From Planctomycetota bacterium (GTDB lineage: Bacteria; Planctomycetota; SZUA-567): a stretch of DNA of 37,360 bases. Positions 1-37,360 of the stretch are shown one piece after another. How positions within the stretch are numbered: position 1 is the first letter of the stretch; every line of letters begins with the position of its first letter. Where the stretch lies: positions 1 to 37,360 of the forward strand of contig JAISXA010000035.1 of NCBI GenBank assembly GCA_031270685.1, read 5' to 3'. Made by a program: the position numbers and the translations under genes. Below the pieces are notes generated by a model. It did no database searches and was not told the origin of the DNA. It saw nothing but the letters and a program-made list of their open reading frames with translations.

Positions 1-1408
1 AGTCGGCCACTTCCTGCGTCAGCATGGCGGTAAAGACCGAGCCTTTGCCATACTCGCTCCGCACCGTGATGTCGCCGCCCATGGCCCGGCACAGGCTGCG
101 GGCTATGGTCAACCCCAGCCCCGTGCCTTCAATGTTGATGTGGCGCTTTTCGTCAACGCGGCTGAACTCTCCGAACAGCTTCGGCAGATCCTCGTTTTTG
201 ATGCCGCTGCCGCTGTCCTCCACGATGAAAGTCAGACGTACGGCATTTTCATGCAATCGTTCCCTGGAAGCGGAGAATTTGATGAAGCCGTTGTCCGTGT
301 ATTTCACGGCATTGCTCAGCAGGTTGAGCAGAATTTGCTTGATGCGGCCCGCATCGCCGATCATGCCTCCCGGAATGTCGGGAGATACGTCGACAACCAG
401 TTTTAACGATTTTTCAGACAGCCGGACGCGAATGATGGTCAGCGCGTCGTTCAGAAGAGATGCTGTTTGATAAGGCGCCGGATGGAGCGGAAGAGTGCCG
501 GATTCGATTTGGGAGAAATCAAGAATATCGTTGATAATGGACATCAGGCCCGCCCCTGCGTTCTTGATGCCCGCTATGTACTCAAGGGCCTTCGGCTTGC
601 CGTATTCCCTCCGCGCCAGTTCGCTCATGCCGATGATCGCGTTCATCGGCGTGCGTATTTCGTGACTCATCCGGGCCAGAAAGGCGGATTTGCCCCGGTT
701 GGCCGCGTCGGCGCGCCTTGCCTCCCGATGGTATCCGAAAAGACAGGCCAGGCCGCAGAACAGCACAAAAACCACCGATATAATCTGTATCCCGGTCAGG
801 ATGGTCAATTTGCTTCGTGAATTCATGATCTCGGTGTCGAATATATCCACACCGGCCGCCGCCACGATTTCGCCCTTCGCGTTGTAAACAGGCGCGTAAG
901 CGGACATCAGCCCTTCCCAGCCTTCGGTATAGGTTCCGATATCTTCGCAATTCACCTTTCCCGCGAACGCGTCCTCGACGCCGCTTTCTATCGCGAAATC
1001 TTCAAGCGGCGTGTCCAGGCCGACCCTGGTTTCCTCATTAAAATCATTGTCCACGATGTACTGGATTTTTCCGTCGATCGCACGCATGTAATACACATAA
1101 TACACGTTAAGCTGTTGTGAAAAATCACGCAGTTTTTCGCGCATATTCCGATATGCCGGCAGATCCATGTCATCGCTGGCGCGAAACGAATCAAGCGCGT
1201 CGGCATTCACGAACGCCGCCGCGCTGATGCTCGCCGCCTTCAATCTTTCCACTATGTTGTGCTGTTCCGCGTCCATGTATATTTCAAGCAGTCCGCGGCT
1301 GTATAGCGCGAGAAACAATACCGCCAGCATGGACAACAGAAACATGAACAGGATGATGTTCTTTTTTTTCGCCCCGCCGATTTTGGATTTTCCCGGTGCA
1401 TATGCCAT
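1..1408 (-). CDS. Sensor histidine kinase, 3' end beyond the window
   Basis: Membrane-bound histidine kinase read leftwards; the frame is open to base 1, so the C-terminus is missing. A short cytoplasmic tail is followed by a membrane segment (about residues 13-32) and an extracytoplasmic sensor domain (about 35-205). A second membrane segment (about 208-230) leads to the HisKA dimerisation helix with SHEIRTP (His about 249), and then to a HATPase domain with N-box-like NLLSNAVKY and G-box GLGLTIARS. The core is closely similar to the kinase encoded just upstream (1563-4124), while the sensors differ, so the two are paralogues. That neighbour carries receiver and HPt domains; whether this one does cannot be seen. 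ATG at 1408 is chosen because GGAG lies six bases before it; ATG at 1426 is in frame but has no ribosome site. Repeat copy 1 lies immediately upstream. The signal sensed is unknown. Confidence 0.9.
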
Positions 1409-1430
1409 TTCATGCTCCGTATTCATGCCG

Positions 1431-1561
1431 AAGTTTTGCAAAATGGCGATTAAACCGCCGATAGCCGCTTTGCAAAAAGCAAAACCGCCAGTGCCGCAAG
1501 GGTTATGATTGTTGCCAATTGGGCATTCGGCGGTTTGAATGCCCAATTGGCGAAAGTTCAG
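1431..1561 (+). repeat. Composite two-hairpin repeat, copy 1
   Basis: Two hairpins of 44 nt separated by 33 nt. Hairpin A spans 1434-1477 (18-nt arms, loop AAACCGCC, the reverse complement of GGCGGTTT). Hairpin C spans 1511-1554 (18-nt arms, loop GGCGGTTT). The spacer 1478-1510 contains GCCGCAAGG, shared with copies at 6076 and 35957. The copy fills the gap between the stop of the upstream hybrid kinase (1563) and the start of the next kinase. An imperfect direct repeat TTCATGCC/TTCAAGCC lies at 1422 and 1562. There is no T-run after either hairpin, so it is not a standard terminator, although a stem in an intercistronic gap could affect mRNA stability. Confidence 0.85.
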
Positions 1562-1562
1562 T

Positions 1563-4124
1563 TCAAGCCTTGATCCGCGCGAGCAGGATGTTCGCTCCCT
1601 CCGCCGCTTTTTTGAACTCCATCATCAGAACCAAATCCGCGATTTCGGATATGGCTTCGCCGGTTTTCCCGGTCGGCGGCGGAGCTTGCAGCCGCGCCAG
1701 CGCGGCGTCCATCGCGTCAATGTCTTTCGCCTCCAGCGCTGACCGCAAACGCCGCAACGTCTCCGCGATTTCCGGACTGACCCGCGTTTCGCCGTCTCCG
1801 GATCGCGCCGCCGCGACCTCCCCGATCCGCGCCGTCAGGACGGTCAGTTCTTCCCGAAACGGCGGAAGCTTGTCGCGGATCGCGGGCAGATCCGCCTCCC
1901 GGCCGGCTTTCTCCAACAAGGCCGCGCGTTGTGAAAGATCGTCCGCGCCGATGTTGGCCAAGGCGCTTTTCAGGGCGTGAACAAGAGTGGTGAAGGAGCG
2001 CAGGGAAGCATGGTCCGGCGTTTTCCCCAACAGTTCGGAACCGGCTTGCGCATCCCGGCAAAACATCGCCAGCAGTTCAAGATAGCGGCTTTTCGAGCCG
2101 CCGATCCGGGCCAGGCCGGCGGCCGCGTCAACGCCCGCGATTTCCGGAAGAATCGTCTCCGGCGGTTCGGCGGATAATGAATTTTTTTCGCCGTCCTCCT
2201 GCGCGTTCCGGCGCTTGCCTTCGGGAAGCCATTTTCTCAGCGCCGCGTCCAGCCTGGCCGTATCTATGGGCTTGGAAAGGAAGTCGTTGAAGCCGTTCTC
2301 CAGGAACATCTCCCGCATGCCGGACACGGCGTTGGCGGTCAGGGCGATAATGGGCATAGTCCGGCAGCGTTCGTCGCTCATGCCCCTGATGACATGAACC
2401 GCTTCCACCCCGTCCATTTCCGGCATCATGTGATCCATCAGCACAAGGTCGAAGGAGCGCTCCCGCACCAGTTCCACCGCTTCCCGCCCGTTCAGGCAGG
2501 TAAAGACGCGCAACCGGTAGGGCATAAGCAATCCCTCGGCCACCAGGAGATTGCTGGGAAAGTCGTCAACCACCAGCACCTCGGCCCCCGGCGCGGTGAA
2601 GGTGACGCGCTGCGTCTCCGGCCGGGTTGCCGTTACATCGGCGATATCCCCCATCGGCTTCCAGTCGGCCACGGTCTGAACCAGCGTGGCGGTGAAAACG
2701 GAGCCTTTGCCGTATTCGCTTTGCGCCGTGATGTCGCCCCCCATGGCCCGGCACAGACTCCGGGCTATGGTCAGGCCAAGGCCCGTGCCCTCGATTCCGC
2801 TGTTGTGTTTTTCGTCAACGCGTATGAATTCGCCGAACAACTTCAGCAAATCCTCGTCTTTGATGCCGCTGCCGCTGTCCTCCACCGTGAAGGCCAGCCG
2901 GATCGTATCCTCCGCAACCGGTTCCCCGGAAACGGCGAATTTGACGTAGCCTTTTTTTGTGTACTTCACGGCGTTGCCGAGGAGGTTGAGCAAGATCTGC
3001 CTGATGCGGCCGGCGTCGCCGACCATGCCGCCGGGAATGTCGGGCGACGCGTCCAGGATCAGTTCCAGCGGCGTTTCCGCCATGCGGACGCGGATGATGA
3101 CCAATACATCGTTCAGGAGGGAAGCCGTTTCGTACGGGGCGGAAGCCATGGACAGGTTGCCGGACTCGATTTTGGAAAAGTCAAGGATGTCGTTGATGAT
3201 GGCCAGCAGGCTGGCCCCGGCGTTTTTGATGCCGGTGATGTACTCCAGGGCCTTTGGTTGGCCGTGTTCCCGCAGCGCCAGTTCGCTCAGGCCGATGATC
3301 GCGTTCATCGGGGTTCTGATCTCGTGGCTGGTGCGGGCGAGAAAGTCGCTTTTGGCTTGGTTGGCGGCCGTCACTTTTTGATTCAGGTCCACCAATTCAC
3401 TATTTTTCTTGATTATCGTATTGAGCAGGGAGCGATACAGAAAGAAGCCTATCCCGATGAAAAAGGTCACAAACACCGCCAATCTTTTTATATTCGAATA
3501 AATCATATCGCGTATGCTGGTTGCTTCGAAATCGCACCCGAGAACTCCGACCACATCGCCCCTGGAGTTGAAAATCGGCACATAAGTGGCGATCAATACG
3601 CCCCAGGAAACTTGAAAGTACATTTTGGAAAATTGAGGAGATTTAGTTTCGTACGTGCGCAAATAGGCGTCATCGTATTCGTCTATCGGTTCTTCGGCGC
3701 CAAGAGGGGAAAATATTTTCTCCCCCGGTTTTCCGCTGCCGTCGATGATAAAACGATGAATGGAGCCGGCGTATGGAACCATGGTATAAAGATAAAGACA
3801 ACCGGTTTCCTCTTTTATCCGCAGGAGTTTTTTTTGTGTTTCCAGGTAAAATGGATCATGAGGATCAAGCGTTTCCGCCAGGCGCTCAAAAGCGTCTCCG
3901 TCAATGATGGCTGCCGCTCGTTGGGCGATGGGAAGACCCATACGGGTATTGACGAGAGAAGATACATCTTCAATCTGTTGAATGGTATTTACCATGGTTA
4001 CTAAAAATATTATTCCAATAAAAGATGTAAAAAAAATGATAAATCGAATCTGCGGCGATCTGTGCGCAGACATTGAAGATTTGCGTAAACGGATGATTAA
4101 CGGCTCCATGAAACAGGCGAACAT
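1563..4124 (-). CDS. Hybrid histidine kinase with receiver and HPt domains
   Basis: An 853-residue multistep phosphorelay sensor. Visible domains in order: membrane segment about 27-46; extracytoplasmic Cache/PAS-like sensor about 50-205; membrane segment about 213-232; short coiled linker; HisKA with SHEIRTP (His267); HATPase with NLLGNAVKY and GLGLTIARS (about 380-480); receiver domain about 515-632 with phospho-acceptor Asp564 in LVLMDHMMP and the conserved Lys in LSKPI; HPt domain about 665-770 with His717 in TTLVHALKS. A helical tail follows. This is the BarA/RpfC-type arrangement, in which phosphate passes His-Asp-His to an external regulator. The likely partner is the HD-GYP regulator encoded 30 bases upstream in the same direction, an inference from position. 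The start at 4124 has a GGAA-type site; a Met at residue 18 is an alternative. The region after the stop is occupied by repeat copy 1. Confidence 0.95.
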   Translation of the reverse strand: MFACFMEPLIIRLRKSSMSAHRSPQIRFIIFFTSFIGIIFLVTMVNTIQQIEDVSSLVNTRMGLPIAQRAAAIIDGDAFERLAETLDPHDPFYLETQKKLLRIKEETGCLYLYTMVPYAGSIHRFIIDGSGKPGEKIFSPLGAEEPIDEYDDAYLRTYETKSPQFSKMYFQVSWGVLIATYVPIFNSRGDVVGVLGCDFEATSIRDMIYSNIKRLAVFVTFFIGIGFFLYRSLLNTIIKKNSELVDLNQKVTAANQAKSDFLARTSHEIRTPMNAIIGLSELALREHGQPKALEYITGIKNAGASLLAIINDILDFSKIESGNLSMASAPYETASLLNDVLVIIRVRMAETPLELILDASPDIPGGMVGDAGRIRQILLNLLGNAVKYTKKGYVKFAVSGEPVAEDTIRLAFTVEDSGSGIKDEDLLKLFGEFIRVDEKHNSGIEGTGLGLTIARSLCRAMGGDITAQSEYGKGSVFTATLVQTVADWKPMGDIADVTATRPETQRVTFTAPGAEVLVVDDFPSNLLVAEGLLMPYRLRVFTCLNGREAVELVRERSFDLVLMDHMMPEMDGVEAVHVIRGMSDERCRTMPIIALTANAVSGMREMFLENGFNDFLSKPIDTARLDAALRKWLPEGKRRNAQEDGEKNSLSAEPPETILPEIAGVDAAAGLARIGGSKSRYLELLAMFCRDAQAGSELLGKTPDHASLRSFTTLVHALKSALANIGADDLSQRAALLEKAGREADLPAIRDKLPPFREELTVLTARIGEVAAARSGDGETRVSPEIAETLRRLRSALEAKDIDAMDAALARLQAPPPTGKTGEAISEIADLVLMMEFKKAAEGANILLARIKA

Positions 4125-4154
4125 GATTTTCCGTAACCTTTGGCATAGAGGGGG

Positions 4155-5231
4155 TTATTCGGCTTGCGGCGCCCGCCTGAACGTCCCGGCGATTTCCTCG
4201 AACAAGCCGGCCAGTACGGGATCGAAATGCTTTCCCTTGCCTTCCACGATGATCCTGATCGCTTCATCGTGGCTGAAAGCTTTTTTGTAAGGGCGTTCGG
4301 ACGTCAGGGCGTCGTATACGTCGGCTATGGCCATCAGGCGCCCCAGCAGCGGGATGTTCTCGCCGGAAAGGCCGTGGGGATAGCCGGAGCCGTCCCATTT
4401 TTCGTGGTGATAAGCGGCGAATGTCTTCGCGTAGCGCAAAAAACGGCTGTCCTCTTCGCCGTCCTCCAGCCTTTCGATAAAACCGATCCCAAAGCGCACA
4501 TGCTCCTTCATCTCGGCGAATTCATCCTCGGTCAGTTTTCCCGGTTTTTTGAGAACGCTGTCGCGGATGGATATTTTGCCGACATCGTGCAGTTGCGAGG
4601 ATTGGGCGAGCAATTCTACGTCCCACTCGCGGGACTCTTCGGGATGGATGCCCGCGCCGATCACGGCGGACAGAAGACTCTTCAAATACAATTGCGTATT
4701 GGCGATATGGTCGCCGGTGGTGCCGTCGCGCCCTTCCACCATTTCCGCCATCGCCGCCAGGATTTTGTTTTGCAGTTTGAGAATGGTCCTTGTTTTCGCC
4801 TCGACCATGCGCTGAAGGTTGTCGTTGTACTCCTGGAGTTCGCGCTTCTGGTTTTCCACGAGCAGGTGCAACGCTATGCGCTGGCGCAACAGCGGCGGCG
4901 AGAACGGTTTTGCGATGTAGTCGATGGCGCCGCGGTGCAATCCTTCCAGTTCGTTGGCGCTTTCGCTCATGGCGGTCAGGAATATGACCGGAATATCCCG
5001 CGTTTCCGGACGCTCCTTGAGGATTTTGATCGCCTCGAAGCCGTTCATTTCGGGCATGTCGACGTCCAGAAGAATGAGGTCCGGCCTGCGCCATTCCAGC
5101 GTTTCCAGCATTTTTCCGGCGGAGGGGACGGTCAATACCGTGTAATCCCCGGACAACGCCGTTTTCCCGGTCAGAAGGTTGGTGCGGTTGTCGTCAACCA
5201 ACAGGATCAGCTTGCGGGAATGTGCCATCAT
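4155..5231 (-). CDS. Response regulator with HD-GYP phosphodiesterase domain (RpfG-like)
   Basis: A 358-residue cytoplasmic regulator. The N-terminal receiver domain (about 7-125) has the acidic pair in LVDDN and phospho-acceptor Asp56 in LILLDVDMP. A coiled linker leads to an HD-GYP domain with HD at 215-216 (QLHDVGK) and the signature HHEKWDGSGYP at 275-285. HD-GYP proteins hydrolyse cyclic di-GMP, and the metal-binding residues look intact, so an active phosphodiesterase is expected. The chosen start at 5231 has AGGAG six bases upstream; a longer in-frame version from 5345 would run through a repeat remnant and lacks this support. It is the first gene of the operon followed by two histidine kinases, giving a sensor-to-cyclic-di-GMP pathway like RpfC/RpfG. 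A hairpin-repeat half copy lies 14 bases upstream of the start. Confidence 0.95.
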   Translation of the reverse strand: MMAHSRKLILLVDDNRTNLLTGKTALSGDYTVLTVPSAGKMLETLEWRRPDLILLDVDMPEMNGFEAIKILKERPETRDIPVIFLTAMSESANELEGLHRGAIDYIAKPFSPPLLRQRIALHLLVENQKRELQEYNDNLQRMVEAKTRTILKLQNKILAAMAEMVEGRDGTTGDHIANTQLYLKSLLSAVIGAGIHPEESREWDVELLAQSSQLHDVGKISIRDSVLKKPGKLTEDEFAEMKEHVRFGIGFIERLEDGEEDSRFLRYAKTFAAYHHEKWDGSGYPHGLSGENIPLLGRLMAIADVYDALTSERPYKKAFSHDEAIRIIVEGKGKHFDPVLAGLFEEIAGTFRRAPQAE

Positions 5232-5244
5232 TCTATCTCCTGGC

Positions 5245-5268
5245 GTCGACTTTTGGAGGGAATCGGGC
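5245..5268 (-). repeat. Half copy of the hairpin repeat
   Basis: GTCGACTTTTGGAGG followed by GAATCGGGC matches the outer end and one full 18-nt arm (5251-5268) of the hairpins at 31185 and 33807, differing at two positions. The loop and partner arm do not follow; a possible decayed arm (GTTTGATTTCT) is at 5290. It lies just upstream of the ribosome site of the HD-GYP gene. Confidence 0.65.
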
Positions 5269-5394
5269 AAACGGAACGAATGCGGGATTGTTTGATTTCT
5301 ATTAACAGCCGGCGTTGCCGGAAGAACCGGGTTTTCCAGGGACAATGCGCGCGCGCGGCCAACCGGTCGGCAGCGCTTGCGGCAAGATCAAAAT

Positions 5395-5572
5395 ACGCAA
5401 CATAAACGTAATTATCGGGCTACAATATATAGTGGGGAAGAAGACGGCAAGGTGGCTCTAATTGTGGCTGGCGCTATAATAAAAGTCGCCATCCGGTTCG
5501 GAAACAGCGGGATTTATGGCGTTTTTATTGGGTTTTTCGAGGCGATGGCGGATAATTACGTTTATGTTGCGT
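5395..5572. repeat. 178-bp segment bounded by perfect 22-bp inverted repeats
   Basis: Bases 5395-5416 and 5551-5572 are exact reverse complements (left arm begins ACGCAACATAAACG; right arm ends CGTTTATGTTGCGT). The 134 bases between carry no recognisable gene. No target-site duplication is evident. The arms are AT-rich relative to the surroundings and unrelated in sequence to the GGCGGTTT hairpins. This could be a small non-autonomous element or a long-range cruciform or regulatory structure. Confidence 0.7.
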
Positions 5573-5961
5573 CCGCTGCGACCAATTGCGGCATTTTGGG
5601 TCGCGTTTTTTGCGCCCGGAGAGGGCTACAAAATCCGGCAGATCATCCGGAAACGGCCAGGACTCCCGGGCGTCGCGTCGCATCCCGTCGCCAAGGATGG
5701 CGATCATGGGAATTATGGTAAACAAACTTTGCCGCCCAGGCAACAACAAAATCGCGCATATCGCCAGGTTCGCCGACATCGCTTCCGGCTGGCGGGACCC
5801 GCGGCGCGGCGTGCGGAGGAACCCGGAATTTTCGGGAAAAATTGCGAGAAGACTTGCATTCCGCGGCCCGCTGTCCAAAATTGTCTTTTAACCGGAGTTT
5901 TGCGGTACAGTGGACTTCAATATACACCGTCGCGCGGGACGCTGAAAAGACCGCCCTGGAC

Positions 5962-6005
5962 TTTTGAAGAAAATCAAACGGCGGTTTGCTTGATTCCCTT
6001 CAAAA
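5962..6005 (+). repeat. Single hairpin repeat, 18-8-18 type
   Basis: Arms TTTTGAAGAAAATCAAAC (5962-5979) and GCTTGATTCCCTTCAAAA (5988-6005) pair at 15 of 18 positions around loop GGCGGTTT. The preceding bases TGGACTT match the family's end motif. It ends 45 bases before the DcrB-like start codon, so it may lie in that gene's leader. Confidence 0.8.
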
Positions 6006-6050
6006 CCAAACATGGGTGACGATGGCAAAATGCATTGGCGAGGAGAAGGA

Positions 6051-6764
6051 ATGTCGAAGAGGATATTGTTCACCGGGGTTTTGCCGAATGGCGGTTGCGC
6101 CGCCAAGCGCCGCTTTGCGAAAATCGGGAACGCCGGCGCCGCAAGGATTGTGATTTTTACCACTTGGGCATTCGGCGGCTTGAACGCCCAAGTGGCGAAA
6201 ATTCGGTTGTTCACCGTGATTTCAGCGTTCGCGGTCATGCTTCCGGTCGCGGCGGCCGAAGAGGCCGACTGGGTTCGCCGGGGTTTTTTCAATAATGTGC
6301 TTACCGTCGCCATGCCTCCGGACTGGCATTACGAGGTCCACCCCAACGGCATCAACGTCAGCGTCATGCCGGAACCGGATTCCCCCTCGCGCGTCCACTT
6401 CACCGTCCCGAATCCCGAGTTCGGCGACGATATCGAGGAATATCTCCGCGCCAACGTCAAAAACATCATGGAGGCGACGGCCGAATACGGGGAGGCCCGG
6501 ATACTCGAGGATCGGGACGAGACCTTCGGCGGCTATCCCGGCTACCTCATCGGGTTCGCGCTCGGCATCGACAACTCCGAACCGCTGATCATGGTCGCCA
6601 TGGGCGTCGCCCACAACGGCTATTGCTCGATGGCCCTGACCATGACTCCGCGATCCGCCATGAACGAGGTCAAGGAGCTCGGCCGGATCGTCGAGACCCT
6701 TCGCTACGACGATCAAAAATTAAGGGAAAACGCCGACTGGCTCCGCTCGTTCATCAACCCTTAG
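6051..6764 (+). CDS. DcrB/PsbP-like exported protein with a repeat inserted in its signal peptide
   Basis: A 237-residue protein whose body (after about residue 70) resembles the small Mog1/PsbP/DcrB fold: a strand-rich start (LTVAMPPDWHYEV), a central GGYPGYLIGF segment and a closing helix. No enzyme motif is seen; a periplasmic accessory role is a guess. The N-terminus is remarkable. Codons 6-52 are a composite hairpin repeat flanked by two copies of TTGTTCACCG (6066-6075 and 6207-6216). Deleting one repeat unit leaves MSKRILFTVISAFAVML followed by PVAAAEE, an ordinary signal peptide, and a protein of 190 residues. As it stands the hydrophobic stretch KIRLFTVISAFAVML is internal and may or may not still direct export. 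The start at 6051 has GGAGAAGGA directly before it. The alpha-2-macroglobulin gene follows 101 bases later. Confidence 0.85.
   Translation: MSKRILFTGVLPNGGCAAKRRFAKIGNAGAARIVIFTTWAFGGLNAQVAKIRLFTVISAFAVMLPVAAAEEADWVRRGFFNNVLTVAMPPDWHYEVHPNGINVSVMPEPDSPSRVHFTVPNPEFGDDIEEYLRANVKNIMEATAEYGEARILEDRDETFGGYPGYLIGFALGIDNSEPLIMVAMGVAHNGYCSMALTMTPRSAMNEVKELGRIVETLRYDDQKLRENADWLRSFINP
6076..6206 (+). repeat. Composite two-hairpin repeat, copy 2, inserted inside a coding region
   Basis: Hairpin A spans 6079-6122 (loop GCGCCGCC), the spacer 6123-6155 is exactly 33 nt and contains GCCGCAAGG, and hairpin C spans 6156-6199 (loop GGCGGCTT). Same orientation and lengths as copy 1. Perfect 10-bp direct repeats TTGTTCACCG flank it at 6066-6075 and 6207-6216, as expected for a target duplication. 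The repeat period is 141 bases, divisible by three, and there is no stop in the host frame. Confidence 0.9.
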
Positions 6765-6802
6765 CGGTGAAACCGCGCCTCCCGGGTCGAATTCGGATTC
6801 GA

Positions 6803-6833
6803 TTGACCTTCAGGCCGGACCGGGCCGTACATA
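6803..6833 (+). promoter_or_regulatory. Possible promoter for the alpha-2-macroglobulin gene
   Basis: TTGACC (6803-6808) and TACATA (6828-6833) are separated by 19 bases, longer than optimal. They sit 33 bases before the ATG in the 101-base gap after the DcrB-like gene. Read-through from upstream is equally possible. Confidence 0.35.
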
Positions 6834-6865
6834 TATGAGATTCCCGTCCGAATGAAGGAGACGCC

Positions 6866-9800
6866 ATGCCCATTATGACCGTTCTGATCGTATCGCTTTT
6901 TGCCGTATGTTTGTGCGCAGCGCCCGCGGAAACCGGCGAAGCGCGCGCCGAACTGCGCCGGCGGGCCGAAAAGATGATTGAAGACGGCCATTACAAGGAT
7001 GCCTGGACGGCATACGAAAGCCTCCTGTCCGATCCCGCCGCCGCGCCCGGGGATATCGAAGCCGATCTCCCGCGTCTCATGAGCCTGATCGGGACGACCG
7101 GCCGGACCGAAAAAGCCGAGGCGATTCTCGACCGGCTTGCGGAGGAACGGGGAGATAGTTGGCGCGTTCTTGCCGCGGTCGCGAGGAATATTTCCGAAGC
7201 GCTTCCCAAGGAGGGCTATTTCCTCGACGGCGAATTCCACCGCCATCGCGGATGGCATGAAAGCGGGCAATTCGGCAATGTCGAGGCACGCGACCGGGTG
7301 GAGGCCATTAACCTCATGCTCCGCGCCGGGGAGCTGCTGGACGCCGGCGCGGACCGCGCCGAGGCGGAGGAGCGGCGGGAATTCCACGGCTGGTTCGCGC
7401 GCATCATCGCGCCGCCGGGGATGCGCAACGAATCATGGCGGCTTACCAATCTGACTCCGCTCGATCCGGCGCCTCCGCCCGATCCGGGACCCGGAATGCG
7501 CCACGGCGGCCGGGGCGCGCCGGGGGCTCCCGTCGACGGCGACGGCGACCCGGTTTTCCACGCCATTCCCGAATCCTGGTCCGCCGCCGGGAACGACGGC
7601 GAACGCTGGCGCTGGGCGCTCTACCGGTCGGCGGAGACGAACGGGCGGGGAAGGGAAGACGCGGATTGGGAATACGCGTCATTTCTCCGCGACCAATTCG
7701 GCGTGCGGACAGTGGACGGCAGGCTCCCCCGGCAGGAAGGCGACGACGCGGCGAATCCGTTTTCCGTCCGCACGCTGGATGAAAACGAGACCATCGCCCG
7801 CCTCGCCTCCGGCATCAGGCGTTTCCGGCTTCCGGAAGACTCCGACTTTATCGCCATTTTCCGGCGCCTGGCCGAAGGACGTGGACTCCGGGCGGAACAG
7901 GCGCTCAAGGCGCTCGGCGATATTTTCGAAAACCGGCAACAATACGTGAAAGCCGCCGCCGCCTGGCGGACGCTCCGGGACCGCCACGGCGCCGGGGATG
8001 CGGCCGGCCGACTCGACCGCATCACCGGGAACAACGGCCGGCTCGAACCGGTTCCGACCCTGCCCGCCGGAACGCGCCCCAAGCTCCCGTTCGTCTTCCG
8101 GAACGGCTCGCGAGTGGAATTCACGGCGCAACGCCTCGACGAGGAGCTGTTCATCGCGGACATAAAAGCCGGGATGCGGAAGGGCGGATTCGACCGCGAT
8201 TTCCATTTCCCCTCCCCCGAGCGCATCGGCTACCGGGTCCTCGAAAAAGGCGGCAGCCGCTACGTCAGGGAAACGACCGCCGAATGGGGCGTCGACCTGA
8301 ATCCGCTTCCGGACCATTTCTCGCGGCGGATCCAGGTTGAAATGCCGTTCGACCGGGCGGGCTGCTACCTGGTTACGGCGAAGATGCGCGGCGGCAACGC
8401 CACCCGGGCGGTGCTGTGGCTTTCCGACCTCGCGCTGGCGCGGAAGACGATGGGCGACCATCAAGTCAATTACGTCGCCGACGCGGTAAGCGGCGAACCG
8501 GTCCCGGGCGCGGCGTTGTCCTTCTTCGGCTACCGAATGCGCCACGATCGGAACCGGCCCGACCTGGAAACGCGCGAATTCGCCGAGACCGCCGACAAAA
8601 ACGGGTTGGCGCTCGTCCCCGCGGTGAAATTCGGGGACTACGCCTGGCTTGCCGCGGCGAAATCCGCCGGCCGTTTCGCCTTCATCGGCTTCAACCAGGT
8701 ATGGCCGATGACTTACGATTCCCTCAACCGGGACGAGAACCGGGTTTCCGCCTTCGTCATGACCGACCGGCCCGTCTATCGCCCCGGCCAGGCCGTGCAT
8801 TTCAAGGCCTGGCTCGGCAGCCATTCCTACGACCAGACCGACGCGCCGCCATACGTCGGCGAGGAGCTGGAACTGGAAATCGACAACCCCATGGGCGAAA
8901 CGGTCCATGCCGGGAAATACCGGGTGGACGAATACGGCGGCATTGACGGCCAGGTTGCGCTTGACGGTTCCGCGCTTCTCGGCCTTTACCGGATCAGGGT
9001 CGGCGGTTATGACGAAATCCACGGTCGCAGGATAGGCATCGACTTGGGACAGGGCGGCTTCCGCCTCGAAGAATACAGGAAGCCGGAATTCGAGGTGACG
9101 GTGAAGGCGCCGGACAAGGCGCTTCTGCTCGGCGACACCGCGAGGATCGGCGTCGAGGCGAAGTACTATTTCGGTTCGCCGGTCGCCGGCGGCGCGATCA
9201 GCTACAAGATAACGCGCACCGTCCAGGCGCCGCCGCCGCTGCCTGCCGGAAAATGGGACTGGCTGTATGGGCGCGGCTACTGGTGGACGGGATACGACTA
9301 TGACTGGTATCCCGGCTGGGGCGATTGGGGAACCCGCCGCCCCGACCCGTCGCCGCTCCCGCCGGCCGGCTTCCCGCCGTTCCGCTTCCCGCCGCCGGAG
9401 CTTGTCGCCGAGGGCGCGGGCGTTCTCGACGCCGGCGGCGAATACCGCATTACCCTGGAAACCGCGCTCGCCAAGGCGGTCATGGGCGATCGCGACCAGC
9501 GCTATACAATCGAGGTCGAGGTCGCCGACCGGAGCCGGCGGGTCGTCGTCGGCAAGGGATCGGTGGTGGCGGCGGCGAAACCGTTCTCGGTTACGGTATG
9601 GGCCGACCGGGGGTATTTCCGGACCGGCGACGACCTGACCGTGAATTTCGCGGCCACGCTTCCCGCAGGCGGCGGCGTGGCGGGCGACGGCGAGGCTGTC
9701 TTGTACAAAATCGCCTACGCCGCGTCCGGCGAGCCTTCCGAGGAAAAAATGGCATCATGGAGGATTTCCTCCGGCGCCGACGGATCCGGCGAAGTGAGGA

Positions 9801-12800
9801 TGCGCGCCGGCGCGCCGGGCCAGTACCGCGTTTCCTGCGCCATCGCCGACGCGGACGGGACGCGGATCGAGGGCGCGGCCATTGTCGCCGTGCGCGGCGA
9901 AAAGGGCGAGGCGGGCGATTGCCGCTTCTCCAGCCTCGAACTGACGCCGGAAAAGAGGGAGTACCGGCCGGGCGAAGTGCTGCGCCTTGCCGTCGGTTCG
10001 GCGAAAAAAGATGCGGTGGCGCTTCTCTTCCCGCACGCCGGGCGTCCCGTCCCCGCCGGGTCGGAAGCCGGGCCGGTGGTGCTGCGGCTGGAGGACGGCC
10101 AGGCCGTTTTTGAAATGGACATCGGCGCCGCCGAACAGCCCAACTTCTTCGTCGAGGCGCTGACCGTTTACAGCGGAAGGATGTACAACGAAATTCGCGA
10201 AGTATTCGTCCCGCCCGCCACGCGGACGCTCAAGGTCGAGGTGACTCCCGATTCGGCCGAATACCGCCCCGGCGCCCGCGCCGAATTTTCGGTGAAAGTC
10301 GAGGACGAATACGGCCGGCCGGTTCGCGGCCAGTGCGTGGTCGCGCTTTACGATCGTTCGCTGGAACATGTCGCCGGCGGCCCGACCGTCGGCGACATCA
10401 GGGAGCACTTCTGGAGCTGGAAGCGGAACTACCGCCCCTCCGCCCGGTCGTCGCTCCTCGGACGGGGTTATCGCGTGCGGGTCGAAGGCGATGGCGATTG
10501 GGAGCCGCTGGGCGTGTTCGGATCGCTTGAAATGGATTGGAACGAAGCGACCGGGGAGGATGCCGTTCCGAAACCGGTGACGGCCGGGGGCATGGTCATG
10601 GAAGACGCGCATGCGCTGTCCGCGCCGCTGGCGATGGGAAGAAACGCCTCTTTCGCCCCGGCGCCGCTGCCGGCGCCGATGGCGGCGGCGGACGGCGGAC
10701 CGGCGGGGCGAATGCCCGGGACCGCCCGCCCGCGGAGCGCGGACGCGGCCGGCGACGGAAAGATGGTGGAACCGGCGCTGCGCGGCGAATTCGCCGACAC
10801 CGCCCTGTGGATAGCCGCGCTTGAGACGGATTCGGCCGGCCTGGCCAGGTTCGGGCTCGCCATGCCGGAAAACCTGGGCGCGTGGAAGGCGCGGGTGTGG
10901 TCCAAGGCCCCGGGAACCAGGGTCGGCGAGGGAAGCGCCGGGACGGTGACCCGTAAAAACGTGATGGTGCGCGTCCAGACGCCGCGCTTCCTCACCCAAA
11001 AGGACCGCGTCGTCCTTACCGCCAACGTGCACAACTACCTGCCGCGCGACAAGGACGCGCGGGTGGAGTTGGAACTCGAAGGCGGATTCCTCGTCCTTGA
11101 GGCGGGTGAAAGTCCCGTCAAAACGGTTCGGATGGAAGCCGGCGGCGAAGCGAGGGTGAACTGGATCGCCCGCGCCGCGCGCCCCGGCGAGGCGGCGGTG
11201 CGGATGAAGGCGCTCACCGACGAGGAGTCGGACGCCGCGGAGATCAAGGTCCCGGTCATCGTCCACGGCGCGCGCCGGGTCGAGAATTACGGCGGCGCGC
11301 TCCGGGAAGGGGAGGACTCGCTTTCCTTCGCCGTGCGTGTTCCGGAGGAACGGCTGCCGGAGCAGTCCGCGCTGCGCTTCGGCCTCTCCCCCGCCATTGT
11401 CTCGACGATGCTGGAGGCGCTGCCCTTCCTCGCCGAATATCCCTACGGCTGCACCGAACAGACGCTGAACCGCTTCCTGCCCGCGCTTATGACCCGCCGC
11501 TGCCTCGAACGCCTCGGGCTTTCCCTCGGCGACATCGCCGGCTCCGGCGAAGCGGCGGACAGGAAGCGGGGTGAGTGGCTGCGCCGCTTCGGCGATCTTC
11601 GCGGCAGGGGCGGGGAACCCGTCTTCGACGACCGGGAACTCGACAAGCTGGTCAAGGCGGGCGTCGAGCGCCTGACCAATATGCGCAACTCCGACGGCGG
11701 TTGGGGCTGGTTCTCCGGCGTCGACGAAGCGAGCTGGCCGCACACCACGGCGGTGGTCGTTTACGGCCTCCTCAAGGCCCGCGACAACGGCGCGGCCGTG
11801 GCGGACGGCGTCATCGAGGGCGGCGTCGACTGGCTGCGGTCCCACCAGGATCGGCGGATCGCCGCCTTGAAGCGCCGGCTTGCCGACAAGGAAAAGCCCG
11901 TCGCTTCCGGGGACAGGGCCGACAATATCGACGCCTTCATTTACCTGGTCCTGGCCGGGCAGGGCCGCCGCAACCCCGAGATGCGCGATTTACTCTATCG
12001 CGACCGGCTCGGGCTGTCGCTCTCCGCGCTGACCATGTTCGCCATCGCCCTGCATGAGGAAGGCGCGACCAGCGCTTTCGACACGGTGTTCGGAAACATC
12101 GGCCAATATGTCGAGCGGGACGAAAGAAGCGGCGGCGCCTGGCTGCGACGGCCATCCTTCGGCTGGTGGCGGTGGTACAACGACGAGATTGAGACGCTCG
12201 CCTGGTATCTGAAGCTCTTGTCCCGGATCGATCCCAAGGGCGGCGACGCGGCGGCGGCGGCGAGGCATCTGGTGCGGAACCGCAAAAACGGCCTCTACTG
12301 GCGCTCGACGCGCGACACCGCCTACGCCGTCGAGGCGCTGTCGGACTATGCGGTCCAATCCGGCGAAGCGGCCCCGGACATGACGGTCAAAGTGTATTAC
12401 GACGACGAACTGGTCATGCGACGCGTCATCAAGCCGGAAAACCTGCTGGACGACAATGTTTTCGTTCTCGAGGGCGCGGCGGTGGAAGCGGGGGAGCATG
12501 TCGTCCGCATCGAACGCGAAGGAACGGGCCGCCTGTACTGCACCGGGAGGCTTGACGTTTTCTCGCTCGAGGACCCGATCGCCGCCGCCGGGGGCGACCT
12601 GTCGGTCGCCCGCGCCGTCCACAAGCTGGAGCGCGACGACCGGACCGGCATCGCCGCGTCGGCGGGCGGCCAGGCCATGGCGCGGACCAGCGTCGGCTAC
12701 CGGCGGGCCGGCATCGCCTCGCCGTTCGAATCCGGCGCCCCGCTCGAGCTGAAACCCGGCGACCTGGTGGAGGTGGAGCTATCCATCGAGGCGGCGAACG

Positions 12801-13099
12801 ACTACGAGTATATCGTGTTCGAGGACATGAAGGCGGCCGGCTTGGAGCCGGTGGAGGCGGCTTCCGGCTACCGCGGCGGCGGGCTCGGGGCCTATGTCGA
12901 GTATCGCGACCAAAAGGTGACCATGTTTGTCCGCGATTTGCCGCGCGGCAAGCACAACCTCTCCTACCGCCTGCGCGCCGAGGTCCCGGGTTGGTTCTCG
13001 GCGCTGCCCGCCTTCGGCGGCGGCATGTACGCCACCGACCTCTTCGCGAACTCGGACGAGATGAAGCTGAAGATAACGGAACCGGGCGCGTTCGAATGA
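6866..13099 (+). CDS. Large secreted alpha-2-macroglobulin family protein
   Basis: A 2077-residue protein with an N-terminal signal peptide (about 1-20, cleavage near CAAPA); no good lipobox is present, so it is probably released into the periplasm or beyond. A helical, TPR-like region (about 25-390) precedes the macroglobulin domains; the MG2 signature TDRPVYRPGQAVHFKAW is near residue 630. A W/Y/P-rich insert lies around 790-850. A low-complexity Ala/Pro/Gly stretch (about 1226-1309) occupies the usual bait position. The thioester motif YGCTEQT is intact, with Cys1529 and Gln1532, followed by the alpha/alpha toroid and a C-terminal receptor-like domain. The family traps proteases: bait cleavage exposes the thioester, which links covalently to the attacker. 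No penicillin-binding protein 1C neighbour is present. ATG at 6866 has GAAGGAG upstream. Identification is firm; the targets are unknown. Confidence 0.95.
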   Translation: MPIMTVLIVSLFAVCLCAAPAETGEARAELRRRAEKMIEDGHYKDAWTAYESLLSDPAAAPGDIEADLPRLMSLIGTTGRTEKAEAILDRLAEERGDSWRVLAAVARNISEALPKEGYFLDGEFHRHRGWHESGQFGNVEARDRVEAINLMLRAGELLDAGADRAEAEERREFHGWFARIIAPPGMRNESWRLTNLTPLDPAPPPDPGPGMRHGGRGAPGAPVDGDGDPVFHAIPESWSAAGNDGERWRWALYRSAETNGRGREDADWEYASFLRDQFGVRTVDGRLPRQEGDDAANPFSVRTLDENETIARLASGIRRFRLPEDSDFIAIFRRLAEGRGLRAEQALKALGDIFENRQQYVKAAAAWRTLRDRHGAGDAAGRLDRITGNNGRLEPVPTLPAGTRPKLPFVFRNGSRVEFTAQRLDEELFIADIKAGMRKGGFDRDFHFPSPERIGYRVLEKGGSRYVRETTAEWGVDLNPLPDHFSRRIQVEMPFDRAGCYLVTAKMRGGNATRAVLWLSDLALARKTMGDHQVNYVADAVSGEPVPGAALSFFGYRMRHDRNRPDLETREFAETADKNGLALVPAVKFGDYAWLAAAKSAGRFAFIGFNQVWPMTYDSLNRDENRVSAFVMTDRPVYRPGQAVHFKAWLGSHSYDQTDAPPYVGEELELEIDNPMGETVHAGKYRVDEYGGIDGQVALDGSALLGLYRIRVGGYDEIHGRRIGIDLGQGGFRLEEYRKPEFEVTVKAPDKALLLGDTARIGVEAKYYFGSPVAGGAISYKITRTVQAPPPLPAGKWDWLYGRGYWWTGYDYDWYPGWGDWGTRRPDPSPLPPAGFPPFRFPPPELVAEGAGVLDAGGEYRITLETALAKAVMGDRDQRYTIEVEVADRSRRVVVGKGSVVAAAKPFSVTVWADRGYFRTGDDLTVNFAATLPAGGGVAGDGEAVLYKIAYAASGEPSEEKMASWRISSGADGSGEVRMRAGAPGQYRVSCAIADADGTRIEGAAIVAVRGEKGEAGDCRFSSLELTPEKREYRPGEVLRLAVGSAKKDAVALLFPHAGRPVPAGSEAGPVVLRLEDGQAVFEMDIGAAEQPNFFVEALTVYSGRMYNEIREVFVPPATRTLKVEVTPDSAEYRPGARAEFSVKVEDEYGRPVRGQCVVALYDRSLEHVAGGPTVGDIREHFWSWKRNYRPSARSSLLGRGYRVRVEGDGDWEPLGVFGSLEMDWNEATGEDAVPKPVTAGGMVMEDAHALSAPLAMGRNASFAPAPLPAPMAAADGGPAGRMPGTARPRSADAAGDGKMVEPALRGEFADTALWIAALETDSAGLARFGLAMPENLGAWKARVWSKAPGTRVGEGSAGTVTRKNVMVRVQTPRFLTQKDRVVLTANVHNYLPRDKDARVELELEGGFLVLEAGESPVKTVRMEAGGEARVNWIARAARPGEAAVRMKALTDEESDAAEIKVPVIVHGARRVENYGGALREGEDSLSFAVRVPEERLPEQSALRFGLSPAIVSTMLEALPFLAEYPYGCTEQTLNRFLPALMTRRCLERLGLSLGDIAGSGEAADRKRGEWLRRFGDLRGRGGEPVFDDRELDKLVKAGVERLTNMRNSDGGWGWFSGVDEASWPHTTAVVVYGLLKARDNGAAVADGVIEGGVDWLRSHQDRRIAALKRRLADKEKPVASGDRADNIDAFIYLVLAGQGRRNPEMRDLLYRDRLGLSLSALTMFAIALHEEGATSAFDTVFGNIGQYVERDERSGGAWLRRPSFGWWRWYNDEIETLAWYLKLLSRIDPKGGDAAAAARHLVRNRKNGLYWRSTRDTAYAVEALSDYAVQSGEAAPDMTVKVYYDDELVMRRVIKPENLLDDNVFVLEGAAVEAGEHVVRIEREGTGRLYCTGRLDVFSLEDPIAAAGGDLSVARAVHKLERDDRTGIAASAGGQAMARTSVGYRRAGIASPFESGAPLELKPGDLVEVELSIEAANDYEYIVFEDMKAAGLEPVEAASGYRGGGLGAYVEYRDQKVTMFVRDLPRGKHNLSYRLRAEVPGWFSALPAFGGGMYATDLFANSDEMKLKITEPGAFE

Positions 13100-13172
13100 C
13101 CTCAAAGAACGCCAAGGTCGACCTGGAAGGGCCGCTTCGGGCTGGGCGTCGAAACGCGACCGCCGTTTTCCG

Positions 13173-15236
13173 CTACCTTGCCTTTCTCCCTCGCTTCCCG
13201 CCCGTTCTCCGCCACCGCCCCTTGCGCGGCGAGGTTCCGCCGCCGTACTCGATCGGCGCCTTGATCTCCAACAGCCGGTCGCGGATGCGTGCGGCATCCT
13301 CGTAGCGCATCTCCGCCGCCGCCGTTTCCATCTCCTCCTGGAGAATGCGGATTTCATCGTCCCGAGTGACGCCGCCCGCGCGGATGGCCTCGCCGAGGGC
13401 GGGAATGTAGATTGAGCGCTCCTCGGACGCGCCGAAAAATTCCTCCAGACCGGTCTCCACCTTTCGCGATACGGTTACCGGAGTTATGTCGTGCTCCTCG
13501 TTGTAGGCGAGTTGCGCCTCCCGACGGCGGGCGGTTTCGTCCATGGTCTTCCGCATGGCGTCGGTGATGCCGTCGCCGTAGAGTATGACCCGCCCTTCCG
13601 TATTGCGGGCGCAGCGGCCGATGATCTGGATGAGGCTGGTGGCGTTCCTGAGGAAGCCCTGCTTGTCCGCGTCGAGGATGACCACCAGCGACACCTCCGG
13701 CAGGTCGAGGCCTTCGCGGAGCAGGTTGACGCCGATAAGCGCGTCGTAGGTTCCGGTCCTGAGGTCGCGGAGAATCTCGACCCGGTCGAGGGTGTGGACG
13801 TCCGAATGCAGGTAGCTGGTCTTGAGGCCGTGTTCGCGGCAATAGGCGTCCAGATCCTCGGCGAGGCGCTTGGTGAGGGTGGTGACCAGGGTGCGCTCGC
13901 CCTTGGCGGCGCGGAGCTTGATCTCGTTCATGATGTCCGGCACTTGGCCTTTCGTGGGGCGGACCTCGACCGGGGGGTCGACGAGGCCGGTCGGTCGAAC
14001 CAGCAGTTCGACCGGCTTGCCGCCGCTCCGCTCGAGCTCGTACAGCGCGGGGGTGGCGGACAGGTAGATGCTCTGCGGCTGGATCGCCTGGAATTCCTCG
14101 AATTTGAGCGGCCGGTTGTCGAGGGCCGAAGGCAGGCGGAAGCCGTGCTCGACCAGCACCTTCTTCCTGGCTTGGTCGCCGTTGTACATGCCCCGGACCT
14201 GGGGCATGGTGACGTGCGATTCGTCGACCACCAACAGCCAATCGCGTTCGGGGAAATAATCGAACAGACAAGCGGGGCGCTCGCCCGGCCGGCGCCCGTC
14301 GAAGTGGCGCGAGTAATTCTCGATTCCCTTGCAGTACCCGATCTCCTCGATCATCTCCAGGTCGTACTTGGTGCGGCTTTCGAGGCGCTGGGCCTCTAGC
14401 AGCTTGTTGTTCGCCTTGAAGTGCGCGAGCTGGCGCGCGAGTTCCTCGTTGATGCCCTCGATCGCCGTCGCCGCCGCGCTCTCGGACAGGACGAAGTGGG
14501 TGGCGGGAAAAATGGCCCGGTGCCGGTATTGCATGCGGATTTCGCCGGTCAAGGCAGCGAACTCCGCGATCCCGGTCACCTCGCCGGAATCCGACATCTG
14601 GACCCGGATGGCGGTTTCGGCGTAGGCGGGCCAGATGTCGATGGCGTCGCCCCGCACCCGGAACGCTCCGCGCTGGAAATCGAAATCGTTGCGCCGGTAT
14701 TCCATGCGCACCAGGCGGGCGAGAAGCGCCCGCCGCTCGACCGGCTCGCCGACGCGGACGGTGAGCGCGATGTCGCGGTATTCCCGCGGGCTGCCCAGGC
14801 CGTAGATGCTGGAAACCGACGCCACGACGACGACGTCCCGCCGCGAAAGGAGCGCGGAGGTGGCGGAAAGGCGCAGGCGCTCGAGATGGTCGTTGATGGC
14901 CGCGTCCTTCTCGATGTAGGCGTCGGTCTGGGGGATGTAGGCTTCGGGCTGGTAGTAGTCGTAATAGGAGACGAAATACTCGACTGCGTTTTCCGGGAAG
15001 AACCGGCGGAACTCGGAATAGAGCTGCGCGGTGAGCGTCTTGTTGTGCGACAGGACCAGAGTCGGTTTTTCCACGTTCCTGACGACATTGGCGATGACGA
15101 AGGTCTTTCCGGAACCGGTGACGCCCAGGAGCGTCTGCGCCGGCTTGCCGGACAGAACGCCCGCGGTGAGCTTTTCAATCGCCTCCGGCTGCTGGCCCGC
15201 CGGATGGTAGTCTGAATTCAGTTTGAAGATGGACAT
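13173..15236 (-). CDS. uvrB: Excinuclease ABC subunit B (UvrB)
   Basis: The 687-residue damage-verification helicase of nucleotide excision repair, close to the usual 660-700 residues. Visible are Walker A GVTGSGKT (38-45), the beta-hairpin region YYDYYQPEAY (91-100) that inserts between strands at the lesion, DESHVTMPQ (helicase motif II), the late helicase motif IGRCARN, and a C-terminal UVR domain (EMETAAAEMRYEDAARIRD) that contacts UvrC. It ends in a short basic tail. The gene starts 18 bases after the end of cmk and is the last gene of a minus-strand run. Its 3' end converges with the macroglobulin gene across 73 bases, where no clear terminator is visible. The start gives the conserved family N-terminus MSIFKLNSDYHPAGQQP. 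Confidence 0.98.
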   Translation of the reverse strand: MSIFKLNSDYHPAGQQPEAIEKLTAGVLSGKPAQTLLGVTGSGKTFVIANVVRNVEKPTLVLSHNKTLTAQLYSEFRRFFPENAVEYFVSYYDYYQPEAYIPQTDAYIEKDAAINDHLERLRLSATSALLSRRDVVVVASVSSIYGLGSPREYRDIALTVRVGEPVERRALLARLVRMEYRRNDFDFQRGAFRVRGDAIDIWPAYAETAIRVQMSDSGEVTGIAEFAALTGEIRMQYRHRAIFPATHFVLSESAAATAIEGINEELARQLAHFKANNKLLEAQRLESRTKYDLEMIEEIGYCKGIENYSRHFDGRRPGERPACLFDYFPERDWLLVVDESHVTMPQVRGMYNGDQARKKVLVEHGFRLPSALDNRPLKFEEFQAIQPQSIYLSATPALYELERSGGKPVELLVRPTGLVDPPVEVRPTKGQVPDIMNEIKLRAAKGERTLVTTLTKRLAEDLDAYCREHGLKTSYLHSDVHTLDRVEILRDLRTGTYDALIGVNLLREGLDLPEVSLVVILDADKQGFLRNATSLIQIIGRCARNTEGRVILYGDGITDAMRKTMDETARRREAQLAYNEEHDITPVTVSRKVETGLEEFFGASEERSIYIPALGEAIRAGGVTRDDEIRILQEEMETAAAEMRYEDAARIRDRLLEIKAPIEYGGGTSPRKGRWRRTGGKRGRKAR

Positions 15237-15254
15237 GGGGCGAAATCGATTCCC

Positions 15255-15938
15255 TCATATGTTGGACCCGTCGATGCGGGACAGGACCGCCGCCGCCGCT
15301 TCCTCCAATCCCATCCCGCCGGTGTCGAGGTAGGCGATGCCGTCGCCGGCCAGCGCCCGGTCGCGCGCGTCCTTCAGCGGGCCGACCGCGAAATCCGCTT
15401 CGTCGCGCGCCGCCAGGTCGCGGACAACGTCTTCGAGCGCGACTCCGCGCCCGGTCGCCGCCAGTTCGTCGAAGCGGCGGCGCGCCCGCTCCGCGACGGG
15501 CGCGGTAAGAAAAAACTTCCATTTCGCCTCCGGAAGCGCCGCCGTGCCGATGTCCCGACCCTCCATCACCACCGGGCGGGTCCGGGCGATGGCGCGCTGG
15601 CGGTCCACCAGGATTTCCCGGAGCGCCGGAATCCTGGCGATGTGCCTGATGTTTTCCGTCACCTTCGGATCGCGGATCGCCGCGGAAACGTCCTCGCCGT
15701 CCAGCGCGATCCGCGTTCCCGACGCGTCGAAGGCGAGTGCGGAGTCGCGAAGCGCTCCGGCGAGCGCGTCCGCGTCCGCGAGATCGACGCCAAGGCGGAG
15801 CGCCTTGAGGGTGAACGCGCGGTACATGGCGCCGCTGTCGACGAACAGCCAGCCCTTGGCCTCGGCGACCCGCCGCGCCACCGAGGATTTTCCCGCCCCG
15901 GCGGGGCCGTCGATGGCGACCGCGAGCATGTCGCCCAT
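15255..15938 (-). CDS. cmk: Cytidylate kinase
   Basis: A 227-residue kinase that phosphorylates CMP and dCMP with ATP in pyrimidine nucleotide metabolism. It begins LAVAIDGPAGAGKSS, with the P-loop at 11-18, followed by the family signature FVDSGAMYRA, a REILVDRQR segment, and VMEGRDIGTAALP, the conserved mid-protein motif of bacterial cmk. The C-terminal part AVGPLKDARD followed by IAYLDTGGMGLEEAAAAV corresponds to the usual alanine-rich ending. The start lies one base after the stop of rpiB with GGAAG just upstream, which suggests translational coupling. The length agrees with the family. Confidence 0.96.
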   Translation of the reverse strand: MGDMLAVAIDGPAGAGKSSVARRVAEAKGWLFVDSGAMYRAFTLKALRLGVDLADADALAGALRDSALAFDASGTRIALDGEDVSAAIRDPKVTENIRHIARIPALREILVDRQRAIARTRPVVMEGRDIGTAALPEAKWKFFLTAPVAERARRRFDELAATGRGVALEDVVRDLAARDEADFAVGPLKDARDRALAGDGIAYLDTGGMGLEEAAAAVLSRIDGSNI

Positions 15939-15939
15939 G

Positions 15940-16389
15940 TCAGCTTCCGTCCGGATGGTCGATCTTGCGGATGCGGCGCCGATGCCGCTCGTCGCCGGAG
16001 AAGGGCGTGGACAGCCAGGCTTCCAGTATCTTCTCGTGCGGATCGACCGGCGCCGCGCGGCCGGGCATGGTCAGGATGTTCGAATCGTTGTGTTCGCGGG
16101 CGAGCCTGGCGAATTCGACGCTGAGGCACAGCGCGGCGCGGACGCCGGCGTGGCGGTTGGCGGCGTAGGTCATGCCGTGACCGGCGCCGCAAAGCAGCAC
16201 CGCCCGGGGAAATACCCCCTTCGCGACCGCGTCGGCGACGGGGTGCGCGACGTCGGGATAATCGCCCGTGCCGTCCTTCACCCTGGTGAAGTCCTCCACG
16301 TCGTAGCCGAGTTCCCGAAGCCGTTTTTTCAGGGCCTCTTTGATCTCGAAGGCGGCGTGATCGGACCCGATGGCGATTTTTTCTCCCAT
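15940..16389 (-). CDS. rpiB: Ribose 5-phosphate isomerase B
   Basis: A 149-residue RpiB/LacAB-family sugar-phosphate isomerase interconverting ribose 5-phosphate and ribulose 5-phosphate in the pentose phosphate pathway. It has the phosphate-binding N-terminus IAIGSDHAAFEIK, the active-site cysteine region LLCGAGHGM (Cys67), and REHNDSNIL with the conserved His-Asn. Allose 6-phosphate isomerases share this fold, so substrate range is not settled by sequence. It is followed by cmk with a one-base gap. The 101 bases upstream separate it from the WaaY-like gene and contain a weak promoter-like pair (TTGGGG, 17 bases, CATATT), so partial independence from the upstream genes is possible. Confidence 0.95.
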   Translation of the reverse strand: MGEKIAIGSDHAAFEIKEALKKRLRELGYDVEDFTRVKDGTGDYPDVAHPVADAVAKGVFPRAVLLCGAGHGMTYAANRHAGVRAALCLSVEFARLAREHNDSNILTMPGRAAPVDPHEKILEAWLSTPFSGDERHRRRIRKIDHPDGS

Positions 16390-16490
16390 GTCCTTTGTCC
16401 TTTCAGTGCCGGCGGATCATCCCGGCGCGGGTGATGGAATATGGCGGACGCGGCGAACCGCCCCAAGCGGTTATTGTCCGCGACGGGCGG

Positions 16491-17249
16491 TCATTTCCGC
16501 CGCTCGAGGAATTCCTCCCTGTTTTTGGGCGCTTCCGGATGGTTTTTTATGGTGCGGAGCAGGTCGCGCAGCCACTCCTGGACGCGCACGACGCCGACCA
16601 TGAATTTCTCGACCGCGCCGCGGCTGGGGAAATCTATGCCGTAACGCCGGCCGAGCCGGACCGCGTCCTTGGCCCGGCCGAGAAGAAACGTGCCCCTGGT
16701 CGAAACGTCGATGATCTTCAGTCCGTCCCCGGCGACGATGATGTTGCGGGAATGCACGTCCAGGAAGGCGAGCCGGTGCCGGTGCAGCGTCTGCACCGTT
16801 TTCACGATCTCCGGATGGTATTTGACGATGCTGTCCTGCATGGCGAGGCTTTCGCCCGGGATGTACTGGATGAGGGCGTAGGTTTCGGGGTATGCGCGCC
16901 GGCCTTCGCGCTCCGCGACGAGGTAGATTTCCTGGATGACGTCGCACCCCGCGTCGACGGCCAGGTTGACGCGCCGCATCAATTGCGAATAGAACGGCCC
17001 GCGGATCCGCCGCCACAGGCGCACCTCGAAGCGGCGGTCCACCTCCCAGTCGTGCTTGAGGACATAGCGCCTTCCGCCGTCCTCGAGAAAATACACCCGG
17101 TGGTCGGCGATGGTGTGGGGATGGCGTTCGGCCTTGATCTCCCCTTTCAGAAATCGCTGCAGGACGTCCCAGTAATCGCGGCCGTCGTCCTTTTGATAGA
17201 CGTTGAAGCCGCCTCTGCGGTCATGACGGATAGCGCGCCGCGAAGCCAC
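16491..17249 (-). CDS. WaaY/RfaY-like lipopolysaccharide core kinase
   Basis: A 252-residue small kinase-fold protein. A lysine in RRYVLKHDW (Lys65) fits the ATP-binding lysine. FYSQLMRRVNLAVDAGC and the long spacing resemble WaaY, which phosphorylates heptose II of the LPS inner core. The catalytic loop reads FLDVHSRNIIV (Asp164, Asn169) and the metal-binding motif is KIIDVS (Asp181). The match is to family architecture rather than strong identity, so another lipid, sugar or protein substrate is possible. The start is GTG at 17249, immediately after the patatin stop codon (TAGGTG), with GGAGG about eight bases upstream. This arrangement implies translational coupling and suggests that both act on the cell envelope. 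Confidence 0.8.
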   Translation of the reverse strand: MASRRAIRHDRRGGFNVYQKDDGRDYWDVLQRFLKGEIKAERHPHTIADHRVYFLEDGGRRYVLKHDWEVDRRFEVRLWRRIRGPFYSQLMRRVNLAVDAGCDVIQEIYLVAEREGRRAYPETYALIQYIPGESLAMQDSIVKYHPEIVKTVQTLHRHRLAFLDVHSRNIIVAGDGLKIIDVSTRGTFLLGRAKDAVRLGRRYGIDFPSRGAVEKFMVGVVRVQEWLRDLLRTIKNHPEAPKNREEFLERRK

Positions 17250-18143
17250 CTAATCCCCTCCGGCGAAACGTTCGATCTCGGGAAGCGTCCGTTCGGCGGC
17301 GGCGCGCCCGCGTTCCACCGCCTCGTCGATCCGGCTGAAATCGCCCCAAAAAATGTCTTCGACCTCCGGGCGGATCGTCGAATCCGCTCCGGAGATCTCG
17401 TTGCGGCGCAGTAATTCGCTCTGAATGGAGAGTATCCGCCGCACCACGTCGAATCCGGTGTCGGGCCGGTGATCGCGGTCGAGCGGGCTGCAAATGTCGA
17501 CGGCGATCACCTTGTCCGCGCCGAGGGCCCGGCACAACCCCACCGGCACCGGGCAGACCGGGGCCGCGTCGGCGTAATCCCTGCCCTCGTGCCGGTACGG
17601 CGCGAAAAGCATCCCCACCGCCACGGCCGCCTTCAGCAGCGGGTTGAGCGGTCCGGCGACGAACTCCCGCACCTCGCCGCCGGTGAGATCCAACGCATTG
17701 ATCCCGAACGGGACGGCGAGGGAGCCGATCTCCGGGCCGTCGCCGGGGAAAAAGGCGTCTATGGCCTTGTTCACGGGATGCGGGCTGCGAAGGCCGCGCC
17801 GGAGCGAAATTGTCGCCGCCACGGAAAGGGTGGCGATTTTTTTGGCCAAAGGCCCGAACCGGCCGGGGCGGCGGTGCAATCCGTCCCCCTTGTTGGGCCG
17901 CGCGAGTCGGCCGAACAGGGAGGATGCGCGAAAATAGTCGATGATGCGCGGAACCGTTTCCGTCGTCGAGGGATGTTGCGCATACAGGGCGCCGATCACC
18001 GCCCCCATGCTGGAGCCGGTCACGCAGTGGGGCCGGACTCCCGCCTCCTCGAGCCGGGAAAGCACCCCAAGGTGCGCGAAAGCCCTTCCGCCGCCTCCGC
18101 CGAGTGCGATGCCGATTCCGGATGTTTTCTTGCGTTCGTTCAT
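17250..18143 (-). CDS. Patatin-like phospholipase
   Basis: A 297-residue patatin-fold lipid acyl hydrolase of the RssA type, without a signal peptide. It has the oxyanion-hole glycine run GGGGGRAFAHLG (about 16-27), the nucleophile elbow GSSMG (Ser45) and the catalytic aspartate in DYADAAPV (Asp192). The usual D-G-G/A motif is D-A-A here, a mild departure. Such enzymes cleave acyl chains from phospholipids or lysophospholipids. The ATG at 18143 has no ribosome-binding site, but TATAAT ends seven bases before it, so the message is probably leaderless. A TTG start at 18179 would lie on the -35 box and is rejected. The WaaY-like gene follows without a gap. Confidence 0.9.
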   Translation of the reverse strand: MNERKKTSGIGIALGGGGGRAFAHLGVLSRLEEAGVRPHCVTGSSMGAVIGALYAQHPSTTETVPRIIDYFRASSLFGRLARPNKGDGLHRRPGRFGPLAKKIATLSVAATISLRRGLRSPHPVNKAIDAFFPGDGPEIGSLAVPFGINALDLTGGEVREFVAGPLNPLLKAAVAVGMLFAPYRHEGRDYADAAPVCPVPVGLCRALGADKVIAVDICSPLDRDHRPDTGFDVVRRILSIQSELLRRNEISGADSTIRPEVEDIFWGDFSRIDEAVERGRAAAERTLPEIERFAGGD

Positions 18144-18149
18144 AACGCG

Positions 18150-18179
18150 ATTATACGGATTGGCAGGACTCCATGGCAA
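18150..18179 (-). promoter_or_regulatory. Near-consensus sigma-70 promoter giving a leaderless patatin message
   Basis: On the minus strand, TTGCCA (18179-18174) and a perfect TATAAT (18155-18150) are 18 bases apart. The A of the patatin ATG (18143) is the seventh base after the -10 box, which is where transcription would be expected to start. Confidence 0.7.
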
Positions 18180-18186
18180 GGGGCGT

Positions 18187-18213
18187 AAAAAGAAAGCCGG
18201 GCATTGAGCCCGG
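18187..18213 (-). terminator. Intrinsic terminator upstream of the patatin promoter
   Basis: CCGGGC-ATTGA-GCCCGG (18197-18213) forms a GC-rich hairpin. Read on the minus strand it is followed by TTTCTTTTT. No minus-strand gene precedes it in the window, so it would block antisense transcription from the ubiB-like gene from entering the patatin operon. Confidence 0.55.
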
Positions 18214-18301
18214 AGCGGGGAGCGTGTAAAATGAAAAACGCGAATGTCGGGGACGGCCGAATGCGACGCGCGAAGAACGCGACGCCCAAGGGGGGTGTGC
18301 C

Positions 18302-20011
18302 TTGCGGGTCTGGGAGATGTATAAAACCTACGGCAACATTCTTCGGCTCAGGCAGATCCTGACTGTCCTGGCGAAGCATGGTTTTTCGCATTTTCTCTCC
18401 CGGATGCGGATCCATGATTACGCGCCGTGGATCGGCCGGCTCATGGACCCGGTCAAGGACCGGGGCGACGTCGCCGGGCGCGATCTTCCCACCCGGCTCG
18501 CCCAAGCCTTCCAGGAGCTCGGCCCCGCCTTCATCAAATTGGGGCAGCTTCTCGCGACCCGTCCCGACATCGTTTCGCAGGATTTCCAACAGGCTTTCGC
18601 CCGCCTTCAGGACAAGGTGAAGCCGTTGCCGCCGGAGACCATGATGCCGGTTCTCGAATCGGCGCTCGGCGGGACCGTGGGCGAGGCGTTCAAGGAATTC
18701 GACCGCATGGCGGTGGCGAGCGGCTCGATCGGGCAGGCGTATTACGCCGTCCTTCACGGCGGCGAGGAAGTGGTCGTCAAAATCAAGCGCCCCGGGATTG
18801 AAAAAATCATCGGGGAGGACCTCGCCCTTCTCGAATGGTTCGCCGAACTCATCGAGACGCACCTACCCGAACTCACGGCGATGCGTCCGACGTCCACCAT
18901 CCAGGAATTCCGCCGGGCGATGGAAAACGAGCTGGATTTCGTCGGCGAAGCCTCCTACACGACGAAATTCAGGGAGATGTTCGCCGGGGAGCCCCGGGTG
19001 ACGTGCCCGAGGACGCACTGGGAATTCGTCACCCACAGCGTGCTCGTCCTCGAGCGGCTCCGGGGGAACTCGCTGTCCCGGACCGGGGAGCTTCCGGAAA
19101 AGGTCCGAAGGGAACTTGCGTCGGTCCTGGCCGACTGCTTTATGCGCCAGTATTTCATGGAAGGGTTTTTCCACTCCGATCCCCATCCCGGCAACATCTT
19201 CGTTCTGCCGGAGGGGACCGTGGGTTTGCTCGATTTCGGGCAGGTGGGGCGGCTTTCCGACGAGCAGCGCCACATTCTCGGGCTCATCCTGATCGCCCTC
19301 GTCCAGGGCAACACCGATTCCATGGCCGACCTCTATGCGGAGATCGGCGCGTTTTCGCCCGAAGCCAACGTTCGGAGCTTCCGCCAGGATCTCGCCAACC
19401 TCGTCGACCGCTATTTCGGCATGCCGGCGGACCGGATCGATTTCGCCGCGCTCATCCAGGAGATACTGGGGGTGGCCCGCCGCAACGGCTTATACCTGCC
19501 GCGCAGCTTCGTCATGCTCTCCAAGAGCCTGGTGACCATTGCCGGGGTCGTTCGGGGCCTCGATCCTTCGTTCCGGCTCGACGCGGCGGTGCGGCCTTTC
19601 GCCAGACGCCTGGTCCTGGGGATGGTCAATCCGGCGTCGATTGCCAAACGCGGATTGGGAACGGCGACCCGCTTCCTGTCCCTGCTGCGGCGGATGCCGG
19701 ACGACGCCAAGGATCTGGTGGAAAAAGCCAAGGCTGGCAAGTTCACCATCGTCTTCCATCACGAGAATCTCCACGACGTCGTCGAGCGCATCAGCCGGGC
19801 GCTTGACCGGTTCTCCCTGGGCGTCGTGGCGGCCGCGGTCATCATCGGCTGCTCGATAATACTGGTCGCCGGCCAGGGCGCGATGCCGGCCAGCGATCTG
19901 CCGATCTTCGGGCGGGTGCCCCTGTCCATGATGGTGGCGAGCATAGGCTTCTTCGCGGCGATCCTGGTGGTGCTGTATCTGGCGTGGGGGATTTTCCGTG
20001 ACAAGGGTTAG
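18302..20011 (+). CDS. UbiB/ABC1/ADCK-family atypical kinase
   Basis: A 569-residue membrane-anchored kinase-like protein. Diagnostic features are the family KxGQ motif FIKLGQLLATRPDIV (Lys79), the Ala-rich loop ASGSIGQAY that replaces the usual P-loop (139-147), the ATP lysine in VVVKIK (Lys160), the catalytic FHSDPHPGNIF and the metal-binding LLDFGQVG. Two hydrophobic segments close the protein (about 503-523 and 540-562). Relatives support quinone biosynthesis or lipid handling through ATPase activity. No quinone genes are nearby, so the specific role is open. It begins with TTG at 18302 preceded by GGGGGG; ATG at 18317 is an alternative. It heads a run of plus-strand genes that overlap or nearly touch through 28475. 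Confidence 0.92.
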   Translation: MRVWEMYKTYGNILRLRQILTVLAKHGFSHFLSRMRIHDYAPWIGRLMDPVKDRGDVAGRDLPTRLAQAFQELGPAFIKLGQLLATRPDIVSQDFQQAFARLQDKVKPLPPETMMPVLESALGGTVGEAFKEFDRMAVASGSIGQAYYAVLHGGEEVVVKIKRPGIEKIIGEDLALLEWFAELIETHLPELTAMRPTSTIQEFRRAMENELDFVGEASYTTKFREMFAGEPRVTCPRTHWEFVTHSVLVLERLRGNSLSRTGELPEKVRRELASVLADCFMRQYFMEGFFHSDPHPGNIFVLPEGTVGLLDFGQVGRLSDEQRHILGLILIALVQGNTDSMADLYAEIGAFSPEANVRSFRQDLANLVDRYFGMPADRIDFAALIQEILGVARRNGLYLPRSFVMLSKSLVTIAGVVRGLDPSFRLDAAVRPFARRLVLGMVNPASIAKRGLGTATRFLSLLRRMPDDAKDLVEKAKAGKFTIVFHHENLHDVVERISRALDRFSLGVVAAAVIIGCSIILVAGQGAMPASDLPIFGRVPLSMMVASIGFFAAILVVLYLAWGIFRDKG

Positions 20012-20747
20012 AGCCGTCCTGTCCGCCATTCTCGTCGCTCTCGCGATTCCGGGGTGCGGCGGCGAACCGGAGGCGTTTCCGGAGCCGGGCGACGCGAACG
20101 AGTCGTCGGCGATAATCCGTGAAACCGGAGGCGGCGACATCATCGTCGTCTACTCCCCCTATCCGCTTCGCCGCGGCGCGCCGCCCGACGGCGTCAGGCG
20201 GGCGGCGCAACAGGCGATCGGGCGCGGGCAGTGCTCCGCGGCCGCGTTCTTCTGGTCCGAAAAAGCCATGTCCATCCGGTGGATTCGGAGCCAGATCGCC
20301 GAGCGGATCCGTTTCGGCCTGCCGCCGCGGGTCATATTGGCCGGCCATGGATTGGGGGCCACGGCGGCCGCCGAAACCGCCCGGACCCTTTGCCGCGATC
20401 CCTCCGACGTCGTGGTGGCGTTGCTGCTCACCGTCGACGCGGTCAAGACCGGTCCCATCGGCTCCGCCGCCGGGGTCACCGGCAGCGTCATCGCCAGCAG
20501 CCTCCCCGGGGTGAAGGTCAGCTTCGCCGCCTACGATTCCGCGCCGGCGCCGGACGGCCTGCGGCTGCTTGCCCACGTCAACTACTACCAGACGGCGACC
20601 GTATATCACGGCGCGCCCATGCCGGGCGCGGAGAACCACCGCCTGGACGATTCGACCGGCGTGCTCAACCACGGCAATGTCGACGATTTCGCCTTCCCCA
20701 TGCTGGCGTCCGACCTGCGGCGGGCGATGGCGGGGGGGGGATCGTGA
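19998..20747 (+). CDS. Lipoprotein with alpha/beta-hydrolase-like elbow lacking the serine
   Basis: A 249-residue predicted lipoprotein: basic start MTRVR, hydrophobic stretch and lipobox AIPGC (Cys about 20). The body suggests an alpha/beta-hydrolase shape: a strand (DIIVVYSPYP), a helix, then RVILAGHGLGATAAAETA, which looks like a nucleophile elbow GxSxG with glycine in place of serine. A later LLLTVDAV and a VLNHGNVDDF segment sit where the acid and histidine would fall. If this reading is right the protein is a non-catalytic relative, perhaps binding a lipid or protein. The family is not certain. GTG start at 19998 overlaps the ubiB-like stop by 14 bases. Its own stop overlaps the next start (GTGA). 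A nine-G run lies just before its end. Confidence 0.75.
   Translation: MTRVRAVLSAILVALAIPGCGGEPEAFPEPGDANESSAIIRETGGGDIIVVYSPYPLRRGAPPDGVRRAAQQAIGRGQCSAAAFFWSEKAMSIRWIRSQIAERIRFGLPPRVILAGHGLGATAAAETARTLCRDPSDVVVALLLTVDAVKTGPIGSAAGVTGSVIASSLPGVKVSFAAYDSAPAPDGLRLLAHVNYYQTATVYHGAPMPGAENHRLDDSTGVLNHGNVDDFAFPMLASDLRRAMAGGGS
20732..20740 (+). repeat. Nine-G homopolymer at a gene junction
   Basis: Nine consecutive G bases in the last codons of the hydrolase-like lipoprotein, four bases before the overlapping GTG of the next gene. One extra G would remove the stop and fuse the two lipoproteins in frame. Confidence 0.8.
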
Positions 20748-21418
20748 CTTCGCGAACGTTTCCGCCGCTTCTCGCCGCGCCGCTTTTCGCGCTTCTCGCC
20801 GGGTGTTACGACAACGTCCTGTGGGACTACCGCGACGATCCCTATCTCGCCGAAATGGCCCGGGGAGGGGTGGAGGAAGCGTTGCGCAACGCCAACAGCG
20901 TCTACATCGACACGCGGCAGATCGCGTTGCGCACGCTGGCCGAGGCGTCGGGGCGCGCCCGGAAGGCCGGAAAGACCGCCGCGGCGGATCGCCTCGCCGA
21001 CGCGGTCATCCGCCGCTACCAGGTGGAAAAGGATCCCTCGGTCCGCGCCTGCGTCGTTCTCCTGTGCGCGCCGGCCATCGGCCGCGGGTCGACGCCGATG
21101 GTCGTTTTTCTCAGAGCCAGGATCGCGTCCGGCGAGTTTGCCGGCTACGCCGCGATTTCCCTCGCCCATCTCGCCCCCCGCAACGCCTACCGGGACATCG
21201 TGCCGCTCACGCGCCATCCCTCCCCCGGGGTCCGGTTGCAGGCCGCGACGGCGCTCGCCGTTCTCGGCGACCCAAAGGGGCGCGACGCGGCGGTCCGGGT
21301 GCTGTGGAGCATGCGGGAGCCGGAATGGCCGGCGGAGGTCGCTGGACAGCCGCTGCCGCAGGCGGCGGATTCGCTTCGCCTGCGGATCGAACGCGTGTTC
21401 GGACCCTTGTCCAATTGA
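20744..21418 (+). CDS. HEAT-repeat-like lipoprotein
   Basis: A 224-residue predicted lipoprotein with signal sequence and lipobox LLAGC (Cys about 21). The mature part is all-helical. The segment GVRLQAATALAVLGDPKGRDAAVRVL near the C-terminus looks like a HEAT/PBS-lyase repeat, and GYAAISLAHLAPRNAYRDIVPL just before it is another. Such repeats form a superhelix that binds partner proteins; no enzymatic motif is seen. The GTG start overlaps the stop of the previous gene by four bases, with the long G run acting as the only ribosome-site-like sequence, so expression is probably coupled. The glycosidase-like gene begins 11 bases after its stop. It may act with the preceding lipoprotein at the outer membrane; this is inferred from coupling only. 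Confidence 0.75.
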   Translation: MTSRTFPPLLAAPLFALLAGCYDNVLWDYRDDPYLAEMARGGVEEALRNANSVYIDTRQIALRTLAEASGRARKAGKTAAADRLADAVIRRYQVEKDPSVRACVVLLCAPAIGRGSTPMVVFLRARIASGEFAGYAAISLAHLAPRNAYRDIVPLTRHPSPGVRLQAATALAVLGDPKGRDAAVRVLWSMREPEWPAEVAGQPLPQAADSLRLRIERVFGPLSN

Positions 21419-21429
21419 GGGATTGCATC

Positions 21430-22291
21430 ATGGCCCGCAAGGCAGCGACCAAGACCGATACCCGCCGTCGGATCGAGTTTCCGAAGGATTTCGTGTGGGG
21501 CGCGCAGTCCGATCCGGTTTTTTCCGAGGGCGAGACGATCAGCGACTGGGCCGGTTTCGCCGGTCCCGACGGCAGCGTTCCCGACGACGGTCCCCGGCAT
21601 TGGCGGCGTTACCGGTACGATTTCCGCTTCCTTTCCTCGCTCGGACTCAACGCCTACCGTTTCGGGCTCGACTGGGCGCGGCTGCAACGGGAACCCTGCG
21701 CCGCGTTCGGCCGCGAGGAGCGCTACCGCTATCTGGAAATGCTCGCCGAGCTGCGCAGCCTCGGCATTGAACCGTGGCTCACCCTCCATAACCACGCCCT
21801 GCCAGGCTGGGCGGCGAAAGCCGGCGGCTGGTTGAACCCCGAACTTCCGCGCCAATTCGCGGATTACGCGGCGCGCCTCGCCGATCTCACCGACGGCGAG
21901 GTGGTCAATTGGGTGACGATCCACGAACCGCAGTTCTACGCCTGGAGTTCCCGGGTGTGGGGGTTGTTTCCAGGTTCCGACCGGGGACGGTTCGGATTGG
22001 CTCGCCGGACGCTGATGCGGCTCCGCGACGCCCACCGTCTCGCGGCGGCGGAGATCAGGAAGCGGCTGAAAAACGTCCGCATCGGCATTTCGCTTCCCGG
22101 GGTTCTTCTACGCGCCGCTTCTGGACCAGTTTTCCCCGCATAGCGGACTTTCCGGCGGGAGGGGGCTGCTTTCCGTGGACTTCCGCGATCCCGGCCGCCG
22201 CCGCGAGGCGCGGGGATTCGCGAAAAGCCTGGCGCGGATCATTCGCGACAATGCGCTGTTCGAGGAGGGCGGTCTTGGGAACGAGGCCTGA
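21430..22291 (+). pseudogene. Glycoside hydrolase family 1 remnant (frameshift and internal deletion)
   Basis: The first 220 or so residues look like the first half of a family 1 beta-glycosidase: FPKDFVWGAQSDPVFSEG, LGLNAYRFGLDWARL, PWLTLHNHALPGWAAK, and VNWVTIHEPQFYAW with the acid/base glutamate region (usually NEP). At 22099-22102 (GGGG) the frame breaks and a stop follows at 22141. Skipping one base continues the homology as FFYAPLLDQFSP and then GLLSVDFRDP...SLARIIRDNAL, which matches the family's last strand and helix, ending at 22291. About 150-200 residues that should contain the nucleophile ENG are absent even in the corrected reading, so an active retaining glycosidase is unlikely. 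The frameshift alone could be an assembly error; the missing section cannot be explained that way. The corrected end overlaps the next start. Confidence 0.7.
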
Positions 22292-23192
22292 TTCGCTGGC
22301 GGGATCCTGGTATCCCGCGTCCGCTTCCGCGTTGCGCGCGGAGGTGACGGCATGCGCCCGGTACGCCAAGGGGAGGCTCGCCGGCACGGATTTTCGGAAC
22401 CGCGGAACGCCGGTCGCCATCGTCGTGCCGCATGCCGGTCTCGCCTATTCGGGCGGCGTCGCCGCGACCGGATATCTCGCGGTGCGCGAGGCGTTCGTCC
22501 GGGTGGATGCCTTCGTCGTTTTCGGCGCGGTCCACCGGTTCCGCGTCGCCGTTCCCGGTTTGTGGGCGCGGGGGGAGTGGCGGACGCCGCTCGGCGACAT
22601 CCAGGTCGACGGGGAGATCGCCGACGCGCTCCTGGATGCGGGGCTGTGCGAGGAAAACGAGGCCGCGCACCGGGGAGACAACGCGATAGAATTGCAGACG
22701 CCTTTCATCAAGGCGCTTTTCCCGGAGGCGAAGATCGTCCCGCTGGCCGCCGCGTTTTTTCCCGGGGCCGCCGGGTTCGGCGCGAATGCGTCAAGGGTTG
22801 TCCGGGAGACGGCGCCGGGGAGGGTCGTGATCGCCGTCGCGTCCACCGACCTTACGCATTACGGCGCTTCCTTCGGCGTCATGCCCGCCGGCGTGGGCGC
22901 ACCGGCGCTCGAATGGACGCGCAAGAACGACCGGCGCTTTCTGGACGCCTTGACCGGCCTCGACCTCGAAGCCATCGTGCCCATCGCCGCCAGGGACGGC
23001 AGCGCGTGCGGCGCGGGCGCGGCGGCGGCGGCGGCCGGATGGGCGCGGGAGCGGGGCGCGGAACGGGGAACCGTGCTCGCCTACGCGACCAGTCACGACA
23101 TCGCGCCGTCCGGAATCGCCGAGCATTTCGTGGGCTACGGATCGGTTCTATATGCTTCGAACGTCGACTGTCAAAAAGGAGGATCGGCATGA
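22275..23192 (+). CDS. amrB: MEMO-family protein (AmmeMemoRadiSam system protein B)
   Basis: A 305-residue MEMO-fold protein, related to non-haem-iron dioxygenases of the LigB type. Conserved histidine-bearing motifs are visible: VPHAGLAYSGGVAATGY near the start, VFGAVHR, AIELQTPFIKALFP, STDLTHYGASFG and YATSHDI near the end. In bacteria this family often neighbours an AMMECR1 protein and a radical SAM enzyme; neither is in the window, and the biochemical role is poorly defined. The start used is TTG at 22275, preceded by GAGGAGGGCGG and inside the corrected end of the glycosidase remnant. No ATG fits the conserved N-terminus (SLAGSWYPAS). Its stop overlaps the rhamnulokinase ATG by four bases (ATGA). 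Confidence 0.9.
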   Translation: MGTRPDSLAGSWYPASASALRAEVTACARYAKGRLAGTDFRNRGTPVAIVVPHAGLAYSGGVAATGYLAVREAFVRVDAFVVFGAVHRFRVAVPGLWARGEWRTPLGDIQVDGEIADALLDAGLCEENEAAHRGDNAIELQTPFIKALFPEAKIVPLAAAFFPGAAGFGANASRVVRETAPGRVVIAVASTDLTHYGASFGVMPAGVGAPALEWTRKNDRRFLDALTGLDLEAIVPIAARDGSACGAGAAAAAAGWARERGAERGTVLAYATSHDIAPSGIAEHFVGYGSVLYASNVDCQKGGSA

Positions 23193-24643
23193 AAAAATCG
23201 GGAATAGCCACGGTCGACCTCGGCGCATCCGGCGGCAGGATCAGCGTGCTCGCGCGCGACGGCGACGCTCTGGAGTTGAAGACGGTCCACCGCTTCGTCC
23301 ATCCCGTCCATGTGTTGTCGCAGCGAAACGCTTCGGGCCTCGCGGTCCGCCGCTACTGGAATCCCGGCGTCATCCACGAAAACATCCTGACCGGGCTGCG
23401 CGCCGTGCCGGACGACATCCATCTCGAATCGGTCGGGATCAACGGCTGGGGTTCGGACGGCGTCTGGCTGGACCGGGACGGGAGCCTGCTCGGCCTGCCG
23501 TCGCAGGGTCGGGAGACGCGCTGGATCGAGGCCAACGCCGAGATCGAGGCCGTCGTCCCCGACCGGGAGCGTTTCCGCCTCACCGGCGTCCGCAACGAAT
23601 CCTTTTGCCACGTCAATCTGTTGTATTGGCATGCGCGGCGCCATCCGCGCCTCGTGGAGCTTGCCGACGCGTTCCTTCCCCTGCCGTCGCTGTTCAACTA
23701 CTGGCTGTGCGGCCAACGCGCGGCGGAGCGGTCGTGGATCGGAACCGGGCAGCTAATGGGGATCGACGGCGGCTATTGCGGCGAAGTTTTCGGCAGGCTG
23801 GGGCTCCCGCGCGACAAGATGCCGCCCATCGTCGGTCCGGGCGCCGCGCTCGGGAAATTGCACCCGCTCGTCGCCGAGGCCGTCGGCCGCCCGGAGTGCG
23901 CCGTCACCGCGCCCGCGCAGCACGACACCGCTTGCGCCTTCGCCGCGGCCCGGGCTCTGGCCGGGGCGGACGCGAATACGCTGGTGATCAGCGCCGGCAC
24001 CTGGTGGCTTTCGGGGATGGAGCTCTCCGCCGCCGTGGTCGACGATGCGGCGTACGACGCGGCGCTCACCAATGTGCCCGGCGACTCGGGCTGGATCCTG
24101 CACCATATCGGGTTCGGCAGTTGGCCGGCCCAGGAGCTTCGCCGGGAATGGTCGCTTGAGGACGGCAACGACATGAGCTGGGAAGAATTCGACGCGCTCG
24201 CGCTGTCCGACGCCGGCGAGGTCCCGACGCTGGACACCAACGACGTCCGTCTGCTGTCGCCGGAAAACATGGGCCGGGCGTTGGGCGAATGCGCGGGCTT
24301 GCGGGCGCCCGGGCGCGCCCGGCTCGCCCGGCTGGCGTACGAGGGACTCGTCGCCGCCACCGGGAAAATCGTGAGCAACCTTTCCGCCGTTTCCGGAAGG
24401 AAAATCGAACGCATTCTCATTGTCGGCGGCGGCGCGAAAAACGACGCCCTCAACCAGCGCCTCGCCGACGCGACCGGGATCGAGATCCGAACCGCCCTTC
24501 CGAACGCGACCACCCTGGGAAGCGCGCTCATCCAGGCCAGGGCGCTGGGTTGGTACGGATCGCTTTCCGAGGCGGCGGGACTCTTGCCCATGGAGCCGAT
24601 GCGCGCATTCCGCAGTGGCGGCAACGGGCCGTTGCCGCTATAA
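23189..24643 (+). CDS. rhaB: Rhamnulokinase-like FGGY sugar kinase
   Basis: A 484-residue FGGY-family kinase, the length expected for RhaB (about 489). It opens with the ATP-binding IATVDLGASGGRISV (the family usually has ASSGR), followed by the YWNPGVIHENILTGL and VGINGWGSDGVWLD segments that distinguish rhamnulokinases. AQHDTACAFAA (around residue 243) carries the catalytic aspartate. LVISAGTWWLSG and ILIVGGGAKND are the C-terminal phosphate and adenosine sites. The reaction would be L-rhamnulose to L-rhamnulose 1-phosphate, but neither rhamnose isomerase nor rhamnulose-phosphate aldolase is nearby, so a related deoxy-ketose is possible. ATG at 23189 has AAGGAGG at good spacing and overlaps the MEMO stop. 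Confidence 0.88.
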   Translation: MKKSGIATVDLGASGGRISVLARDGDALELKTVHRFVHPVHVLSQRNASGLAVRRYWNPGVIHENILTGLRAVPDDIHLESVGINGWGSDGVWLDRDGSLLGLPSQGRETRWIEANAEIEAVVPDRERFRLTGVRNESFCHVNLLYWHARRHPRLVELADAFLPLPSLFNYWLCGQRAAERSWIGTGQLMGIDGGYCGEVFGRLGLPRDKMPPIVGPGAALGKLHPLVAEAVGRPECAVTAPAQHDTACAFAAARALAGADANTLVISAGTWWLSGMELSAAVVDDAAYDAALTNVPGDSGWILHHIGFGSWPAQELRREWSLEDGNDMSWEEFDALALSDAGEVPTLDTNDVRLLSPENMGRALGECAGLRAPGRARLARLAYEGLVAATGKIVSNLSAVSGRKIERILIVGGGAKNDALNQRLADATGIEIRTALPNATTLGSALIQARALGWYGSLSEAAGLLPMEPMRAFRSGGNGPLPL

Positions 24644-24689
24644 TGCCGCCGGGGAATGCCGCGGGACGGGGAAAAAGGAGCGAGGCGAG

Positions 24690-25751
24690 GTGAACGTGTA
24701 CCGGCCGAACCTGCTGTTGGCGCTGTTGCTGCCCCTGCCGCTGACGGCGGGCTGTTCCCTTGGCTTCCGCAACCTTCATCCCGGCGAGGACGGGGCGTTG
24801 TACGCGCCGCTCTTCGAGGACGTCATCAATCTTTTCGACGAACCGAGATGGCTGTGGGTGCGCGGCGTGGCGAGCGGCGATTTCGACGCCGACGCCAAGG
24901 TCGGCGAGGAAGCGGTCATCGCCACCGTCCAGTCCGGCGACCGGCGGAGGCCGGGACCGGTTGAGAGCGCATACCTTCTCATCTGCCGCGTTCAGCCCGA
25001 CGGGAAACGCGTCCCGATCGCGCGGACCAGGCTGTTCGAGGGGCATCCCGGCCCGACCGCGCCAAAACCGGAATACGACGCCTGCCCCGCGCTGGTGGAG
25101 CCGTTCATCCATGCCCGGGCGCAGATAGTTCCCGACAAGCTCAAGCTGGGCGACTCGATCGCCGTTTTTTTCTGGGGCGACAGCTATCCGACCTCCGTGT
25201 GGTACGCCTGCTTCGTCATCAAGGACGGGGCGCTGTTCAAAACCTTCGAAGGCAGTTTTTGGCAGACGAACCGGGGATTCGCCGCCCTGAACCTGGACAA
25301 GCGCGGCGGTCGGGATTCAATCGGGTATCAACTGGCGTTTCCAGTTTCCCCGTTTCCGAAGGAGCTGGCGGACAAGGTGGGCGGGTGGGGGAAGGTGCCG
25401 ATGTGGGGGCATGTCTATTCGCCGCGGCCCAATGGCGGGTATGCCCAGTCCGACCACCTCTACGGGGATCATTACGACCGGATCGAAATAGAGTGGAATG
25501 AGAAATTCCTCGAGGCCGTGTTCTCCGACCTGCGACCGGACGAACTCGCGTGGTACGAATACCATCTCGGCCTGTTGGCGCACTATACCGGCAAGCCCGG
25601 CATGGCCAGAAGCTATCTCGAAAAGGCGGAGGCCGGCGCCGCGGACGGCCTTCTCGCGGCGGCGATAGCCAAGGCGAAGGCGATTCTCGGCCAGCCCGTC
25701 GGGCGCGTCGGAACGCCGGATGCGGCGCCCAAGGACGAAGCAGTCCCCTGA
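24690..25751 (+). CDS. Predicted lipoprotein, unknown function
   Basis: A 353-residue protein with a signal sequence and lipobox LTAGC (Cys about 20). I do not recognise the family. After a short linker, a mixed strand/helix domain contains conserved-looking WLWVRGVASGDFDADAKVG, VEPFIHARAQIVPDKLKLG and a SVWYACFVIKDG segment. A Pro/Gly/aromatic-rich stretch (VPMWGHVYSPRPNGGYAQSD) follows. The last 80 residues are helical and TPR-like (AWYEYHLGLLAHYTGKPGM...YLEKAEAG), which suggests a protein-binding tail. GTG at 24690 with AAGGAG upstream is the best start, 46 bases after the kinase. The M48 protease gene begins 13 bases after its stop, so the two are probably co-expressed. Confidence 0.8.
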   Translation: MNVYRPNLLLALLLPLPLTAGCSLGFRNLHPGEDGALYAPLFEDVINLFDEPRWLWVRGVASGDFDADAKVGEEAVIATVQSGDRRRPGPVESAYLLICRVQPDGKRVPIARTRLFEGHPGPTAPKPEYDACPALVEPFIHARAQIVPDKLKLGDSIAVFFWGDSYPTSVWYACFVIKDGALFKTFEGSFWQTNRGFAALNLDKRGGRDSIGYQLAFPVSPFPKELADKVGGWGKVPMWGHVYSPRPNGGYAQSDHLYGDHYDRIEIEWNEKFLEAVFSDLRPDELAWYEYHLGLLAHYTGKPGMARSYLEKAEAGAADGLLAAAIAKAKAILGQPVGRVGTPDAAPKDEAVP

Positions 25752-25764
25752 CCAAGGTTTTGGA

Positions 25765-27300
25765 ATGCTTATACCTTTCGATTTGATCGCGGCGATGCTG
25801 TTTCTCGGTTTTTACATCGCAAAACCGGATCCGGCGCCGCCGGCCGCGGCCTATTCCGCCGCCGTGATCGCCGCCTTCGCCGCGGCCTTTGCGCTGGCGG
25901 GCGGCGGCCTCGATTTTCTAGCCCTCCGCCACGTCCGGACCGGCGGGCGAACCTTGGCCGAGCGGCGTTTAGCGGCGGCGAGCGCGGAAAACCTCCTGCG
26001 CGTCCTCCTTGTCGCCGGCTACGCCTGTGCGCTGGAGCTTTCGTCGTTTCCGTGGGCGATGGCGGAACGGCTCGGTCTTTATGCGGGCGGCGGCTCGTTC
26101 TGGATACAGTTGCTGGCCCTTGCGCCGTATGCGCTGTATTTCGTCTGCGTCTGGCTGCCGATGTACGGGTTGCACCGCGAAACCTTTCCTGGAAAATGGA
26201 CGCGCCGGTCTTTTCTCGTTCACAAGGCCAGGTACAACCTGGTCCTGCTCGTGGCGTGGATTCCGTTCGCCGCGTTTTCGGAATGGGTCACCGATGCGCT
26301 TATCGCCCTGCCGTTTCTCGTCTTCGCCGCCGCCTGGACTTTCCCCTACCTTCTCGTCAAGCTTTGGGGATGCAAGCCGATCGCGGACCCCGAACTGCTC
26401 GCGCTTGTCGACGGACTTGAAAAACGCGCCGGCGCCCGCTTCTCAAGGGTGTACATGTGGGAACCGGGCGGCGGCAGGATGCAGAACGCGGCGGCGGTGG
26501 GGATCCTTCCGCCGTTCAGGTATCTTTTCCTGACGCCGGCGCTTGTCGCCGGCCTGCGCCGGGACGAACTCGAGGCGGTGGTTCTTCACGAACTCGGCCA
26601 CATCAAAAAGCGCCACCTCCTTTTTTACCTGGTCACCACCCTTGCCGGGATAAACGTTGCCGCGATTATCGGCGGGTTTCTTCCCCTTGACGGCGAACTG
26701 GAGCGCTTCGCCATCACCGTCGCCCTGTTGTTGTTCTATTTTCGCTTTGTCTTCGGCTGGCTGTCGCGGAACATGGAGCGCCAGGCGGACCTGTTTTCGC
26801 TTGCGACGACGGGTTCGGCGGTCAGTCTCGTCAACGCCCTCGAAAAGCTGGGGATATCCGCCGGGAATGTTCGCAACGCCCGTTCGTGGCATCATCTCGG
26901 CATCGCCGAACGCGTCCGTTTTCTCCGCCTGGCGGAGCGCGATCCCAAGCCGTACCTGATGCACGAGGAAGGTTGCCGGCGAATCGCCGTCGCCGGGTAC
27001 GCTTTCTCCATCGCGGCGCTTGCTTTCATCGGATACGCCCTTTTCGAGACCAGTCTCCATGTCGCCCATGCGGCTCCCGCCCGCCATCGGGAAATCGCCC
27101 ATTGGCGGAGGGTGACGCAATTGTTGCCCGGAAGCGCGGTCGGACGCTTGGAGCTCGCATACCGGCTGGCCTCCGACCCGGCGACCCGCGAAGAGGCGAA
27201 ACGCCTCGCCGCCGAAGCGTTGCGCCTGTCCTCCGCGAGCGAGGAGCGGAAAGCGGCCGAAAAGCTGCTTGACGAACTTGATCGGGAGGGACGATGGTAA
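25765..27300 (+). CDS. M48-family membrane metalloprotease
   Basis: A 511-residue integral membrane zinc protease resembling Ste24/HtpX relatives. Several hydrophobic helices occupy the first 215 residues. The catalytic motif is VVLHELGHIKKRH, with zinc ligands His275 and His279 and catalytic Glu276; the third ligand is Glu338 in NMERQADLFS. More membrane helices flank the active site (about 285-330 and 415-435). A C-terminal helical region (about 445-511) looks TPR-like. Related proteins degrade or quality-control membrane proteins at the cytoplasmic membrane. ATG at 25765 follows a modest AAGG site. The stop (ATGGTAA) overlaps the start of the next gene, so translation of the two is linked. 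Confidence 0.92.
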   Translation: MLIPFDLIAAMLFLGFYIAKPDPAPPAAAYSAAVIAAFAAAFALAGGGLDFLALRHVRTGGRTLAERRLAAASAENLLRVLLVAGYACALELSSFPWAMAERLGLYAGGGSFWIQLLALAPYALYFVCVWLPMYGLHRETFPGKWTRRSFLVHKARYNLVLLVAWIPFAAFSEWVTDALIALPFLVFAAAWTFPYLLVKLWGCKPIADPELLALVDGLEKRAGARFSRVYMWEPGGGRMQNAAAVGILPPFRYLFLTPALVAGLRRDELEAVVLHELGHIKKRHLLFYLVTTLAGINVAAIIGGFLPLDGELERFAITVALLLFYFRFVFGWLSRNMERQADLFSLATTGSAVSLVNALEKLGISAGNVRNARSWHHLGIAERVRFLRLAERDPKPYLMHEEGCRRIAVAGYAFSIAALAFIGYALFETSLHVAHAAPARHREIAHWRRVTQLLPGSAVGRLELAYRLASDPATREEAKRLAAEALRLSSASEERKAAEKLLDELDREGRW

Positions 27301-28475
27301 AACCGACCGCCCGACTTCTTCTGTTCTTTTGCTGGCTTGTCCCGCTCCGGATTGCCGCCGGCGAGGAGCCGGCGCTTCCCCCGTACGAACGCTCGATCCG
27401 GCTTGAGGTGTGGGGTGGAACGCTGGTCGACGCCGCGCGGGAAATGCGACGCCAGGCCGGGGTCGAGATCGCCATCTTTCTTTCCGATTTTTCCGGCGAC
27501 GTTGAAAACCAGCCGTTGTATCTGGTGACCGGCGACGCTACGCTCCGCCAGGTCATGGAATGCATCGCGCGCCGCTACGGATGCCGCTACCGCATGGTGC
27601 GCAACTCCAGAATTGAAATGTCCAGGGGCTACGACTGGGTCGAGGTCGGATCCGCCGCCAAGTTTTACGACATCACCCCCATTTTCGGACCGGGAGGGGA
27701 CATGGACGCGACGTTGCGCCTTCTGGGCGAATTTTTGCGCGTTCTTCCCCTGCTCCCCGGCCACCCTTTCCTTGCCATTGAGGAGTCTCCAAGCGAGGAC
27801 GGGACCAAACTTGTGGAGGCGGTCGCAATCCTTCCGCATCCGTTGAACGTCTACTTCGAACAGGTCGTCGCCGCCCTCGCGGGGAGGGCGTCCGCGAATC
27901 CGGAAACCGCGGCGCAGCCGGTCAGGGCCAGGGTGGAGCGGGCCACCGAATGGAAGGAAGTCTTGGCTATTGGATTGGATCTGTCCGAAACCGGCGTCCC
28001 GCCGCGGGAGGCGGCCCGCGCGGTGGCCAGAAGCGCCAACGCCGCGCTGGTATGGAAAAGCCGACCGTCGGAGGAGGCGTTGCGCCGGGAACCGGTTGTC
28101 CGGGGCGGCACGGTGGGGGTCGTCTCCCGTGAGCTTGGCGCCTGGTCCGGACTCGGAAAGCGCATACTGCTCGAAGGGGGCGGCATCGTCCTCGACGCCG
28201 GTCGCGACGGGGAAATCGAGGAGGAAAAGGGCGGCCGGGAGTTTTTTTGGGAAGGTCTCTCCGTCTCCGGCTTCGGCGCCGCCCGCGCCGCCGCCCGCAG
28301 CGGCGGCGGCGATGAATTGCTGGCCAGGCTGCGCAAGGAGGTGTTTCCCGAAATATGGCTGGACCCGGTCTGCGGCATCGGCTATTCGCCGGTCACCGGC
28401 AGGATCGCCGTCGTCGCTCCGCTGAACGTGGTGGAGGCGGTCGGCCAGGCGCTACGGATCATCGCCGAAGGCTGA
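27294..28475 (+). CDS. Exported protein with STN-like N-terminal domain
   Basis: A 393-residue protein with a signal peptide (about 1-22, cleavage near IAAGEE). Residues about 35-100 (IRLEVWGGTLVDAAREM...LVTGDATLRQVMECIARRYGC) resemble the small STN/secretin-N fold, in which a short beta-alpha-beta unit mediates periplasmic contacts. A second similar unit may lie near 210-255 (LDLSETGVPPREAARAVA...ALVWKSRP). The C-terminus has KEVFPEIWLDPVCGIGYSPVTGRIAVVAPLNVVEAVGQAL, which also looks like a secretin-type N1 domain, but no secretin pore follows. No enzymatic motif is seen. It starts inside the end of the M48 gene, suggesting a working partnership with that protease. Function is not assigned. 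Confidence 0.75.
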   Translation: MVKPTARLLLFFCWLVPLRIAAGEEPALPPYERSIRLEVWGGTLVDAAREMRRQAGVEIAIFLSDFSGDVENQPLYLVTGDATLRQVMECIARRYGCRYRMVRNSRIEMSRGYDWVEVGSAAKFYDITPIFGPGGDMDATLRLLGEFLRVLPLLPGHPFLAIEESPSEDGTKLVEAVAILPHPLNVYFEQVVAALAGRASANPETAAQPVRARVERATEWKEVLAIGLDLSETGVPPREAARAVARSANAALVWKSRPSEEALRREPVVRGGTVGVVSRELGAWSGLGKRILLEGGGIVLDAGRDGEIEEEKGGREFFWEGLSVSGFGAARAAARSGGGDELLARLRKEVFPEIWLDPVCGIGYSPVTGRIAVVAPLNVVEAVGQALRIIAEG

Positions 28476-28536
28476 TCCGGTCCCTGGCGCACCGAATTCC
28501 CTTTTTCCAAGCTTCCGGCCGCTTCGCCGATTCGCA

Positions 28537-28565
28537 TTGCCGGCGTTTCGGACCGGCGGTATACT
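28537..28565 (+). promoter_or_regulatory. Sigma-70-type promoter for the aldolase gene
   Basis: TTGCCG (28537-28542) and TATACT (28560-28565) are exactly 17 bases apart, in the 180-base gap between the STN-like gene and the aldolase. Transcription would start near 28572, giving a leader of about 85 bases. Confidence 0.6.
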
Positions 28566-28655
28566 GCGAAAAACTTGGTGTTTTCCCGCATCGCTCCCCG
28601 GGACCGTTTCGGGAGCTGTTTGTATTCCATACAAGTCAGGAAAGGAAGCACGGAA

Positions 28656-29561
28656 ATGCCCTACCCCTCCACCCGCGAAATCGTCAACAAGGCATGGAAG
28701 ATGGGGATCGTCGTCCCGGCCTACAATGTCCCCTACCTGCCGATGCTGGAGCCGATCGTGCGCGCCCTGCGCGACTCCGGTTCGTTCGGCCTTATTCAGG
28801 TCGCGCGCCTGGAGACGGTGAAATTCAAGGCCGAGAGCTTCACCCGCATCGCCGAGGAGTACGGGAAGTTCAAGGACCCGAACTTCACCAGGCTGCACCT
28901 GGACCACGTTCCGGTCATCGACGAGGACGGCCTAAGCATCGACTATGTCGAGGAAATCACCGGCGCGATGAAGGCGGGGTACGAATCGGTGATGGTCGAC
29001 GGTTCGCGCCTTCCCTTCGAGGAGAACGTTGCGGCGACGCGCAAGGTCGTCGAGGCCGCCAAGCGGTTCAACGTTCCGGTCGAGGGCGAACTCGGCGCGG
29101 TCATCGGCCACGAGGCCGGCCCCATGCCGCCGTACGAGGAACTGTTCTCCTCCGGCAAGGGCTTCACCGACCCCCGCGAGGCGTCGGAATTCGTCAAGCG
29201 CTCGAACGTCGACTGGTTGTCGGTGGCGATCGGCAATTTCCACGGCGCCGTCGCGCCCGGCCGCCGCGACGACAAGAAAATCGCCGCCAGGCTCAATATC
29301 GAGCACCTCAAGAAGATCAACGCGGTGGCGGGCGTTCCGCTGGTCCTGCACGGCGGCTCCGGCATCCAGAAGGAATGCCTCCGCGAGGCGTTCAAGAACG
29401 GCATCGCCAAGATCAACGTCGGCACCAACATCCGCCAACCCTACGAACGCGGTTCCGCCGAATCGGCCGAAAAGGGCGGGGAGATGGTCTACGCCGCGAT
29501 GCTGGACGTCATCAAGAACGAGCTCGGAGTCGAGGGAACCGCCGGGAAACTGCTGGGATAA
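28656..29561 (+). CDS. Class II (zinc) fructose-bisphosphate aldolase family protein
   Basis: A 301-residue metal-dependent aldolase that would reversibly cleave a ketose bisphosphate to dihydroxyacetone phosphate and an aldehyde. Visible active-site elements: HLDHV with catalytic Asp83 and zinc ligand His84; VEGELGAVIG (about 142-151), an acidic metal-site region; IGNFHG with zinc ligand His196; VLHGGSGI with His232; and the phosphate-binding KINVGTNIR. The family includes fructose- and tagatose-bisphosphate enzymes; the sequence alone does not separate them, and fructose bisphosphate is the default. It is not the RhaD family, so it is not a straightforward partner for the nearby rhamnulokinase. 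ATG at 28656 has AGGAAAGGAAG upstream. It has its own promoter and is followed by a hairpin terminator region. Confidence 0.92.
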   Translation: MPYPSTREIVNKAWKMGIVVPAYNVPYLPMLEPIVRALRDSGSFGLIQVARLETVKFKAESFTRIAEEYGKFKDPNFTRLHLDHVPVIDEDGLSIDYVEEITGAMKAGYESVMVDGSRLPFEENVAATRKVVEAAKRFNVPVEGELGAVIGHEAGPMPPYEELFSSGKGFTDPREASEFVKRSNVDWLSVAIGNFHGAVAPGRRDDKKIAARLNIEHLKKINAVAGVPLVLHGGSGIQKECLREAFKNGIAKINVGTNIRQPYERGSAESAEKGGEMVYAAMLDVIKNELGVEGTAGKLLG

Positions 29562-29589
29562 GTTTTTGAAAGTCGACGTGTTGACGTAC

Positions 29590-29622
29590 AAAAACGCCGC
29601 CTGTCGAAATGACAGGCGGCGT
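29590..29622 (-). terminator. Intrinsic terminator between convergent genes
   Basis: ACGCCGCCTGTC (29594-29605) pairs perfectly with GACAGGCGGCGT (29611-29622) around a five-base loop. Read on the minus strand the stem runs into TTTTTG, making a strong terminator for the envelope-protein gene. On the plus strand the hairpin follows the aldolase but lacks a clean T-run. Confidence 0.8.
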
Positions 29623-29668
29623 CGGCGTTTCGTTCTGTGGTTCGGTGCCGCTGTTCAACTGTCCCGTG

Positions 29669-30574
29669 CTAGCGGACGGGATAGGTGGTGGCGTTGCTCT
29701 GCAGACGCCAAACCATGGTCGCCGGCGATTTGAGAACGCGGCGGGTGATGGTTTCCTTCTTCTCGGGGATGGCCTGGCTGGTGAAGCTGGGGGCCTTGGT
29801 CTCGACGAGAACCGGGACGGTCTGGGTGGTGGCCGGAACGGTCTGCCATTCGACGCGCGCGGCGGCGGTCACGACCTGGCGCTGATAGGTCGCCTGCTTG
29901 GCGGGAACGCGAACTTCCTTCACCTGGGCCGGCTTCACGACCTTGCGGATCAGGATCTGCTGGGTTTTGGCGGGCACCGGGGTGCGCTGTTCACGGGCGT
30001 CGGCGACCAGTTCCTTGGTGATCACGTCGCGGTACTTGGCCGGGGTCTCGTAGACGGTCCAGCAAAGGTTGCCGTCATCGCAGGCGACCTGTTGGAAAGA
30101 CTTACGCGCGGGCTCGACCAAGAGGCGCTTCGGAACGTCGCGGAACTGTGCGGGAATGATGGTGATCTGCTCGTAAGCGGGGCAGATCTCGACGACCTGC
30201 GGAACGTCGGCGAACTGGGGCGGAATGACCTCAAGAACAACGTACTCTTCCTGGCAGGTGTAAGGGACCGCTTCCTGACCGAACTGCGCGGGAATCACCC
30301 TGCCGACGCGATACGCCGGCACGCAGGGAATCGTTTCCTGTTTGGTGGCGTATTCGCCGGGAACCGGAACCTGGAAGGTCGCGGGGGGACGAACGGTGAC
30401 CGTCTCGGTTACATTTTCATAAACAGCGGGCTTCTGGATCAAGCACCAGGACAACCCGGGAGGGGCCGGCGGCATTGGCTGGCCTTCCCTGAACGGAACT
30501 TCCTCACCCGGCGTGGCGGCCCAAGCCGCGGCGCCGAAAACCATTGTGGCGGCTATCAACAAAGCTTTACGCAT
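29669..30574 (-). CDS. Exported protein built of short PAxY/PAQF repeats
   Basis: A 301-residue protein with signal peptide MRKALLIAATMVFGAAAWA. The mature part is a string of loosely repeated 20-25-residue units containing PAxF/Y and runs of alternating valine/threonine: VIPAQFGQEAV, VIPPQFADVP, IIPAQFRDVPKRLL, ETPAKYRDVITKEL, PVPAKTQQILIRKV, RVPAKQATYQRQVV. Similar repeats occur in surface or peptidoglycan-associated proteins, where they form extended beta structure. No catalytic motif is visible. Four cysteines lie in the repeat region. ATG at 30574 is preferred over an in-frame upstream ATG at 30625 because GGAGGAG lies just before it and it gives a clean signal peptide. It is a single-gene unit on the minus strand with its own terminator. 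Confidence 0.85.
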   Translation of the reverse strand: MRKALLIAATMVFGAAAWAATPGEEVPFREGQPMPPAPPGLSWCLIQKPAVYENVTETVTVRPPATFQVPVPGEYATKQETIPCVPAYRVGRVIPAQFGQEAVPYTCQEEYVVLEVIPPQFADVPQVVEICPAYEQITIIPAQFRDVPKRLLVEPARKSFQQVACDDGNLCWTVYETPAKYRDVITKELVADAREQRTPVPAKTQQILIRKVVKPAQVKEVRVPAKQATYQRQVVTAAARVEWQTVPATTQTVPVLVETKAPSFTSQAIPEKKETITRRVLKSPATMVWRLQSNATTYPVR

Positions 30575-31042
30575 CTTCTCCTCCTTCACGGCAACGACAA
30601 AAAAATGCCCAATGTCTTCAATCAAACCCGTTATCGAACCCCATTTTTCCCCTTTGTCCGATAATGGGGGAATGGCGAATCTATCGCCAACATATATTCA
30701 TTCGTTTATTTCACCGGAATGCCCCCATCTTGTCAAGGAAAAAATGACTTTCCCCCGATTTATGGTCGGGAACAATCCCCTGATAATATCGGCTGCGCGG
30801 AAAACGGCGGCCGCATCAAACAACCCGGTTGCGGAACAATTGCACGTTTCATATATCACACTTAAGTCTATATGGCTAAAGGCGCCGTCTCCCGGGCGGG
30901 CAAATTGATTAAACCATCCCGCCGCCGGACATGGTCGACATTATATAATATTTCCCGAATTCGCGAAAATATTTCAAAAAAACCCGCCTTCAACCGGAAG
31001 CGGAGAAAAAGCCGCTTTTCGGCGGTTTGGACGATAGTTGAC

Positions 31043-31086
31043 TTTTGGAGAAAATCAAACAAACCGCCGTTTGATTTTCTCCAAAG
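31043..31086 (-). repeat. Hairpin repeat, 18-8-18 type, reverse orientation
   Basis: TTTTGGAGAAAATCAAAC (31043-31060) pairs at 17 of 18 positions with 31069-31086 around AAACCGCC, the reverse complement of the family loop. The preceding ATAGTTGAC is the family end motif. With the hairpin at 31185 it may form one two-hairpin element with a 98-nt spacer. Confidence 0.85.
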
Positions 31087-31184
31087 TTTCTTGGGTTTCC
31101 ATTTTACGTCGGGAATTATTGCAACGTCGGCGGCATCGCCCGACAGGACGAAAAATCAACCCATTGGCTCATAAGCAGTAACAT

Positions 31185-31228
31185 CTTTGGAGGAAATCGG
31201 GCGGTGGTTGGCCCGATTTCCTCCAAAA
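31185..31228 (+). repeat. Hairpin repeat, 18-8-18 type
   Basis: CTTTGGAGGAAATCGGGC (31185-31202) pairs at 17 of 18 positions with 31211-31228 around GGTGGTTG, followed by the end motif GTCCAC. The 59 bases 31176-31234, including the preceding CAGTAACATC, are nearly identical to 33798-33855. Confidence 0.85.
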
Positions 31229-31328
31229 GTCCACCGATAGCGAGTCGCCAACCGCTATCGTAAGCATACCCTCCGGCTTCTTCTTAAGCAAGCAAATTCG
31301 GCGCCGATCGTCGCCGCCGCGTTCGCGC

Positions 31329-31357
31329 TTGCATTCGCACCGCGTCTGCCTTATAGT
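31329..31357 (+). promoter_or_regulatory. Possible promoter for the flavodiiron operon
   Basis: TTGCAT (31329-31334) and TATAGT (31352-31357) are 17 bases apart. The -10 box overlaps the ATAGTGGAC end motif of the element that follows, so the promoter may be partly supplied by the element. Confidence 0.5.
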
Positions 31358-31608
31358 GGACTTTTGGTTGCGGCCGAGCAATGCCGTGTCGCGGGGAAGG
31401 AAGGAGTAATCCTGACGGGAACGTGACGATGCTGTCCAGCGGGTGCGAAACCCGTCCGGCGAAGACAAAGCCCTGTCAGCCGGTAGCCAGCCTTGCGTTC
31501 GCGACAGCAATGCGGCGGACGATGCGTAGGCGGGCGAATACGCGGGCCGGGGGTGGTCCGGCATCGAAAACACTTACTCCCGGGCGCCCAAGGGTTCAAA
31601 AGTCCACT
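31355..31608 (+). ncRNA. Candidate structured leader RNA or structured element upstream of the flavodiiron gene
   Basis: The outermost 12 bases pair perfectly (AGTGGACTTTTG at 31355-31366 with 31597-31608). Inside are several local stems: AGGA-GTAA-TCCT (31402-31413); CGGGT-GCGAA-ACCCG (31440-31454); CCGGC/GCCGG (31456-31460 with 31479-31483) enclosing GACA/TGTC; GCGTA/TACGC (31524-31528 with 31539-31543); and GCCGG/CCGGC (31546-31550 with 31558-31562). CGATGC (31520) can close the last two with GCATCG (31561), in competition with the outer pairs of each. GGAGTAA (31403) can alternatively pair with TTACTCC (31574). The ribosome site GGAAGGAGG lies just after the end. No Rfam class could be assigned by eye. 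If transcription starts near 31364 as the -10 box predicts, part of the outer stem is not in the RNA, so the ends may instead be DNA-level features of a mobile element. Confidence 0.5.
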
Positions 31609-31627
31609 TGGAAGGAGGCGCATAAAA

Positions 31628-32839
31628 ATGCGCACATCGTTATGCGGGAACATCGACTGGGTAGGGGCGATAGATTGGAATGTACGCGATTTTCATTCCT
31701 ACGTCACCGATCGCGGCGCCACCTATAATTCGTATTTGATCCGGGACAGGGAGAATGCGGTCATCGACCCGGTGAAGGGACCGTTTTTTAAACGTTGGCT
31801 GGAAAACATCGGGAAGTTCGTCGATCCCGACTCGATTCGCAGCCTGATAATCAATCATGCCGAGCTTGATCACTCCTCCGCGCTGCCGATGGCGGTGAAG
31901 GCGTTCCCGAAGGCGGAACTCGTCACCAACAAGAAGTGCCGCGATACGCTGGTCAGCTATTTCGGCGGCGAGGAATGGAATTGGCGGCTGGTAAAGACGG
32001 GGGACGAGATCTCTCTCGGCTCGCGCACCCTGCGCTTTATCGAAACGCCCATGGTCCACTGGCCCGACTCCATGTTCACCTACGTACCGGAGGACGGGCT
32101 GCTGTTCTCTATGGACGCCTTCGGCCAGCATTTCGCATCCTCGGCGCGGTTCGACGACGAAGTGGATTTCGACATCGTCATGGAGGAGGCGAAGACCTAT
32201 TACGCCAACATCGTCATACCCTACGGGAACTTCGTCCGGAAGGCCATGGCCGCCGCGGCCGGACTCGACGTCAGGATGATCGCCCCCTCGCACGGCCTGG
32301 TCTGGCGCTCGCACGCCGCTGAAATTCTCGCCGCCTACCGGGAGTGGATGGTCAACAGGAACCGGCGCAAGGTCATCGTCTTTTACGATTCCATGTGGGA
32401 CAGCACCGCGCTAATCGGCGAGGCGATCCTCGACGGCGCGACCGTACCCGGGGTCGAGACCGACCTGATCCACGTCAGGCATGCGAACCTGACCAAAATA
32501 GCGACCTCCTTCATGGACGCGGCCGCGTTCGCGTTCGGATCGGCGACCCTGAACGGGCTGCTTATGCCGACCGCGGCGGCGGCGCTCGTCTACATGGAGG
32601 GCATGCGCGTCCCCAACAAGGCCGCCTTCGCCTTCGGATCTTACGGCTGGGCCGCGAAGGGCGGTCCGGACCAGGTCGAGGAATACCTGAGGCGCGGCAA
32701 ATACGAGATAATCCGCCCGCCGCTGAAATGCCCCTACCGCCCGACGCCGGAGTTGCTGGCGGAGGCGAGACAGGCGGGCGGCGAACTTGCGGGGAAGGCG
32801 CTCGAGGCGGCGGAATATAAGCCGGAACATGGACATTGA
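31628..32839 (+). CDS. Flavodiiron protein (FprA-type A flavoprotein)
   Basis: A 403-residue cytoplasmic enzyme that reduces oxygen to water or nitric oxide to nitrous oxide, protecting anaerobes. The N-terminal metallo-beta-lactamase-like half carries the diiron ligands: NHAELDH (His77, Glu79, Asp81 and adjacent His82), His144 in MVHWPDS, Asp163 in FSMDAFGQH and His222 in APSHG. The C-terminal flavodoxin half (from about 245) begins VIVFYDSMWDST, the FMN phosphate loop. There is no fused rubredoxin or reductase domain, so a separate electron donor is needed; none is encoded here. ATG at 31628 has a strong GGAAGGAGG site. It is preceded by the candidate structured leader and overlaps the glycosyltransferase start by one base. 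Confidence 0.96.
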   Translation: MRTSLCGNIDWVGAIDWNVRDFHSYVTDRGATYNSYLIRDRENAVIDPVKGPFFKRWLENIGKFVDPDSIRSLIINHAELDHSSALPMAVKAFPKAELVTNKKCRDTLVSYFGGEEWNWRLVKTGDEISLGSRTLRFIETPMVHWPDSMFTYVPEDGLLFSMDAFGQHFASSARFDDEVDFDIVMEEAKTYYANIVIPYGNFVRKAMAAAAGLDVRMIAPSHGLVWRSHAAEILAAYREWMVNRNRRKVIVFYDSMWDSTALIGEAILDGATVPGVETDLIHVRHANLTKIATSFMDAAAFAFGSATLNGLLMPTAAAALVYMEGMRVPNKAAFAFGSYGWAAKGGPDQVEEYLRRGKYEIIRPPLKCPYRPTPELLAEARQAGGELAGKALEAAEYKPEHGH

Positions 32840-33633
32840 TGCGGACCGTGCTCGTCGTCACCACCTACAATCAACCCGAACACCTCGCCGCCGCGCTGCG
32901 CAGCGCGGCGGCGCAGTCCGTCGCGCCATCGGAGCTCGTCGTCGCCGACGACGGCTCCGGAAAGGAGACGGCGGATGTGGTCGCCGCGGCGAAAAAGCGG
33001 GGATTGCCCATCGTCCATGCCTGGCGCGAGCACGACGGATTCCGCGCCGGAAGCATGCGCAACCGCGCTATCCGCGAGTCTAAGGGCGACTACATCGTCT
33101 TCGTCGACGGCGATATTGTCATGCACCCCGAGTTCCTCGCCGACCATGTCGCGGCGGCGCGGCCGGGGCGTTTCGTCCAGGGCACGCGGGCGATCATCAT
33201 GCCCGGTTTGACCGAAACCGCGTTAGCCGCGGAACGGTTCTGGCCCGCCCCGCACGCCTCCGGGATCGGCAATCGCAAAAACCTGATCCGGTCGCGCGCG
33301 TTGTCGCGCTGGTTCTCCGACGAGGCGCGCGGTGTGGACAGGGTCCGCACCTGCAATTTCGCGGTCTGGCGCGCGGACGCGGTGAAGGTGAACGGCTTCG
33401 ACGAGGATTTCGTCGGCTGGGGATCGGAGGACCACGAGTTCGCGGCGCGGTTGCTGAACAGCGGCGTCAGGCGCTACAACCTCAGGTTCGCCGGCCTCTG
33501 CTGCCATCTGCACCACGATCCCAACAAGAACGCCATGAACCCGGAAAACAAGGAACGCCTCCGCCGCACCGTCGAGTCCGGGAAAACGCGCTGCGAAAAC
33601 GGATTGGTCGCGGAGCCGGCCTTGCGGCGATGA
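32839..33633 (+). CDS. Family 2 glycosyltransferase with galactosyltransferase-like C-terminal motif
   Basis: A 264-residue GT-A fold transferase, soluble as predicted. It begins VLVVTTYNQPEHLAAAL, followed by ELVVADDGS and the metal/nucleotide motif FVDGDIVMHP (Asp90-Gly-Asp92). The C-terminal GFDEDFVGWGSEDHEFAARL is the acceptor-side WGxEDxE element of beta-1,4-galactosyltransferase-like and chondroitin-polymerase-like enzymes and carries the likely catalytic acid. The sugar transferred cannot be told from sequence; an envelope polysaccharide is likely. ATG at 32839 shares its A with the flavodiiron stop (TGATG), so the two are translationally coupled although their roles appear unrelated. 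A hairpin repeat lies between its end and the chemotaxis gene. Confidence 0.9.
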   Translation: MRTVLVVTTYNQPEHLAAALRSAAAQSVAPSELVVADDGSGKETADVVAAAKKRGLPIVHAWREHDGFRAGSMRNRAIRESKGDYIVFVDGDIVMHPEFLADHVAAARPGRFVQGTRAIIMPGLTETALAAERFWPAPHASGIGNRKNLIRSRALSRWFSDEARGVDRVRTCNFAVWRADAVKVNGFDEDFVGWGSEDHEFAARLLNSGVRRYNLRFAGLCCHLHHDPNKNAMNPENKERLRRTVESGKTRCENGLVAEPALRR

Positions 33634-33767
33634 TGGAACCGCCTGGAGGACGACCGCGGCTTGCCGCGCCGCCGGCCAATCCATAAATTCGGCCGAGTCG
33701 GGGTGCGGGGCTCCCGCTTCCCTCCCGAACTTTTAGAGCGTGTTGTTAAATGCCGAGAACAACCAAC

Positions 33768-33796
33768 TTGACATTTTCGCCGCCTTTTGTTATTAA
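33768..33796 (+). promoter_or_regulatory. Possible distal promoter upstream of the chemotaxis receptor gene
   Basis: A consensus TTGACA (33768-33773) is followed after 17 bases by TATTAA (33791-33796), a weaker -10 match. A transcript from here would carry the hairpin at 33807 in its leader. Confidence 0.4.
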
Positions 33797-33806
33797 ACAG
33801 TAACAT

Positions 33807-33849
33807 CTTTGGAGGAAATCGGGCGGCGGTTGGCCCGATTTCTCCAAAA
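33807..33849 (+). repeat. Hairpin repeat, one base short of 18-8-18
   Basis: CTTTGGAGGAAATCGGGC (33807-33824), loop GGCGGTTG (33825-33832) and arm 33833-33849, followed by the end motif GTCCAC. The enclosing 58 bases (33798-33855) match 31176-31234 except for one substitution and one missing base. No T-run follows. Confidence 0.85.
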
Positions 33850-33876
33850 GTCCACTCAAAAGGCCACTCCAAATGA

Positions 33877-33906
33877 TTACACGCCAACCAATGTCATAAG
33901 TATAGT
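33877..33906 (+). promoter_or_regulatory. Possible proximal promoter of the chemotaxis receptor gene
   Basis: TTACAC (33877-33882) and TATAGT (33901-33906) with an 18-base spacer lie just before the ribosome site GGAAAGGG. The leader would be only about a dozen bases, so this call is tentative. Confidence 0.35.
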
Positions 33907-33924
33907 AAACGGAAAGGGTTAACC

Positions 33925-35928
33925 ATGTCGCTGTCGAAAAAGATCTACCTCGTCGTTCTCCTTCTGATCCTTATAGCCGCAGCCATCACGGGCTTGTCGC
34001 TTTACAGCATTGGCCGGCTCAACGAGGGTTTGGGCACCATGACGGGATTGGCCAACCGTTCCATCAACCTTAACAATTTAAGCAACTTGCAAATGGAGAG
34101 AAAAGCCAACCTTCAGACGCTTCTCTTGGAAACCGGGGATGAAGCCATGAAGGCTCCGGCGCGACGCCTTGCGGAATTGGAAAAACTATTTGACGAGGAA
34201 CTCGCCTCGTTCCGGGCGAACTTGCCGGCCGTCCTTTCGGAGGTTCAAAAAGGGGCTGCCCCGGGCATACTCGAGCGCTGGAAAAAATATGTCGAGGTTA
34301 CGGACGAAATCGCCCGCTTGGCCCTCGAGAACGCGACAAACAAGGCGAGGGAAATTTTAGAGGCATCGGAACCCTTCTGGGACGATATTGAAGACAAAAT
34401 CGAGGCGTTGGTTGAAAGAATCCGGTTGAATGAGGACAGGAAAATCAGCGCGTGGGCCATAACGCTTCGCGGGGCGGCGGTGAATCTGCAAGCCTTCAAA
34501 AACGCCGCGGTCAAATTCATAACGGATCCGAATCCGGTTCGGAAAAAAGCCCATGAGGACGGCATTTTCCAGCTTATCGGACAGGTCGACGATCGCCTGT
34601 CCCGGGTCGCCGAAGCCGTGCCGGCGAACGAAGGGGGCGCGGAAGCCGCCGAAATCCTCCGGTTGCTCCAACGTCAGGGCGTCGCCATCGTTGAAGAAAT
34701 CCGCCCGCTGGCTCAACGCAACACCGAAGGCCGCGCCGTGGAGATTTTCAATACCACCGGGGCGGTGGCCGAACGCGATTTCACTCAGTTCATTGTGGGT
34801 TTGCTGGATGTTTCCGCCGCTTCGATACACCGTGAAACAGGGAACGGAAGACAGCTTTCGAGCACGGTCAACACGCTTATAATGTCGGTCGGCGTTTTTG
34901 GCATCGTTGTGGGGATTGCGCTGTCCGTCCTGGTTGTCCGCGCCATTGTGAGGAGCCTCCACAGAATCATCGACGGGTTGTCAACCGCTTCCCGGGAAGT
35001 GCTTTCCGCATCCAATCAAATAAGCGACGCATCGCAAAGCCTGGCGGAAGGCTCGACCGAGCAGGCGGCGTCCTTGGAGGAAACGTCCTCGGCGCTCGAG
35101 GAAATGGCCTCCATGACGCGGCAAAACGCCGACAACGCCAATAAAACGAACGACACCACGGCGCACAACAACAAACGCATTTCCGCCGGCGCCGAAGCGG
35201 TCGGCAACATGACGGGCGCCATGGGTTCAATCAGCGAATCGGCGGAGAAAATTTCCCGAATCATCAAGACCATCGAGGACATCGCCTTCCAGACCAATCT
35301 GCTTGCCCTTAACGCGGCGGTCGAAGCAGCCCGCGCGGGCGAAGCGGGCAAAGGTTTCGCGGTTGTCGCGGACGAGGTCCGCAATCTCGCGGGCCGCTCC
35401 GCCCAGGCCGCCCGGGATACCACGCAATTGATTCAGGGAACGGTCGAAAATGTTCGACATGGTTCGGAGATCGCCCGCGAACTTAACGGAAGTTTCAAGG
35501 AAATCCAGGAAGGTTCGGAATCCGTCGCCCGCCTTATCACCGAAATCACGGCCGCCACCAACGAGCAGGCTCAGGGCGTCGATCAGGTGAATAACGCCGT
35601 CGCCCAAATGGACAAGGTTACGCAACAAAACGCCGCGACCGCCGAGGAGTCCGCATCCGCGGCCGAGGGGCTGACCGCCCAGGCGGACAACTTGAACGGG
35701 ATGGTCGGCGATTTGGTGGCCCTGGTTGTGGGGAAGAACCAGCAGCCTTCCCATGTGGCCGGAATCGACGCCCCTCGACCGGGCGCGATGAAAGTCAAGA
35801 AAATCATCACCACTTCCGCGTCATCCACGCCACGAGGGATGAACGGCTCTTCGTATTCGTCGGGCGGCGGCATGAGAATGCTGCCTTCATCCGCGGTCAT
35901 ACCTCTGGAGGAAAATGACGATTCTTAA
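33925..35928 (+). CDS. Methyl-accepting chemotaxis protein
   Basis: A 667-residue transmembrane chemoreceptor. Membrane segments are at about 8-28 and 316-338. The roughly 285 residues between are helical, consistent with a four-helix or helical bimodular sensor; the ligand is unknown. After the second membrane helix the HAMP region is short or degenerate ([19 protein letters not shown]). The methylation helices follow, and the highly conserved hairpin tip [20 protein letters not shown]...[15 protein letters not shown] (about 451-490), which binds CheA and CheW. The C-terminal tail is Ser/Gly-rich, with no CheR-binding pentapeptide visible. ATG at 33925 has GGAAAGGG upstream. No other chemotaxis genes are present, so it is an orphan receptor locus. 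Hairpin repeats flank it on both sides. Confidence 0.96.
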
Positions 35929-35956
35929 GAAATGGCGGAAAATAGTCCCGTACATA

Positions 35957-36090
35957 GTGAACTTTTACAAATTGGGCATTCAAACCGCCGCATGCCCAAT
36001 TTGTAAAAATCGCGCTCCTTGCGGCGCAAGCGTTTTTGATTTTTGCAAAGCGGCGATTGGCGATTTAATCGCCGCTTTGCAAAACTTCGG
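35957..36090 (-). repeat. Composite two-hairpin repeat, copy 3 (reverse orientation)
   Basis: Hairpin C spans 35964-36007 (loop AAACCGCC), the spacer 36008-36040 is exactly 33 nt and contains CCTTGCGGC, the complement of the shared core, and hairpin A spans 36041-36084 with a perfect 18-bp stem and loop GGCGATTT. The outer end reads ATAGTGAACTTTT. It is the reverse complement of the arrangement at 1431 and 6076. Only a 4-base direct repeat (ATAG) is seen at the ends. It fills the gap between the chemoreceptor stop and the AraC-type gene. Confidence 0.88.
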
Positions 36091-36095
36091 ATAGA

Positions 36096-37360
36096 ATGCA
36101 TAAAATGCATTACGACAACCGTTCATTGGCTTCGAGAGTAACCGTCGCTCCGCCGCCGCCCTCGTTCCGTCTTTGGCAAAGCGCGTCGAGGATGAACGAC
36201 TACATCATAAAACTGGCCATACCGGGTTCGCTCGGGAAATTGATTTCGCCGGCGATCTTCAGGAAGTTGCGCCAGGCGTATGAAAAAAAATGGCCGGCCG
36301 CCCTCGCCGTCCTCAATCCCCGGGGGCGCAAGGTCATGGGCAAAATCGACGCCGACGCCGATTCGGGGGCGTTTCGGTCCGCCTGTCGCGCGGCGATCGA
36401 CGGCGCGCTCAGGCGCGGCGAACCGCTGGTCGAGGAATATGGCGGATCTTTCATCTGGGGCGTCCCGCTTCTGCTCAATACCCGTCTGGTCGGCGGGGTC
36501 GTCGCTAGCGTCCGGAAGCGGCGCGCCGATGAACTGGGCGGCGGCGAGAACATGGTGCGCGCGGCGGCCGTCGATCTGTGTCGTTTTCTCGAAGACTTCA
36601 ACCTGACCAACGCGCCGCTGCTGCATCTGCTTCGCAGCCGCGAGCTTGAAAATCCGGGGTCGGATTCGATACATGCGTTCAAGTTCCACGCGGCCGATTT
36701 CCGGTCCATTTACATAAAAGAGGAGCCGGCCCTGCTCGCCGCCATCAGGAAAGGGGCGCGGGAAGAAGCGCGGGAGGCGCTTAACCGCATCCTGGTCGTG
36801 CTGCTCACCCAAGCCGGGGACGATCTGGCGCTGCTGAAGAGTTTTTTCCTCGAGCTGGTGGTTTTGATGTGCCGCGCCGCCGTCGAGGCCGGTTGCGACG
36901 CCGCGGCCATCCTCGGGGCGAACTACGAGCGATTCACCGAACTATCGGCGATTCAATCCGACGAGACCCTCGCGCCGTGGCTCCGGAACACGCTCGAACG
37001 ACTGATCGACGCGATCCACGACCACCAGAACGCTTCGCCGCCCATGTTCCTCAAAACCGCCCTCAACTATATGCACCAGCACCTTGCCGAGGACATCTCC
37101 CGCGATGCGACCGCCTCGGCGGTCGGCATGTCGAACGCGCATTTTTCTCGGCAATTCAAGCGGGAGATGCGGGAGACATTCACCGACGTTCTCAACCGGA
37201 TGCGGGTCGATCACGCGGCGGAACTGCTGGCGCGCACCGAACGCAGCCTGTACATGATCTCCTTCGACAGCGGCTTCAAGGACCAGAGCTACTTCACCAA
37301 GGTGTTCAAGAAATATATGCGGAAAACGCCAAGGGAGTACCGCATGGAATTGCTGGCGGC
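36096..37360 (+). CDS. AraC-family transcriptional regulator, 3' end at the window edge
   Basis: At least 421 residues, with the frame still open at the last base but probably near its end. Residues about 45-170 (KLISPAIFRKLRQAYEKKW...LAVLNPRGRKVMG...GGSFIWGVPLL) resemble a PocR-type sensory domain, which binds small molecules in related regulators. A helical linker follows. The C-terminal AraC double helix-turn-helix (from about 325) is clear: LAEDISRDATASAVGMSNAHFSRQFK and MISFDSGFKDQSYFTKVFKKYMRKTPREYR. It should bind DNA and control nearby genes in response to a ligand; targets are not evident. The start is uncertain. ATG 36096 (with GGA four bases upstream, at the edge of repeat copy 3), ATG 36105 and ATG 36192 are all in frame. 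The proline-rich stretch between them reads as plausible coding sequence. Confidence 0.9.
   Translation, partial: MHKMHYDNRSLASRVTVAPPPPSFRLWQSASRMNDYIIKLAIPGSLGKLISPAIFRKLRQAYEKKWPAALAVLNPRGRKVMGKIDADADSGAFRSACRAAIDGALRRGEPLVEEYGGSFIWGVPLLLNTRLVGGVVASVRKRRADELGGGENMVRAAAVDLCRFLEDFNLTNAPLLHLLRSRELENPGSDSIHAFKFHAADFRSIYIKEEPALLAAIRKGAREEAREALNRILVVLLTQAGDDLALLKSFFLELVVLMCRAAVEAGCDAAAILGANYERFTELSAIQSDETLAPWLRNTLERLIDAIHDHQNASPPMFLKTALNYMHQHLAEDISRDATASAVGMSNAHFSRQFKREMRETFTDVLNRMRVDHAAELLARTERSLYMISFDSGFKDQSYFTKVFKKYMRKTPREYRMELLA

Follow-up and report, generated by a model that had tools for sequence, protein, structure and literature searches.

The window, the whole 37,360-nt stretch analyzed here, is contig C237 of a 3.18-Mb Planctomycetota-affiliated MAG that is 88.65% complete. 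It contains three copies of a unit made of two hairpins separated by a short spacer, two on the forward strand and one reversed (Table 1). All three had been recognized in an earlier sequence-only reading, and all could be aligned. The opposed orientation of the two hairpins and the presence of the GCCGCAAGG motif in the spacer, both claimed in that reading, proved correct. Its proposed start of copy 1, position 1431, lies 3 nt inside the real boundary. The proposed layout of 44 + 33 + 44 nt stands for the left hairpin, which consists of 18 pairs and an 8-nt loop; the right hairpin measures 44 to 46 nt, according to how the last T-A pair is treated, the spacer is then 32 to 33 nt, and the entire element is 134 bp long. 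At this length, the element has no coding capacity.

Other features of the window include members of a second MITE-like family, 198 bp long, which has the TIR GTGGACTTTTGGAG, target-site duplications (TSDs) of ~5 bp, and a hairpin with a GGCGG-type loop at each end. This family gave 158 matches (68 full) in 1.05 Mb of the same genome and 33 matches in 0.48 Mb of the relative G012. An Rfam match to group-II-D1D4-6 overlaps the start of a flavodiiron-like open reading frame, and a 300-bp direct repeat probably represents paralogous signaling-gene segments.

Table 1. Positions of the element, its parts, its derivatives and relics, and other features. Positions without a prefix refer to the window; empty cells, no entry.
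Feature	Position	Strand	Description
MITE copy 1	1428–1561	+	134 bp, CCGAAG...GTTCAG; nhmmer model and alignment A3
Left TSD, copy 1	1422–1427		TTCATG; 5/6 match to 1562–1567
Left hairpin, copy 1	1434–1477	+	44 nt; A3 columns 7–50, helix 1
Spacer motif, copy 1	1493–1501	+	GCCGCAAGG; columns 66–74, mostly invariant
Right hairpin, copy 1	1510–1555	+	columns 83–128, helix 2; homologous to right end of IS701-like IS
Right TSD, copy 1	1562–1567		TTCAAG; partner of 1422–1427
MITE copy 2	6073–6206	+	134 bp; nhmmer model and alignment A3
Left TSD, copy 2	6066–6072		TTGTTCA; perfect 7-bp repeat
Right TSD, copy 2	6207–6213		TTGTTCA; perfect 7-bp repeat
MITE copy 3	35957–36090	−	134 bp, reversed; TSD no longer recognizable
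Second MITE-like family, full copy	31037–31234		198 bp
Second MITE-like family, partial copies	33791–33855; 5936–6005		
group-II-D1D4-6 match	31447–31652		55.9 bits, E 3e-13, full model length
Flavodiiron-like ORF	31493–32839		
300-bp direct repeat	1–300; 2663–2962		78% identity
22-bp remnant	L062:15440–15461		CTGAAGTTTTGCAAAACTTCAG type; exact 6-bp TSD ATTCAA
22-bp remnant	L073:1853–1874		CTGAAGTTTTGCAAAACTTCAG type; exact 6-bp TSD CAATAA
56-bp single-hairpin form	L084:17030–17085		
Relic IS, sister genome G011	L170:1501–2466		966 bp; TIRs at both ends
Relic, sister genome G011	L173		IS left end and gene start
Relic, sister genome G011	L177		IS right end and gene end
Relic, own genome	C167:9436–9504		69-bp match
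330-bp element, G001:C10	L122:2802–3131		same TIRs, unrelated interior

Copy number, boundaries, and mobility

Genome-wide, ~175 cores of the right hairpin were found at ≤3 mismatches, compared to none in a reversed control. From part of the genome, we gathered 121 distinct copies, including 72 at full length. Exactly 134 bp was the length of 51 full copies, while 10 were 133 bp, 7 were 135 bp, and 4 had other lengths; 68 of the 72 thus fall within 133 to 135 bp, and the spacing is nearly fixed. The fixed spacing, as opposed to variable spacers, that the sequence-only reading had proposed from three copies therefore holds in the genome-wide alignment. Pairwise identity of the 134-bp copies has a mean of 87% and a maximum of 98.5%. 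Since this indicates no very recent insertion, transposition of the family may have ceased. A simple codon-model gene caller marked 82% of the sequence as coding, and 20 of 95 copies fall mainly within the genes it called. A TIR scan of viral contigs returned nothing. In a GTDB scan, the matches were mostly single and scattered, apart from those in Pcl387_bin41, a sister Planctomycetota MAG. The host is placed in its phylum through kinship, and the isolate name might hint at a termite-gut origin.

The element ends in terminal inverted repeats (TIRs), CTGAAGTTTTGCAAA...TTTGCAAAACTTCAG, and the hairpins lie just inside them. Conservation breaks off sharply at the left-hand CTGAAG and the right-hand CTTCAG; beyond these points, the flanks are unique and AT-rich. 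When left flanks were compared to right flanks, excess matches were seen solely on the 6- and 7-bp diagonals adjoining the ends. Of 71 copies, 18 lie between perfect TSDs of 6 or 7 bp, whereas shuffled pairings gave an expectation of 0.60 and a maximum of 4. Allowing one mismatch raises the count to 35 of 71, compared to 3.7 expected and a maximum of 11. The target sites, of which 6 to 7 bp are duplicated, are AT-rich and mostly intergenic.

Empty sites were found for two copies. The locus of copy 1 is empty in G012, where both flanks are present at 76 to 77% identity; 63 nt lie between the flank segments in G012, versus 62 nt plus a 136-nt element match in the window. Another copy, L014, is nested in a different repeat family. 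G012 has several copies of this family without an interruption, in which the two flanks of L014 are contiguous and overlap by 4 nt; these copies represent the empty target. The element is thus short and non-coding, carries TIRs and TSDs, is dispersed in many copies, and has an empty orthologous site at copy 1, as is characteristic of MITEs. Since the TIRs and the 6- to 7-bp TSDs are present and no Y1/RAYT transposase was found in the 88.65% complete MAG, we conclude that the two-hairpin unit is a MITE and not a REPIN; it is probably not an RNA either.

Shortened derivatives of the element are also present. The sequence TTTGCAAA at the hairpin bases is a perfect palindrome and thus forms both direct and inverted repeats. 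Deletions between its copies would explain the 22-bp remnants, two of which have exact 6-bp TSDs, and the 56-bp single-hairpin forms.

Bacterial MITEs derived from IS ends include Correia/nemis of Neisseria and RUP of Streptococcus pneumoniae. Like them, the element described here is short, non-coding, hairpin-capable, and mostly intergenic, with TIRs, TSDs, and a high copy number. It differs from them in sequence and in partner, as well as in having two complete terminal hairpins, a fixed spacer, and a 6- to 7-bp AT-rich TSD.

Relation to IS701-like insertion sequences

The TIRs of the MITE also occur at both ends of a 966-bp relic IS in the sister genome G011. This relic carries transposase fragments, pieces of which match NCBIfam IS701. 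Together with two further relics from the same genome, one holding the left end and the gene start and the other the right end and the gene end (Table 1), it shows an IS701-like transposase between MITE-type TIRs. In ~30 copies from the own genome, the right 50 bp of the MITE, hairpin included, are mostly 81 to 88% identical to the right end of the 966-bp relic. The right 50 bp and both TIRs are thus common to the MITE and the IS701-like relics; no intact partner was found. A relic in the own genome matches as far as the 3′ region of the transposase, and therefore the IS once resided in this genome as well.

Individual MITE copies match their own reverse complement at ~72% over the whole element when compared with BLAST; for the consensus, compared ungapped and position by position, the value is 52%. 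Together with the homology to the right end of the IS, this self-match leads us to infer that the MITE probably consists of that IS end, duplicated in inverted orientation. Two observations speak against this origin: an intact IS with these TIRs was not found in the own genome, the MAG being 88.65% complete, and the left end of the IS has no hairpin. Multicopy ISs commonly fail to assemble.

The most likely course of events would be that the MITE arose by inverted duplication of one terminus, the right one, of an IS701-like insertion sequence, and that the DDE transposase of this IS may then have spread it in trans. The IS itself would by now be decayed or unassembled. Each hairpin would correspond to the TIR and a subterminal inverted copy of it. 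We assign a probability of roughly 0.88 to the reading that the unit is a 134-bp non-coding MITE, likely derived from the right-hand terminus of an IS701-like IS and spread in trans by its DDE transposase.

The likeness to IS701-family ISs (NCBIfam NF033540) lies in the relic IS with the same TIRs, the right-end hairpin, and the IS701-like transposase fragments; the partner here, unlike those ISs, is represented by relics only. The IS701-family element ISTth8 is listed with a 4-bp TSD (PMC6352166), whereas the MITE has TSDs of 6 to 7 bp and not the 4 bp expected of an IS701-derived element. For this reason, the IS701 assignment is tentative.

The same discrepancy in TSD length speaks for a MITE of identical anatomy moved by a different DDE family, e.g., one with native 6- to 7-bp TSDs. 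IS1380-like copies are present in the genome, and a 330-bp element in another genome, G001, shares the TIRs while having a different interior. However, the IS701-like relics alone combine TIRs of this type at both ends and the right hairpin of the MITE, and nested insertions best account for the proximity of IS1380 in contig C199. Mobilization by another DDE family is thus possible but, in our estimate, rather unlikely.

Several loci were considered as partners and rejected. Those with DDE_Tnp_1 have no matching TIR, and an intact IS701-like open reading frame in contig C122 is likewise without such a TIR. IS1380 was considered because of a TIR plus 28-nt match to the 330-bp element near an IS1380 fragment in C199; the IS1380 copies, when compared, indicate nested insertions. 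The 330-bp element itself stops at a contig end, and its parent was not found.

Stem covariation and the nature of the fold

The sequence-only reading had noted that base changes in the stems are paired, AATT/AATT in copy 1 becoming ACTT/AAGT in copy 2, and had taken this as an argument for a functional fold. The change is present in the alignment, at columns 91 and 120. Covariation was then assessed in both hairpins of 51 gapless copies. Twelve pairs were changed on both sides, compared to 6.4 in shuffles, and 47 double-changed cells were observed, compared to 13.2; none of 500 shuffles, a control that ignores relatedness, reached either value. When the partners were slid by 1 to 3 columns, 2 to 13 double-changed cells remained. 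Tree parsimony, which is rough on 134 columns, yielded 14 and 12 direct double events in the two helices (26 in sum), versus 0 to 3 per helix after sliding. Compensating changes are thus clearly in excess, as the paired changes in the window copies had suggested. The middle hairpin of the predicted fold (AAAAATC...GATTTTT) showed no covariation and the pairing of the outer ends no clear excess, indicating that covariation is confined to these two hairpins at the element ends.

Many of the double events are transversions that lack a G-U intermediate (A-T to C-G or T-A to G-C), and in several copies a single hairpin has two to four of them. Wobble-type pairs occur on both strands: with column pair 87-124 (A-C in 40 of 51 copies) left out, there are 48 G-T pairs on the plus strand and 35 A-C pairs, equivalent to G-T on the minus strand. 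The wobbles on both strands and the double transversions without a G-U route favor a process at the DNA level, and DNA hairpins fit both observations better than RNA does. In one proposal (PMC8794818), template switching between arms both gives rise to hairpins with compensatory changes and preserves them. In the MITE, the stems may be kept by such correction between arms, by selection on the ends because the transposition machinery would need them palindromic, or by both.

A more specific proposal is that the terminal hairpins serve as a folded-DNA signal, either a cruciform or a single-strand stem, for DDE-type machinery, with selection for shape keeping the stems. We consider this improbable; if true, it would make the element a DDE-mobilized MITE with structure-dependent ends, converging on REPIN/IS605 logic.

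Strong stem covariation, together with a consensus fold predicted to be stable (−58.5 kcal/mol), would also suit a conserved structured RNA, or a bidirectional terminator or mRNA stabilizer, selected as RNA. An RNA transcribed from one strand should, however, favor wobbles on that strand, and neither the abundant wobbles on both strands nor the many transversions without a G-U route agree with this. The element gave no match to Rfam 15 above the gathering score, the sole match in the window being the group II intron elsewhere. The 66 clearly intergenic copies are distributed among tandem (34), divergent (20), and convergent (12) gaps in a way that tracks the share of each type in gap length; convergent gaps, which make up 18% of it, are not preferred, and the distribution gives no sign of a terminator role. 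Moreover, the TSDs and the empty site demonstrate mobility. Selection as RNA is therefore very unlikely, and the functional fold proposed earlier survives as a fold at the DNA level, with nothing pointing to a transcribed RNA.

The comparison to REPIN units, i.e., inverted pairs of REP hairpins moved by a RAYT (Y1 HUH) transposase on single-stranded DNA, holds for the layout of two opposed palindromes at fixed spacing, in high copy number and mostly extragenic (PMC3116915), as well as for a clover-like fold predicted for the consensus, but is otherwise largely refuted and hardly credible: no PF01797 (Y1/RAYT) match was found in the 88.65% complete MAG, whereas control genomes did match; the hairpin foot is CTGAAG, with no GTAG-type guide tetranucleotide; and the TIRs and 6- to 7-bp TSDs come from a DDE mechanism, not from HUH. 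Elements derived from IS200/IS605 similarly have hairpins close to both ends, but they make no TSDs and depend on a Y1 transposase, for which the search of this genome was negative.

The MITE family is new, while the kind of element is already known. It adds to the Planctomycetota a high-copy MITE family whose IS origin can be traced. It also calls for caution, since a palindromic-ended mobile element can yield strong and clean stem covariation of the sort usually taken for functional RNA. With its double transversions and wobbles on both strands, the family may provide a test bed for distinguishing template switching from selection on DNA shape.

What the first reader, a model, noticed from the sequence alone, without database searches (positions are those of the whole stretch)
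31355..31608. Large multi-hairpin leader before the flavodiiron gene shares its ends with the repeat family
A 254-base region closed by a 12-bp terminal inverted repeat contains five or more local stems and an alternative long-range pairing (GGAGTAA with TTACTCC). It ends directly before the ribosome site of an oxygen/NO-detoxifying enzyme. This could be a new riboswitch-like leader. Its end motif AGTGGACTTTTG also occurs at the ends of the small hairpin elements, so it could equally be a mobile structured element such as a HEARO/omega-RNA-like unit without its nuclease.
Basis: partly seen in the sequence, partly recalled or inferred. Interest (0 to 1): 0.7.

Follow-up and report, generated by a model that had tools for sequence, protein, structure and literature searches.

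The report
Group II intron fragment in MITE ends
The structured 254-base stretch before the flavodiiron gene is the broken-off front part of a group II intron (a self-splicing mobile RNA), enclosed by the end motif of a very common small repeat, so it is genomic debris of a known kind and not a new riboswitch.

Summary
Window 31355-31608 consists of two 12-bp ends (AGTGGACTTTTG / CAAAAGTCCACT) around about 230 nt. That interior matches Rfam RF02005, group II intron D1-D4, at 55.9 bits (cut-off 49). It aligns with the first ~230 nt (domain I and the start of the next domain) of introns elsewhere that carry a reverse transcriptase/maturase and domains V/VI. Six homologues share a structure in which 91% of cells pair (at most 41% when the pairing is slid) and 16 pairs have compensatory changes. 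The window copy has no reverse transcriptase, domain V or domain VI, so it should not splice in cis or move. The ends belong to an abundant ~198-bp palindromic MITE: 180 exact copies of the 12-mer against 1 for the control. Other copies of this intron's 5' end also start right after ACTTTTG, in two repeat families. This points to an intron that inserted into MITE ends and then lost its 3' part by deletion. No second copy of the 254-bp unit was found. None of the flavodiiron homologues examined in relatives has the motif upstream. This is ordinary genome decay; the intron's apparent taste for MITE ends is the only mildly interesting point.

The parts
31355..31366 (+). Left end motif AGTGGACTTTTG; the end of a ~198-bp MITE, here read as the 5' flank (exon side) of the intron
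   Evidence: the same motif precedes the intron 5' end in other copies
31367..31596 (+). First ~230 nt of a group II intron: 5' end GTTGCGGCC, domain I, start of the next domain; last homologous bases CCCAAGGGTTC
   Evidence: RF02005 hit 31447-31652, 55.9 bits; alignment with complete introns L036, L041 and others
31403..31409 (+).
   Evidence: complementary segments at similar places in L036 and L041, weak support
31574..31580 (+). TTACTCC, 3' arm of the same pairing
31597..31608 (+). Right end motif CAAAAGTCCACT (MITE end)
31036..31235 (.). Complete neighbouring copy of the MITE: 198 bp between GTTGACTTTTG and CAAAAGTCCAC, a hairpin at each end, 5-bp target duplication CGATA
31610..31618 (+). 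Ribosome-binding site GGAAGGAGG of the flavodiiron gene
   Evidence: sequence
31628..32839 (+). Flavodiiron-type protein gene (ODP beta-lactamase plus flavodoxin)

Best explanation
The element is a dead 5' fragment of a group II intron. Inferred history: a group II intron of the RF02005 type inserted into a MITE (or a MITE-like end) directly after ACTTTTG, upstream of the flavodiiron gene; a later deletion removed the rest of the intron (remaining domains, reverse transcriptase ORF, domains V and VI) and most of the MITE, leaving the right end CAAAAGTCCACT. Shown: homology of 31367-31596 to intron domain I, absence of the rest here, the identity of the ends with an abundant MITE, and the repeated junction ACTTTTG|GTTGCG in the genome. 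Inferred: the order of events, and that the fragment has no function of its own. If transcribed it is a folded 5' leader, but it should not splice in cis because domains V and VI and the 3' splice site are missing.
For: RF02005 above its gathering score at 31447-31652. Copies of the same RNA type above gathering in L041 (117 bits), L036 (114.7), L038, L034, L039. L041 carries a reverse transcriptase (group_II_RT_mat, below NCBI's cut-off) and L036 an ORF whose nearest solved relatives are group II intron maturases; both have domain V/VI-like sequence after the ORF. The same-genus genome G001 has the same domain I followed by a reverse transcriptase remnant and a domain V/VI-like end. Conserved structure with compensation: 91.2% of cells paired, 16 pairs changed on both sides, 0 of 500 shuffles as high, at most 40.6% paired when slid. 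All five strong matches to the GTTGCG 5' end in the genome follow ACTTTTG, three after GTGGACTTTTG or GTGTACTTTTG and two after AACTGAACTTTTG, the end of another palindromic repeat. L096 joins this 5' end to a domain V/VI-like 3' end. No other place in the genome matches query positions beyond 214, so the right junction is unique to the window, as a local deletion predicts.
Against: The 5' end reads GTTGCG, not the canonical GTGYG, though GTGTG and GTGCG occur in relatives. The 254-bp unit has no target duplication, but most complete MITE copies lack a clear one too. No intron 3' end joined directly to the GAGAAAATC arm of the same MITE was found. The assembly is a draft in 283 contigs at about 89% completeness.
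Confidence: 0.88

Rival explanations
1. A MITE captured the 5' part of a group II intron and the 254-bp composite now moves as a unit by the MITE's own ends.
For: Both ends are intact 12-bp MITE ends, and several loci share the left end plus the intron 5' part.
Against: No other locus holds the right part, query positions 215-254. No target duplication. The left junction also occurs with a different repeat end, AACTGAACTTTTG, which fits repeated intron insertion better.
Confidence: 0.08
2. A functional structured leader (riboswitch-like or an exapted intron domain) that controls the flavodiiron gene.
For: It lies directly before the ribosome site and is predicted to fold.
Against: The structure is that of group II domain I. 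Upstream regions of the flavodiiron homologues read in relatives carry no end motif, and the same-genus one has no recognisable copy of the element. Other copies in the genome lie in unrelated places. No sigma-70-like promoter was found nearby.
Confidence: 0.04
3. HEARO/omega-RNA-like unit that lost its nuclease.
For: Structured RNA of roughly the right size bounded by repeats.
Against: No HEARO match at E up to 1 while group II scores E 8e-15; homologues carry a reverse transcriptase, not an HNH or RuvC nuclease.
Confidence: 0.005

Closest known systems
Bacterial group II introns, Rfam RF02005 group-II-D1D4-6 (clan CL00102)
   Same: Sequence and secondary structure of domain I; homologous introns elsewhere have a reverse transcriptase/maturase and domains V/VI
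   Different: This copy keeps only the first ~230 nt; 5' end GTTGCG in place of GTGYG
[quoted passage not shown]
   Same: Truncated, next to repeats, outside a coding region
   Different: Nothing essential
Group II introns in palindromic repeats (Pseudomonas putida KT2440: 2 of 9 copies in REP sequences, table in PMC1525189)
   Same: Intron associated with a small palindromic repeat
   Different: Here every strong match to this 5' end follows the same ACTTTTG motif at repeat ends
MITEs (small non-autonomous inverted-repeat elements)
   Same: Ends of the element are the ends of a ~198-bp inverted-repeat element with 5-bp target duplications in several copies
   Different: The interior of the 254-bp element is intron sequence, and it has no target duplication

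Membership tests
Group II intron (RF02005 type) | Domain I sequence and structure | tested here: met
Group II intron (RF02005 type) | 5' end GUGYG | tested here: not met
   GTTGCG in the window and in its close copies; GTGTG or GTGCG in relatives
Group II intron (RF02005 type) | Domains V and VI with 3' end AY | tested here: not met
   No RF00029 match in the window; present in the own genome and in relatives. The window copy is therefore filed as a truncated remnant, not as an intact intron
Group II intron (RF02005 type) | Intron-encoded reverse transcriptase/maturase | tested here: not met
   None in the window element; present in L041 and L036 and as a remnant in G001
MITE | Terminal inverted repeats shared by many dispersed copies | tested here: met
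   12-mer 180 copies against 1 control; ~198-bp copies
MITE | Target site duplication | tested here: not met
   Flanks TTATA and TTGGA of the 254-bp unit differ; some 198-bp copies do have one
HEARO / omega-RNA | Match to the RNA model | tested here: not met
Riboswitch | Conserved aptamer upstream of homologous genes | tested here: not met

The most novel reading that the evidence does not exclude
The intron domain I has been taken over as a folded leader that tunes translation or stability of the flavodiiron mRNA, or still works in trans with a separate 3' half of the intron (no trans-splicing group II intron was known in bacteria according to PMC4424553).
Probability: 0.03. Interest if true: 0.6.

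Novelty: new member of a known kind. Interest (0 to 1): 0.12.

Why it matters
It removes a false lead for a new riboswitch and shows how a broken ribozyme inside repeat ends can look like a designed leader. The side result, an intron lineage whose 5' ends sit after ACTTTTG in the ends of two palindromic repeat families, would be a small new example of retroelement target choice if confirmed in complete genomes.

Tried and rejected
Thermodynamic folding alone was not decisive. Rfam microRNA-like hits at 31036-31236 are below gathering and come from the MITE hairpins. A first pair count used a structure string that I had shifted by one column; it is discarded and replaced. A search for intron 3' ends joined to the GAGAAAATC arm of the MITE gave only two poor matches. 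The junction census was biased because its pattern included CTTTTG and its control count was as high (8), with the intron part only and a control of 0, is used instead. An EBS1-IBS1 pairing (CGGGGGU in the domain I loop with ACUUUUG, four wobbles) was considered but did not carry over to relatives, so it is not claimed. The Pfam search for reverse transcriptases in the own genome gave only a truncated one and a second beside a different gene, so complete introns are probably lost at contig ends.

Full report
The finding concerns 31355-31608, directly upstream of a flavodiiron-type gene. The described features are present: an exact 12-bp inverted repeat at the two ends, several local stems and the GGAGTAA/TTACTCC complementarity, and a ribosome site one base after the element. 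The protein downstream matches ODP beta-lactamase and flavodoxin.

The RNA is a known class. Scanning the whole window against Rfam gives one match above its gathering score: RF02005, group II intron D1-D4-6, 31447-31652, 55.9 bits. The good part of that alignment is domain I, up to about 31590; the last part runs into the gene and is poor. A pattern from the core found the same RNA in other bacteria. Five of those and related loci score above gathering, up to 117 bits. L041 (a Proteobacteria MAG) and L036 (a Thermoanaerobaculaceae MAG) have a reverse transcriptase ORF after it and a domain V/VI-like sequence after the ORF; the nearest solved relatives of the L036 protein are group II intron maturases. 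The genome of the same genus (G001; its contig C66 has the same length, 13645, as JAIRTL010000032.1, a Planctomycetota MAG) has the same domain I followed by a reverse transcriptase remnant and a domain V/VI-like end. The window sequence aligns with these introns from the 5' end to CCCAAGGGTTC.

Structure. On six homologues RNAalifold gives 49 pairs, 16 with changes on both sides. Counted independently, 91.2% of cells pair, no shuffle of 500 reaches this, and slid versions reach at most 40.6%. The structure was predicted from the same alignment, so the slid control is generous to it; the match to the independent Rfam model is the stronger argument.

The ends. AGTGGACTTTTG occurs 180 times exactly in this 3.18-Mb genome against 1 for the reversed control. 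It ends a ~198-bp element with a hairpin at each end, of which 31036-31235 is a complete copy with the target duplication CGATA; several other copies also show 5-bp duplications.

How the two came together. A search with the intron part alone finds five strong copies of the 5' end (at most one mismatch) and no control match. All five follow ACTTTTG: three after GTGGACTTTTG or GTGTACTTTTG and two after AACTGAACTTTTG, which elsewhere ends a different palindromic repeat. A further copy (L096) follows AGTCTTG, keeps only 14 nt of the 5' end, and is joined to a domain V/VI-like 3' end beside such a repeat. Repeated insertion of the intron at this motif explains this better than one capture event. 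No other locus covers the right part of the window element, so its right junction looks like a private deletion. Many other pieces of this and of a second intron type are scattered in the genome, which fits the published picture that most bacterial group II introns are truncated and lie among other mobile DNA (PMC4424553). Association with palindromic repeats has a precedent in P. putida (PMC1525189).

The gene. Flavodiiron homologues were found in all 15 relatives searched. Upstream sequence was read for 13 of them (for one, L079, no usable upstream region); none has the end motif within the stretch read. In the same-genus homologue L073 the -10-like TACAAT is followed by GGAGGATACG and the start codon, while the window has TATAGT, then the element, then GGAAGGAGG; this looks like an uninterrupted site, by eye only. 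No sigma-70-like promoter passed the scan around the element, so whether it is transcribed as a leader is not known.

Verdict: a truncated group II intron remnant bounded by MITE ends, ordinary in kind. Shown: class, homology, missing parts, repeat ends. Inferred: insertion into the MITE, later deletion, lack of function.

Noticed in passing
window 31036-31235 and 33783-33868: A ~198-bp palindromic MITE with 5-bp target duplications, very abundant in this genome (180 exact copies of its end motif), and a single-hairpin relative
   Followed up: partly
L016 (G000:C3:5273-8863): A reverse transcriptase next to a formylglycine-generating-enzyme-like protein with a variable-looking C-terminus; could be a diversity-generating retroelement
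   Followed up: no
L029:284-385 (G000:C17): A group II intron 3' end is followed at once by the 5' end of another intron type (GTGTGACCAGG), a tandem arrangement
   Followed up: no
L096 (G000:C267): Intron copy reduced to 14 nt of its 5' end plus domains V/VI, beside a second palindromic repeat
   Followed up: partly
L018, L019, L020 (G000:C45, C75, C76): A second group II intron type (5' GTGCGAAAGCGCCGG; 151-158 bits to RF02005), two copies running into a reverse transcriptase at contig ends
   Followed up: partly
L073 (G001:C114): The flavodiiron frame of the same-genus genome is reported with one TAA inside the matched stretch
   Followed up: no
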